From Candidatus Cloacimonadota bacterium (GTDB lineage Bacteria; Cloacimonadota; Cloacimonadia; Cloacimonadales; Cloacimonadaceae): a stretch of 48,144 nt of DNA. Each line of letters begins with the position of its first letter. Position 1 is the stretch's first letter. The translations under genes and the position numbers were made by a program. Below are positions 1 to 48,144 of the stretch, piece by piece. The notes under the pieces are model-generated. The model saw only the letters and a program-made list of their open reading frames with translations. It did not search any database and was not told where the DNA came from. Location of the stretch: positions 1-48,144 of the forward strand of contig JAAYJN010000053.1 in assembly GCA_012522935.1 (NCBI GenBank). The letters run 5' to 3'.

Positions 1-2114
1 ATACCAACCTCATCAGCGGCGAATCCATCATCCGTCAGTTAAACTATGGCCTCTCCTACTTTGAAGAAGAATTCAACTTCTCTCCCCGTGGGCTGTGGCT
101 GCCGGATTGCTTTGGCTTCAATGCCAATCTGCCCCAATTCCTCGTGGGCTGTGGCTTGGATTGGTTTATGACGCAAAAGCTGAGCTGGAACGAGAGCAAC
201 ACCTTCCCCCATCATCTCTTTATGTGGGAAGGCATCGATGGCAGCCGCATCTTGGCGCATCAGATGCCCACCAATGATTACAACTTTTCCAACAATCCCT
301 CCTCCTTTATCCAAACCGAACAGCGCTATGACCAGAGCGGGATTTGCGATAGCTTTCTGAATCTTTATGGCATCGGCGATGGTGGTGGCGGTCCCACGCG
401 GGAACACATCGAATATGGCATCCGGCAAGAGAATTTGGAAGGCAGTCCGCGCTTTCGCTTTGCCAAAGCGGAGGAATTCTTTCAGCATATCAAGAGCCTG
501 GATGGGAGCCTGTTGCCAAAACTGTTTGGCGAGCTGTATCTGGAGCTGCACCGCGGCACCTATACCACGCAGGTGCGTATGAAATATGACAACCGGCACA
601 GCGAACGCCTCCTGAATATGGCAGAATTTATCGCCACGCTGGATGGGAACATGTATCCGCAGCTCTTGCGCCAGGTGTGGGAAGATACCCTGCTTTTGCA
701 ATTCCACGATATCATCCCCGGCTCCTCCATCACCTCGGTGTATGAGGATTCTCGCTCTATTAGTGAGGCTAATCATCAGAAAGTGGATGAATATATCCGG
801 CAGACTATCCGGGATATGGCAGATGCACCGTCTGAATTCAAACGCTCCTTCGCCGTGATCAATGCCAATTCCTGGGCAAATCAAGCCTGGCTGGAATTCC
901 CCCTGGAGCTCTCGGAAAGCGCCGCCTTGGATGAAAATGGTAACCTGCTGCCTGCCATCCTCTTGAGGGATAAACTCTTGGTGCGGGTAAATATGGATGC
1001 CTGGGGTGTGGCAGTGGTGAATTGGGAGGAGGAACGCTGTAACAATCAAATAGCCCTGCCTTATGATGAATTGGAGATGGAAAACGAGCATGTGAAGGTG
1101 CTGCTCTCCCCCCAAGGCACCCTAAAAAGCGTGATCCTGAAAGAAGACGGCAGCGAAGTGTTGGCATCTGAATCCAATATTCTGAAGCTGTGGGAAGATG
1201 AACCCAACAACTGGGGCGCCTGGGATATCAACCACTTTTACCGCACTGCCTCTGCACGCCTGCCACACGCGGTGAGGCTGTTGGAAGATGGCTGTTGGCG
1301 AGCGGGAGCTCATTTGCAAAGGCTGGCTTTTGAGATTAAGATAGGAGATTCCACCATTATCCAAACGGTGGAACTCTCCGATGCCGCACCCTGGATCAAA
1401 TTCCATCATGAGGTGGATTGGAAGGAGCGGCACAAGATGCTGAGAGCGCACTTCTTCCCCGCTGTGCACGCTGCGGAGGCAAGTTTTGAGATAGCCATGG
1501 GAGTGCTTAAGCGCAGCGCCAAGCCCTCCAATAGCTTTGAAAATGCCAAGTTTGAAGTGCCCGCCCACCGCTGGATTGATCTTTCCCAGCGTGATCATGG
1601 GGCGGCGCTCTTGAACGATTGCAAATATGGACACCGCGTGGTGGATAACGAGATGGATATCAACCTCTTGCGCTCTCCGGCAGACGTGGATCCACTGGCG
1701 GACATCCATCAGCATACTTACAGTTACGGGTTTTACCCACACTTAAATGATGCCAATGATGGCGGGGTGTTGCCGCACGCACACAAGTTTAATGCTCCTC
1801 CCCTGGTGGTGGAATTGCCCACAGGCAAGACTCTGCCGGCATTGCCTCATTTTAAGTCCAATTTAGCATCAGTAAAGCTGGAGACCATCAAGCCTGCGGA
1901 AAAAGGCGAAGGCATCATCATCCGCTTTTATGAATATCAGGGCGGTAATGCCAAGGCAGAATACACCGTGCCGGAGGGCTTTGCCAATCCACGCTATTGT
2001 GACCTGCGAGAGCGTCCCTTGGATGAAGGCGTGGTGTGTGCTGACGGCATTATTACCATGCAATTCAAACCCTATGAGATCAAGACCTTACACCTTTCAA
2101 GAGAGGAATCATGA
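1..2114 (+). CDS. Alpha-mannosidase, glycoside hydrolase family 38 (5' end missing)
   Basis: The reading frame is open from base 3, so the start codon lies before the window and about 703 residues are visible. The visible start carries GH38 catalytic-domain motifs: GESIIRQLNYG, then LWLPDCFG with the Asp at bases 105-107 in the place of the family nucleophile, then TQKLSWNESN and GIDGSRILAHQMP. DTLLLQFHDIIPGSS (around bases 685-727) is the typical end of the catalytic part, and the rest is the beta-rich C-terminal region. Family knowledge says it removes alpha-linked mannose from glycans or glycoproteins by a retaining mechanism. No signal peptide can be judged. The stop overlaps the next start as ATGA (2111-2114), so it is coupled to the GH20 gene. 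The family call is secure; linkage preference is not visible. Confidence 0.93.
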   Translation, partial: TNLISGESIIRQLNYGLSYFEEEFNFSPRGLWLPDCFGFNANLPQFLVGCGLDWFMTQKLSWNESNTFPHHLFMWEGIDGSRILAHQMPTNDYNFSNNPSSFIQTEQRYDQSGICDSFLNLYGIGDGGGGPTREHIEYGIRQENLEGSPRFRFAKAEEFFQHIKSLDGSLLPKLFGELYLELHRGTYTTQVRMKYDNRHSERLLNMAEFIATLDGNMYPQLLRQVWEDTLLLQFHDIIPGSSITSVYEDSRSISEANHQKVDEYIRQTIRDMADAPSEFKRSFAVINANSWANQAWLEFPLELSESAALDENGNLLPAILLRDKLLVRVNMDAWGVAVVNWEEERCNNQIALPYDELEMENEHVKVLLSPQGTLKSVILKEDGSEVLASESNILKLWEDEPNNWGAWDINHFYRTASARLPHAVRLLEDGCWRAGAHLQRLAFEIKIGDSTIIQTVELSDAAPWIKFHHEVDWKERHKMLRAHFFPAVHAAEASFEIAMGVLKRSAKPSNSFENAKFEVPAHRWIDLSQRDHGAALLNDCKYGHRVVDNEMDINLLRSPADVDPLADIHQHTYSYGFYPHLNDANDGGVLPHAHKFNAPPLVVELPTGKTLPALPHFKSNLASVKLETIKPAEKGEGIIIRFYEYQGGNAKAEYTVPEGFANPRYCDLRERPLDEGVVCADGIITMQFKPYEIKTLHLSREES

Positions 2115-3550
2115 TACCCACACCCACCCTTAGGGTAATATCGGAAAACTATCTGCAAATAGCCTCCACGCCTATGTTTCGGGTGGCTGGAAAGAATTGT
2201 GCGCGCATCAAGCGCATTGTGACCCAGTTTGAATACTGGCTGCATGGCTATCTGGGCGCATCCACTTTGCCGCCCAAAGATGGCATCTTGCTGATTGATA
2301 TAGATTTAAACGTAAATCTGAACCATCTGGATGGTGCCTATATCATCAATGTAAGTGCCACTGAAATCATGATCACCACCGATGGAGAGCAGGGCCTGCG
2401 CAATGCCTTTGCCAGCCTCAAACAGCTGATCCATCGTGCTTTGACCTTCCAGCAAGGCAAGCTGGAAACCCAATTCATTGGCGATAACCCAGCCTATGAA
2501 TGGCGGGGGTTGCATCTGGACGTGAGCCGTCACTTCTTTGGTGTAAAAGAGGTGTGTCAGTATCTGGATTGGATGGCAGCGCTGAAACTGAACAGATTTC
2601 ACTGGCATCTCTCTGATGATCAGGGCTGGCGCATCAATAGCACCCGCTTTCCCCTCCTCACCCGCAAAGGGGCGTGGCGCAAGGAAGATGACGGCAGCAT
2701 CTATGGCGGCTTTTATACCAAAAAAGAAATCAAAGAGGTGGTGAAATACGCCCGCAGCCTTGGCATCACGGTGATCCCGGAGATAGACCTGCCCGGGCAC
2801 GCCATGGCAATCCTGAGCGCTTATCCGGATCTGGCTTGCTTCCCCCGTGAGTTTGAACCCCTCACCGTGTGGGGCATCTCCGAGGATATACTCTGTGCCG
2901 GCAAAGATGCCACTTTATCCTTTTTGAAAGAGCTGCTTCTGGAGGTTGCCGAGCTTTTCCCCGGACCCTATCTGCATATTGGCGGGGATGAAGCGCCCAA
3001 ACACCGCTGGAAGGAGTGTCCACACTGCCAACAGCGTATCCGCCAGGAAGGCTTGCAGGATGAGGAGGAGCTGCAAAGCTGGCTGATCCAACAATTGCAA
3101 CAAACCTTGGAGGATGCCGGCAAGACGCTGCTGGGCTGGGATGAAATCTTGGATGGGAATCTGGGCACACAACCCATAGTGCACGTTTGGAGCGGTGATG
3201 GCAAAGACGCCGCCCGCAAAGCCGCTGCCAATGGCAACCGTTATATCATTTCGCCCAACAAACTGCTTTACTTTGTTTGGCGGGCAGAGGAAGACCCCGC
3301 CACCCCCGGTGCGCATGGCGTTACCTCCCTTGAGAAGGTGATGGCAATCAAGCCCCGGGAATATGAATTTGGTGATGGTGAATTGCTCCTGGGAGGGCAG
3401 GCGAATGTGTGGACGGAGTATATGCCTGATTTTGCCACTGTGAAGAAGATGCTCTTCCCGCGTGTGTTTGCCATGGCAGAGCTCTGGTGGAACGGGCAAT
3501 GTGAAGACGATCTGCCCCAACGCATCAAAGAGGTGGAAAGCCTGTGGTAA
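2111..3550 (+). CDS. Beta-N-acetylhexosaminidase, glycoside hydrolase family 20
   Basis: This 479-residue protein has the GH20 core: WRGLHLDVSRHF, then LNRFHWHLSDDQGWRI, IPEIDLPGHA, and the catalytic Asp-Glu pair in HIGGDE (D293-E294). WSGDG and GGQANVWTEY follow near the barrel's C-terminal half. The first ~130 residues match the small alpha/beta domain that precedes the barrel in this family. GH20 enzymes release terminal GlcNAc or GalNAc by substrate-assisted catalysis. No clear signal peptide is present, so action is probably cytoplasmic on imported oligosaccharides. It starts in an ATGA overlap with the GH38 gene, and GAGAGGA lies just upstream. Its stop overlaps the GTG start of the GH130 gene by 7 bp. 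Confidence 0.94.
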   Translation: MIPTPTLRVISENYLQIASTPMFRVAGKNCARIKRIVTQFEYWLHGYLGASTLPPKDGILLIDIDLNVNLNHLDGAYIINVSATEIMITTDGEQGLRNAFASLKQLIHRALTFQQGKLETQFIGDNPAYEWRGLHLDVSRHFFGVKEVCQYLDWMAALKLNRFHWHLSDDQGWRINSTRFPLLTRKGAWRKEDDGSIYGGFYTKKEIKEVVKYARSLGITVIPEIDLPGHAMAILSAYPDLACFPREFEPLTVWGISEDILCAGKDATLSFLKELLLEVAELFPGPYLHIGGDEAPKHRWKECPHCQQRIRQEGLQDEEELQSWLIQQLQQTLEDAGKTLLGWDEILDGNLGTQPIVHVWSGDGKDAARKAAANGNRYIISPNKLLYFVWRAEEDPATPGAHGVTSLEKVMAIKPREYEFGDGELLLGGQANVWTEYMPDFATVKKMLFPRVFAMAELWWNGQCEDDLPQRIKEVESLW

Positions 3551-4515
3551 AACGCCATCCCCATTCCCCCGTTATCACCAGGGAAGATATCAGCAGCACT
3601 GATCCTCGCCTCTTTGATGTCACGTCGGTCTTCAACCCCGGCGGCATCTATCATCAGGGGCAGATCATCCTGCTTTTGAGGGTGCAAAACAGGGGCAGAG
3701 AGACCTATCTGGTGAAAGCCACCTCACGGGACGGGATAGAATTTGATATTGCTACCAAGCCTGTGGAGATCAGGGGAATGCAAGACTTTCCCTATCCTTA
3801 TTACCATATTTACGATCCCCGCATCGTGTATATCGAGGGCAGATATCTGGTGACCTGTGCCGTGGACTCTGAAGCCGGCTGTAGGGTGGTACTCTTTGAA
3901 AGCGAGGATTTGGATACCCTCTCTTATTTGGGAGTGTTAAGTGATGAGGGGCAGCGCAATGGGGTGCTCTTTCCCCACAGGATAGAAGGCAGGTACTGGA
4001 TGCTTTCCCGTCCCAATGACCATTTGGGAGCCGATGGAGTGCGCTCTGGCACACGCATCCTTGCCTATGCCTCAGATGATCTTTGCGCTTGGGAGGAGCA
4101 GGGCATTGTGATGCAGGGACGGTCGCACTTTTGGGATGAGCTGATAGGCAGCGGACCGCCACCTTTGCTCACAGAACTGGGCTGGCTGCATATTTATCAC
4201 GGGGTTGCCACCCACTTTGGCGGGGGAGGCATCTACCAGGCGGGAGTATCCCTGCTGGATGCCACAGAGCCACATAAACTCTTGGCACGCGGCGTTTATA
4301 ACATCTTAGAGCCTCGTGCAGACTATGAAACAATGGGACAGGTGCCCAACGTGGTCTTCCCCACCGTTGCCATCAATCCGGTGGAGGGTCCCCTGGGAAT
4401 GGATACCCCCATCTATATCTATTACGGAGCGGCAGATAGCTGCATTGGCTTGGCAACCACCACGCTGCGCACGCTGTTGCCCTATTCCGGTATCGATTTA
4501 GGAGCATTACCATGA
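3544..4515 (+). CDS. GH130 family glycoside phosphorylase / beta-mannosidase
   Basis: This 323-residue protein starts at GTG, inside the end of the GH20 gene. GH130 signatures run in order: VFNPGG (29-33), ILLLRVQNRGR, SRDGIEF, YDPRI (90-94, with Asp91 at the usual general-acid position), NGVLFPHRIEGRYWMLSRP, the GSGPPP/GWLHIYHGV segment, and VPNVVFP followed by IYYGAAD. GH130 members are phosphorylases or hydrolases of beta-linked mannosides, including Man-beta-1,4-GlcNAc from N-glycan cores. Together with GH38 and GH20 this suggests stepwise breakdown of mannose- and GlcNAc-containing glycans. Whether it is a phosphorylase or a hydrolase cannot be told here. The stop overlaps the next start (ATGA). 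Confidence 0.9.
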   Translation: MVKRHPHSPVITREDISSTDPRLFDVTSVFNPGGIYHQGQIILLLRVQNRGRETYLVKATSRDGIEFDIATKPVEIRGMQDFPYPYYHIYDPRIVYIEGRYLVTCAVDSEAGCRVVLFESEDLDTLSYLGVLSDEGQRNGVLFPHRIEGRYWMLSRPNDHLGADGVRSGTRILAYASDDLCAWEEQGIVMQGRSHFWDELIGSGPPPLLTELGWLHIYHGVATHFGGGGIYQAGVSLLDATEPHKLLARGVYNILEPRADYETMGQVPNVVFPTVAINPVEGPLGMDTPIYIYYGAADSCIGLATTTLRTLLPYSGIDLGALP

Positions 4516-5579
4516 AAAAGACCCTGCTGTTAGCAATACTTATTTTTGCAATATGTCTGCTGGTGGCGGATGTATTCCCCACGCCTGCCTTACCCTTCAA
4601 TCCTCTCTCTTATACCGCCTGCAAAGCCACTGGAGAGCTGGTGATGGATGGCATTTTGGATGAAGATGACTGGCAGAAAACACCATGGACGGAGGAATTT
4701 GTGGATATCGAAGGAGAGCTGAAGCCCCTGCCTTTTTACAGCACTCGCGCCAAAATCCTGTGGGATGACGATTACCTCTACATCGCTGCCCGCATGGAAG
4801 AGCCTCATATCTGGGCTACCCTCACCCAGCGGGATGCAGTGATCTTTCACGATAACGATTTTGAGGTGTTCATCGATCCCGATGGCGATACTCACGATTA
4901 TTACGAGCTGGAGATCAATGCCTTGGGTACCCTCTGGGATCTCTTTCTCATCAAGCCTTACCGAGATAGGCAGCAGGTGGCTATCAACGCCTGGGATATT
5001 CGTGGCATCCAGTATGGCATCCACCTGGAAGGCACCCTCAACGATCCCTCGGATATTGATACCGCCTGGCAAGTGGAGATGAAGATACCGATGAGTGTGT
5101 TGGCAGAATGTGCCCACAAGCCTACTCCTCCTCCGCATGGGGATTGGTGGCGGCTCAATTTCTCCCGCGTGCACTGGGATACCCAGATCGTGGATGGGAT
5201 GTATCAAAAGATAGCCGGCAAGCCTGAATATAACTGGGTGTGGAGCCCACAGGGGCTGATCGCCATGCACTATCCGGAGCGCTGGGGCTATCTCTTCTTT
5301 GCCCATCAGCCGGCTGGCACGGAGGTTTCCTTTTCCATCCCTGCCATCGAATATCGCAAAGAGAGCCTGCGCCAGCTTTATTACCTGCAAAAGCAGTATC
5401 AATACGATCACGGCAGCTATGCCCGCTCTTTGTGCAAACTGAAGTTACCATCCCCGCTCAAGAAGCTAAAACCCAAGATGGAAAGCACTTCTTTCGGCTA
5501 TGTGATCACCCTGCCCGCCAAAGACGGCTTTCCTCAGCTGCACATCCGCGAAGATGGGCTCTTGTGGGAAACCCCATGA
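4512..5579 (+). CDS. Exported protein with CBM9-like carbohydrate-binding domain
   Basis: The protein has 355 residues. An N-terminal Lys-Lys followed by a hydrophobic stretch (residues 4-19) looks like a signal peptide or uncleaved anchor. The motif MDGILDEDDWQKTPW, the ILWDDDYLYIAARMEEP strand and FEVFIDPDGDTHDYYELEINALGT are typical of the CBM9-like fold found in exported proteins that bind glycans. The last ~75 residues form a separate small basic region of unknown role. No catalytic motif was recognised. It is coupled on both sides by ATGA overlaps, to GH130 before and to the cytidylyltransferase after. A role in capturing or processing the glycan handled by the neighbouring enzymes is an inference from position. 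Confidence 0.78.
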   Translation: MKKTLLLAILIFAICLLVADVFPTPALPFNPLSYTACKATGELVMDGILDEDDWQKTPWTEEFVDIEGELKPLPFYSTRAKILWDDDYLYIAARMEEPHIWATLTQRDAVIFHDNDFEVFIDPDGDTHDYYELEINALGTLWDLFLIKPYRDRQQVAINAWDIRGIQYGIHLEGTLNDPSDIDTAWQVEMKIPMSVLAECAHKPTPPPHGDWWRLNFSRVHWDTQIVDGMYQKIAGKPEYNWVWSPQGLIAMHYPERWGYLFFAHQPAGTEVSFSIPAIEYRKESLRQLYYLQKQYQYDHGSYARSLCKLKLPSPLKKLKPKMESTSFGYVITLPAKDGFPQLHIREDGLLWETP

Positions 5580-5971
5580 AGCGAGTAATCACCTACGGCA
5601 CCTTCGATCTCTTTCATTATGGGCATCTGCGCCTCTTGGAGAGGGCAAAGGCGATGGGTGATTACCTCATTGTGGCTGTTTCCACCGATGAATTTAACCG
5701 CATCAAAAACAAGCATTGCGTGTATCCCTATATAGAACGCGCGGCGATCGTGAGAGCTATCAAATATGTGGATGAGGTGATTCCGGAAGAGACCTGGGAG
5801 CAAAAGGCATCCGATGTGATCAAGCATGGCGTGGATCTCTTCGTGATTGGGGATGATTGGCAGGGAGAGTTTGACTTCCTAAAGGAATATTGCCAGGTGC
5901 ACTACCTGGAGCGCACACCAAACATCTCTTCCACAGAGATTAAGGGAGATATCCGTGACGGCAAGGGATAA
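5576..5971 (+). CDS. tagD: Glycerol-3-phosphate cytidylyltransferase-like protein (TagD family)
   Basis: This is a 131-residue, single-domain cytidylyltransferase, the normal size for TagD. The start is set at the ATG in the ATGA overlap with the previous stop; the open frame extends further upstream but only as out-of-frame overlap with the CBM9-like gene. GTFDLFHYGH near the N-terminus contains the HxGH nucleotide-binding motif, and RTPNISSTEIK near the C-terminus is the RTxGISST-type motif. Family members make CDP-glycerol from CTP and glycerol 3-phosphate, or activate related alcohol phosphates. The following gene is a matching transferase, which supports CDP-glycerol as the product. The exact substrate is inferred. 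Confidence 0.87.
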   Translation: MKRVITYGTFDLFHYGHLRLLERAKAMGDYLIVAVSTDEFNRIKNKHCVYPYIERAAIVRAIKYVDEVIPEETWEQKASDVIKHGVDLFVIGDDWQGEFDFLKEYCQVHYLERTPNISSTEIKGDIRDGKG

Positions 5972-6997
5972 GTGAAATACCTGTTTTATATCTCCAAATA
6001 TTATTCAATCGCCATCATCCAGCCTCTGATGCGCCTGATGGACAGGGAGGAGCGTGATTACGCACTCTTGGTAAATCAAAGCGTGTGGGAAAGGCTGCCT
6101 CAAACCATGCGCAGCCAGCGGGTTTTCACCTCCCTCAGCCAAGCGAAAGAATATCAGCCTGACTATGTATTGGTGCCCGGCAACTTCGTGGATCACCGCA
6201 TCCCCGGCATGAAGGTGCAGATATTCCATGGCCTGGGGGTGGAAAAGGATGCGCACTTCAGAATCCGACATTTCTTTGATGCCTATTTCACCTCTGGACC
6301 CTACGTCACCCAGCGCTTTCTGGCGATGCAGCAAAAGCATCCCTATTTTGAAGTGAGAGAAACCGGCTGGCTCAAAATCGATGGCATCCTCTCTTGGCAG
6401 GGAGATGATCCCAGACAAACCCTGCAAATACCATCCGGTAAAAGAGTTATCCTCTACGCTCCCACCTTTAGCAGGAGCATGGAATCCGCCCGCGAACTGG
6501 CAGCCGTGATCCCCCGGATCATCAAAGAGGATGAGTATTGGCTCTTTAAGTTTCACCTCCTGATGCCACAGGAATTGATTGCACCCTTCCAAGACATCGA
6601 TCCGGCAAAGGGACGCATCCACACCCAGGAGGATATCACCATCTGCCTGCATGCCAGCGATGTGCTCATCTCGGATACCTCCAGCGTGGTCTATGAGTTT
6701 TATGCACTGGATAAACCGGTAATCACCTACAAGAGCATCGCCCGTCCCCATAAGGCACTGGATATACGGGATGCCAGCCAACTGCGCGCTGCCATAAACC
6801 GGTGCCTGGATGATCCGGAAGAGCTAAAGCTCATCCGCAATGAGGCTATGGCAGAGGTGAATCCCTACCTGGATGGTAGCATTGCCAAGCGCACTTTGGC
6901 GGCATTGGATAGCCTTAGCCCCAAAGAGTTTCCCCGCCCAGGCAAACCGCTCAACCTCTTTCGCAAGCTAAAGACCATCCTGCAACGGCATAACTGA
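5972..6997 (+). CDS. CDP-glycerol:glycerophosphotransferase-like protein (TagB/TagF family)
   Basis: The 341-residue protein starts at GTG directly after the TAA of the cytidylyltransferase gene; AAGGGA lies just upstream. The second half carries the glycerophosphotransferase pattern: ILYAPTFSRS, KFHLLMPQEL, then DVLISDTSSVVYEFYALDKPVI, where the Asp-Thr-Ser-Ser segment is the characteristic nucleotide-binding end. The N-terminal half is a second Rossmann-like lobe (VPGNFVDHR, QIFHGLGVEKD). Family members transfer glycerol phosphate from CDP-glycerol to an acceptor. In Gram-positives this builds wall teichoic acid. Here a surface polysaccharide or glycolipid is the more likely acceptor, which is an inference. 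A weak hairpin follows at 7014-7042. Confidence 0.85.
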   Translation: MKYLFYISKYYSIAIIQPLMRLMDREERDYALLVNQSVWERLPQTMRSQRVFTSLSQAKEYQPDYVLVPGNFVDHRIPGMKVQIFHGLGVEKDAHFRIRHFFDAYFTSGPYVTQRFLAMQQKHPYFEVRETGWLKIDGILSWQGDDPRQTLQIPSGKRVILYAPTFSRSMESARELAAVIPRIIKEDEYWLFKFHLLMPQELIAPFQDIDPAKGRIHTQEDITICLHASDVLISDTSSVVYEFYALDKPVITYKSIARPHKALDIRDASQLRAAINRCLDDPEELKLIRNEAMAEVNPYLDGSIAKRTLAALDSLSPKEFPRPGKPLNLFRKLKTILQRHN

Positions 6998-7013
6998 ATA
7001 TCCCCCATAAAGC

Positions 7014-7042
7014 AAAAAGCCACCCCTAAGGATGGCTTTATT
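7014..7042. terminator. Hairpin between convergent genes
   Basis: AAAGCCA (7016-7022) pairs with TGGCTTT (7033-7039) around a short loop with two further possible C-G pairs. On the minus strand the hairpin is followed by a T-rich stretch (TTTTTG), so it best terminates the barrel-protein gene that ends at 7064. It may also stop transcripts leaving the glycan operon on the plus strand. Confidence 0.6.
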
Positions 7043-7063
7043 GTAGATCAATAATCTTGTATC

Positions 7064-7651
7064 TTAGTACACAACACCCAGATTGATCATGATGGCATTG
7101 TTCTTTATTTCAGGCTGGCTGCCACCGGACTTTTCATAGATATTGCTCATACCCATGCTATAGCGGGCTCCAAACAGGAAGTTGTTATATATTATATCGG
7201 CACCCAAGCCCACGCCAAAGTCAAAATCATTCATATTCGTAATATCAGATGTGGTCTCTGACCCTGCTACTTTGGCAGTCCTTTTCCCAGACAGCATATA
7301 GCGAAATTCGGGACCAGCATAGGGTTGAATCAGGATATCGCCTGCAGACAAATTGAGTTTGAGCAGGATGGGCAATTCAGCATAATGCTGTGTTAGGCTC
7401 CATGTCACTGTGCCGCTATCCTTTTTGGCACCTCTTTGGGTGTAAAGCAATTCAGGCTGCAAGGTAAGCATGGGATGCAATTCATACATCATCATAAAGC
7501 CGCCATGAAAGCCAAGCTTGGTTCCTCCGGAAGCATTCTTCCCATTATGACTGGAAAGGTTTACTCCTGCACGCAATCCATAGCTGGATTCCGCAAAAGC
7601 TGCTCCAAATACGAGTAGCACCAGTACGCTAATTAATGCAAGTTTCTTCAT
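7064..7651 (-). CDS. Small outer-membrane beta-barrel protein (PorT/OmpW-like size)
   Basis: This 195-residue protein has a clear signal peptide (MKKLALISVLVLLVFGAAFA, cleavage probably just after). The mature part begins with SSYGLRAGVNLSSHNG, then alternates polar and hydrophobic residues as expected for an 8- to 10-stranded barrel. It ends LGVVY, a terminal aromatic residue typical of outer-membrane insertion. GGxLGFHGGFMM, LQPELLYTQRG and VGLGADIIY-type strands resemble the PorT-like barrel family. I chose the ATG at 7651 because GGAG lies 6-7 bases upstream of it; an in-frame ATG four codons earlier has no such site. It is a single-gene unit with no partner nearby. Function unknown. Confidence 0.82.
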   Translation of the reverse strand: MKKLALISVLVLLVFGAAFAESSYGLRAGVNLSSHNGKNASGGTKLGFHGGFMMMYELHPMLTLQPELLYTQRGAKKDSGTVTWSLTQHYAELPILLKLNLSAGDILIQPYAGPEFRYMLSGKRTAKVAGSETTSDITNMNDFDFGVGLGADIIYNNFLFGARYSMGMSNIYEKSGGSQPEIKNNAIMINLGVVY

Positions 7652-7807
7652 TTTGTTCTCCATTTCTATGTTTAGTGTGTAATGAATTTGTCAATAGTAT
7701 AAGCAAGAAAAGAAAAAAGCCAAAACATTTGTAAGGAATGCCATGTAAAAGTATGTATTCCCCCCCTAAATAATGCTTAACCTATAAAGATATGTATCCA
7801 CAAAACA

Positions 7808-7843
7808 ATACGGAGCAGCGCCTTGAGTTTCGCTACTCCGTAT
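7808..7843 (-). terminator. Rho-independent-type terminator after the GAPDH gene
   Basis: An 8-bp stem (ATACGGAG at 7808-7815 with CTCCGTAT at 7836-7843) continues after one mismatch into AGCG/CGCT, leaving a loop of about 10 bases. On the minus strand it lies 37 bases beyond the stop codon of the GAPDH gene and is followed by a T-rich run, so it should end the dikinase/GAPDH transcript. Confidence 0.75.
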
Positions 7844-7879
7844 CTTCAAGTATCAGGGTTATTAGATCTCTAACACATC

Positions 7880-9130
7880 TTAGAAGCTGTTTTCCTCGAT
7901 ATGAATAGCCAGTTTGGACAGGGAATACACGTAGGATCCCAGTTCGTTATCATACCAGCCAAAGATCTTGGCATGCGTCACGGGCATTTCCACCTTTTTA
8001 TCTGCAGGCAAGCCCTGTGCAGCCAGATACTTCTCTGGAATGGCGATCAGCCCCGTACGGGTGTGGGTTTCATGGGCTTCAATGGTCACAGACGCCATGC
8101 TGCCAATCATATCCGCACTCACGTTTTGCCTTTCGCTGAATATCAACAGGTCTTTTTGCGGTCCATTTGCCGCCTGCTGATAGAGGTCGTTGATCAGCTT
8201 GCGGGTCACCACGGGCTCTCCCAGGGCGTCCAATTCCGTATGGAAGGTAACGTTGAGGTTGATCAGGGAGACCGTATTGGTGGGTATGCGCACGCTATCC
8301 GCCATAAAGCCGATATCTTTCACCTGGGGCATCACCAGCTCCAATGCCTTGGCAGCTCCGGTGGTGGAAAGGATGATATTATTGAACACACTGCGGCTTT
8401 TGCGCAGGTCTGAGGCACCCGCCTTGGGAACGTTATCCAGGATGGATTGTGTGTTTGTGGAGGCATGGATGGTGCTCATGGATGCGGTCATGATCCTGGA
8501 GGTGGCGGCATTATCCAACAGGGGTTTGATCATGTGTGCCAAACCGGTTGTGGTGCAGGAGGCTGCGGAAATGATGTGGTGCTGCCGTGCATCATATTCC
8601 AGATGATTGATGCCATAAATCATGGTTTTGCTGTCTTCCGGTGCGGCTGAACCGCTCTTGATCTTGAAAGGTGCGCTGCATAGTACCTTGAGTGCTCCGG
8701 CATCCAGGTGACCGCGTACGCAGGGCTTGCCAGAATCCGAAGTCAGGGATGGATCCAAAAATTGCCCTGTGCAATCCACCACCAGCTTCACGCCTTCATT
8801 CAACCAATTGATATCCTTGGGGTTACGCGCTTCCCTTAGCACTTTTACGGGGATGCCATCGATTTCCAAGAGTGGCTTTGAGGGATCGATGATTTTGATG
8901 GGAACCTTGGGGCCAACCATCCCGTTCATAAAGCGGTGAATGGAGCCATAACTGCTATCCGTCTCAATCACTTGGATCAGGTCATCCAAGTTTTTGCCGA
9001 TCTCGCGGCCACAATTGACCACGATGCCATCAAAGTGTTTGAGGTGGATCTGATTCCAAAGAAGTAACTTCCCGATTCTGCCCAGGCTATTGATGCCCAA
9101 CAGTTTTTTGCTTCTGAGGCTGAGGTCCAT
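7880..9130 (-). CDS. gap: Divergent glyceraldehyde-3-phosphate dehydrogenase
   Basis: At 416 residues this is about 80 longer than standard GAPDH. The fold markers are present: GINSLGRIGKLLLW (12-25) for the nucleotide-binding start, SAASCTTTG with the catalytic Cys192, HASTNTQSILD with His222, STTGAAKALELV, DSVRIPTNTVS and WYDNELGSYVYSL near the end. Deviations are SCTTT where SCTTN is usual, WYDNELG where WYDNEWG is usual, and VVNCGREIG where many NAD enzymes have Asp after the second strand. Family role: phosphorylating oxidation of glyceraldehyde 3-phosphate. The start has GGAGAG 5 bases upstream. It follows the dikinase-like gene after 27 bases, so the two probably share a transcript. 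A paralogue with altered cofactor or substrate use is possible. Confidence 0.88.
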   Translation of the reverse strand: MDLSLRSKKLLGINSLGRIGKLLLWNQIHLKHFDGIVVNCGREIGKNLDDLIQVIETDSSYGSIHRFMNGMVGPKVPIKIIDPSKPLLEIDGIPVKVLREARNPKDINWLNEGVKLVVDCTGQFLDPSLTSDSGKPCVRGHLDAGALKVLCSAPFKIKSGSAAPEDSKTMIYGINHLEYDARQHHIISAASCTTTGLAHMIKPLLDNAATSRIMTASMSTIHASTNTQSILDNVPKAGASDLRKSRSVFNNIILSTTGAAKALELVMPQVKDIGFMADSVRIPTNTVSLINLNVTFHTELDALGEPVVTRKLINDLYQQAANGPQKDLLIFSERQNVSADMIGSMASVTIEAHETHTRTGLIAIPEKYLAAQGLPADKKVEMPVTHAKIFGWYDNELGSYVYSLSKLAIHIEENSF

Positions 9131-9157
9131 TTTTCTCTCCTTTGTCTTTTTTATTTA

Positions 9158-12100
9158 TTAGTAAATTTCATGCATGGTTTTCAGAGGCAAATGCCCCTCA
9201 TAAATGGCTCCCGTAGAGGCGTCTATAGTGATGGAATCGCCTGCACTCAGCTGGATATCACCGATGCGGCAGCGGGAATTGATCTCATCCACCACGAGGT
9301 CCCAGCAATTCACGATCCCAATCAATCCCAACCGGGTGGCTGTCACCGCAGCGTGGGAGGTCACTCCGCCCCTGGAGGTTAGCAGCCCTTGGCATTCAAA
9401 GAGCAATACCATATCATCGGGCACTGTATCCGGCCGCACCAAGATGAGCGGATGCCCACGGCCCTTGTATTCATCTATGTCTTCGATATTGATCACGATC
9501 AGCCCATGTAGTGCCCCTTTGCCAATGCCGATGCCACTACCCAGGCGGGGGGTATCCAAAGCACTCTCTGCCAATACCATATAGTCTGGCATCTTACTGA
9601 TGATCTGATTGCGCGTCTGCAAGAGGAATACCTGATCTTCCGCCGGACCTTCAAAGGTGAATTCTATCTCCTGATGCGGGAAATTGCGGTCTCGGATCAG
9701 CTGATTTGCCAAGCGCAACAGCCTGTTGTACACACCGGGGAAACGCTCTTCCAAAGAGAGGTCCACGCTGCGTTCCTGATGCAACGCCTGTGCCCTGGAA
9801 ATGGGCAGGGTGTGCACCAATCCTGCCACCACGTCTTCCCCCTGGCTGCAGATGGTGTAGTCTCCATTCAGGCAAATGCCTGCCCCCTCATGCCATTGCG
9901 CATGGGTGAAAAGCACGCCGGAACCGGAATCAAGCGAGATATTGCCCATCACCATCTTTTGGATGATCACCGCCGTGCCCCATTCATCGGAGATCTGCAA
10001 TTTGCGGCGATAAGCCTTTGCCAGATCGGCATTCCAGCTATCCAAAACGTGTGAGATTGCCCGATAAAGCTGGCGGAAGGGATCTTGCTCCAGCTCGATG
10101 CCATAGATCGCCAATACTTCCTTATAATCCTGCGTCATCTGCTGCATCACATCCGGGGAAAACTGCGTCTTCAGCTCCACCTGATACTTTTGTTTATAGC
10201 GCAGCATCACCTCGTCAAAGATATCTCTGGGAATGCCATACGCCATGCCCCAGCTTTGGATGAGGCGGCGATATGAATCCCACGCCGTCCAGCTATAATT
10301 GCGCTGCTGGGAAAGCAACAGGGTCACCTCATCGTTGAGCCCGATATTGAGGAAGGTATCCATCGCCCCGGGCAGGCTCATGGGCGCACCGGAGCGCACC
10401 GAGAGGAGCAGCGGTTTGGAGGGATCTCCCAAAAAGTGCCGCGTATGCCTCTCCATCCTGCCCAGATGGGTGCGCAAAAGCTCGTCAAACTCTTCTGATA
10501 TATCAGGATGCGTATTGATTACATGGCGATTGCGGAAAAGCTCTGTGGTAATCACAAAGCCCGGAGGGATGGGGTATTCAAAATGCCACAACCGTTTCAG
10601 GAAAAACGCCTTGGAGCCCAAAGCCACCTGATTGTCCAGATGTGTATGGCTGCTATGCAGATGCACAAATAGTTTATCCGGGTCATAGGACATCAATTTG
10701 GCGATATCCTGAGGCTTAAACAGCCGCTTCATCCCCGCCAAAGTCTCGATCAGATTGCTGATAAATACATCCAGTCCCTGCACCAAAAACGAACCCATCA
10801 ACAGCTTACGATAGATGCCTTCCGCCTCTATCTCAGAGGAAAGGCCACAGCTTTCATCAGCACAGCGCCGCTTCAGCTCTGGATCATAAAACCTGAAGTA
10901 GTATTCATTTACAATCTCATTCACGCTGTCTTTCAACAGACGGAAGATATCCATGTATTGCTCCAGACTGGCGTTCATGATATTGGTCACCGAATCCAGC
11001 ATCTCCACCGTGGAGCTATAGGCAAAATTGGTGAGCATCTCCTGGCTCATCGCATAATCGTAAAGCTCCAATATCTTCACGATACGGCGCAAATTCCTAC
11101 CGTTTATATAGCTGAGGTTTATCTGTTTGATGCTGTGCTCAAAGAGGCGGCGCACCACGTTTTCTATCCTGAATACCATGCCCATCGCTTCCAGCTTGGG
11201 CTCACGGTAGCTGCCATACATGGAGGGGATGCCCGCAGCGATGTGGCGCTTATAGAATATATTGTCCCACCCCGTGCTGGGCATGGGGTTGAGGATGATG
11301 CTATTTAATTTGCCGATATAACTGAGCAATTGGCGGATGGAGCTCTCATAATCCTTTCTCACCAGGCTGGTGCGCAAACGGTTTTGCTCCTTGGAATCAA
11401 AGAACTTGTAGCGCGCCAAAAACTTTACGATATCATAGGGGTCCAGCTCGTATTTATCTTTCAGCAGCAGATGGATATTACACAGCAGGCGCAGGCGTTT
11501 CAGATAAAAGCTCCCCTCTTCCTTGCCGTCAAAGGTGCGCTCCAGATTTTGCCAGGATAGCGCCAAGAGCTGGCTGGCACTCAGGTTTTTCTCTGCCAAA
11601 AACGCATTAACCGCCCTGTTTTGCTTGTGTTGCAGATCGTCTTTTTGCTCCAAATACTGGTGCACGTCCTCTGGAATCATATTATCCAGCTTGCCAATAT
11701 CCAGATCAGTCCAATAATCCAAGATGGAGGCACACAGCTTGATATGGGTGTTGTTGCTCTCCGTATGCACCTGTTTGCGCAAGAAATGGATGAGCCTGTC
11801 ATGGCGCTGGGAGAGCTCATCCACCTCCGTGCTCAAATCCCGGATTTCGCCTTCCGCCCCGATCTCGCTAAAGAAGACGGGGATCTGCCGCAGGAGGTGT
11901 CTCAATTGGATAAACACGCCCCTGATATCGGCGTTGAGCAGGTTGGAAACGTCCTTTTGAAAGAGGTCTTCATCAGAGATAAAGATGCCGCTCTTGGTCA
12001 CATTGATCACCAGATACGCCAGCAGGTCTTTGCCCAGATTGGGGTCCAGCTTGATCAGCTCCATCAGCATCCGGATGTGTTTGATATGGTTTTTATCCGT

Positions 12101-13183
12101 ATCCAATTGCCAATCTTCGCGGATGCGCACCTCGCCCGGCGGAGTGAATTTCAGCTGGGTGAGCCTTTGCATAAAGTGTTTGCTATGCTCTGCATTGCCA
12201 GCATTGATCACCGTCTTGCCTATGGAAAGCAGGCAATCCAACACGATGGAAAGGTGGCTGTCGTGAAAGCTCTCCAAAGCGGTAAACACAGAATCGATGA
12301 TATCCGGTATCTCCTCTGTCGGCATATCTTTATACAGGTTTATCATCTCGCGGTTGAGGTCCCAGAGCAGGTGATCCCGCAGGTCTTCCATCCCCTGCAG
12401 CTTCAGGAGGGCAAAGATATAATCCAAGCGCCCCAGATTGTCCTCTATCTGGCACACGCTTTCCCGCAGTCTATTGGCGGTATCGCTAAAGGAGGGCAGC
12501 TGGGTAAAATCCTTGATGCTCTGTAAGCCCTTAATAGTCTCTTGCAAGCCTTCCCAATAGGATGCCAGGGGGAATCCATCCTCCCCCAAGAGGGGCAGAT
12601 GCGTGCTTTGCTGTTGCCACAACAGAAAGCCTTCCTCAAATAGCTGCCTCAAAAACGCCCGTGCCCGGTTTTGCAATTCATCCGTGGCGGGTAGCTTCAA
12701 AAAGCTCTTGCGCACGTGACCATTGAGCCGGATATAAAGGTGCGGATAGCTCTTGGCATCCTCTTCCAAGTGGTGCAGAATATCCAAAAGCAGCTGATGA
12801 TCAGCCTCTGCAAAGCCACACATGGTAGCCATAAATTCAAGCACTTCGCCGATCATCCTCAGATGCAGGGATGGTTCGCTGGCTTTTTCCCACACTTTTT
12901 GATAAGAACCAAAGAGCACACGCTGTGCCCTGGCGGTTTCTTCCAGTTGCATAAAGACCCACATATCGCCCAAAATCCCCTTGCGCATGAGCCCCATCGC
13001 CAATTCGGGGTTCATAAAGGGGTGATATATTTCCTCAAGAAGCTCTTTGCAACGTTGATGAATGCCAAAATGAGAAGCACAGCTATCCAAGAGCCATAAG
13101 GCTTCATTATCCAGTTCTATACGGGCTTGCTTTGTCACTGCCAAATTGGCAGTTAGGGCTTTGGAATCTAAGGGTTGCACCAT
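9158..13183 (-). CDS. Dikinase-like protein: long helical N-terminus, PEP-synthase/PPDK ATP-grasp domain and phosphohistidine domain
   Basis: The protein has 1341 residues. The C-terminal ~500 resemble pyruvate phosphate dikinase and PEP synthase: LGSKAFFLKRL and IPPGFVITTELF, then LSVRSGAPMSLPGAMDTFLN and DSGSGVLFTH of the nucleotide-binding domain, and GGVTSHAAVTATRLG with the swivelling His at residue 1277. The protein ends 64 residues after that His, so the PEP/pyruvate TIM barrel of classical enzymes is missing. The first ~800 residues are mostly helical, with many Leu/Lys/Glu-rich segments, and I recognise no family there. It could phosphorylate another substrate, as water dikinases and rifampicin phosphotransferase do, or act with a separate barrel protein. 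The GAPDH gene follows after 27 bases. Confidence 0.85.
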   Translation of the reverse strand: MVQPLDSKALTANLAVTKQARIELDNEALWLLDSCASHFGIHQRCKELLEEIYHPFMNPELAMGLMRKGILGDMWVFMQLEETARAQRVLFGSYQKVWEKASEPSLHLRMIGEVLEFMATMCGFAEADHQLLLDILHHLEEDAKSYPHLYIRLNGHVRKSFLKLPATDELQNRARAFLRQLFEEGFLLWQQQSTHLPLLGEDGFPLASYWEGLQETIKGLQSIKDFTQLPSFSDTANRLRESVCQIEDNLGRLDYIFALLKLQGMEDLRDHLLWDLNREMINLYKDMPTEEIPDIIDSVFTALESFHDSHLSIVLDCLLSIGKTVINAGNAEHSKHFMQRLTQLKFTPPGEVRIREDWQLDTDKNHIKHIRMLMELIKLDPNLGKDLLAYLVINVTKSGIFISDEDLFQKDVSNLLNADIRGVFIQLRHLLRQIPVFFSEIGAEGEIRDLSTEVDELSQRHDRLIHFLRKQVHTESNNTHIKLCASILDYWTDLDIGKLDNMIPEDVHQYLEQKDDLQHKQNRAVNAFLAEKNLSASQLLALSWQNLERTFDGKEEGSFYLKRLRLLCNIHLLLKDKYELDPYDIVKFLARYKFFDSKEQNRLRTSLVRKDYESSIRQLLSYIGKLNSIILNPMPSTGWDNIFYKRHIAAGIPSMYGSYREPKLEAMGMVFRIENVVRRLFEHSIKQINLSYINGRNLRRIVKILELYDYAMSQEMLTNFAYSSTVEMLDSVTNIMNASLEQYMDIFRLLKDSVNEIVNEYYFRFYDPELKRRCADESCGLSSEIEAEGIYRKLLMGSFLVQGLDVFISNLIETLAGMKRLFKPQDIAKLMSYDPDKLFVHLHSSHTHLDNQVALGSKAFFLKRLWHFEYPIPPGFVITTELFRNRHVINTHPDISEEFDELLRTHLGRMERHTRHFLGDPSKPLLLSVRSGAPMSLPGAMDTFLNIGLNDEVTLLLSQQRNYSWTAWDSYRRLIQSWGMAYGIPRDIFDEVMLRYKQKYQVELKTQFSPDVMQQMTQDYKEVLAIYGIELEQDPFRQLYRAISHVLDSWNADLAKAYRRKLQISDEWGTAVIIQKMVMGNISLDSGSGVLFTHAQWHEGAGICLNGDYTICSQGEDVVAGLVHTLPISRAQALHQERSVDLSLEERFPGVYNRLLRLANQLIRDRNFPHQEIEFTFEGPAEDQVFLLQTRNQIISKMPDYMVLAESALDTPRLGSGIGIGKGALHGLIVINIEDIDEYKGRGHPLILVRPDTVPDDMVLLFECQGLLTSRGGVTSHAAVTATRLGLIGIVNCWDLVVDEINSRCRIGDIQLSAGDSITIDASTGAIYEGHLPLKTMHEIY

Positions 13184-13226
13184 TATCCTCTATTGCATTA
13201 TGTTCAGACATTTACACAGCATCACC

Positions 13227-13255
13227 TTTTTATTTATGATGCCATTTTCTGTCAA
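13227..13255 (-). promoter_or_regulatory. Putative sigma-70 promoter of the dikinase/GAPDH unit
   Basis: On the minus strand a perfect TTGACA (13250-13255) is followed, after 17 bases, by TAAAAA (13227-13232). The start codon at 13183 would follow a leader of roughly 37 bases. Seen by motif only. Confidence 0.45.
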
Positions 13256-13287
13256 GAGGCAAATTGGCTGGATTGAGCATATTTTGC

Positions 13288-13316
13288 TTGACAAAAACCT
13301 GCGGTGGACATTGGAT
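13288..13316 (+). promoter_or_regulatory. Possible promoter of the beta-helix gene
   Basis: A perfect TTGACA at 13288-13293 lies about 100 bases before the start at 13386. The -10 is weak (TTGGAT at 17-base spacing or GGATAT slightly further on), so only the -35 element is convincing. Confidence 0.35.
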
Positions 13317-13385
13317 ATGAATCAGCATGGGCTGGCAGCCCGAGGGTTTCCGCCATGCGCCAGAAGCATTTTAAGGAGAGAAGCC

Positions 13386-14294
13386 ATGCGCAGAGCAATT
13401 TTGTGTTGTATAGCTTTGGTGGCGGTGCTGGCAGCAGTTGTCCCTCTGGCTGCAGCAAAGCCGAGCGAAATGAAAGTAGTAAACGTTACAAACGAACGGG
13501 AATTTCTGAAATCCATCGGCTCAAACACGGTGATCAACCTGGAAGGTTTGGACGGCGGCTATTTGGTGTTTTCAGGAAAACAGACGCTGGGGATGCCTAA
13601 AAATGCACGCTGGGAAGAAGTTTTCGACGGATATCAACTGGTGATCAGCAATGTGAACAACCTCACCATCACCGGCAGAGCCGTGAGTTTGAGCGTGATT
13701 ATGGCAGAACCGCGCTATGCCAACGTGATAAAATTTGAAAACTGCAAAGACATCCGCCTGGAAAACCTGAGCCTGGGACACACCGATGGCGGCTATTGCA
13801 CTGGCGGGGTGGTGGAACTGGATCACTGCCAAGACTTTTCCATCTGGAATTGCGAGCTGTGGGGCTGTGGCATCGAAGGCATCACCGCCTGGGATAGCAG
13901 CGGTTTGACGTGTGAGCTAAGCTCCATAACAGATTGCACTTATAATGCCATGACGATGGTGAGGGTAAGCGATGTGAACTTTGTAAACTGCGTGATTAGA
14001 AACAATATTGAATTTAACACCCTGAACTTCAGCGACTGCAAGGATGTAACCTTCACTGACTGCGCCATTTTCGATAACGCCGCCTTCGGGCAGTGGGACA
14101 CCAGCTATCTCATCCACTCGAATAATTCAAGAATCAAGTTCCAGGGATGCGCCATCTTTAAAAACAACGTGCATGAAGTGACTAACAACCCCAGAATGGT
14201 GAGCTTTGAAAACTGCGCCATTTTCCAAAACGAACACATGAGCTGGGAAGGCGATGAATTTGATGAGCCGATGGATTGGGATTATGATTGGTGA
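13386..14294 (+). CDS. Exported right-handed beta-helix (pectate-lyase-like fold) protein
   Basis: This 302-residue protein has a signal peptide ending in PLAAAKPSE (after MRRAILCCIALVAVLAAVV). GGAG lies 7 bases upstream of the ATG, so I place the start here although the frame is open further upstream. From about residue 90 short coils repeat in the form xIxFxxCxI(F/x)xN: FENCKDIRLENLSL, VNFVNCVIRNN, VTFTDCAIFDN, IKFQGCAIFKN and VSFENCAIFQN. This is typical of parallel beta-helices with stacked Asn and Cys. No catalytic lyase residues can be assigned. The very acidic C-terminus ends in Asp/Trp-rich residues. It stands alone between the dikinase unit (divergent) and the recJ operon (convergent). 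A surface or periplasmic sugar-binding role is only a guess. Confidence 0.8.
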   Translation: MRRAILCCIALVAVLAAVVPLAAAKPSEMKVVNVTNEREFLKSIGSNTVINLEGLDGGYLVFSGKQTLGMPKNARWEEVFDGYQLVISNVNNLTITGRAVSLSVIMAEPRYANVIKFENCKDIRLENLSLGHTDGGYCTGGVVELDHCQDFSIWNCELWGCGIEGITAWDSSGLTCELSSITDCTYNAMTMVRVSDVNFVNCVIRNNIEFNTLNFSDCKDVTFTDCAIFDNAAFGQWDTSYLIHSNNSRIKFQGCAIFKNNVHEVTNNPRMVSFENCAIFQNEHMSWEGDEFDEPMDWDYDW

Positions 14295-14454
14295 ACATCC
14301 AATAAACACAGTGTTTTAAGCGAGCGGGGATGGATGATTTTCGCCCCCCTTTTTGGTTTTGTCTTGATGGCAAGGAAGTCAGGCTGGGCGGCACTGAGCA
14401 AAAGAGGGCTTTTTTTGGGGCTGGAAAGCTAATGCATTACTAAAAGTTAAAGGG

Positions 14455-14536
14455 TTCTTGCCTGTTAACCACCCTTGTCTCTCCTTTGTCTCGACAAGGG
14501 TGAGACAAGGGTGGTCCAAGGGAGGCTAATGGGCAA
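14455..14536 (-). repeat. 82-bp palindromic repeat, copy 1
   Basis: The arms 14469-14481 and 14502-14514 form a perfect 13-bp inverted repeat. Five phased hexamers lie at 14472, 14483, 14495, 14506 and 14517: two in CCCTTG orientation (the second is CCTTTG), then three as CAAGGG. Spacing is 11, 12, 11, 11. The minus strand gives the same polarity as copies 3 and 4, with its TTGCCC end at 14536. Over the first ~80 bases it aligns closely with copy 4. It sits between the convergent beta-helix and amidohydrolase genes. Confidence 0.9.
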
Positions 14537-14553
14537 AATGAATGAAGAATAAA

Positions 14554-14615
14554 GAATAATGAATGATTGCGGTGAAATATGAAAGACGAGGGTAACCATT
14601 CGTCATTCATTATTC
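14554..14615. repeat. 13-bp inverted repeat pair
   Basis: GAATAATGAATGA at 14554-14566 is perfectly inverted at 14603-14615, with a 36-base spacer. A related AATGAATGAAGAATAAAG run precedes the left arm. The spacer contains GGTGAAATATGA, which also occurs beside repeat copy 2. Confidence 0.8.
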
Positions 14616-14637
14616 ATCGCGAGCGGTAGCGAGCCAA

Positions 14638-14664
14638 AATTCGTGTAATTCGTGTAATTCGTGG
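14638..14664. repeat. Triple tandem 9-bp repeat AATTCGTGT
   Basis: Three head-to-tail copies of AATTCGTGT (the last ends in GG) run from 14638 to 14664 and end exactly at the stop codon of the amidohydrolase gene. Function unknown. Confidence 0.85.
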
Positions 14665-15450
14665 TTAAAAAAACGGCAAGCGAAGCAAGCCAAGCCAGCC
14701 CATCGCTTCCTGATGAAAGAGACCCTTCAAACTATCCCACGCATGCCGGTTCAGCCCCGAGGTCCATTCATCCATAAAGATTTTCTTAAATTCCACCGCC
14801 ACAGCAATCAGCCTATCCCCATATTTGGCATTCAGATAGCGGCTCATGTAACCTCCGGGGAATTTGACGTCGGCACGGCAATCCAACTGGATATTCTGCC
14901 AATCTTTGCCATCCAACCTGAGGCGCAGGGCTTCCACATCGTCATAATACTTACGGTGCAAATTGCTGCGTCCCAGGATGATATCCGGATTCTTTTCCTG
15001 CGGATCCGGCTGCGCATCAGCTCCACCCCGGCGGTGGTTGTAGCTATGCAAATCCAGCACCACGATAAAGGGATGCCGCTCCAAAAGGCGCTCAATCACG
15101 TTGTCCAGATGGATATACCATTGGTCGTATTCTTCATAAAGGGAGCTGATGATGCGCTGTGGCAGCTGGTCGCGCTGGAGTGGCAATCCCCAGCAATCAT
15201 CAGGTTTCAGATACAGGGCTCTTTCCCGGCTGCGGTTGAGGTCTATTTCAAAGCGGCTGCTCTGGAGGGTGATATGGTTGGGAAACAGCTCTGCCGCTTC
15301 ATTGGTATAGGGATCCTCCTCCCTCAGCCGGTCTTGCTCGCTAATGCCGCAATGCTCTGACAGTTCGTCACTTAGTTTGTGTCCAGAGTGAATTGCCGTT
15401 GCCAAGAGCGGCAGGCTTTCGTCTAACAAAACAAAGCGGCTTTCGATCAT
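14665..15450 (-). CDS. N-formylglutamate amidohydrolase family protein
   Basis: A 261-residue member of the N-formylglutamate amidohydrolase family. Visible markers are HSGHKLSDEL near residues 20-30, the EDPYT segment, SRFEIDLNRSRERA, VVLDLHSYNHRRGG and FPGGYMSRYLNAKYG, which hold the His, Arg and Glu residues typical of this zinc hydrolase family. The classical reaction is hydrolysis of N-formyl-L-glutamate in histidine breakdown; no hut genes are nearby, so a different acyl amide is possible. I start at ATG 15450, where ATGA overlaps the previous stop; a TTG three codons upstream sits directly against AGGG and is less likely. It is the last gene of the recJ operon. Confidence 0.85.
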   Translation of the reverse strand: MIESRFVLLDESLPLLATAIHSGHKLSDELSEHCGISEQDRLREEDPYTNEAAELFPNHITLQSSRFEIDLNRSRERALYLKPDDCWGLPLQRDQLPQRIISSLYEEYDQWYIHLDNVIERLLERHPFIVVLDLHSYNHRRGGADAQPDPQEKNPDIILGRSNLHRKYYDDVEALRLRLDGKDWQNIQLDCRADVKFPGGYMSRYLNAKYGDRLIAVAVEFKKIFMDEWTSGLNRHAWDSLKGLFHQEAMGWLGLLRLPFF

Positions 15451-16100
15451 ATTTGCCAACCCTGCACTTTGATGATGAGCTGATCAAGCATCTCCACATA
15501 GCGGCTAAAATCGTTGATGCCGGCGATGGGAGTGGAAAACAGCGAAAGCTCACAGCCGCAGATGCTTTCCCCCTTTTGGATGGCCTCTGTCAGGGTATGG
15601 GGCACGCTCTTCTGGCTGAGGGCAAAGAAGCCCTTCAACACTGGGTAGAGCGAGGTTCGTGATTCGCCAATAATGCTTTTGAGGAGTTTCAGGCGGAAGG
15701 GGTTGGTGAGGCCTGCCTGCCGGGTGAGCAGCCATTTGCTGCGCAATTCACGCTCCATTTGCAGGCGCAAATCTGACTTTTCAAATTGCAATCCAGCCAA
15801 AATGTCTGTATTTTCCAAGAGGTTGCGATACTGGGTCTGCATATCCAAAAACTCCAGCGGATAGGCATCCAGGGAGTTTTCCACAAACCTGCGGGTGATG
15901 ATCAAGGGCTGGGACAGGCGGTGTTTGCGGATGTATTGCATCAAGGGTTGCAACGCTTCAAAGAAGGCAGGTGGATCGTCTTCCAGGATGATCACACAGC
16001 GCTCCAGTTCGTTGTAACCCCGATGAATAGCCATTTGTAGCAGCACATCTTCCAGACCCTTGAGGGTATTGAGCAAGCCTTTGTATTTATCGTTTTTCAT
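15447..16100 (-). CDS. Uncharacterised protein, possibly nucleotidyltransferase-related
   Basis: This is a 217-residue, apparently cytoplasmic protein. The first ~85 residues alternate strands and helices ([38 protein letters not shown]). The centre, [29 protein letters not shown], resembles the helical region of a family of nucleotidyltransferase-like proteins that carry a similar (P)xEFLDM...LR.Q.E.ELR pattern. No GSxxRGD active-site motif is visible, so catalysis is doubtful. It overlaps the end of glyQ by 14 bp and starts after a strong GGAAGG site. It sits where glyS is usually found but does not look like GlyS. Function unknown. Confidence 0.72.
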
Positions 16101-16944
16101 TGTTTCCTTCCTTGTTCAAATAGGCATTGGCACAGCCTTTGGCGAGGTTGCGGATGCGGCCGATATAGGCGGCGCGCTGGGTGACGCTGATCACGCCGCG
16201 AGCATCCAGGAGATTGAAATAGTGGGAACAGCCCAAAAGCATGTCGTATGCAGGGTTTACCAATCCATGCTCCAAGAGGGCATAGCATTCCTTTTCATAG
16301 GAATCAAAGAGCTCAAACAAGAGCTTGGTATCGGCGTGGTTGAAGTTATAGGCGGAGAACTCCTGTTCGCGCACGAAGAAGAGCTCGCCATAGCGGATGT
16401 CTTCGCTGTACTTTAACTGGCGATAATCGTCCACATCCTGTATATACATTGCCAGGCGTTCCAAGCCGTAGGTAAGCTCCACGCTCACGGGGAAGAGTTC
16501 TATGCCGGCAATCTGTTGGAAATAGGTGAATTGGCTGATTTCCATGCCATCCAGCCACACCTCCCAGCCCAAACCTCCCGCACCCAAGGTGGGGGATTCC
16601 CAATCGTCTTCCACAAAGCGGATATCATGGTCTTTGATGCGGACGCCAATTGCTTCCAAGCTATGCAGATACTGGTCTTGAATGTCATCCGGCGTGGGTT
16701 TGATAATCACCTGAAATTGGTAGTAGTGTTGCAGGCGGTTGGGGTTTTCGCCATAGCGTCCGTCTTTGGGCCGGCGACAAGCCTGGGGATAGGCAATGGC
16801 GGTGGGCTTTGTGCCCAATGCACCAAATAAGGTACCGGGATGGAAGGTTCCGGCGCCCATCTGGGCATCATAGGGCTGCAGCAAGGCACATCCGCGCTGT
16901 GCCCAGAATTGCTGTAAGGCGAGGATCATTTCTTGAAAATTCAT
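16087..16944 (-). CDS. glyQ: Glycyl-tRNA synthetase alpha subunit
   Basis: The 285-residue protein matches GlyQ along its whole length: [88 protein letters not shown] and [12 protein letters not shown]. GlyQ forms the catalytic core of the alpha2-beta2 glycyl-tRNA synthetase, charging tRNA-Gly. It follows merR with a 1-bp TAATG overlap. The partner glyS normally follows glyQ, but here the next gene is the unrelated 217-residue protein, so glyS must be elsewhere on the chromosome. Confidence 0.97.
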
Positions 16945-17312
16945 TACTGTTTCCTTTGTATCTTTTCACAAGTCTCTATTATTTGTTGCAGTTGCGTCTT
17001 TAGCTCCTGCATCTGTGCACGAATGCGGGGGTCGCTGGTAAATAGCGCCGGGCTGGGCTGTTTGGCTTTGCTGCGGCTTGCCCTGCGCTCGGCTCTCAGC
17101 TTTTGGCGGGCACCCTCGATGGTGTAGCGCTGGTTGTGCAACATATCCTGTATGCGGCGCAGGAGTTCTATCTGCTCCACGGTATATCTGCGGATGCGGC
17201 CTTTTTCCTGACGGGGTTTGATAAAGGTAAATTCGGTTTCCCAATAGCGGAGCACGTGGGGCTCAACGCCCAGGAGGTTGCTCACTTCTCCAATGGTGTA
17301 ATAGTATTTCAT
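16944..17312 (-). CDS. MerR-family transcriptional regulator
   Basis: A 122-residue protein with a MerR DNA-binding domain at the N-terminus: [22 protein letters not shown] for the helix-turn-helix and [18 protein letters not shown] for the second helical part. A basic linker ([13 protein letters not shown]) and a ~30-residue coiled-coil-like tail rich in Gln and Leu follow. It has no cysteine-based metal site or effector domain. Its size and shape recall the short MerR proteins found next to translation genes. Targets cannot be read from the sequence. It starts in an ATGA overlap with lnt and overlaps the glyQ start by one base. Confidence 0.9.
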
Positions 17313-18829
17313 GTGGATTTCTCCTTGGCTTTGGGGATAAGGAAGGACGCCACAAGCAGCATTAGAGCGATATATACAAACACAAAGGGATAGATATGGA
17401 TGTGGCGGATGAGGGGAATGGTGGTACAGGTGTATAGCGGGGCCTTGATATTGGTGATCTTAAAAAGTGGTGCAGAGGCAAGCTCGCGCCCCAGCGGATC
17501 CACTATCACAGAGATGCCGGTATTGGCACTGCGGTAGATCTGGATGCGGTTTTCCACGGCTCGATAGCGGGTCATCACCTGATGCAGCCAGGGTCCGTAG
17601 GAGGTGCCAAACCAGCCGTCATTGGTGAGGTTTGCCAAAAAGTCCATCTTGTCAATCTTGCCCGTGACTTCATCTTTGGGCAGCGCCATCCGATGGTTGA
17701 TATGGGCAAAAGCCAGTTCATAACAGATGGAGGGACTAAAGCGCTTGCCGTGGCTCGCGTAATATTCCAGCTGGGTGCCAAATTCCCAGTTGGCTTGTCC
17801 AAACTGGAGCTTTGCCAAAAAGGGCAGATACTTTATCCATAGCATTCTTTCGCCCACGGGAACCAGGATGTTCTTGTGAAATACCGGATGCCTCACATCG
17901 TAATCTGGTGTAAAGAGAGAAGCGGCATTAAAGTAATATGCATCGTCGAAGTGTTCCGGCGGGGAAGGCTCAAAATCTGGGAATCCGGTAAAGATCTCCA
18001 ATCCGGTATCATGCACAATATCCATCAGGTCCAGGCGCGCCCTCATATCATAGCGCAGATATGCCGGCACCGCTGCTTCCGGCCAGATAATAAGCTGGGC
18101 ACTGTCGGCAGCGGCAACCTCGCTGAGGCGTTTGAAACGCTGTACCGTATCCTTGTAATGCATCTCATCCCACTTATCTTCCTGGGGGATGGATGGCTGC
18201 ATCACATGTATTTGAATATCATGCTGTTGCAGCTCTATAGTGCGGGTGCGGTAGTATCCATAACCCAGCCACAGGGCAAAGAGCAGCAGCAGGGGGATGG
18301 CATAGCGCCAGCGCTTTTGGACCAGCCGTTCGAGGAGGATATTTACCAGGAGGATGAGGAGGAGCAGTAGGCTCATCCCTCCCAAATCAACCGCTTGAAT
18401 CAAATACAGATAATCCGCTAAGGAATAGCCGGTATCCCACCAGGGGAAGCGGGTTTCGCCAAAGTTTTGCAGGTATTCAAAGCTGATGATGAAGGCAACA
18501 AAGGCAAGGTAGCCCAAGGAGGGGATGCGCTGCCAAATCCTCTGTATCGCCCAGAAAACCAGCCAGAGATAGAGGGTATAAAGGAATATTATGCCCACCA
18601 AGCCCGGCCAAGTGACCTGGGCTATCCAGTAAAAGACGATGCCACAATACAATAAAGACCACACAAAGCCCATCATCAAGAGGCGCAAGGGGTGGGAAAC
18701 GCCATCACGCAATACTATCATGAGGGGTATCCAGCCTATAAATACCAGGAAGCCCAGGTGCAGGGGCAAGCGCGCCAGGCTGAGCATCAGCACGCTGATG
18801 ATGGTAAAGATTAAGGGACGGTACTTCAT
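17309..18829 (-). CDS. lnt: Apolipoprotein N-acyltransferase
   Basis: A 506-residue inner-membrane protein with six or more N-terminal membrane segments (to about residue 190), a periplasmic nitrilase-like domain and a final membrane helix. The catalytic triad is readable: WPEAA (Glu251), FHKNILVPVGE (Lys319) and SICYE (Cys369), closely matching the E. coli spacing (267/335/387). TNDGWFGTSYGPWLHQ is also typical. It adds the third acyl chain to diacylglyceryl-cysteine lipoproteins. Its presence is good evidence for an outer membrane. The start has GGAGG 9 bases upstream. It overlaps the lipoprotein gene before it and merR after it by 4 bp each. Confidence 0.95.
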   Translation of the reverse strand: MKYRPLIFTIISVLMLSLARLPLHLGFLVFIGWIPLMIVLRDGVSHPLRLLMMGFVWSLLYCGIVFYWIAQVTWPGLVGIIFLYTLYLWLVFWAIQRIWQRIPSLGYLAFVAFIISFEYLQNFGETRFPWWDTGYSLADYLYLIQAVDLGGMSLLLLLILLVNILLERLVQKRWRYAIPLLLLFALWLGYGYYRTRTIELQQHDIQIHVMQPSIPQEDKWDEMHYKDTVQRFKRLSEVAAADSAQLIIWPEAAVPAYLRYDMRARLDLMDIVHDTGLEIFTGFPDFEPSPPEHFDDAYYFNAASLFTPDYDVRHPVFHKNILVPVGERMLWIKYLPFLAKLQFGQANWEFGTQLEYYASHGKRFSPSICYELAFAHINHRMALPKDEVTGKIDKMDFLANLTNDGWFGTSYGPWLHQVMTRYRAVENRIQIYRSANTGISVIVDPLGRELASAPLFKITNIKAPLYTCTTIPLIRHIHIYPFVFVYIALMLLVASFLIPKAKEKST

Positions 18830-19653
18830 CGTGCGCTGCCTCCATAGGAAATGCGATGGATGCTGATGGCATCTGGATAAACCACGCTGATGTGGTGGCG
18901 ATAGAGGGATGCGATGCCCGCCTGGGGGCTCACCGCCATGCCAAAGGCAGAATCGCTTGCCGCCTCGCCCACTACCTGCACCTGTATCCTATTGTCATAG
19001 CCATCCACCAGCTGTTGCCCAAGGCGGCTTTCCTTGAATTGCCCATAGACGTAATACATATCCGTGCGAGCAGATTCCAGGCTGTAGATGGCAAGATAAT
19101 CTGCCGTGCATCCCAGGGAGGAAGGCGCTTTGATCTGAAATCTGCCAAAGCGGTACAGCTCGCTGCCATCTAACATGGAGATACACACAATCTCCTGTGG
19201 GGCAGCATCATAGATAAAGAGGTTATGGTCTGGATTCATCGCCAATAGCTCCGGCATTGCCAGCTGGGAAAGCTCCAGCCTTCCCGCGAGTTGCCCTTCG
19301 GGAGAGAAGCGGCGCAGGTCTTTTGCCATCATATCCAATGCCAAGAGGCTGCCATCACTATCAATGGCTATATCAGCAAGTCTCTGGAAGTTATAGCTTT
19401 GCATCCCCAGGCCGCCCAAGGTGTTAAAGAGCTTGCCCGCACGATAAATATCTATCTGCTGCCGCACCTTGGAGAGGGCATACACGCTTCCGGAAAGGGG
19501 ATCAAAGAGGGCTTTATCATACTGCTTTTCCACCGGTATGTGTTCCAACAGCTCTATCTGGGCAATCTGGCGGCTGGGGCTGAATCGCGTGGCAGTGCAA
19601 GCGCCCAGTATGACAGCCATCAAGAGAAGAGCAAAACCAAGCTGCCTCTGCAT
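18826..19653 (-). CDS. Putative lipoprotein with beta-propeller-like repeats
   Basis: A 275-residue protein with a lipoprotein signal: MQRQLGFALLLMAVILGAC, with Cys19 in the lipobox ILGAC. The rest has short repeating segments such as YDKALFDPLSGSVYALSKV, LADIAIDSDGSLLALDMM and LAMNPDHNLFIYDA, the spacing of a six-bladed (NHL/6-bladed-propeller-like) fold. Role unknown. It overlaps recJ by one base and lnt by four, so a substrate of the lipoprotein pathway lies next to the enzyme that finishes lipoproteins. GAGGAAG precedes the ATG. Confidence 0.78.
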   Translation of the reverse strand: MQRQLGFALLLMAVILGACTATRFSPSRQIAQIELLEHIPVEKQYDKALFDPLSGSVYALSKVRQQIDIYRAGKLFNTLGGLGMQSYNFQRLADIAIDSDGSLLALDMMAKDLRRFSPEGQLAGRLELSQLAMPELLAMNPDHNLFIYDAAPQEIVCISMLDGSELYRFGRFQIKAPSSLGCTADYLAIYSLESARTDMYYVYGQFKESRLGQQLVDGYDNRIQVQVVGEAASDSAFGMAVSPQAGIASLYRHHISVVYPDAISIHRISYGGSAR

Positions 19654-21371
19654 TACTTCCTCAGATGGATGTCCTTCAGCTTGCCCTGGATGCTGGGTTT
19701 GCTGCCAAACTGGCTGTATTCCAGCGTGTAGGCAATATCTATCACATCATTCTTTTTGATGAGGCTAAGGTAATCCCCCAGGTTGTAGCCTATCAAATCC
19801 AGGTGGATGCCGTCTTTTACCACCTTCAGCTTGAGGTGATTGCGTCCCACGTTGTAGGGATAATTGATCACCGTCACCCCTTGCGTGGAGAATACAGGGC
19901 GGTTGTTTGCCGGACCAAAGGGGGCAAAGCGTTCCAACCAATCCAGGCAAAAGCTATTGATATCATACAGTTCCAGCTCATGATCGATGGGCAGGGGAGG
20001 CTTGATCTCCGCCATATTCAGATGTTCTTGCACATAGCGGGTGAGCTCGTTTTCAAAGCGGTCTATATATTCCTGATAGATGGTGAGCCCTACCGCGTAT
20101 TTGTGCCCGCCAAAGCTGTGCAGATTGTGCTCCGTATGTTTGAGGGCGGCAAAGAGGTCAAAATCCCCCATACTGCGTCCGGAGCCGCTGCCAAAGCCTT
20201 CTTTAAAGCTAATCATGATCACCGGACGGTAATACTTTTCCACTAACATGGATGCCACTATTCCTATCACTCCGGGATGCCAATCATCCGAGGAGATCAC
20301 CATGCATGAGGTGGTGGTCATATTCTTGTACTTCTTGTCTATGATCTCGCATGCCTCGTGGAATGTGCGCTGATCCAGCTGCTGCCTCAGGGAATTGTGC
20401 CGTTCTATGGATTCCGCCAGCTCCTCGCTGGTTCCTTCCTCGCGGGAAATCAGCAGCTCCACAGCCAGGCTGGCAGAGCCCATCCGCCCTGCCGCATTGA
20501 TGCGGGGTGCAATGCCAAACACAATATCGTTTGTATCCAAAGTCTTCTGATTGAGCCCCGATATCTGGATGAGTGCATTCAGCCCCAGATTCTTCTTGTC
20601 AATCAGGTGTTGCAGCCCGATGGAGGCAAAAACGCGGTTCTCCCCTGTCAGGGGCACGATATCGGCAATGGTGCCCACAGCCACCAGATCCAGGTATTTG
20701 AGGGTATTCTCTTCGCTTTGGATGCCCAAACGATCGTAGATTGCCATCAGGAGCTTGAAAGCCACCCCTACTCCTGCCAAATGCTGGAATGGATAGCGGG
20801 TGCCAGACAATTTGGGATTGATGATGGCATAAGCAGGGGGCAATTCATCCTTGGGATTGTGGTGGTCTGTCACGATAATCTCCATGCCCATGGCATTGAT
20901 CGCCTTGATTTCCTCCAGGGCATTCACCCCACAATCCACGCTGATGATCAGGCTGGCACCCTTTTCTTTGACGGCATCCAGGCTGCTGAGAGACAGCCCA
21001 TAGCCATCAATCATGCGGTGGGGGATGTAAAAATCGATCTGTGCACCCACCCGGCTGAGCCCCAAAAAGAGCAGTGCCGTGGCGGTGGTGCCATCCACAT
21101 CATAATCCCCATAAATACATATCTTTTCCTTGTTTTCCAATGCCTGCACGATGCGCGTGACCGCCTTATCCATATCCTCAAAGAGCATGTGATCATGCAA
21201 ATGCGACAATTGGGATGCAAAGAAATCCTCCACCTGTTGCGCACTATCGTGCCCCGCCCGCAGCAGTAATTTAGCTATCAGCGGCGGACAGCGGAAAACC
21301 TCGATAAACTCTTCCACCAGCTTGTTTTCAGCATCAGTAAACTCTGCCGGTGCAATCCATTCCTTCTCCAT
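19653..21371 (-). CDS. recJ: Single-stranded-DNA-specific 5'-3' exonuclease RecJ
   Basis: A 572-residue protein with the DHH phosphoesterase motifs IYGDYDVDG (Asp89, Asp91, Asp93), SVDCGVNA and VTDHHNPKDE (Asp169-His170-His171). Next comes a DHHA1 part with SGSGRSMGDFDLFAAL and FGGHKYAVGL, and an OB-like C-terminal domain. RecJ degrades single-stranded DNA 5' to 3' in recombination and repair, using Mn2+ or Mg2+. This is the first gene of the seven-gene operon ending at 14665. The ATG at 21371 follows AAAGG with 7 bases between, and a promoter is proposed at 21448-21476. Confidence 0.96.
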   Translation of the reverse strand: MEKEWIAPAEFTDAENKLVEEFIEVFRCPPLIAKLLLRAGHDSAQQVEDFFASQLSHLHDHMLFEDMDKAVTRIVQALENKEKICIYGDYDVDGTTATALLFLGLSRVGAQIDFYIPHRMIDGYGLSLSSLDAVKEKGASLIISVDCGVNALEEIKAINAMGMEIIVTDHHNPKDELPPAYAIINPKLSGTRYPFQHLAGVGVAFKLLMAIYDRLGIQSEENTLKYLDLVAVGTIADIVPLTGENRVFASIGLQHLIDKKNLGLNALIQISGLNQKTLDTNDIVFGIAPRINAAGRMGSASLAVELLISREEGTSEELAESIERHNSLRQQLDQRTFHEACEIIDKKYKNMTTTSCMVISSDDWHPGVIGIVASMLVEKYYRPVIMISFKEGFGSGSGRSMGDFDLFAALKHTEHNLHSFGGHKYAVGLTIYQEYIDRFENELTRYVQEHLNMAEIKPPLPIDHELELYDINSFCLDWLERFAPFGPANNRPVFSTQGVTVINYPYNVGRNHLKLKVVKDGIHLDLIGYNLGDYLSLIKKNDVIDIAYTLEYSQFGSKPSIQGKLKDIHLRK

Positions 21372-21447
21372 TTAATTACCTTTATGTTTTCTATTTTTTT
21401 AAAGTTTTGAGGCAGGAAGCAGCAAAGGGAAGGGCTGTAAACCGATA

Positions 21448-21476
21448 AATATACATTCAGCAATCAGTTATCACAA
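21448..21476 (-). promoter_or_regulatory. Putative sigma-70 promoter of the recJ operon
   Basis: On the minus strand TTGTGA (21471-21476) and TATATT (21448-21453, five of six bases of the consensus) are 17 bases apart. The transcript would have a leader of roughly 70 bases before the recJ ATG. Confidence 0.45.
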
Positions 21477-21578
21477 GCTTCCTACAGTTTACCAGATAAT
21501 CAAAGGGCTAATTGCTGTAAAGGGTTTTTTTTAGATGCCTCGGAAAAGCTTTGTTACAAACCCGCAAGATATAGCCGG

Positions 21579-23939
21579 TCACATCAGGGATACAGGATCG
21601 ATATCTATTTGCAGCCTGATGCCGGAGGGCAGCTTCAATGCAGCCAATATCATATCAATCGCCTGACCCATGATCTGTGCATTGGGGGCTTTGACCACCA
21701 AATGAAAGCGGTAAAGCGAGCCCAGCTTGGGCAGCGGAGCCGGCACCGGACCCAATACAATCACCCCGGCAAGACTCTTCAAGCTGGAAAGGCGCCCCAG
21801 TTCACTGCCAAAAGCCTCCATCCTTTCCCTGATATACTCCAAGTTATCACTGGAATAAAGCAGCCTGCCCAGACGGCAAAATGGCGGATAATACATCTGT
21901 TGACGGTGGCTGAGCTCTATCGTGGCAAATGCCTCATAATCCTGTTTGGCAGCATTGATGATGGAATAGTGATGAGGATTGTAGGTCTGAATCAAGACTT
22001 CACCCTGCCACTCTCCCCTGCCGGAACGCCCTGCCACCTGGGTGAGATGTTGGAAGGTGCGTTCTGCAGAGCGGAAATCGGGGACGTTGAGGCTGATATC
22101 CGCAAGCACAATCCCCACCAAGGTAACACCGGGAAAGTCCAGTCCCTTGGATATCATCTGGGTGCCCAAGAGAATATCTATCTCCCTATTCTTCATCCCT
22201 TTATACATTTGTTTATGAGCATCCTGACGCCGTGCCGAATCCGAATCCAGCCTCAGGATACGCGCCGAAGGGAAAAGGAGCTTGAGGTTTTGTTCCAGCT
22301 TCTGAGTGCCGGCAGAGCCATAGCTGAAGCTAAAGGCATTGCATGAGGGGCATTTACGGGGGCTGGAGATGCCATAACCGCAATAATGGCAGCGCAGCTC
22401 TTCCGTATCACGGTGATAGTACATGCTGATATCACAATCCGGGCATTTGATTGTGTGCCCACACTTTAGACATTGCAGATAGGAGGAGTAGCCCCTGCGG
22501 TTATGAAACAGGATCACCTGCTGTTTTTCACGCAGTCTGGATTCAATTGCCTCCAAAAGCGGGTGAGACAGCAAGCCTTCAGTTTCCTGTTCTCGCAAAT
22601 CCAACACCTCCACCTCCGGCATGGCAATTGCAAAGGGGCGTGCCGTGAGCCGGTGATAGCGGTATTTATCGTTCAATTGATTGTACCAGGATTCCAAGGC
22701 TGGTGTGGCAGAACCAATGATCACCTGTGCCCCGCTCTGCATCGCCCTCACTATCGCCATATCCCTGCCATGATAGCGCGGCAGGTTTTCCTGTTTATAG
22801 CTTTGCTCGTGCTCTTCATCCACCACAATCAAGCCCAGGTTTGGCAATGGCGCAAAGATGGCACTGCGCGCTCCCACCACGATCCTCTTTTGTCCGCTTT
22901 GAATGAGCTGCCATTGGCGCAAACGCTCGGCATCCGAAAGGCGGCTGTGGTTGATGGCAAGGATGCTGCCAAACTCGTTGGAAAAGCGTTCCACCATCTG
23001 GGGAGTGAGCGAAATCTCTGGAATCAGGAAAATGATATTCTTGTTATCATCCAGATAGCGGCGCATGATGTGGATATACACCTCCGTTTTGCCGCTGCCA
23101 GTCACCCCATACAAGAGGTTAACCTCAAACTTGCCATAGCCTTGGGAGATGGACTGCACTGCCATAGCCTGCTCTGAGGTGAGCGATATATTCTTGGGTG
23201 CAAATGGATAGTCTTCATACACAGGAGGGGGATCGATGCGCCGGGGGATGATGCGCACCAAGCCTTTGCCTACCAAGCCTTTAATGACGGAATAGGATAC
23301 CACACTGCTGAGCGCTGCCATACTCATTTCCCCACCCGATGCCATCAGCATCGTATATGCTTCAGACTGTCTGGGCGGCAGGCTTTGGGGCTTAACTGCA
23401 TCCGGTATTACAGATACAAAATTTGCATAACGGGGTTTGTCTCTATGTTTTAGCTTCCTATCCACGTCGATTTCATCATTCTGCTCGGCTATTTCCACCA
23501 TCTTCAAGAGGGGCAGGCGGGGATGGGCTTTGCGCAAATCTTGCACTATATGCCAGTCTCCATCTGCCAACAAATCCGCTAACTGGCTATCGGTGATTGA
23601 GATACCTTCCTTGGATCTGATGGACATATCGGGATCCGGAATCAAGCGAGCCGGCAACATGGCAAAGAGGCAGATCCCTATCGAATTACGGTAATAGGAT
23701 GCCATCCAGCGAGCTAATTCCAATAGGGATTGGGGGATAATCGGCTGGGAATCCAATACTTCAGTAATTTCCCGGATACGCACCCCCCGTGGAGCATCCT
23801 GCACCCTCTGCCCACAGATGCCAATCATATCCCGCCTGTTAAAACTCACCAACACGCGACAGCCTTCAGCTATCGCCTGGCTGCTGCTGTAGGTGAATTC
23901 GGTATCAAGATTTACAGGGAGATATACATGATAATACAT
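21579..23939 (-). CDS. priA: Primosomal protein N' (replication restart helicase PriA)
   Basis: A 786-residue protein. The N-terminal DNA-binding part begins MYYHVYLPVNLDTEFTYSS. Then come the helicase motifs GVTGSGKTEVY (Walker A, 278-285), IVVDEEHEQSYKQ (DEEH, 374-377) and GSATPALES. Eight zinc-binding cysteines are at 490, 493, 499, 502, 517, 520, 530 and 533, followed by GTQMISKGLDFPGVTLVGI and QVAGRSGRG. PriA reloads the replisome at stalled forks. I start at ATG 23939 because it fits the family's N-terminus; an in-frame start at 23993 would add 18 residues encoded mostly by the neighbouring palindromic repeat. Confidence 0.95.
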   Translation of the reverse strand: MYYHVYLPVNLDTEFTYSSSQAIAEGCRVLVSFNRRDMIGICGQRVQDAPRGVRIREITEVLDSQPIIPQSLLELARWMASYYRNSIGICLFAMLPARLIPDPDMSIRSKEGISITDSQLADLLADGDWHIVQDLRKAHPRLPLLKMVEIAEQNDEIDVDRKLKHRDKPRYANFVSVIPDAVKPQSLPPRQSEAYTMLMASGGEMSMAALSSVVSYSVIKGLVGKGLVRIIPRRIDPPPVYEDYPFAPKNISLTSEQAMAVQSISQGYGKFEVNLLYGVTGSGKTEVYIHIMRRYLDDNKNIIFLIPEISLTPQMVERFSNEFGSILAINHSRLSDAERLRQWQLIQSGQKRIVVGARSAIFAPLPNLGLIVVDEEHEQSYKQENLPRYHGRDMAIVRAMQSGAQVIIGSATPALESWYNQLNDKYRYHRLTARPFAIAMPEVEVLDLREQETEGLLSHPLLEAIESRLREKQQVILFHNRRGYSSYLQCLKCGHTIKCPDCDISMYYHRDTEELRCHYCGYGISSPRKCPSCNAFSFSYGSAGTQKLEQNLKLLFPSARILRLDSDSARRQDAHKQMYKGMKNREIDILLGTQMISKGLDFPGVTLVGIVLADISLNVPDFRSAERTFQHLTQVAGRSGRGEWQGEVLIQTYNPHHYSIINAAKQDYEAFATIELSHRQQMYYPPFCRLGRLLYSSDNLEYIRERMEAFGSELGRLSSLKSLAGVIVLGPVPAPLPKLGSLYRFHLVVKAPNAQIMGQAIDMILAALKLPSGIRLQIDIDPVSLM

Positions 23940-23975
23940 AGAAAACAGGGTGTGGGAAGCATGGTATTTTGTCAA

Positions 23976-24057
23976 TGCTTTCCCATTAGCCACCCTTGTC
24001 TCTCCCTTGTCTTACCCTTGTCTTGACAAAGGAGAGACAAGGGTGGCTAATGGGCAA
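23976..24057 (-). repeat. 82-bp palindromic repeat, copy 2
   Basis: The most perfect copy: 23982-24005 is the exact inverted complement of 24031-24054 (24 bp) around a 25-base centre. Hexamers begin at 23993, 24004, 24015, 24027 and 24038, three as CCCTTG then two as CAAAGG/CAAGGG, with spacing 11, 11, 12, 11. It lies between the end of the AgmX-like gene and the start of priA. A flank shared with copy 1 follows at 24070-24092. Confidence 0.92.
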
Positions 24058-24132
24058 GGAGTATGTGAAGGTGAAATATGAGGCGGGGGTAAATGGCATA
24101 AAACCCAGCAAATCCCCTTTATGGCCATAAAC

Positions 24133-24165
24133 GAATACAGCTCCCTGTGTGAGGGAGCTGTATTC
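24133..24165 (-). terminator. Strong hairpin terminator of the TPR/ExbBD/AgmX operon
   Basis: A perfect 14-bp stem (24133-24146 with 24152-24165) encloses a 5-base loop, 27 bases past the stop codon of the AgmX-like gene. The T-run after it on the minus strand is short (CGTTTATGG), so the stem strength is the main argument. Confidence 0.75.
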
Positions 24166-24191
24166 TGGCTATTGGAATATTATATTATAAA

Positions 24192-25694
24192 CTAACTTAC
24201 CCTGATGGTAAATTTGTAGTTAAACGGACCGCGATGTTGTGGAATACTCCAGCCCATCACGATTCTTTTTATTTCTGCGAGGTAGTCTTGAGGTAGGTTT
24301 CCGGAGGTGGGGATCACTTCAGCCGTCTGTACCCTGCCATCTCTTCCCAGAATTCTGATATCCACAGTTCCGGTTGCTTTTTCGATTGCGGTGTACTTTC
24401 TGATTGGGTTTATCAGCTGGGATCTTCTGCCACCCACATAATTTTTGATGGATTGATATCCTGTTCTCTGCTCTTCAGGGGCAGAGGCAATGGCATTTTC
24501 TGTGACTGCAGGAGCCTGTGCTGAAATAGTTGCGATAAGCTGGCGTTCCGGACCAGTCTGGGCAATGGGTTTATTCAGTTGAGCAATTTGGGCTTTATTT
24601 ATATCTGCCACCACATCCACATTACCTGTGGGTCTTGTGGTGGTGCTACCTTTGCCACCAGGTGCGGTGGAAGCCCCAGCCAAGTCTGTGGGCTTGTAGT
24701 TTGATACTGCATGGGGATCAAAGGTAGAAGATATTCCTCCTGCAGTACCTCCAATGCCGCTTGGTTTGCCTCCTCCACCAGTTGTACCACTGCCTGATGC
24801 AGTGGCACCGGGGGTGGTTACCACAAACGAACGCGTTTCAGTGATTGCCACAGGGTTTCGGACTGTGGCACTGGGATCAAAAGAGCCAAAGCGGGAGGCA
24901 GTGCTGCCACCCGTGGTGGTGGTACCGGTGGGTGTGGTGGGTTTCTTTGGCTGTGTAGGTCTGGCAGGGGTGGTGGGCTTGGCTGCTGCAGCTGCAGCTT
25001 TGGCGGCTGCTTCGGCGGCAGCTTTGGCTGCGGCTTCTGCGGCGGCTTTGGCGGCTGCATCTTCCTCGATTTGGCTTTGCGGAGGCATTTGATCTCCGCG
25101 GGGCTCTATTCTTTGTCCCATGCTATAGCTTGCCATACCTGCATCCAGTGTATATTGTTTCATCAAGTCAGGCTTCAAAACCAAATCATAAACGACCAAT
25201 AAAGCCAAGGTGATAAAGAGGAAAACCAGGATGAGTGTGGTTCCAGCTTTTTCCTGACGTGAGCGTTCGGCACGGCGTGAATACTGTGCCACGATCCGTC
25301 TTTCCTCTTCTGTGAGAACATGTATGTATGGCTCTATAAACCGATAGTTAATCTGCCAATCAGGATTGAGGGTGACGGTGCCGGTCATATTGTTTTGTAG
25401 GGTCAGCTGGTTTCCTTTCAATAAGCCACTGGCAGTCAGTTGCTCTTTTGTGACAGATTTGCCATTCTGTTTACATTCCACCTGTGCCTTGGGTATCAGG
25501 TTCATTACAAAGTTGTTGTTCTTATTCGAGATCAACTTGATTTTATCGGGGAAAGAGGGGTCAAGAATCTGCCACAGCAGATGTTTATTGGAACCCAGAT
25601 ACCAGTTTTTTTTGAAAACACCAGAGCCAGATTTGATGTAATCCAACACTTTGCCCTTATAGATCAGTTCCATGTTTAATTGTGTCTTTGCCAT
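24192..25694 (-). CDS. AgmX/TonB-like energy transducer with central membrane helix
   Basis: The protein has 500 residues. A ~145-residue N-terminal soluble domain (unrecognised, presumably cytoplasmic) is followed by one membrane helix (about 151-173), then an Ala/Lys repeat (213-239). A Pro/Thr/Gly-rich linker runs to about 380. A C-terminal TonB-like domain follows, with KYTAIEKATGTVDIRILGRDG and IKRIVMGWSIPQ. This layout matches AgmX/GltJ-type proteins of the myxobacterial gliding and spore-coat machines. With ExbB- and ExbD-like genes just upstream it should couple inner-membrane proton flow to a periplasmic or outer-membrane task. It is the last gene of the operon. The start follows GGGAGG closely. 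Confidence 0.83.
   Translation of the reverse strand: MAKTQLNMELIYKGKVLDYIKSGSGVFKKNWYLGSNKHLLWQILDPSFPDKIKLISNKNNNFVMNLIPKAQVECKQNGKSVTKEQLTASGLLKGNQLTLQNNMTGTVTLNPDWQINYRFIEPYIHVLTEEERRIVAQYSRRAERSRQEKAGTTLILVFLFITLALLVVYDLVLKPDLMKQYTLDAGMASYSMGQRIEPRGDQMPPQSQIEEDAAAKAAAEAAAKAAAEAAAKAAAAAAKPTTPARPTQPKKPTTPTGTTTTGGSTASRFGSFDPSATVRNPVAITETRSFVVTTPGATASGSGTTGGGGKPSGIGGTAGGISSTFDPHAVSNYKPTDLAGASTAPGGKGSTTTRPTGNVDVVADINKAQIAQLNKPIAQTGPERQLIATISAQAPAVTENAIASAPEEQRTGYQSIKNYVGGRRSQLINPIRKYTAIEKATGTVDIRILGRDGRVQTAEVIPTSGNLPQDYLAEIKRIVMGWSIPQHRGPFNYKFTIRVS
24978..25058 (-). repeat. In-frame 24-bp tandem repeat encoding AAAKAAAE
   Basis: About three imperfect 24-base units encode an Ala/Lys/Glu helix-forming stretch (residues 213-239) directly after the membrane-proximal region of the AgmX-like protein. 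Third positions vary, so the repeat is kept at protein level rather than being a recent slippage product. Confidence 0.8.
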
Positions 25695-25703
25695 GTCACC
25701 TCC

Positions 25704-26252
25704 CTATTGGCTGTTTGCTGTTTTCATATTATTTAGCCATTGCGTATCCAGCAGGGTGCTAAAATATATGTGTTTAAATTTGGCGCCTGTGCCCACCGCC
25801 ACGATTTCGGTAATCACCTGCGTGGGGATATTATCATTCGCCTGTATCATGAGGCAGGCTTCAGATTGATCATCCACCTTCAAAATCTGATCGGATTGAT
25901 AGCTCAAAAAGGTATAAAGCTCTTCTCGTTTTTTGGGGTCTGAGAGCAGGTCTTCAGGTTTGCCAAATACGATATTATCCAAACCGACATAGATGATATC
26001 AGGATATACCTTTACGATGGTGGTGCCCATATAGTCTTCCAATTCATCCACAGTCATTGTGCTGGGGAAAGTCATGTTTTCGGGCACTGTGACACGCTGC
26101 GCTTCCATCGATACGTTTTTGATGAGAAAGACCAAAAGAATGGTCAATACATCAAGCAGGGATGTGATAGACAGGGATGCCACTTCATCGGCTTTGCGAG
26201 TGGTTCGTCTTACTTCTTTTCCAGATGATTTTGCTGATTCTATTAGTCTCAT
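25704..26252 (-). CDS. exbD: ExbD/TolR-like protein (membrane Asp retained)
   Basis: This 182-residue protein has a basic N-terminus, one membrane helix with the ExbD pattern LSITSLLDVLTILLVFLIKN (Asp34 in the place of the proton-carrying Asp25 of E. coli ExbD), and a periplasmic domain of about 130 residues. With ExbB-like proteins, such subunits form the proton-driven motor that energises TonB/TolA-type transducers. GGAG lies 6 bases before the ATG. It is 9 bases from the AgmX-like gene and 11 bases from the second ExbD paralogue. Confidence 0.86.
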   Translation of the reverse strand: MRLIESAKSSGKEVRRTTRKADEVASLSITSLLDVLTILLVFLIKNVSMEAQRVTVPENMTFPSTMTVDELEDYMGTTIVKVYPDIIYVGLDNIVFGKPEDLLSDPKKREELYTFLSYQSDQILKVDDQSEACLMIQANDNIPTQVITEIVAVGTGAKFKHIYFSTLLDTQWLNNMKTANSQ

Positions 26253-26263
26253 ATCTATCTCCG

Positions 26264-26782
26264 TTAGTAGTAACGAACCTCGACAGGCCTGTATAACACA
26301 TTCACAAACTGATTGTCTTTACAAAGGTCGATGGTTTTGATGAGTGGCCCATATAAAACATCCGGATAGGGGCTAACGCTGATTTCAGTTTGCTCTGGGC
26401 TTTCTTTGCGAATCTCTTTCAATTCTGCATCCAGCGTTACAAAATCGTAATTACCATTAACAAAGCGGATGTTAATTCTTTCTTTGCCTTGCTGGCGGAT
26501 CTGAAATCCACGAAAGAGTTCTCGATCCGGAGCATCCGTGTTCATGATAAATAATTCGATCTTCTTTTCCTCGGCTTTTTCGCCTCCGGCACCAAGGCCA
26601 TCACCTCCTCCATCGCCGGTAGGTGCGAAATTTAAAGCAACCGAAGCAATCTGAGTCATCACCAACATGAATAACAAAAAAGGCACGATGGTGAGAAACA
26701 GGTTCATCAGCGGCACGAGGTCCTGTTCTTTGGGACCCCCCGCCAATCTTCGGTTCCTTCCGGCAGAAGGACGGTATGCCAT
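26264..26782 (-). CDS. ExbD/TolR-like paralogue lacking the membrane Asp
   Basis: This 172-residue protein has the ExbD layout: short basic N-terminus, one membrane helix and a periplasmic domain. The helix reads LVPLMNLFLTIVPFLLFML, so Asn27 stands where ExbD has its essential Asp. A Gly-rich linker (GDGGGDGLGAGG) precedes the folded domain. In myxobacterial motors two ExbD-like proteins pair in one complex, so this may be a partner subunit that does not carry protons. It starts 4 bases after the exbB stop, with GAGG 8 bases upstream. Confidence 0.82.
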   Translation of the reverse strand: MAYRPSAGRNRRLAGGPKEQDLVPLMNLFLTIVPFLLFMLVMTQIASVALNFAPTGDGGGDGLGAGGEKAEEKKIELFIMNTDAPDRELFRGFQIRQQGKERINIRFVNGNYDFVTLDAELKEIRKESPEQTEISVSPYPDVLYGPLIKTIDLCKDNQFVNVLYRPVEVRYY

Positions 26783-26786
26783 ATTC

Positions 26787-27539
26787 TTAACCTCTATTTA
26801 CGTAGCTAAGATAGTTAATTATTTTCACAGTATGTTCGTCGATATCAGCGAGAATCTTCTGAGCACGGCCGTAAAGACCACCATGGATAAGAGTGAGCGG
26901 GATGGCGGCTACCAATCCCATTGCAGTGGTTCCAATGGCTTTGGAGATACCGGCGGTAAGCAATTGGTTCTTTTGGCTTTCAGGAGCGTTTGCCAGGCTT
27001 TCAAAAGCTTCCAGAAGACCCCAAATCGTTCCCAAGAGACCCAGGTAAGTACAGATCTGAGCCAATGTATTGAACCAAGAGAGATTGGCATCAATCTTAA
27101 ATACGGTCTGCAACACTGCTTCTTCGAAACCGTTTTGCACTGCCCTGTCCAGCTCTTCGCCCTTCTTGTTGGCTTTGCGAGTATCAATATAAATACGAAT
27201 TCCACTCCAGAAGATATATCCAAGGGTAGTTCCCTTAAAACTTTCTGCCACCTTGGCTGCCTCATCCAGCTGATCATTTTTGAGATACCCTTTGAGCTTC
27301 AGATAAAACTTCTGTGCATCGATTTTCTCGCGTTGATACAGCTGAATATAGCGCACGATGCCATAGACAAGACCAATGATAAAAGTAAGAATGATAGCAT
27401 ATCCCCAGCCTCCGCTATCGTGAAGGATTTTGCCGGGTGTGATTGGGGTAGCTTTCACAGGGCTTGCGTCGGACTGAGCCAGCAGAGTGGCACAGAACAG
27501 GAGAGCAATCACTACCAGTATGATTTGTTTTGTTTTCAT
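26787..27539 (-). CDS. exbB: ExbB/TolQ/MotA-family proton channel protein
   Basis: A 250-residue inner-membrane protein. A signal-like first helix (MKTKQIILVVIALLFCATLLAQ) is followed by a membrane segment near residues 45-65. A long cytoplasmic part follows, then the paired C-terminal helices with TYLGLLGTIWGLLEAF and AIGTTAMGLVAAIPLTL, the signature of ExbB/TolQ. The start is the ATG in the ATGA overlap with the preceding gene, with GAGGAG 5 bases upstream; an ATG six codons earlier is less likely. It forms the stator pentamer around the ExbD-type dimers encoded next. Confidence 0.9.
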   Translation of the reverse strand: MKTKQIILVVIALLFCATLLAQSDASPVKATPITPGKILHDSGGWGYAIILTFIIGLVYGIVRYIQLYQREKIDAQKFYLKLKGYLKNDQLDEAAKVAESFKGTTLGYIFWSGIRIYIDTRKANKKGEELDRAVQNGFEEAVLQTVFKIDANLSWFNTLAQICTYLGLLGTIWGLLEAFESLANAPESQKNQLLTAGISKAIGTTAMGLVAAIPLTLIHGGLYGRAQKILADIDEHTVKIINYLSYVNRG

Positions 27540-27847
27540 TTTGACTCCTCTAGCCATTTATTTCTTTGTTGTTGCCAATTATCAAGTTGTAATTTGCTTA
27601 CCTTCTGGATCAGCTCCAGATAGTATGTTGGGAAGTTGTATCTGCCAACTTCGTTGTAAGTATCAGCTTTATCTTTGAAGGTGGTGATATCAGGTTGTAA
27701 AGCTTTGAGGGTGAGCTCAAAAACTTCATGATCCACCATTTCCGCCACTCCCTCAAAGCCACTGGGAGTGACGTCGGAGGTGACGGTTTGTCCCAGTAAA
27801 AGGGTTGCCGCCACCAAGGCAATTGCAGTTACAATTATCTTTTTCAT
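27536..27847 (-). CDS. Small exported protein of unknown function
   Basis: A 103-residue protein with a signal peptide (MKKIIVTAIALVAATLLLGQ) and a ~80-residue mature part with helix-like segments (LQPDITTFKDKADTYNEVG, LIQKVSKLQLDNWQQQRNKWLEESK). No family recognised. It starts 5 bases after the stop of the giant TPR gene, with AAGGAG 8 bases upstream, and overlaps the exbB start. Position suggests a periplasmic partner of the TPR protein or of the motor. Confidence 0.72.
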   Translation of the reverse strand: MKKIIVTAIALVAATLLLGQTVTSDVTPSGFEGVAEMVDHEVFELTLKALQPDITTFKDKADTYNEVGRYNFPTYYLELIQKVSKLQLDNWQQQRNKWLEESK

Positions 27848-27852
27848 TGGTC

Positions 27853-30800
27853 TCACTCCTTTGCGTATTGTTCAATCTTGATTTCAGCCAATATGCCACG
27901 GTATGCAGATTGGTTTTGGACTTCTATGCGCAGATGGTTTGAGCCTTTGCGCAAAGCGTCCAACGGCAGCTCCAGATAGCTGGGGTATATGTGGAAGGGA
28001 TCCGAATCATAATCCATCATCACCTCTGTTGCCAACATACTGCCATTCAAATATACAGTGGCGGTATCAGGGGCGATAAATTCAACTATCGCAGACACCG
28101 GATTCTCACTGATATTAAATTCTGTTTCAAAGGCAACGTCGTAATAGGGAGCCTCAGCAGTTTCTCTGGGCCAAATGGGTTGGGCTTGATGATCTTCCAT
28201 ACCAGAATACATCTCCGGGGTAATACCGAATTCACTGGACATCCGCGCAGGAGCTTGGATTTCAGCCTGGGTATCAGGATCGGTAACTATCGCCCTCCAA
28301 GAAGGACTGCTGCTAAAACGGATGGTTTCACGGATTCTGGTCTGTTCCAAAAGGGCTTCATCATAGTATGCCTGCAAAGTGGCACGCACGGGGATGCTTT
28401 CCTCAAGAGGATTGTTAAACAAAACACGGATGGTATTTTCTGTTTCATCCCATTCCACGCCTGTAAGGTGATAGCCATAGCGTTCTGTGGTGGGTTGCCT
28501 CTCGTCCAGAGTGTCTATCACAAAGCCGGAAAGGACAGCTGATTCATCATTTACAAATGCTTCCACTCCTTCGGAATGTATCACTTGCAGATATACGAAG
28601 CTGGGAGCTATTTTGGATTCAAGCTTAAGCTCAGCTTGCAATTTGGTGGCAGGCGGAATCTGCAATTCTCCCATGGTGAGGCCCTTGGCAGTGGTTACGG
28701 TGCGCACTGTGGGGCTGATAGGTGAGCCATCAGCGTCATCATACACCTTGGAAAACTGCCAGGCAGAGCCCAGGGCATATTCCTTTTTCTGGAAGCTGGA
28801 CATAATGCCGAATTCTGTGAGTTTATTCACCGCATTAGTGGTATTGTCATCCACATATCCGGGTAAGTGGAATCCGGAATACAGGGTGTTGTAGACCATC
28901 TTGGCTTCATCTTCAAATGGATAGATATAGCCATAGTTTACCTGTCCCCAGATATTGGCCAATACCTCGGGATCATCCTTGTAAGGTTTTACGTCGTTAG
29001 AGATTTCGAAATAGCGATTTATCTGTGTATTCACCACTTCGATGGCGTATTCATAGATCTGAGCTTCCACGCTCAAGGCTTTCACGACCCTGTCTGTGGT
29101 CAGCATTGCCAGATTGGTGGGCGTGAGCAGGCGCTCTACCTTTCTGATCTCAGCATTTACAGCATCTGCAAATGCGGGCAACCTTCTCAGTTTTCCACCC
29201 ATCAAATCTTGAACAAATCTGGTTTTCTCCGTAACGTAAACATGTTGGTTTGGTGTATTCTTGAAATAAGTGCCGTTTTCAATGGCTGCCAAGCTGCTAT
29301 CAAAGCCATTCAGGAAGGTAAGCAGGGCTTGGGTTTCTCGGTATTCCGTTTCTGCAATGGCAAAGGAACTGTGTTGCTCTGCAGTGTCCAGAGGCAGACC
29401 TTCCCGCAGATATTTGGCTTCCTCAGCCTTAAATTCATCACGCTTTTGGAAGGCAAGCTGCCATTCTTTATTCAGATATGCCTCGTTGTATTGATCAATG
29501 ATGGCAGAAAGACGTCCCACAGCCACTCCCTGGTAGAGATCATACTGGGTATTATCTTTCATGAACAGTTTTTTGGCATATTCCTCATAATGCTGGGTAT
29601 CGCCCCGGTTATAATAGCCCACGGCAATGGTGCGCAGCACTTCTGTGACATCCGGATGATTGGGATAACGCTGTACGAATGTCTCCAACACCTCCAGATG
29701 CGTGGTTGAGCTTTGATCTTCGGCATAGATGTAATAAGCCTGCATATAGATAACTTCGGCAGTGGCTTCTCCAGAATTGATCAGCCCTTTGCGCACCTCT
29801 TCAGAAAGAGCTATATAATCCTCAGCTGCCTGCATCTTGGTGGCAGGATTGCCTGCCCTTCTTTCCAGGTCTTCGATACGCAGGGTGAAGGTCTGATAGC
29901 TGCCGGGATATTGGTCCATAAATTCATTTCTGATGGATGTGGCACGGGTGGGATTGTGCATCAGGCTTTCAGCCACGTTCCAGCTCTTGTAATAATACAG
30001 ATATATGTTGTCGAGGTCGTTTGGTCTTTGCTTGGATGCCAAGTACATATAGGTGGCAATCAAGAGCTCATATTCCCCGGCACGCTCATATTCCTGTGCT
30101 TCCAACAGCTTGTAGTTGACGTGTTCCTCAGGATATCTCTCATACGGATATTCCAGCGCCATGCGTCCAAAATTAAGCGCTGCCGTAGCGTGATCACCTT
30201 CTTCCAGCGCAGCGTTGTAGCTGTTTTGGATTTGCAGCTGGATCATTTGGTTGGCATCGGCTATTTTGGCAGGGTCTAAAGTATAGTCGAGGGCTTGTCT
30301 GGCATAGTCTTCAGCTATATTAAAGCGCTCATAAGGCGGAAGGTTTGTATTGTTCTCTGCGATAAATGACAGGTTGTAGTATATATCATACTTCATGGGA
30401 TTGGTAAGAGTGGGATCGTTTTCCAGGATGTCAAGATATCTGTTCAGTGCAACCTGATGACGATTTTGGTTAAACTCGCGATGAGCCAAATCCAGATTCA
30501 ACAGCCTGGCTTCTCTGATATGAAGCTCTGTGCCTTGATCATTGAGCACCTTGACAAACCTGAGGGCTGCCTTTTCATAAAAGTCAAAGGCAACATCCTT
30601 TTGTGCATCGCTGGCATCCTTGATCATCGCGTCATAACGCTTTTCGGCATATCCAAAAGCCAGCTCTTCATTGGCATAGGCATTCTGGGATGGGTAATGC
30701 TGATTGAACGCCAAGAGAGCATTATATACACGCAGATAGGAATCAGCATCAGGATGCCTGTCCGCTATATTGCCCATGAAGATCACTCTTTCATTTTCGT

Positions 30801-33800
30801 GGTTTTGAGCCCATAGGGAATATTCCACGTCATAGGGCATTGGCGTGGCATCATACATCTTGAGATGCTCCGTGTATGCCTCATATACTGCAGGATCAAA
30901 GAGTTCCCGATAGGCAGCATACTTTTGGCTATGATCCACAAATGCCTGCAAAGCTTCATCATTTAGCTGTGTTCTCACGCCTTCATAATGCACCACTTGC
31001 ACCTGGCGATAGGCATTGCGGAGAGACGCCAGCTGTGCGGCTATTTCAGGGTCTGCAATATCTTTGTCTTTGATATTCTGTCTATACCACACGCTTTGCG
31101 GTGAATAGTTCCTCACCATAAAGTCATACCAGTTTCGCCGCACCTGGTCAAGGTTTTCCCCTTCACGCAACACGGTGTCAGGAGAGTGGTAAAGCGCAAG
31201 GATGGTATCCACAAGTGCGGGATTCACCAATGCATTGGGCATCTTTTCCAGTCTCAACTCCAAGAAGTCTATGGACTGGCGGGTAAGCTGCATCTCTTTC
31301 TTATTCTCTGCTGCTTTATCAAGAATGTAATTGAGGGTTTTCTCGTCTTTCACATCTCCAAACACAGACGCCAATACATCCAAACCGCGGGATTGTGATT
31401 CATAATTCGAGCCGTCCACCGCTACCAGACAGTATGCAATCTGGTCCAAAGAGTTGGTCCTATAGTCATCAGCAGAATCTTGAGGCTGGATGATTCCTGC
31501 ATTGGCAGCACTCAGGATATTGGCAAAATCCACCAATGCGGCATTCAGAGAGTTATCATCCGAAATGTTCATATTCACAAACCCGCGCTGGAACATGGCT
31601 TCCCAACGGTAGGGACTGTCCGGCTGATTTGCAAGTGAGGTATAGAGATCATTGGCACGCGTATACCATTCTATTGGTCTTTCCGCATCAATACCAATCA
31701 GGAAATAGAGATTGGCAAGGCGCAATACCGTATCATCGCTCAAGGGAGAATTGGGATAGTTTTCCAAGATGTAGTTGTAATTGTCAATGGCCTCTTCAAA
31801 GTCACTTTCATAATAGCGCAGCTGAGGGCCTCTGGGGCGATCAGGATTGGCGTCGTACCATCTGGCTATTCTGGCATCCTTATCCTCACGAATAATCTCA
31901 CTGCTCAGATAGGCTATATTATATAAAGCTTGATCCTTCAAATAAAAATCAGGATTGGCATCCATGGCCATTCGGTAATACTTGAGGGCTTCTCTGTAGT
32001 TGCCCAGGTCCACTGCCCACTGCAATTCTGCTATGTTATAATAGATATCAGCAGAGCCGATCAGATAGTTATACTGACCGGAATACTCCGGATCCCCATC
32101 AAGGGGAACATTCTCCAGCGGGGTTTCCAGAGCCTTGAAATCAGGATATCTGAGGGCAAAACCTTTATAATCTGCCAAGAGGGCTCTCTTTTGGCTCAAA
32201 AGCTCGTTGTATCTGGCTGTCTTTTCATCCAGGCTCAGGGAGGTATCTGCCAAGCGTTCCTGCTCTTGGTAGTTCAACCTGCGATAACGGTTTTGAAGCT
32301 CGAGAAATTCAAGAGTGGTGGACATCATGCCCAGCTGATTACCCAAGAAGTAGGATCTTTCACCCTCTCGCAATTCATCCAAATGGTTTTGCGCCAATTG
32401 CTTCATTTGGTTTGGATATCTCAGCATTATACTGGCAACAATCTGTCTTTCGATGAGGGGGAGAGTCTCGTCCAGATCACGTTTTTCTTGCACTGTAGCC
32501 AGGTATTCGTTATAAAACATGTTGAAGAACTCTTCTTCTGCGTCAGTTTTGTGTTTATGGTACTCCAGATAGCGCTGCCTACGAAGCTCCAAGTCTTGCT
32601 TTTTCTCTTGATATCCCCTCAGCTCGGCGATGAGATCAAGATCCGTTTGATTCCGATATTCAGGAGTGGCCATCACTCCCTGGTATACTTCTATTATATC
32701 TTCATAAAGCATGATATTGTGTTCAATATCCAGCAAGCGCTTCATCTCCATGTCGCTATACCTGCTGCCAGTGATGCTGTCTTCATCACGCCTAAGCACA
32801 AGGTACTTCATCTCAAAGATATCATCGATAACGTTAATAGTTTTAGCCAATCTATCTTGATATCCACGCAAGGTCAATAAGATTTCACCAATTCTCTCAT
32901 ATTCTTCGAAAAACTCATATTCTTTCAGAGGCGTATTCGGGTCTACAAGTGTCTGGATGGTTATCTGGTTATTATTGAGATACTTGTACAAGAAATCCTT
33001 ATATTCATCCAAGACCTTAATCTCTTCTTGTTCAATCTGAGATATGGCATCATAGATTACCAGCCCGGGAAAGCTTCTGGCCTCCTGATACAGTGTGTGC
33101 AGGTCTTCCTTGACGCTATCTATGGTTCCGGCATGAGCCTGATAGCCTTCCATGGTGGGATTTTTGAAATAGGAATCAAGGTCCATATTCTCCACACGGC
33201 TGATAATGGCGGCTTCTCTGGGTAGGAACTGAGTCTCCAGCCAATTTTTATTAATCTGGTAGTTTCTCAGATACTCTTCTACCTCAGCGGATTCCCCTCT
33301 GGAGGACATCAAATCTGCCCACAAATATAGATAAGCTGAATAGTATTTATCATACAACTGGATGTCATAATTATCTCCGAATTCTGAATCATCCAAGATG
33401 TCTTTCAAAAAGAGCTTCGTAGCCTCTTGATCGGGTCCCAGCATATTCGCAACTGCCCGCTGATAGAGGAGCAATTGTGCCATTTGACGTGAATCCTTAC
33501 TGAGCTCCGGATGCTTTGTAAGCTCCATAAAATAAGTCAACGCTGAGTTTGCGTCGCCAGCCACTGCATAAAAATGACCCACTAAAAAGAGGACATCCCA
33601 CTCGTCAAGTTGGATGAGATTGGCAAGATGTTTTTCGTATTCTTGCACTGCCTTTGCCTTGTCGGTCTTTATCAAAACAGGAAGTTCGTCTTTGAGAAAA
33701 TCCACAGCTTCCATCACTTGTGGGTTTCGATAAGTTGACTTTTTTGCCGGATCGGGGCCATAATAAGGCGCAGCTGCCAGCAAACCCAACACCGAAAACG

Positions 33801-33840
33801 TAAAAACGATCAGAAGAATAAATTTAATATATCTTTTCAT
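27853..33840 (-). CDS. Giant exported tetratricopeptide-repeat protein
   Basis: A protein of 1995 residues counted from the ATG at 33840; a GTG four codons upstream is an alternative, with AAGGA before it. A signal peptide (MKRYIKFILLIVFTFSVLGLLAAAP) is followed by long helical repeats of TPR type, for example YYRMAMDANPDFYLKDQALY, YILENYPNSPLSDDTVLRLA and VLETFVQRYPNHPDVTEVL. Coiled-coil-like stretches lie around residues 400-560. The last ~200 residues are beta-rich with a galactose-binding-like ending (VYLNGSMLATE, LRKGSNHLRIEVQNQ). It is probably a periplasmic or outer-membrane scaffold. Its size and neighbours recall AgmK/GltI of Myxococcus gliding. No catalytic motif was seen. Confidence 0.85.
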   Translation of the reverse strand: MKRYIKFILLIVFTFSVLGLLAAAPYYGPDPAKKSTYRNPQVMEAVDFLKDELPVLIKTDKAKAVQEYEKHLANLIQLDEWDVLFLVGHFYAVAGDANSALTYFMELTKHPELSKDSRQMAQLLLYQRAVANMLGPDQEATKLFLKDILDDSEFGDNYDIQLYDKYYSAYLYLWADLMSSRGESAEVEEYLRNYQINKNWLETQFLPREAAIISRVENMDLDSYFKNPTMEGYQAHAGTIDSVKEDLHTLYQEARSFPGLVIYDAISQIEQEEIKVLDEYKDFLYKYLNNNQITIQTLVDPNTPLKEYEFFEEYERIGEILLTLRGYQDRLAKTINVIDDIFEMKYLVLRRDEDSITGSRYSDMEMKRLLDIEHNIMLYEDIIEVYQGVMATPEYRNQTDLDLIAELRGYQEKKQDLELRRQRYLEYHKHKTDAEEEFFNMFYNEYLATVQEKRDLDETLPLIERQIVASIMLRYPNQMKQLAQNHLDELREGERSYFLGNQLGMMSTTLEFLELQNRYRRLNYQEQERLADTSLSLDEKTARYNELLSQKRALLADYKGFALRYPDFKALETPLENVPLDGDPEYSGQYNYLIGSADIYYNIAELQWAVDLGNYREALKYYRMAMDANPDFYLKDQALYNIAYLSSEIIREDKDARIARWYDANPDRPRGPQLRYYESDFEEAIDNYNYILENYPNSPLSDDTVLRLANLYFLIGIDAERPIEWYTRANDLYTSLANQPDSPYRWEAMFQRGFVNMNISDDNSLNAALVDFANILSAANAGIIQPQDSADDYRTNSLDQIAYCLVAVDGSNYESQSRGLDVLASVFGDVKDEKTLNYILDKAAENKKEMQLTRQSIDFLELRLEKMPNALVNPALVDTILALYHSPDTVLREGENLDQVRRNWYDFMVRNYSPQSVWYRQNIKDKDIADPEIAAQLASLRNAYRQVQVVHYEGVRTQLNDEALQAFVDHSQKYAAYRELFDPAVYEAYTEHLKMYDATPMPYDVEYSLWAQNHENERVIFMGNIADRHPDADSYLRVYNALLAFNQHYPSQNAYANEELAFGYAEKRYDAMIKDASDAQKDVAFDFYEKAALRFVKVLNDQGTELHIREARLLNLDLAHREFNQNRHQVALNRYLDILENDPTLTNPMKYDIYYNLSFIAENNTNLPPYERFNIAEDYARQALDYTLDPAKIADANQMIQLQIQNSYNAALEEGDHATAALNFGRMALEYPYERYPEEHVNYKLLEAQEYERAGEYELLIATYMYLASKQRPNDLDNIYLYYYKSWNVAESLMHNPTRATSIRNEFMDQYPGSYQTFTLRIEDLERRAGNPATKMQAAEDYIALSEEVRKGLINSGEATAEVIYMQAYYIYAEDQSSTTHLEVLETFVQRYPNHPDVTEVLRTIAVGYYNRGDTQHYEEYAKKLFMKDNTQYDLYQGVAVGRLSAIIDQYNEAYLNKEWQLAFQKRDEFKAEEAKYLREGLPLDTAEQHSSFAIAETEYRETQALLTFLNGFDSSLAAIENGTYFKNTPNQHVYVTEKTRFVQDLMGGKLRRLPAFADAVNAEIRKVERLLTPTNLAMLTTDRVVKALSVEAQIYEYAIEVVNTQINRYFEISNDVKPYKDDPEVLANIWGQVNYGYIYPFEDEAKMVYNTLYSGFHLPGYVDDNTTNAVNKLTEFGIMSSFQKKEYALGSAWQFSKVYDDADGSPISPTVRTVTTAKGLTMGELQIPPATKLQAELKLESKIAPSFVYLQVIHSEGVEAFVNDESAVLSGFVIDTLDERQPTTERYGYHLTGVEWDETENTIRVLFNNPLEESIPVRATLQAYYDEALLEQTRIRETIRFSSSPSWRAIVTDPDTQAEIQAPARMSSEFGITPEMYSGMEDHQAQPIWPRETAEAPYYDVAFETEFNISENPVSAIVEFIAPDTATVYLNGSMLATEVMMDYDSDPFHIYPSYLELPLDALRKGSNHLRIEVQNQSAYRGILAEIKIEQYAKE

Positions 33841-33902
33841 AACCCCGCTCACTTTTCCTTGTTAACAATATATAAGCTCTACATATCAAGGACACATCCC
33901 AG

Positions 33903-33924
33903 ATGCGGAGTTTTGGCTCCGCAT
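33903..33924. terminator. Short hairpin between the outer-membrane and TPR genes
   Basis: ATGCGGAG (33903-33910) pairs with CTCCGCAT (33917-33924) around a 6-base loop. It lies 83 bases beyond the stop at 34007 on the minus strand, without a T-run. It could be an attenuator or an mRNA-processing stem rather than a full terminator, since the genes on both sides seem related. Confidence 0.45.
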
Positions 33925-34006
33925 CCAGAATGTAGCCTTCTGTATTCATGGGAAGTATGATTTCCTTGAAGTGCTTTGAATAATAAGCACGTTGTAAAAC
34001 TGCATT

Positions 34007-35104
34007 TTATCTATTTTGTTGCTCTTCCAGCCACTTGCGCAAATCAAGAAGTGCCTTGTGTGCTTTCTCGCGTTCTTGGCGCAGCAGTGTGAGCTCTTCC
34101 ATCAATTCTTTGATCTCGGGTGAAAGCTGGTCATACTTACTACCATCAAGAACCAAGTCTGAATCGGGCAAAGTGCTGAAATCCAAACTGCCATCAGCAA
34201 TCTCGGTACCGGGGACCCCTGGTTTGGGCCGTGTTGTATCGTCCACTGCCACAAGGGCGTCATCGGTCAGGATCAAGTCATCAGCCTGTGCCAGTTCTCT
34301 GAGGTCAGGCATGCGTTTGGAGGTGGCATATTTGTCAAAGAGATAGGATACTCCGAGGGCCAAACGCAGGTTATCTTCATAACCATTGGTTTTATAGAGG
34401 TCTTCCAAGGCCTGGCCGGCAAACTTGATTGCAAACTTGCCAATATCGTATTTCACGCCTGCCTGGAAGTCATGCCCGCTATATTCAGCCTGAAAATGCA
34501 GATTGCGCAAGGGGGAGAAATTGACGGAATAGAAGATGCCATTGAAAACCCTGGAACGCGGCACTTGACCGGTAAAGCGGTTGGAGCCTGCGCCCAAACT
34601 GAAAATCCAATTTATCCCGCCTATAACCACCTGTTTGGAGGCGACAATATAGGGAGACCAGTATTCGTAGTCTGTCTTATCCGGGTGGTTGGCATAGCTC
34701 CACTCGTTAGGATCGGTATGGTCCTGCGCACGGTGACGATTCACCGGTGAAAGCATATTGTCCAAACCAACGGATACCTGTGGGATCTTAAGAGTTTCTT
34801 CGATCAATTTCAGTTTGGCGTTAAAATAATAAACCTTATCACCGCCAAAAAAGCCCAGCTCAGCCTTGTCAAACAACCCAACCGAAAGCATTCCGTATGG
34901 GTAGAAGCCTTTACTGCGGTCTGGATCAGCCGTACTTGGTTTTGCTACATCTCGATAATAACCCACGAGCAATATCTCCCCAGCCTTGTGGGGCAGCACA
35001 TAGGCGTCTGGTGTGCGCAACATTCCCAGAGTTTGGAACGGAGCGGCACTCAACGATCCAAATAGAACGCTCAGCACAAATACACTTATTAATACTTTTT
35101 TCAT
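34007..35104 (-). CDS. Exported protein, probable outer-membrane barrel with C-terminal coiled coil
   Basis: A 365-residue protein. The start is ATG 35104, directly after a strong GGAGGGA site; a GTG four codons upstream would lie inside that site. A signal peptide (MKKVLISVFVLSVLFGSLSA) is followed by about 240 residues of alternating beta strands (AELGFFGGDKVYYFNAKLKL, GGINWIFSLGAGSNRFTG, LHFQAEYSGHDFQAGVKYDIG) suggesting a barrel. A Pro/Asp-rich linker follows, and the last ~40 residues form a coiled coil (LMEELTLLRQEREKAHKALL). It probably heads the TPR/ExbBD/AgmX transcript. An outer-membrane anchor for that machine is inferred. Confidence 0.78.
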   Translation of the reverse strand: MKKVLISVFVLSVLFGSLSAAPFQTLGMLRTPDAYVLPHKAGEILLVGYYRDVAKPSTADPDRSKGFYPYGMLSVGLFDKAELGFFGGDKVYYFNAKLKLIEETLKIPQVSVGLDNMLSPVNRHRAQDHTDPNEWSYANHPDKTDYEYWSPYIVASKQVVIGGINWIFSLGAGSNRFTGQVPRSRVFNGIFYSVNFSPLRNLHFQAEYSGHDFQAGVKYDIGKFAIKFAGQALEDLYKTNGYEDNLRLALGVSYLFDKYATSKRMPDLRELAQADDLILTDDALVAVDDTTRPKPGVPGTEIADGSLDFSTLPDSDLVLDGSKYDQLSPEIKELMEELTLLRQEREKAHKALLDLRKWLEEQQNR

Positions 35105-35153
35105 ACTTCCCTCCACCTTTCGGTGTTATTTTAAATTTTCGTGTGTGGATTAC

Positions 35154-35181
35154 ACAATATTGTTGACTTGAATTACGTCAA
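35154..35181 (-). promoter_or_regulatory. Putative promoter of the envelope operon
   Basis: On the minus strand TTGACG (35176-35181) and TATTGT (35154-35159) are 16 bases apart, giving a leader of roughly 43 bases before the start at 35104. The region lies between divergent genes. Confidence 0.4.
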
Positions 35182-35196
35182 GCTTTTTCTTGTCTC

Positions 35197-35580
35197 ATGC
35201 TTGACAAATCTACAAAAACATTAGCTTGCATCGGAGAAAATCTCGCTGCAAAATACCTGTTAAATAAGGGTTATACACTAAAGTGTAAAAATTTCCGCAC
35301 CAAAACAGGCGAGATTGACCTTATAATGCAAGACAATCAACATCTCGTCTTTATTGAAGTAAAGACGCGTCGCTATCACTCTATCGATGCCGCATTGGAA
35401 AATATCAACTACACGAAACGTAAGCGCATATCCCAAACGGCTGTACAATATATTAATCAAAATCCGAAATATGGCAAGCTACAAACACGTTTTGATATCG
35501 TCGTATTAATCTATGATGAATATACAAACACATTTTCCATCAAACATTTACCTGACGCCTTCCATCCTGTGTTTGATTAA
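35197..35580 (+). CDS. yraN: YraN family (UPF0102) endonuclease-like protein
   Basis: A 127-residue protein with the UPF0102 pattern: GENLAAKYLLNKGYTLKCKNFRTKTGEIDLI, where the GEIDLI and the following FIEVKTR carry the Asp and Glu/Lys of a nuclease-like fold. KRISQTAVQYI and RFDIVV follow. Members are related to Holliday-junction resolvases, but the cellular role is unclear. No good ribosome-binding site precedes the ATG. Its bases are visibly richer in A/T than the flanking genes. It lies alone, divergent from the envelope operon and convergent with the GWxTD genes. Confidence 0.9.
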   Translation: MLDKSTKTLACIGENLAAKYLLNKGYTLKCKNFRTKTGEIDLIMQDNQHLVFIEVKTRRYHSIDAALENINYTKRKRISQTAVQYINQNPKYGKLQTRFDIVVLIYDEYTNTFSIKHLPDAFHPVFD

Positions 35581-35635
35581 TTGTTTTGCAAATATCATTC
35601 GGGTAGCCCCAAAATACTGAGCCTTCCGTCAGCCC

Positions 35636-35717
35636 TTGCCCTTTAGCCACCCTTGTCTCTCCTTTGCCGAGACAAGGGAGAGACAAGGGTGAGACAAGGG
35701 TGGTTAATAAGGAAGGA
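35636..35717 (+). repeat. 82-bp palindromic repeat, copy 3
   Basis: Perfect 15-bp arms lie at 35648-35662 and 35677-35691, with a further half-unit on the right. Hexamers begin at 35650, 35661, 35673, 35684 and 35695, two in CCCTTG orientation (the second is CCTTTG) then three as CAAGGG. Spacing is 11, 12, 11, 11. It lies between the convergent yraN and GWxTD genes. Confidence 0.9.
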
Positions 35718-35757
35718 CTGGCTAATCAATTGCCAATAGAGGCGTTGGGGCTGTTCA

Positions 35758-37095
35758 TCAATTCCTCAGTTTTGAGGTATCAAAATCCTCGCCCAGATAG
35801 CGCTGATAATTTGCCGTGGTGCTTTCCATATCATCGTTATAAACCCATATCAATTGGTAGTTTCCGTTCATCTGCACATCCAAAAAAAGATACACGGCAT
35901 TCACCTTGCCACGGTATTTCCAGATTTGATAATCTTTGCTCACAAAGCGGTAATCGTCTGTTGTGCTGCCCTTTTCCAATTCATCAGGTTTGCCGTTGCG
36001 GATATAGATCCTGCCCAAATCGGTTTTCCAGCCATCTTTGAAATACTTGAAATTGCGGTTGGTAAAAGAAATCCTCTCTTCCATCTCGCCTAAAAACTGG
36101 GCTGCATCCATTCCCTGCTGGGCTGCCAGACGCCTATAAATACTTGATACATAACGCTGTTTGGTCAATTGATCATAGCGTTGCCAATCCTTGGGCATTT
36201 GCACCGTGTTGAAATATCTCAACATCTGCAATTCGTCTTCCACATCCGGTATCAAACTGTAGATGGTTTCGTGCAGCTCCGTGATAAAAAACTCAAATTC
36301 CCTATCCTGGAATGTCTCATCTGTCTGCAAGGTGAGCGTGCCCCTGTATGTGCCAGCGCTCAGATCATCCAAAGGGATTCTGAGGGTGATGCCTTCTGCG
36401 GCACTATGGGGGGTGAAATCAATGTACTCATCCTGCACCATGAGGCTGTCTTTTTCCAGATACAAGACCAGAAGTTGGGATTGCCCAAGGGATTGCGGCG
36501 GCAGGTATGTCTCCAAATACAGATACATATTCTCATAAGACACCTTGTCGAAGATCAACGAAGGCTCAGTTTTATACAGGGTTCCCTTTCTGTGAAACTT
36601 GCTGAGATAGGCGCTGCTATCCGCTTTTACCACAGAGCAGAGCTGGATATCGCTCAAGAGGTCTTCCGATAGAAGCGGGCTGGCATCCAGTTCCCAGTTA
36701 AAACTGCGTCCGGAATTAACGTCACGTGCATGAAAGACAAGCGTTCCCGGCTCTTTATCCAATAGAAAGCTAAGCCTGTTGAGGTGATATTTGTCTGAGG
36801 TGGCATCCAGTTTGTTTGTAATGCCCACATTGTCTGCCAATTCCCTGAGGGGTATCAGGGAATCCGCATGCGCGAGGCTAACCGTAACGATCAATTCTGC
36901 AAAATAGCCTCCCTGATGAGCCTCAAAAAAGAGGCTGCGATAAGGAATCTGATAATCGATATGCATGATGGTATTGCCTTCGGTATCCCGAAAGCGGCTC
37001 TGAGTGATGTGCATATTCAGTTTTTCTGATGCCATCAAGCCTAAACTGAAAGCCAAAACCATCAGTGTGAGTGTAAGATACTTAATATTCTTCAT
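35758..37095 (-). CDS. Exported GWxTD-domain protein
   Basis: A 445-residue protein with a signal peptide (MKNIKYLTLTLMVLAFSLGLMA). A long beta-rich region (to about 280) is followed by a helical part, then the GWxTD motif: GWKTDLGRIYIRNGKPDEL starts at residue 355, with YQIWKYRG and VYLFLDVQ after it. GWxTD domains are widespread in exported proteins of Bacteroidota-related phyla and have no established biochemical role. It overlaps the paralogue before it by 14 bp and is the last gene after dnaE. It has no obvious terminator except repeat copy 3. Confidence 0.86.
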   Translation of the reverse strand: MKNIKYLTLTLMVLAFSLGLMASEKLNMHITQSRFRDTEGNTIMHIDYQIPYRSLFFEAHQGGYFAELIVTVSLAHADSLIPLRELADNVGITNKLDATSDKYHLNRLSFLLDKEPGTLVFHARDVNSGRSFNWELDASPLLSEDLLSDIQLCSVVKADSSAYLSKFHRKGTLYKTEPSLIFDKVSYENMYLYLETYLPPQSLGQSQLLVLYLEKDSLMVQDEYIDFTPHSAAEGITLRIPLDDLSAGTYRGTLTLQTDETFQDREFEFFITELHETIYSLIPDVEDELQMLRYFNTVQMPKDWQRYDQLTKQRYVSSIYRRLAAQQGMDAAQFLGEMEERISFTNRNFKYFKDGWKTDLGRIYIRNGKPDELEKGSTTDDYRFVSKDYQIWKYRGKVNAVYLFLDVQMNGNYQLIWVYNDDMESTTANYQRYLGEDFDTSKLRN

Positions 37096-38185
37096 CTTTA
37101 TTCCTCAATATATATTGGCCAAATCCGCCTAAATCACTAAATATGAACTCCAGATTTTCCTTGTAATACCTCCACACAAACGTGGGATATTCATCCAAGG
37201 GGAGGATGTTTTCATACACCTCATCGGGTTCACCATATTTGATATATATTCTACCTCTATCGGATGCCCAACCCTTCAATCTTTTATGCAGGCTAAACAT
37301 TTCATCCGCCTTCAATACCCGGTAATAGAATAGTTCCCGCGCTTCATTGCGGGCTGTTCCGGGGCTGGGATCGTGGCTGTTCCAAAAGAGCTCGATCCCC
37401 TCTGCCAGCTTGTTGGAAGAGAGGTTGGAGAGGCTTTGCCACTCGTTTTGGGTGGCAAGATAACGCAGTTGTTTCCGCTGGTCTTCGAGGCTATAGCGCT
37501 GGTTGTATGAAAACCAGGGGCTATACATGAAGGGTTCCATCTGATAATAGATATTGGATTCCCAAAAGGTGATTTTTACGCTTTCGGGGATGCCCTGATC
37601 GCTCAATAACGATATTTGTAAAGGGCTCTGGGGGTTGGGGATAGACCAGCGATAATCCGGCGTGGATATCACCACGCTATCGGCAGCTATGGTAAAGCTT
37701 TGTAAGATTTCACAGCTTTGCAGGTGCCCTGCATCCAGATCCAGGCTTTGGGGCAAAAACCGGATATCCTCACGCTGTGCCAAAAGGTAGGGCTGACCTA
37801 TCGGGGTGTGTTCTTGAATATGAAAGCTCTTTTTCTGGGTATGCACGTCTCCCAGTGCCAAATTGCGCAATTGCAAGATGGTCTCATACTTGCCTGCATC
37901 CAGTTTGGCGGATAAATGCACGGGTATGGCAGTATCTTCCAGCCAGCTGCTGCGAGGTAAATTGAGCATTTGCCCCAGGCTGGCAACCAGCTTTTTGCGC
38001 GAATTGCGGATCTCCATGGAAAGCTGGTAATTCACGCTAAGGGCGTCTTTGGGAAAATTGAGGCTGTTATAGGGCACCAACACCCAAAAATCCGTAGCCT
38101 CCTCATAGTGCTCAAAGATCACTTCCTGAGCCCATGTTGCCATGGTGATCAAGACCAGCAGGGTGATGCTAATCCACTTTTTCAT
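37082..38185 (-). CDS. Exported GWxTD-domain protein (paralogue)
   Basis: This 367-residue protein has a signal peptide (MKKWISITLLVLITMATWA). The GWxTD box starts at residue 305 and reads GWASDRGRIYIKYGEPDEV, so the Thr is Ser here. FVWRYYKENLEFIFSDLGGFGQYIL follows. The N-terminal ~230 residues are beta-rich. It overlaps the end of dnaE by 17 bp and the second GWxTD gene by 14 bp, so the three are translated as a unit. Function unknown. Confidence 0.85.
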   Translation of the reverse strand: MKKWISITLLVLITMATWAQEVIFEHYEEATDFWVLVPYNSLNFPKDALSVNYQLSMEIRNSRKKLVASLGQMLNLPRSSWLEDTAIPVHLSAKLDAGKYETILQLRNLALGDVHTQKKSFHIQEHTPIGQPYLLAQREDIRFLPQSLDLDAGHLQSCEILQSFTIAADSVVISTPDYRWSIPNPQSPLQISLLSDQGIPESVKITFWESNIYYQMEPFMYSPWFSYNQRYSLEDQRKQLRYLATQNEWQSLSNLSSNKLAEGIELFWNSHDPSPGTARNEARELFYYRVLKADEMFSLHKRLKGWASDRGRIYIKYGEPDEVYENILPLDEYPTFVWRYYKENLEFIFSDLGGFGQYILRNKDEEY

Positions 38186-41100
38186 TGCTATGTACTTTGA
38201 GGAAAAAACTTACATTTTGCTGTTCCAGCCAACCCAGAAAGGCGGTATCAGGAAATATCTTGTTTTCGGATTCCAACACAATGTTATCCGTCTCGTCTTT
38301 CAGCGTAAGCCGGATATTGAACTGGGGATTGGGGGCTTGCAGGCAACGCTGCAATTCGGTCAAAAACGCCTTGTTCATCTTCTCACGGGGCATCTCCAAA
38401 AACAGATCTCCCTTGATGTATTGAGGAAGTTTTTCGATGGGGATAATCTTTTGAGGCATCACCCTCAACATACCGTCGTCATAGCCATTGAATGTGGAGC
38501 GATTGCCCATCACAACGATGATATTGCCGATTTTACAAAGATCAATATATTCCTCATAGCTTCTGTTGAAGAGGGCTGCTTCAAAGCGGCCGCTGTGGTC
38601 TTCCGCCTCGATAAAAGCCATCTGGTTCCCTTTGGAATCCCGCCTTTTGGTGACGTTGGTCACTATCCCCGCCAAGATCAAATCCGTGTTGTTTTCTGTT
38701 TTAGCAAGGTCGCAAGAGGAACAATAGTACCTCAAAAGAAGTCTGTACTGATCCATGGGGTGTCCGCTGAGATAGAAGCCCAGCACGCTTTTTTCCTTTT
38801 CCAGCAGGTGTTGCTTGCTCCAATCCTCAGCTTCCGGCAGTTGTGGTTTGAAGCTGCTTTCCGCATCATCCTCAGCTATCATATCAAAGATATTGCTCTG
38901 ACCCTTGCGGCGGTCACGCTGTTCATTGGAGCCAAAAATGAGGGCATCTTCGATGGCTTCCCACATTTGGCTGCGGCTGCCCTCCAGCTCGTCCATGGTT
39001 CCAGAGGCTATCAGGCTTTCCAACACTGTCTTATTGACTGCGGAGCTATCCAGGCGAGAGCAGAAATCAAAGAAATCTGTAAATTCGCCATTGGTGTCAC
39101 GCTCTTCGATGATGGAGCGCATTGCCGCTTCGCCTAAGTTTTTGATGGCTCTGAAGCCAAAGAGCACTTCCTTGCCCTGCACCTTAAATTCGCTATCGCT
39201 GCGGTTGATATTGGGCGGGATGATCTTGATGTCCATGTCTTTACACACTTCGATCATGATGGGGATTTTGGCGGGATCATCCTCAATGGACATGATGGCA
39301 GCCATAAATTCCACCGGGTAGTGTGCCTTCAGCCAGGCGGTTTGATAGGCAACCAATGCATAGCAGGTGGCGTGGCTCTTGTTGAAGGCATATTCGGCAA
39401 ACTTCTTCCAGTCATCCCAAATCTTGTTAACTATCCTTTCCGGCACGCCTTTGGCAGTGGCACCGCTGATGAATTGCTTTTCAAACCGCGCCATCAATTC
39501 GATATCTTTTTTGCCCATGGCTTTGCGCAGGAAATCAGCATCCCCCCTGGAAAAGCCGCCCATCTCGCGGGAAATACTCATCACCTGCTCTTGATAGACA
39601 GTGACGCCGTAGGTTTCCTTGAGGGCGCTTTCCATGATGGGATGATCGTATTCTATCTTTTCCCTGCCGTATTTGCGGGCAATAAAGCTATCTATAAAGC
39701 GCATGGGACCAGGACGATACAATGCCACCATGGCGATGATATCCTCAAACATATTGGGCTTCAGCTCCACCAGATATTTGCGCATTCCGGCGGATTCCAG
39801 CTGGAACACCCCGTCCGTCTCGCCTTTGCTGAGCAGGCTATACACCTTTTGATCGTCCAAGGGAAGGCTATCGATATCTATTTTTACACCATGGGTTTGC
39901 TCTACAAATTCCAGAGTCTTTTTGATGAGGGTAAGCGTCTTCAAGCCCAGAATATCCATCTTCAGAAACTTCAGCTCGTCCAGCCATTTGCCCTCATATT
40001 GAACCAGGATGGTATTTTCTCCTTCCTTTTGGGTGCCGATCGCCAAGGGAACGTAATCCGTCAAATCCCCCGGCACAATCACCAATCCCGCGGCATGGAT
40101 GCCGGTTTGTCTGATCAATCCTTCCAAGACAAGGCTGTGTTTGTAGATGCTCTGATATAGCTCATTGCCGTTTATCACTGCGGCAAATTCGGTAGATTGC
40201 TGGTAAGCCTCCTGCAGGTTTTTGGCACCTGCGGGGATGGTCTTGGTGAAATTATTGGCATCAGTGGCAGAAACCATTAAGACCCGCGCCACGTCTTTGA
40301 TCACGGATTTGGCTCCGAGGGTGCTGAAGGTGACAATCTGGGTGACGCTGTTGCGCCCATACTTTTGCACCACATAATCGATGACTTTGCCGCGTCCCTG
40401 GGCACAAAAATCAATGTCAATATCCGGCATGCCAATTCTATCCGGATTCAGAAAACGCTCGAAAAGCAATCCGTATTTGATGGGATCCACCAGGGTGATA
40501 TCCAGAAGGTAGGAGATAATGCTGCCGGCAGCCGAACCACGTCCGGGACCCACAGGAACATCCTGTTTTACCGCGGCATCGATGAGGTCTTTCACCACCA
40601 AAAAGTAGCCGGCAAAGCCCATGCTATTGATCACGTTCAGTTCAAAATCTATCCGCTCCTGAATCTCCGGCGTCATTTGGGGATACTTTTGCTGGGCAGC
40701 CTCCTCACACAGTGCCCGTAAGTAAGAACTCACATCCGGGTATTGGGGCGGAGTATCTATGGTGGGCAGGAGAAAATCATCATAATGAAGCTCCAGCTCT
40801 ATCTTCTCGGCTATTTTGAGGGTGTTGGCAAACGCCTGGGGTTGATCTGGGAACAGCTGTTGCATCTCCTCGGCAGTTTTGAAGTATAACTGATTGGTAT
40901 TGTAGCGCATACGGTTTTGATCGCTGACGGTTTTACCGGTTTGGATGCACAGCAGGATGTCATGAGCCTCATAATCGTCTTCATTCAGATAATGACAATC
41001 GTTTGTGAGCACCAAGGGCACGTTCATCTCCTCTGCCAAAGAGATCAGGCGGGGCATGGCTTCTTTTTCCGAATCCAGATCATGATCTTGGATTTCCAGG

Positions 41101-41606
41101 TAGTAATCCTCACCAAAGAGGTCATGATACCACTTTACGGCGTCTTTGGCTTCCTGATAACGCTCTTTTAGCAGCAGGGAGGCTATCTCGCCTTTCACGC
41201 AGGCACTGAGGCAGACAAGGCCTTCGTGGTGCTGTTGTAAAAGACTTTTGGAGATGCGGGGTTTGTAATAGAAACCTTCCGTGTAGGATGCGGAAGACAG
41301 CTTGAGGAGATTGCGGTAGCCAGTATCGTTTTTTGCCAAAAGAACGAGGTGATGGCGGATATCGGCTTTGCTTTGCTCCAAACCCAGCTCGCCATTGATG
41401 ATATAGGCTTCGATGCCGATGATGGGTTTGATGCCCACTTTCTTTGCTGCTTTATAAAAATCTATTACCCCAAACAGATTGCCATGATCCGTAATCGCCA
41501 CCGCGGGCATATTGTATTCTTTCGCCAATTTCACCATCCGGTCTACCCGGCAGGCGCCATCCAAAAGGCTGTATTGAGTGTGGTTGTGCAAGTGAACAAA
41601 AGACAT
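38169..41606 (-). CDS. dnaE: DNA polymerase III alpha subunit
   Basis: A 1145-residue polymerase of the DnaE type. It opens with a PHP domain (HLHNHTQYSLLDGACR, ITDHGNLFG). The palm motif MPDIDIDFC starts at residue 393, placing the catalytic aspartates at about 397 and 399 (401 and 403 in E. coli). GPGRGSAAGSIISYLL precedes it, and FKVQGKEVLFGFRAIKNLG and an OB-fold-like region (LAGIVTNVTKRRDSKG) lie towards the end. It is the replicative polymerase. The start has GGGGAG upstream, and a promoter is proposed at 41635-41662. Two GWxTD genes are translationally joined behind it. Confidence 0.97.
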   Translation of the reverse strand: MSFVHLHNHTQYSLLDGACRVDRMVKLAKEYNMPAVAITDHGNLFGVIDFYKAAKKVGIKPIIGIEAYIINGELGLEQSKADIRHHLVLLAKNDTGYRNLLKLSSASYTEGFYYKPRISKSLLQQHHEGLVCLSACVKGEIASLLLKERYQEAKDAVKWYHDLFGEDYYLEIQDHDLDSEKEAMPRLISLAEEMNVPLVLTNDCHYLNEDDYEAHDILLCIQTGKTVSDQNRMRYNTNQLYFKTAEEMQQLFPDQPQAFANTLKIAEKIELELHYDDFLLPTIDTPPQYPDVSSYLRALCEEAAQQKYPQMTPEIQERIDFELNVINSMGFAGYFLVVKDLIDAAVKQDVPVGPGRGSAAGSIISYLLDITLVDPIKYGLLFERFLNPDRIGMPDIDIDFCAQGRGKVIDYVVQKYGRNSVTQIVTFSTLGAKSVIKDVARVLMVSATDANNFTKTIPAGAKNLQEAYQQSTEFAAVINGNELYQSIYKHSLVLEGLIRQTGIHAAGLVIVPGDLTDYVPLAIGTQKEGENTILVQYEGKWLDELKFLKMDILGLKTLTLIKKTLEFVEQTHGVKIDIDSLPLDDQKVYSLLSKGETDGVFQLESAGMRKYLVELKPNMFEDIIAMVALYRPGPMRFIDSFIARKYGREKIEYDHPIMESALKETYGVTVYQEQVMSISREMGGFSRGDADFLRKAMGKKDIELMARFEKQFISGATAKGVPERIVNKIWDDWKKFAEYAFNKSHATCYALVAYQTAWLKAHYPVEFMAAIMSIEDDPAKIPIMIEVCKDMDIKIIPPNINRSDSEFKVQGKEVLFGFRAIKNLGEAAMRSIIEERDTNGEFTDFFDFCSRLDSSAVNKTVLESLIASGTMDELEGSRSQMWEAIEDALIFGSNEQRDRRKGQSNIFDMIAEDDAESSFKPQLPEAEDWSKQHLLEKEKSVLGFYLSGHPMDQYRLLLRYYCSSCDLAKTENNTDLILAGIVTNVTKRRDSKGNQMAFIEAEDHSGRFEAALFNRSYEEYIDLCKIGNIIVVMGNRSTFNGYDDGMLRVMPQKIIPIEKLPQYIKGDLFLEMPREKMNKAFLTELQRCLQAPNPQFNIRLTLKDETDNIVLESENKIFPDTAFLGWLEQQNVSFFLKVHSNEKVD

Positions 41607-41634
41607 CGATCTCCCCTTTACATTGTTAAATGGC

Positions 41635-41662
41635 AGTGTACTTTTTGGGGCTTTTTTGTCAA
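41635..41662 (-). promoter_or_regulatory. Putative dnaE promoter
   Basis: On the minus strand a perfect TTGACA (41657-41662) is followed after 16 bases by TACACT (41635-41640), which gives a leader of roughly 20 bases before the dnaE start. Confidence 0.45.
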
Positions 41663-41946
41663 AGGGAAAAGTGAGGAATCTTGTTCTGCAGACGTTTTAT
41701 CTATGGCTAATAATCAGTGTGATAAAGGGATAGCGGATTATGGAGAATGTTCTGATGGCTGGGATGGGTGCGAGGGGATGATTTTGTGGATATTGATCTT
41801 TGGCAAGCAGGGTTTATCATCAGAATTGGGGAGTGCAGAGGGCTGCGTTTGGGCATTTGCAGCAATACCAGATTATTTTACCGACGGTCAAGATATTGCC
41901 ATTCAATATAGTTAGCATAATTCAATGAAAATTGTAAACTTTTCCC

Positions 41947-41974
41947 TTGACAAAAACAGGGCTCCCAATAAAGT
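41947..41974 (+). promoter_or_regulatory. Putative fur-feoBA promoter
   Basis: A perfect TTGACA (41947-41952) is followed after 16 bases by TAAAGT (41969-41974). The Fur-type box begins at the last base of the -10, so binding there would block transcription. Confidence 0.5.
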
Positions 41975-41988
41975 GAGATTGATTCTCA
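41974..41988 (+). promoter_or_regulatory. fur: Fur-type operator (7-1-7 inverted repeat)
   Basis: TGAGATT-G-ATTCTCA is a 7-1-7 inverted repeat with one mismatch per arm pair. It shares most positions with the Fur consensus TGATAAT-n-ATTATCA and lies just upstream of the fur start, overlapping the -10. It suggests that the operon represses itself when iron is plentiful. Confidence 0.65.
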
Positions 41989-42004
41989 ATAAAGGAAGAA
42001 AGTA

Positions 42005-42451
42005 ATGAAAGAATACGAACGCCTGTTTACGGAGTATCTGGAAGCTCGTAGTCAGAGGCTAACACAACCGCGACGTCTCATCTTGGAAGCGGTGTTTTCG
42101 CTGCATGATCACTTTGATGTGGAGCAGCTGTACCACCGTTTACGCATCCACAATGAAGAGGTCTCCCGGGCTACGATCTATCGCACTTTGCCGTTATTGG
42201 TGGAATCCGGCTTGATCCAGCATTCGCTGCGTCAGGCTGATAGAGATTTTTATGAACACATCCTGGGTCATCCCCAGCATTTACACTGGATTTGCCGCAA
42301 GTGTGGCACCGTGGTGGAAACTTCCCTGGATATGGTGTTGCCTCTTATCAATAAAGTGGCGAGCCAACAGCGCTTTCAGATAGAGGATTATCAGTTGAAC
42401 TTGCGCGGACTTTGTTGGAAGTGCGCAGATAATGAGAATGAGAATCAATGA
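42005..42451 (+). CDS. fur: Fur-family ferric uptake regulator
   Basis: A 148-residue protein. Its winged helix contains RLTQPRRLILEAV and VSRATIYRTLPLLVESGLI (53-71). The dimer/metal part has GHPQHLHWICRKCG with Cys97 and Cys100, and a second pair, CWKC at 137-140, which together fit the structural zinc site. The His-rich run matches the regulatory metal site in degenerate form. AAAGGAAG precedes the ATG. Linkage to feoB/feoA and the operator upstream support iron rather than zinc, manganese or peroxide as the signal. The stop lies 3 bases before feoB. Confidence 0.93.
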   Translation: MKEYERLFTEYLEARSQRLTQPRRLILEAVFSLHDHFDVEQLYHRLRIHNEEVSRATIYRTLPLLVESGLIQHSLRQADRDFYEHILGHPQHLHWICRKCGTVVETSLDMVLPLINKVASQQRFQIEDYQLNLRGLCWKCADNENENQ

Positions 42452-42454
42452 CCT

Positions 42455-44557
42455 ATGAATAAGCACAATCCTGTTTTGGCTTTGGTGGGTAATCCCAACA
42501 CTGGGAAAACCACCTTGTTTAATCAGCTCACTGGCAGCCGTCAGACGGTTGGTAACTGGCCTGGCGTGACTGTGGAGCATAAGGCCGGCTATTATACCCA
42601 CAAAGGCAAGCGTTATGACGTGATAGACCTTCCCGGCATCTATTCGCTGAGCGGAGGCACACCGGATGAACAGGTTGCTCGCAGTTATATATTGAACGAA
42701 AAGCCAGATTTGGTGATCAACATCGTGGATAGCTCCAATCTGGAACGCAATCTTTACCTCAGTGTACAGTTGATGGAACTGGGCGTGCCCATCCTGATGC
42801 TGCTCTCCATGTGTGATATCACCAAGCGCAACGGCATCCGGATAGAAGAAGACCATCTGGCTTCCCATCTGGGCTTCCCCGTGGTGCCGGCAAATCTGGT
42901 GAAGGATTTTGACGTGAAAGGCTTGTATGATCAGATCGAAACAAGCCTGGGGATGACGATTGAACCTGCCCGCATCACCTATGATGAGGTGGTGGAGCGT
43001 GCTTTGGAGCAGCTGATGCCAGACTTGGCTGAAAGGATGCCCGAGGAAGAGCCACACAGGCTGCGTTGGAGAGGCATCAAGCTTTTGGAACGTGATACCA
43101 CAGCCGGAGTAACGGCAGATGAAGAGCTGCAAGAACAGGTGGAAAAGCATATCCGCGCCATCGAAAAGCATCGCCGTCAGGAGTCTCCCAACGTGATCGC
43201 AGACGATAGGTATGGCTATATCCGCGGTTTGGCGCTGGATGTGATCAGCCGTGATCCGGAAAAGAAAATTACCTACTCCGATAGAATAGACAAGCTGGCG
43301 CTCAGCAGCATCTTTGGCTTGCCCTTCTTCTTCTTTGTGATGTATCTGGTATTCCTATTGGCAGTGCGCCTCAGTGAACCCTTGATGGATTTTATCGAAG
43401 GCGGCTTGGAATGGGTGTTTGTAGACCAATTGGGGGCTCTGTTGAGGAGCACCATACTACCGGAATGGCTGGCATATTTACTGTCCGATGCCCTGGGTAA
43501 TGGTATCGCCACGATAGGCTCCTTTATCCCGCCCATCTTCTTTATCTTTGTCTCGCTCTCCATCCTGGAAGATAGCGGGTATATGGCAAGGGCTGCTTTT
43601 ATAGCAGACAAATTCATGCGTAAGATTGGCCTGCCGGGCAAGGCTTTCATCCCGCTATTGGTGGGCTTTGGCTGCACCGTGCCGGCGATCATGGCTACGC
43701 GCACCCTGGAAAGCAAGCGAGACAGAGTGTTTGCCTCGCTCCTATCCCCCTTTATGAGCTGTGGCGCCAAGCTGCCGGTATATACTTATCTGGGGATTAT
43801 TTTCTTTCCCAAGCGGGCAGACCTCGTGGTCTTTGGACTTTATATGTTTGGCGTGATCATGGCTTTGGCATTTGGTTTGCTGCTCAAAAAGACTATCTTC
43901 CGCAGCGAGCCGGGCAACTTTGTGATGGAGCTGCCGCCCTACCACTTCCCCACCTTCAATGGGATCATGATGCATACCTGGTTTCGCCTCAAGGATTTTA
44001 TCCTCAGAGCTGGTAAAACCATCCTCATCGTGATTATTTTAATGAATATGCTCAATCTCATCACCATCCCCTTTGCCGCTCATGAAGAAGGCAAAATCAG
44101 CGTGTTGGAGCTTGCCGGCAAGGCAATCACCCCTATTTTGCAGCCGATGGGTATCAGCAGTGATAACTGGCAGGCGGGAGTGGCTTTGGTAACCGGACTC
44201 TTTGCCAAAGAGGCAATCGTGGGTACTTTGGAAGGTCTTTATGGCGAAGGCGATGCGGCGGTGAGAGCGGGCTTTGGCACCACAGCAGCCGTCTTGGCAT
44301 ACCTGGTCTTTGTATTGCTCTATTCACCCTGTGCGGCTGCCCTCACCATGCTTTTCAAAGAACACGGCTGGCGCTGGATGGTTTTTTCGTTCATTTATCT
44401 AAACCTGCTGGCATGGATGATCGCCACGCTTGTGTATCAACTTATCAATTTTAGTGCCACATCTTTTATCTGGATAGGGGTGGCAATTGCTTTAACCTTT
44501 GCCTTTTATGGCTCAATGAAACTTATGGGAAGATCAAAACATCATGCGTATGAATAA
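42455..44557 (+). CDS. feoB: Ferrous iron transporter FeoB
   Basis: A 700-residue FeoB. The N-terminal G domain shows GNPNTGKTT (12-20), VIDLPGIYSL and NIVDSSNLERNL. About eight membrane segments follow, including the paired Gate motifs around GFGCTVPAIMATRTL and FMSCGAKLPVYTYL, with the cysteines expected for the iron path. It imports Fe2+ across the inner membrane, driven by GTP. It is the second gene of the fur-feoB-feoA operon; the feoA-like gene overlaps its end by 14 bp. Confidence 0.97.
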   Translation: MNKHNPVLALVGNPNTGKTTLFNQLTGSRQTVGNWPGVTVEHKAGYYTHKGKRYDVIDLPGIYSLSGGTPDEQVARSYILNEKPDLVINIVDSSNLERNLYLSVQLMELGVPILMLLSMCDITKRNGIRIEEDHLASHLGFPVVPANLVKDFDVKGLYDQIETSLGMTIEPARITYDEVVERALEQLMPDLAERMPEEEPHRLRWRGIKLLERDTTAGVTADEELQEQVEKHIRAIEKHRRQESPNVIADDRYGYIRGLALDVISRDPEKKITYSDRIDKLALSSIFGLPFFFFVMYLVFLLAVRLSEPLMDFIEGGLEWVFVDQLGALLRSTILPEWLAYLLSDALGNGIATIGSFIPPIFFIFVSLSILEDSGYMARAAFIADKFMRKIGLPGKAFIPLLVGFGCTVPAIMATRTLESKRDRVFASLLSPFMSCGAKLPVYTYLGIIFFPKRADLVVFGLYMFGVIMALAFGLLLKKTIFRSEPGNFVMELPPYHFPTFNGIMMHTWFRLKDFILRAGKTILIVIILMNMLNLITIPFAAHEEGKISVLELAGKAITPILQPMGISSDNWQAGVALVTGLFAKEAIVGTLEGLYGEGDAAVRAGFGTTAAVLAYLVFVLLYSPCAAALTMLFKEHGWRWMVFSFIYLNLLAWMIATLVYQLINFSATSFIWIGVAIALTFAFYGSMKLMGRSKHHAYE

Positions 44558-44849
44558 GAACCGTAACCGCTTGCGTGATTTGGGACGCAGCTTTCTCTTT
44601 CGCCCCCGCCGCTGTCAGTATTGCAAACGTGGAGATTGTGTTCCGCTGACGCAATTGCAGACTGGGCAAAGTGCACTTGTAACCCGCAATAGTGATTTAC
44701 GCTCCATCGAGCGAGGGATGTATCATGGGATGCAAGTGAATATGTTTCGCAATGAACCGGGCGAACCCAACCTGATCGTGGCTGTGGGAGATGCACGTTA
44801 TGTGCTGGACCGCAGGATAGCCGCCCTCATTATGGTGAGAGTGGTATAA
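44544..44849 (+). CDS. feoA: FeoA-domain protein with N-terminal cysteine cluster
   Basis: This 101-residue protein carries an SH3-like FeoA domain (about 35-101): LTQLQTGQSALVTRN, RGMYHGMQVNMFRNEPGEPNLIV and YVLDRRIAALIMVRV. The first 34 residues are very basic and contain CQYCKRGDC (three Cys), which ordinary FeoA proteins of about 75 residues do not have. FeoA proteins support FeoB-driven Fe2+ uptake. Here the order is feoB then feoA, with the start inside feoB (ATG at 44544; a second ATG is two codons on). The extra cysteines may bind iron or zinc, which is an inference. Confidence 0.85.
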   Translation: MRMNKNRNRLRDLGRSFLFRPRRCQYCKRGDCVPLTQLQTGQSALVTRNSDLRSIERGMYHGMQVNMFRNEPGEPNLIVAVGDARYVLDRRIAALIMVRVV

Positions 44850-44888
44850 GCAGGGCTTTAAGCCAGATAATGCAGCGCAGCATGCGCC

Positions 44889-44970
44889 TTGCCCATTAGC
44901 CACCCTTGTACCACCCTTGTCTCTCCCTTGCTGAGACAAGGGAGAGACAAGGGTGGTTAACAGGGAAGGA
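44889..44970 (+). repeat. 82-bp palindromic repeat, copy 4
   Basis: It has perfect 20-bp arms at 44911-44930 and 44937-44956 around a 6-base loop. Hexamers begin at 44903, 44914, 44925, 44937 and 44948, three CCCTTG then two CAAGGG, with spacing 11, 11, 12, 11. The element ends at the base before the stop codon of the exopolyphosphatase gene, between two convergent genes. Confidence 0.92.
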
Positions 44971-45858
44971 TCAGTGCGCGGCTGCCAAGAGGGCATGCCT
45001 GATGCCACTGTGGCACACGAATAACTCTTGTGTGCCCAAATGCCGCAATACCTCTCTGACAACAACAGCTCCGGCGATGATGATATCAGCACGCTGAGGG
45101 TCCAGACCGGAGATTTTCTTCCGCTCAATAAGAGGCAGGGAGGCAAGCAGTTTTAGCAGCTGGTTTAGATTGCCGGCTGTGAGGGTGGTATCATCACTAT
45201 TTAGATGCCGGTTTATGGTGGCTAAATTGAGGGTGGTGCCACCTATTGCCATCAGGCGTGAAACAGGGTGGTGGGGCAAAGACGCCTTTAAAACGGATTC
45301 AGTATAAGCGGCAAGGGCGGATAGTTCACTATCCAAAGGGGGATCGTGATGGATAAACCGGGCGGTCATCAGCACAGCACCCAAAGACAGGGAATAGCTG
45401 TACCTCGGCACAGCATCCCCAAAGATAACCTCCAAAGAACCTCCTCCCAGATCCAGCACCGCCAGACCGTCTCTGTGTGCTTGTTCCAACGTGGCAGCCT
45501 GCCAAGCCAGCTGTGCCTCTTCCTCACCACTCAGCACCCGGATATCCAAGCCCAATTGCTGTTTTACCATTGCCAAAAACAGGGGGGTATCCTGGGCTTG
45601 ACGCAGGGCTTGCGAGCCTATAGCGGAGATTGAAGACGGTTGGTAGCTTTGCAGCTGGGGTATAATCTGCATGAGGGCTGCCATCCCTCTGTGCATTGCC
45701 TCTTCACCCAGAAAACCATCATTTTGCAGATTGGCAGCCAGCCTTACGGTGAGGGATGCATCCAAGAGGATGTTTAGCCCCTCGGCATCCCTTTTGCCAA
45801 CGATATACTTGAACGTATTGGAACCCAAGTCTATGACAGCAGCCGGGGAGCTTTGCAT
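44971..45858 (-). CDS. ppx: Exopolyphosphatase / pppGpp phosphohydrolase (Ppx/GppA family)
   Basis: A 295-residue protein of the actin-like ATPase fold. Visible motifs are VIDLGSNTFKYIV near the start (phosphate-1), AIGSQALRQAQD, LSGEEEAQLAW, VLDLGGGSLEVIFGD (phosphate-2) and AIGGTTLNLAT. IIAGAVVVREVL near the end is also typical. It is a short-form member with no C-terminal HD domain. It hydrolyses polyphosphate or pppGpp; which one cannot be told here. It starts 5 bases after the second chromate-transporter half. Confidence 0.92.
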   Translation of the reverse strand: MQSSPAAVIDLGSNTFKYIVGKRDAEGLNILLDASLTVRLAANLQNDGFLGEEAMHRGMAALMQIIPQLQSYQPSSISAIGSQALRQAQDTPLFLAMVKQQLGLDIRVLSGEEEAQLAWQAATLEQAHRDGLAVLDLGGGSLEVIFGDAVPRYSYSLSLGAVLMTARFIHHDPPLDSELSALAAYTESVLKASLPHHPVSRLMAIGGTTLNLATINRHLNSDDTTLTAGNLNQLLKLLASLPLIERKKISGLDPQRADIIIAGAVVVREVLRHLGTQELFVCHSGIRHALLAAAH

Positions 45859-45863
45859 GGATT

Positions 45864-46376
45864 TTAGCCCAAGACCATCCCCACGGCGGCGGTGCCCAAC
45901 AATAGATAGATGGGGTTTACCTTCCAGCGCCAGAGGATGAGGAATGCCAGGAGGAAGATGACCACGGAAAAGAAATCGGGAAAAGCATCTTTTCCAATCA
46001 TAATCATGGCAGCACCGATTAACCCCAGGCTAAGGAGGCGCAGGTTTTTGAAGATATCCTTAAACCAGGCTTGAGAGCTGAGCTTGATATAGCTTACTGT
46101 GATGATTGCCATTAAAATCAAGGAGGGGAGGATGACGCCAAAGGTGCAGAGAATGGAGCCCAAAACGCCATAGCGCTGAAACCCCACGAAAGTGGCAGCA
46201 TTGATGGCAATGGGACCGGGAGTCATCTGGGAGATTGCCACGATATCGGCAAATTCAGCAGCAGTGAGCCAGCCATGCCGCGCCACCACCTCCTGCTGGA
46301 TCATTGCCAAGATGGCATAACCACCGCCAAAGCTGAAGAGCCCAATTTTGATGAAGGTAAGAAACATAGTAAACAT
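45864..46376 (-). CDS. Chromate transporter-family protein, second half
   Basis: The protein has 170 residues, counted from ATG 46376, which lies 5 bases past the stop of the sister gene; the frame is open further upstream but only as overlap with it. It shows the ChrA pattern: FLTFIKIGLFSFGGGYAILAMIQQ, VAISQMTPGPIAINAATFVGF and several membrane segments. Its PGPIAIN core is shared with the sister. Together the two halves probably form the full-length two-domain transporter. Substrate is uncertain; in many bacteria these are anion exporters of unknown physiological substrate. Confidence 0.85.
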   Translation of the reverse strand: MFTMFLTFIKIGLFSFGGGYAILAMIQQEVVARHGWLTAAEFADIVAISQMTPGPIAINAATFVGFQRYGVLGSILCTFGVILPSLILMAIITVSYIKLSSQAWFKDIFKNLRLLSLGLIGAAMIMIGKDAFPDFFSVVIFLLAFLILWRWKVNPIYLLLGTAAVGMVLG

Positions 46377-46381
46377 AACGG

Positions 46382-46918
46382 CTATACCTTGCGAGAATTG
46401 CGGTCGCTGAGCCAGATAGTGACCAGGATGGTGAGCAGGATCAGGTGCGCAGGGCTGATGCCTAAGATGCCTACCAAGATAAGCGCCACCAAGGGCACCC
46501 AAAAGTTATTCAGCTTGATGCCTATCTTCTTTGCCATCTCTATCAGAGGCAGGGCTATGAGAGCTACCACGGCAGGCTTGAGGGCACGAAACGCCTTGCG
46601 CGCCAAAGTGGAATCTGCATAGCGGGAAAACAGCGAGGCAATGATGATGATGCTAATCAGGGAGGGTAATACTGTGCCCAACACCGCCGCAGCCATGCCC
46701 TTACCTTTGCGGAGGTGATATCCCACATAAATGCTGAGATTGATGGCAATGGGACCGGGGCTGCTTTGAGCGGCTGCCAAGCCATCCATAAAAGCCATCT
46801 CATCCATCCATTTGTGCTTTTCACACACCTCGCGGCGGATCAGGGGCAACATGGCATAGCCCCCACCAATGGTAAAGGCTCCCACCTTCAAGAAAGTGAT
46901 AAATATCTGCCACAACAT
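46382..46918 (-). CDS. Chromate transporter-family protein, first half
   Basis: A 178-residue protein with the same motifs as its neighbour: LKVGAFTIGGGYAMLPLIRRE, AAQSSPGPIAINLSIYVGYHLR and several membrane helices. I start at ATG 46918, with GGAG 10 bases upstream; the open frame runs 8 codons further but overlaps ispG. It follows ispG within 5 bases and precedes its sister by 5 bases. Such side-by-side short ChrA pairs are known and are thought to work as a heterodimer. Confidence 0.86.
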   Translation of the reverse strand: MLWQIFITFLKVGAFTIGGGYAMLPLIRREVCEKHKWMDEMAFMDGLAAAQSSPGPIAINLSIYVGYHLRKGKGMAAAVLGTVLPSLISIIIIASLFSRYADSTLARKAFRALKPAVVALIALPLIEMAKKIGIKLNNFWVPLVALILVGILGISPAHLILLTILVTIWLSDRNSRKV

Positions 46919-46922
46919 ATGG

Positions 46923-47987
46923 TTAGCGCTCCACCTCGGCAATGATCATCGCCAAGAGCTCCTCCACCAGTTGCGATTCGGGAACCTTTTTGATGATCTC
47001 TCCGCGGGCAAATACCAAGCCTTCGCCATCTCCGCCGGCAATGCCAAAATCAGCCTCCCGGGCTTCTCCCGGACCATTGACGGCACAGCCCATCACCGCC
47101 ACCGTGAGCGGGATATCCTCATAAGGGGCAAGTGCGGTTTCCACCTTTTCCACCAATTCCATGAGGTTGATGCGGGTGCGTCCGCAAGTGGGGCAGGAAA
47201 TGATATTGAGACCCTTGCGCAGGCTGAGGCTTTTGAGGATTTCCTTGGCTACATTCACCTCTTCCAAGGGGGGAGCGGTGAGAGAGACGCGGATAGTATC
47301 GCCAATACCTTCCTGCAGGAGGGTGCCCAGGGCAATGGAGCTTTTGATGGTGCCGCGCAACATGCTGCCGGATTCGGTGATGCCCAAATGCAGGGGGTAG
47401 TCTGTAAGAGAGCTAAGCAGACGGTAAGATTCCACCATGAGGGGCAGTTGTGATGCTTTGACAGAGATTTTGATCTGATCAAAGTGCAGCTCTTCCAAGA
47501 TGCGCACGTGCCTCAGGGCTGCTTCCACCATGCTTTGGGGGCTGAGCCCATATTGGGAGAGAAGATCAGCGGGCAGGGAGCCGCTATTGACTCCGATGCG
47601 GATGGGAATCTGGCGTTCCAGCGAGGCTTTCACCACCTGTTCCACACCTTCTCTGCTGCCGATATTGCCGGGATTGAGCCTGAGCCCATCCACGCCATGC
47701 TCCAGAGCCGCCAATGCCAGTTTGTAATCGAAATGGATATCTGCCACGATGGGCATCTTGGTCTCACGCTTGAGGATTGCCAGCGCTTTGGCATCTTTGA
47801 GGTCGGTAACGCTCATGCGCACTATCTCACAGCCTGCGGCTTCCAGCTCATGCAGCTGTTTGATGCAGGCAGTGACGTGAGCCGTGGGCAGGCTGAGCAT
47901 GCTTTGAATGCTGACGGGAGCATTATCGCCAATCTCAACCTTGCCCAGGCTGATGCGTTTTGTGGGTTTACGGTTTATATTTTCCAT
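46923..47987 (-). CDS. ispG: 4-hydroxy-3-methylbut-2-enyl-diphosphate synthase (flavodoxin/ferredoxin)
   Basis: The 354-residue protein carries the IspG pattern: SIQSM near residue 26, IVADIHFDYKLAL, LRLNPGNIG, IPIRIGVNSGSL and IKISVKAS. The [4Fe-4S] cysteines are SCPTCGRT (Cys265, Cys268) and GCAVNGPGEA (Cys301). It catalyses the penultimate step of the MEP (non-mevalonate) isoprenoid pathway. The usual T-D motif after SIQSM reads LSLPTAHV here, a mild deviation. It is followed directly by the chromate-transporter pair and ppx. Confidence 0.96.
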   Translation of the reverse strand: MENINRKPTKRISLGKVEIGDNAPVSIQSMLSLPTAHVTACIKQLHELEAAGCEIVRMSVTDLKDAKALAILKRETKMPIVADIHFDYKLALAALEHGVDGLRLNPGNIGSREGVEQVVKASLERQIPIRIGVNSGSLPADLLSQYGLSPQSMVEAALRHVRILEELHFDQIKISVKASQLPLMVESYRLLSSLTDYPLHLGITESGSMLRGTIKSSIALGTLLQEGIGDTIRVSLTAPPLEEVNVAKEILKSLSLRKGLNIISCPTCGRTRINLMELVEKVETALAPYEDIPLTVAVMGCAVNGPGEAREADFGIAGGDGEGLVFARGEIIKKVPESQLVEELLAMIIAEVER

Positions 47988-48025
47988 CTATATTAGAGCC
48001 TCACATGGCTCATATCCTGATACAT

Positions 48026-48144
48026 TTACAGTTGCTCCAAGACCTCATTTTCCACTTCTGCGGCGAGGCTTTCACACTGTTTGATAATCTCCTGGGAGCG
48101 GGGAAGGATATCCGTCTTGAAGGCTTCATCGGTGGAGCCTAACA
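48026..48144 (-). CDS. C-terminal end of an unidentified protein
   Basis: Only the last 39 codons, ending at the TAA complement at 48026-48028, lie inside the window. They read as a charged helical tail (DILPRSQEIIKQC and AAEVENEVLEQL). It is upstream of ispG on the same strand and 38 bases from it. No family can be named from this fragment. Confidence 0.55.
   Translation of the reverse strand, partial: LGSTDEAFKTDILPRSQEIIKQCESLAAEVENEVLEQL

Follow-up and report, generated by a model that had tools for sequence, protein, structure and literature searches.

A distant cousin of the myxobacterial gliding motor in Cloacimonadota, probably not a standard gliding engine

The window analyzed here, a 48,144-nucleotide stretch of DNA from a Candidatus Cloacimonadota bacterium (assembly GCA_012522935.1, contig JAAYJN010000053.1), carries seven tightly spaced, genuine ORFs on the same strand that encode, in order, an outer-membrane protein (OMP), a giant TPR protein, a small exported protein, ExbB, ExbD1, ExbD2, and a transducer (Table 1). 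The probable start codon of the OMP is the ATG at 35104, and a perfect inverted repeat, not scored as a T-tailed terminator, lies 26 bp past the transducer stop codon. Both the gene order and the hairpin end had been proposed in an earlier sequence-only reading of this DNA, and both are confirmed. Every one of the 34 motor-bearing Cloacimonadota loci examined has the order TPR-small-ExbB-ExbD1-ExbD2-transducer, which is found in a related form in other phyla and is far beyond chance. The usual site of the operon in Cloacimonadota is between yraN and priA, and several operon-less genomes have a clean empty site (dnaE-GWxTD-yraN-priA), which, at the level of sequence, indicates that the operon is gained or lost as one unit. 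It is missing from many Cloacimonadota and therefore does not serve a universal envelope function.

Table 1. Features of the operon and its surroundings, in window coordinates.
Feature	Position	Strand	Basis and remarks
Outer-membrane protein (OMP)	34007..35116	-	ORF; signal peptide, then a putative beta-barrel and a charged coiled coil at the C-terminus
Giant periplasmic TPR protein, 1999 aa	27853..33852	-	ORF; weak TPR Pfam matches
TPR protein, first beta-rich domain near C-terminus	28249..28794	-	AlphaFold2 model
TPR protein, C-terminal beta-sandwich, sugar-binding-like fold	27865..28140	-	Fold resemblance only
Small exported protein, 106 aa	27536..27856	-	ORF; constant position just upstream of exbB
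ExbB/TolQ/AglR-type motor subunit	26787..27557	-	PF01618 (MotA_ExbB), 1e-22
ExbD1	26264..26782	-	PF02472, 4e-9; Asn27 in place of the pore Asp, codon 26702-26704
ExbD2	25704..26252	-	PF02472, 1.6e-5; pore Asp34 retained, codon 26151-26153
GltG-like force transducer, 500 aa	24192..25694	-	FHA-like domain, TM helix, Gly/Ala/Pro-rich region, AgmX/TonB-like C-terminal domain
Transducer, degenerate FHA-like cytoplasmic domain, residues 5-120	25335..25682	-	AlphaFold2, pLDDT 90.5
Transducer, TM helix, residues ~150-173	25176..25247	-	Model helix 146-173; hydrophobic stretch in alignment
Transducer, AgmX/PglI (TonB-like) C-terminal domain, residues ~415-500	24195..24452	-	Family match of homologues
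Perfect inverted repeat, 14 bp, 5-nt loop	24133-24146/24152-24165		Operon end

The product of the last gene is GltG-like on the evidence of its relatives and its fold. The model of its FHA-like domain retrieves FHA domains as nearly all of its top PDB matches (best 5a8i, E 6.5e-4, prob 1.0), and the phosphothreonine-binding positions are altered. The AgmX/PglI C-terminal model NF033768 is matched by 15 of 20 transducer homologues (best 6e-18), and the GltG model NF033760 is matched at 3e-23 to 7e-25, across the FHA-like domain, TM helix and C-terminus, by three relatives belonging to a second-copy Cloacimonadota locus, KSB1, and Calditrichota. Scores within the operon family reach about 95 bits at best, short of the GltG equivalog cut-off of 650 bits, and the window transducer itself, which falls below the reporting limit for both models, aligns with the GltG-matching relatives. 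A profile search gave it no GltJ match, and a sequence search of the PDB returned only weak TonB matches (E 0.007 and worse). Given the family matches, the outcome that would have undone the sequence-only reading, namely a transducer belonging only with ordinary TonB proteins and no shared gene order, is not what was found.

The ExbB tree unites the operon copies of all phyla in one group (100/98), separate from the Tol and Ton paralogues of the same genomes and from E. coli TolQ and ExbB; a Bdellovibrionota locus (L144) also falls inside this group, within which support is weak. The pore residue of ExbD1 is Asn in 34/34 Cloacimonadota loci and in 20/20 loci of other phyla (54/54 together) and Asp in the Bdellovibrionota locus, while that of ExbD2 is Asp in all 55 loci. 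The ExbD1 site apparently corresponds to D28 of Myxococcus AglQ, where the D28N substitution paralyzes the motor, and a search of the literature found no previously described ExbD of the Asn type. AglQ and AglS both carry a protonatable Asp, and a 2022 review (PMC9389320) describes it as unknown whether they form hetero- or homodimers with AglR. Given an Asn at the ExbD1 pore position, the working motor would pair ExbD1 with ExbD2 as a heterodimer in which only ExbD2 offers a protonatable site. It is conceivable, at somewhat under even chances, that the operons of Cloacimonadota, Fibrobacterota, Fermentibacterota, KSB1, and Calditrichota represent an ancient class of envelope motors of the 5:2 type in which this heterodimer is obligate, proton flow and force are asymmetric, and the ExbD1 Asn is selected rather than a product of decay. 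With Asn fixed in one ExbD partner at 54 of 54 loci in several phyla, a heterodimer motor with one site can be tested directly.

The relationships of ExbB, ExbD and the TonB_C-type tip would also be compatible with a TonB or Tol-Pal system of the ordinary kind, accompanied by unusual accessory genes and serving nutrient uptake or outer-membrane constriction. The window's genome, however, encodes a separate Ton locus (L071) with a TonB-dependent receptor alongside and a separate TolQR locus (L070). All three have ExbB/ExbD-family motors, but both ExbDs of L071 retain the pore Asp and its transducer, unlike that of the operon, has no FHA-like domain. The operon itself contains no TonB-dependent receptor, TolB or Pal, its ExbBs form their own tree group, and an FHA-like domain with an AgmX-type tip is not a TonB feature, so that such a system is very improbable here, even with the TonB-type cellodextrin uptake that was proposed for a Fibrobacter succinogenes cluster discussed below.

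The giant TPR protein is the product of two fused genes; in most other Cloacimonadota families these are separate and encode proteins of ~670 and ~1300-1550 aa. In the window's family every one of the 17 loci, that of the window among them, has the fused form (1943-2140 aa), as does one locus of family f3. A 370-aa C-terminal fragment was modeled by AlphaFold2 with a mean pLDDT of 90.8, and the first beta-rich domain in it resembles CBM/jelly-roll proteins and BcsB in the PDB at E 1e-7 to 1e-4, with low TM-scores (about 0.2). The sequence of the C-terminal beta-sandwich is kept in motor-bearing loci, and three motorless loci have TPRs in its place. With low TM-scores and mixed domain order, sugar binding by this modeled C-terminus is a lead only. 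The OMP scores barely above the cut-off for the Pfam family YjbH (24.1 bits against 24), which is matched by 8 of 18 OMP homologues, and its C-terminal coiled coil is conserved and also present in the KSB1, Fermentibacteria, and Fibrobacterota counterparts. The small exported protein has no match in Pfam or NCBIfam and is GltF-like by size and position only.

The closest described parallel is the AglRQS-Glt gliding machinery of Myxococcus, encoded in clusters M1, G1, and G2 (Luciano et al., 2011; PMC3169522), with AglR/Q/S, GltD, and GltE compared here by published description and gene content. Both systems combine one ExbB-type and two ExbD-type motor genes with TPR proteins, an outer-membrane protein, a small exported protein adjoining the gltG or transducer gene, and a transducer composed of an FHA domain, a TM segment and a TonB-like C-terminus; AglR binds GltG. 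They differ in that all genes here lie in a single operon, ExbD1 has Asn in place of Asp, the giant TPR protein is fused and ends in a beta-sandwich, and GltI- and GltJ-type proteins are missing, GltI being a giant TPR protein of 4132 aa. Of the AglRQS plus GltI/GltJ content that had been suggested for this locus, the likeness to an Agl/Glt set therefore stands and the individual assignments do not: GltJ/AgmX was rejected for the transducer, which matches GltG (PglI), and GltI/AgmK was rejected for the TPR protein, which is a fusion, specific to its lineage, of genes for ~670 and ~1450 aa.

One alternative reading is that the machine drives cell movement across surfaces, the role of AglRQS-Glt in Myxococcus. 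The shared motor composition and GltG-type transducer, and a TPR-TPR-small-GltG order that parallels gltD-gltE-gltF-gltG, speak for a true gliding engine. MglA/MglB, which control the polarity of AglRQS-Glt, are however essentially absent from Cloacimonadota: MglB-type PF03259 exceeded its cut-off in 0/125 genomes, although positive controls did match, and an MglA-sized Arf GTPase (PF00025) was found in 1/125 genomes and not in that of the window. This absence makes gliding of the myxobacterial style unlikely, as do the lack of a GltJ-type match in the window and the resemblance of ExbD1 Asn27 to the paralyzing AglQ D28N. Other regulators could exist, and the gliding motor of Bacteroidota operates without MglA. 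Literature searches on motility in Cloacimonadota turned up only a mention of genes for flagella and pili in digester genomes. A true gliding engine is thus a distinctly unlikely reading, and the surface motility suggested from the sequence finds no support. Non-gliding bacteria, too, have homologues of TPR, GltG and AglRQS in a compact set at one locus: a gltC-D-E-G plus aglRQS core complex was described in them, including one member of the Fibrobacteres, and transfer from Deltaproteobacteria to Fibrobacter was proposed (Luciano et al., 2011; PMC3169522). In contrast to that proposal, related operons are spread over Fibrobacterota, Fermentibacterota, KSB1, and Calditrichota, and the phyla cluster separately within the operon ExbB tree, which suggests vertical descent. 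The result sets a Glt-like machine at a deep position in the part of the tree that holds Fibrobacterota, Cloacimonadota, and KSB1, instead of making it a recent acquisition from delta-proteobacteria.

AglRQS also drives Nfs, a machine with the GltG paralogue NfsG that moves glycan on Myxococcus spores by the same motor logic (PMC3858216), and this precedent raises the possibility of a capsule or exopolysaccharide machine, like Agl-Nfs with Exo, whose motor moves or organizes glycan exported by a Wza-Wzc system. Fibrobacterota loci with enough sequence carry a Wzc-like gene after the transducer gene, and where this was checked a Wza-like gene stands before the Wzc-like one; these neighbors fit the likeness to Nfs, as would the resemblance of the OMP to YjbH and the modeled sugar-binding-like fold of the TPR C-terminus. 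In contrast to Nfs, a Wza-type exporter was not found in the window's genome or in the five others of its genus, and across 125 genomes the operon shows no association with Wza (odds ratio 0.83, P 0.69). Wza is linked to the operon only in Fibrobacterota, and polysaccharide export as a general function was rejected on this negative co-occurrence. Glycan could be exported by another route, and a surface-polysaccharide machine is judged unlikely, if less so than gliding.

The F. succinogenes cluster FSU_2396-FSU_2403 encodes OmpA-type, TPR, TPR, ExbB, ExbD, ExbD, and TonB-type proteins in this order; its content matches that of the operon, apart from an OmpA-type first gene, and published gene order and names make it a likely orthologue. 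Its genes rise on cellulose, its first two products occur in a surface complex with cellulases, and it has been read as TonB-type cellodextrin uptake plus a cellulose-binding complex (PMC6851124; PMC4619616). The present comparison suggests reinterpreting this cellulose-induced cluster as a force machine.

Taken together, the operon probably encodes a single PMF-driven, envelope-spanning force machine of the general Agl-Glt/Nfs type, which moves, exposes or assembles an outer-membrane-linked surface structure and is not engaged in MglA-controlled gliding. ExbB and the ExbD1/ExbD2 pair, presumably as a heterodimer, would form the inner-membrane motor, and the GltG-like transducer would keep its FHA-like domain in the cytoplasm while its TM helix touches ExbB. 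Its flexible arm may cross the peptidoglycan and bring the AgmX/TonB-like tip into contact with partners in the periplasm or outer membrane. Force may then pass through the giant TPR protein, which ends in beta-sandwiches, and through the small exported protein to the OMP, whose coiled coil would extend into the periplasm. The gene set and its order, the relations to known families and the Asn/Asp distribution come directly from sequence, whereas the heterodimer, the path of the force and the cargo are inferences. The operon is best regarded as a distant cousin of the myxobacterial gliding motor and probably does not serve as a gliding engine of the standard kind.

Four genomes without ExbB/ExbD retain the envelope genes, with the transducer present only as an exported C-terminal domain, and offer a natural dissection of the parts that need the motor. 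The motorless loci in genomes G082, G087, and G089 encode the OMP, TPRs, and the small protein, together with a transducer reduced to a signal peptide and the C-terminal domain; judging from these gene sequences, loss of the motor is linked to loss of the membrane part of the transducer.

All seven genes named in the sequence-only reading, for an outer-membrane protein (OMP), a giant TPR protein, a small exported protein, ExbB, ExbD1, ExbD2 and a transducer, were found, and the perfect hairpin it had placed at the operon's end is a 14-bp perfect inverted repeat around a 5-nt loop (see table). Pfam assigns one protein to MotA_ExbB and two to ExbD, and detects weak TPRs. The relatives that bear names are Candidatus Cloacimonadota, where the TPR protein is detected in 86 of 125 genomes and ExbD1 in 81 (51 of the 71 good ones); because these are MAGs of varying completeness, single absences are weak. 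The order TPR-small protein-ExbB-ExbD1-ExbD2-transducer is unbroken in 34 motor-bearing loci, usually with the OMP gene first, dnaE-GWxTD-yraN upstream and priA downstream. GWxTD(-yraN) and priA directly adjoin in several operon-less genomes (e.g., loci L184, L185, L187, L188, and L192), so the operon forms a discrete unit whose chromosomal site is conserved. One or two GWxTD-like genes occupy this site in nearly all Cloacimonadota loci, operon present or absent; in the window, we take one or two genes adjoining the operon to be of this kind.

Coordinates of the operon and associated features
Feature	Locus	Position	Strand
Seven-gene operon	window	24192-35116	minus
Inverted repeat (hairpin)	window	24133-24165	
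Palindromic repeat, operon to priA	window	23978-24058	
Palindromic repeat, yraN to GWxTD gene	window	35634-35717	
GWxTD-domain-like gene(s), presumed	window	35758-38185	
Second locus type	L062	2102-4933	
Second locus type	L064	308-5098	
STAS-domain gene, Fibrobacterota	L127	11167-11493	

Outside the phylum, this core order recurs with some variation in KSB1, Calditrichota, Fermentibacterota and Fibrobacterota; a single Bdellovibrionota genome carries a related form. All operon copies form a single group in the ExbB tree (support 100/98), within which those of Cloacimonadota cluster together (100/99) and outside which the genomes' own Ton and Tol paralogues fall; support for the deeper joins among phyla is weak, and the tree has some long branches. 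In Fibrobacterota (loci within L126-L150), a STAS-domain gene, possibly a motor regulator, lies between exbD1 and exbD2; at loci of sufficient length a Wzc-like gene follows the operon, with a Wza-like gene ahead of it where this was checked.

The two ExbD proteins differ at the pore Asp position, which is Asn in ExbD1 at 34/34 Cloacimonadota loci and 20/20 loci of KSB1, Calditrichota, Fermentibacterota and Fibrobacterota, and Asp in ExbD2 at 55/55 loci. At the Bdellovibrionota locus, Asp occupies this position in both subunits; the two ExbDs of the Ton locus in the window's genome have S-M-S-D at the matching motif (by eye, from unaligned sequence). In Myxococcus, the D28N substitution in AglQ eliminates proton conductance and leaves the machine paralysed (PMC3858216); a review gives Asp for both AglQ and AglS and states the dimer composition as unknown (PMC9389320). 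From family and motif, we infer that AglQ D28 and ExbD1 N27 represent the same site.

The window transducer alone has no significant family match in Pfam and NCBIfam profile searches; NF033768 (AgmX/PglI C-terminus) matches 15 of 20 homologues. Three copies, from a Cloacimonadota locus (L063), KSB1 and Calditrichota (L139 and L142), align to the GltG model across ∼200-648 of its 650 positions (3e-23 to 7e-25), with scores far under the equivalog cut-off. L063, the divergent one of two operons in its genome (G117), is the sole Cloacimonadota copy among those tested to give a strong match to this model; it may represent an older form or one acquired by transfer. FHA domains make up nearly all PDB neighbours of the AlphaFold model of the window transducer's N-terminal domain (pLDDT 90.5; all models are monomers), the best at E 6.5e-4. 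Canonical FHA domains bind phosphothreonine through a Gly-Arg and a Ser; here, Gly-Ser replaces Gly-Arg in most and an invariant Pro lies close to the usual Ser position. The domain thus retains its fold, and it is doubtful that it binds phosphopeptides.

The TPR protein comes from a single gene (1943-2140 aa) in the window's family and at one locus of another (f3); most other families encode it in two adjacent genes, one of about 670 aa and one of 1300-1550 aa. Its last 370 residues are predicted to form two beta-rich domains (pLDDT 90.8), with fold matches to carbohydrate-active jelly rolls and BcsB (E 1e-7 to 1e-4, TM-scores near 0.2). Three genomes (G082, G087, and G089; loci L066, L067, and L191) keep the OMP, two TPR genes and the small protein with neither ExbB nor ExbD at the locus; a fourth, G088, is counted with them on ExbD1 absence. 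At the three motorless loci, TPRs end the TPR protein in place of the beta domain, and the transducers (255-258 aa) consist of a signal peptide and the C-terminal domain only, which suggests that this tip works on the outer-membrane side even where no motor is present. In a second locus type, four exported genes, including those for a WxLIP/Fn3-like protein and an ∼920-aa protein with carboxypeptidase-regulatory-like domains, precede the TPR gene; L064, of this type, is without ExbB/ExbD.

The same genome encodes a Ton locus adjoining a TonB-dependent receptor as well as a TolQR locus, so Ton and Tol roles are already filled. We conclude that the operon probably encodes a PMF-driven mover of a surface structure, of the Agl-Glt/Nfs general type. 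The likeness to Myxococcus Agl-Glt is drawn through family models and the literature; across the 125 Cloacimonadota genomes, profile searches find MglB absent and MglA-sized GTPases nearly so, most Arf matches being IF-2-sized ORFs by length. No Wza turned up in the window's genus, and across 125 genomes its occurrence is not linked to that of the operon (P 0.69, uncorrected for kinship). By published gene order and names, FSU_2396-2403 of Fibrobacter succinogenes is a probable counterpart; its levels are higher on cellulose, and the OmpA and TPR proteins it encodes occur in complex with cellulases and fibroslime proteins (PMC6851124, PMC4619616).

An ∼85-bp near-perfect palindromic repeat lies between the operon and priA with a second copy on the far side, so that copies flank the operon region. 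The repeat is dispersed genome-wide (about 40 places scored of 135 candidates, mostly 85-93% identical). The genome's only Y1_Tnp (RAYT-like) gene encodes 157 aa and lies 612 bp from one of the copies; repeat and gene together resemble a REP/RAYT system.
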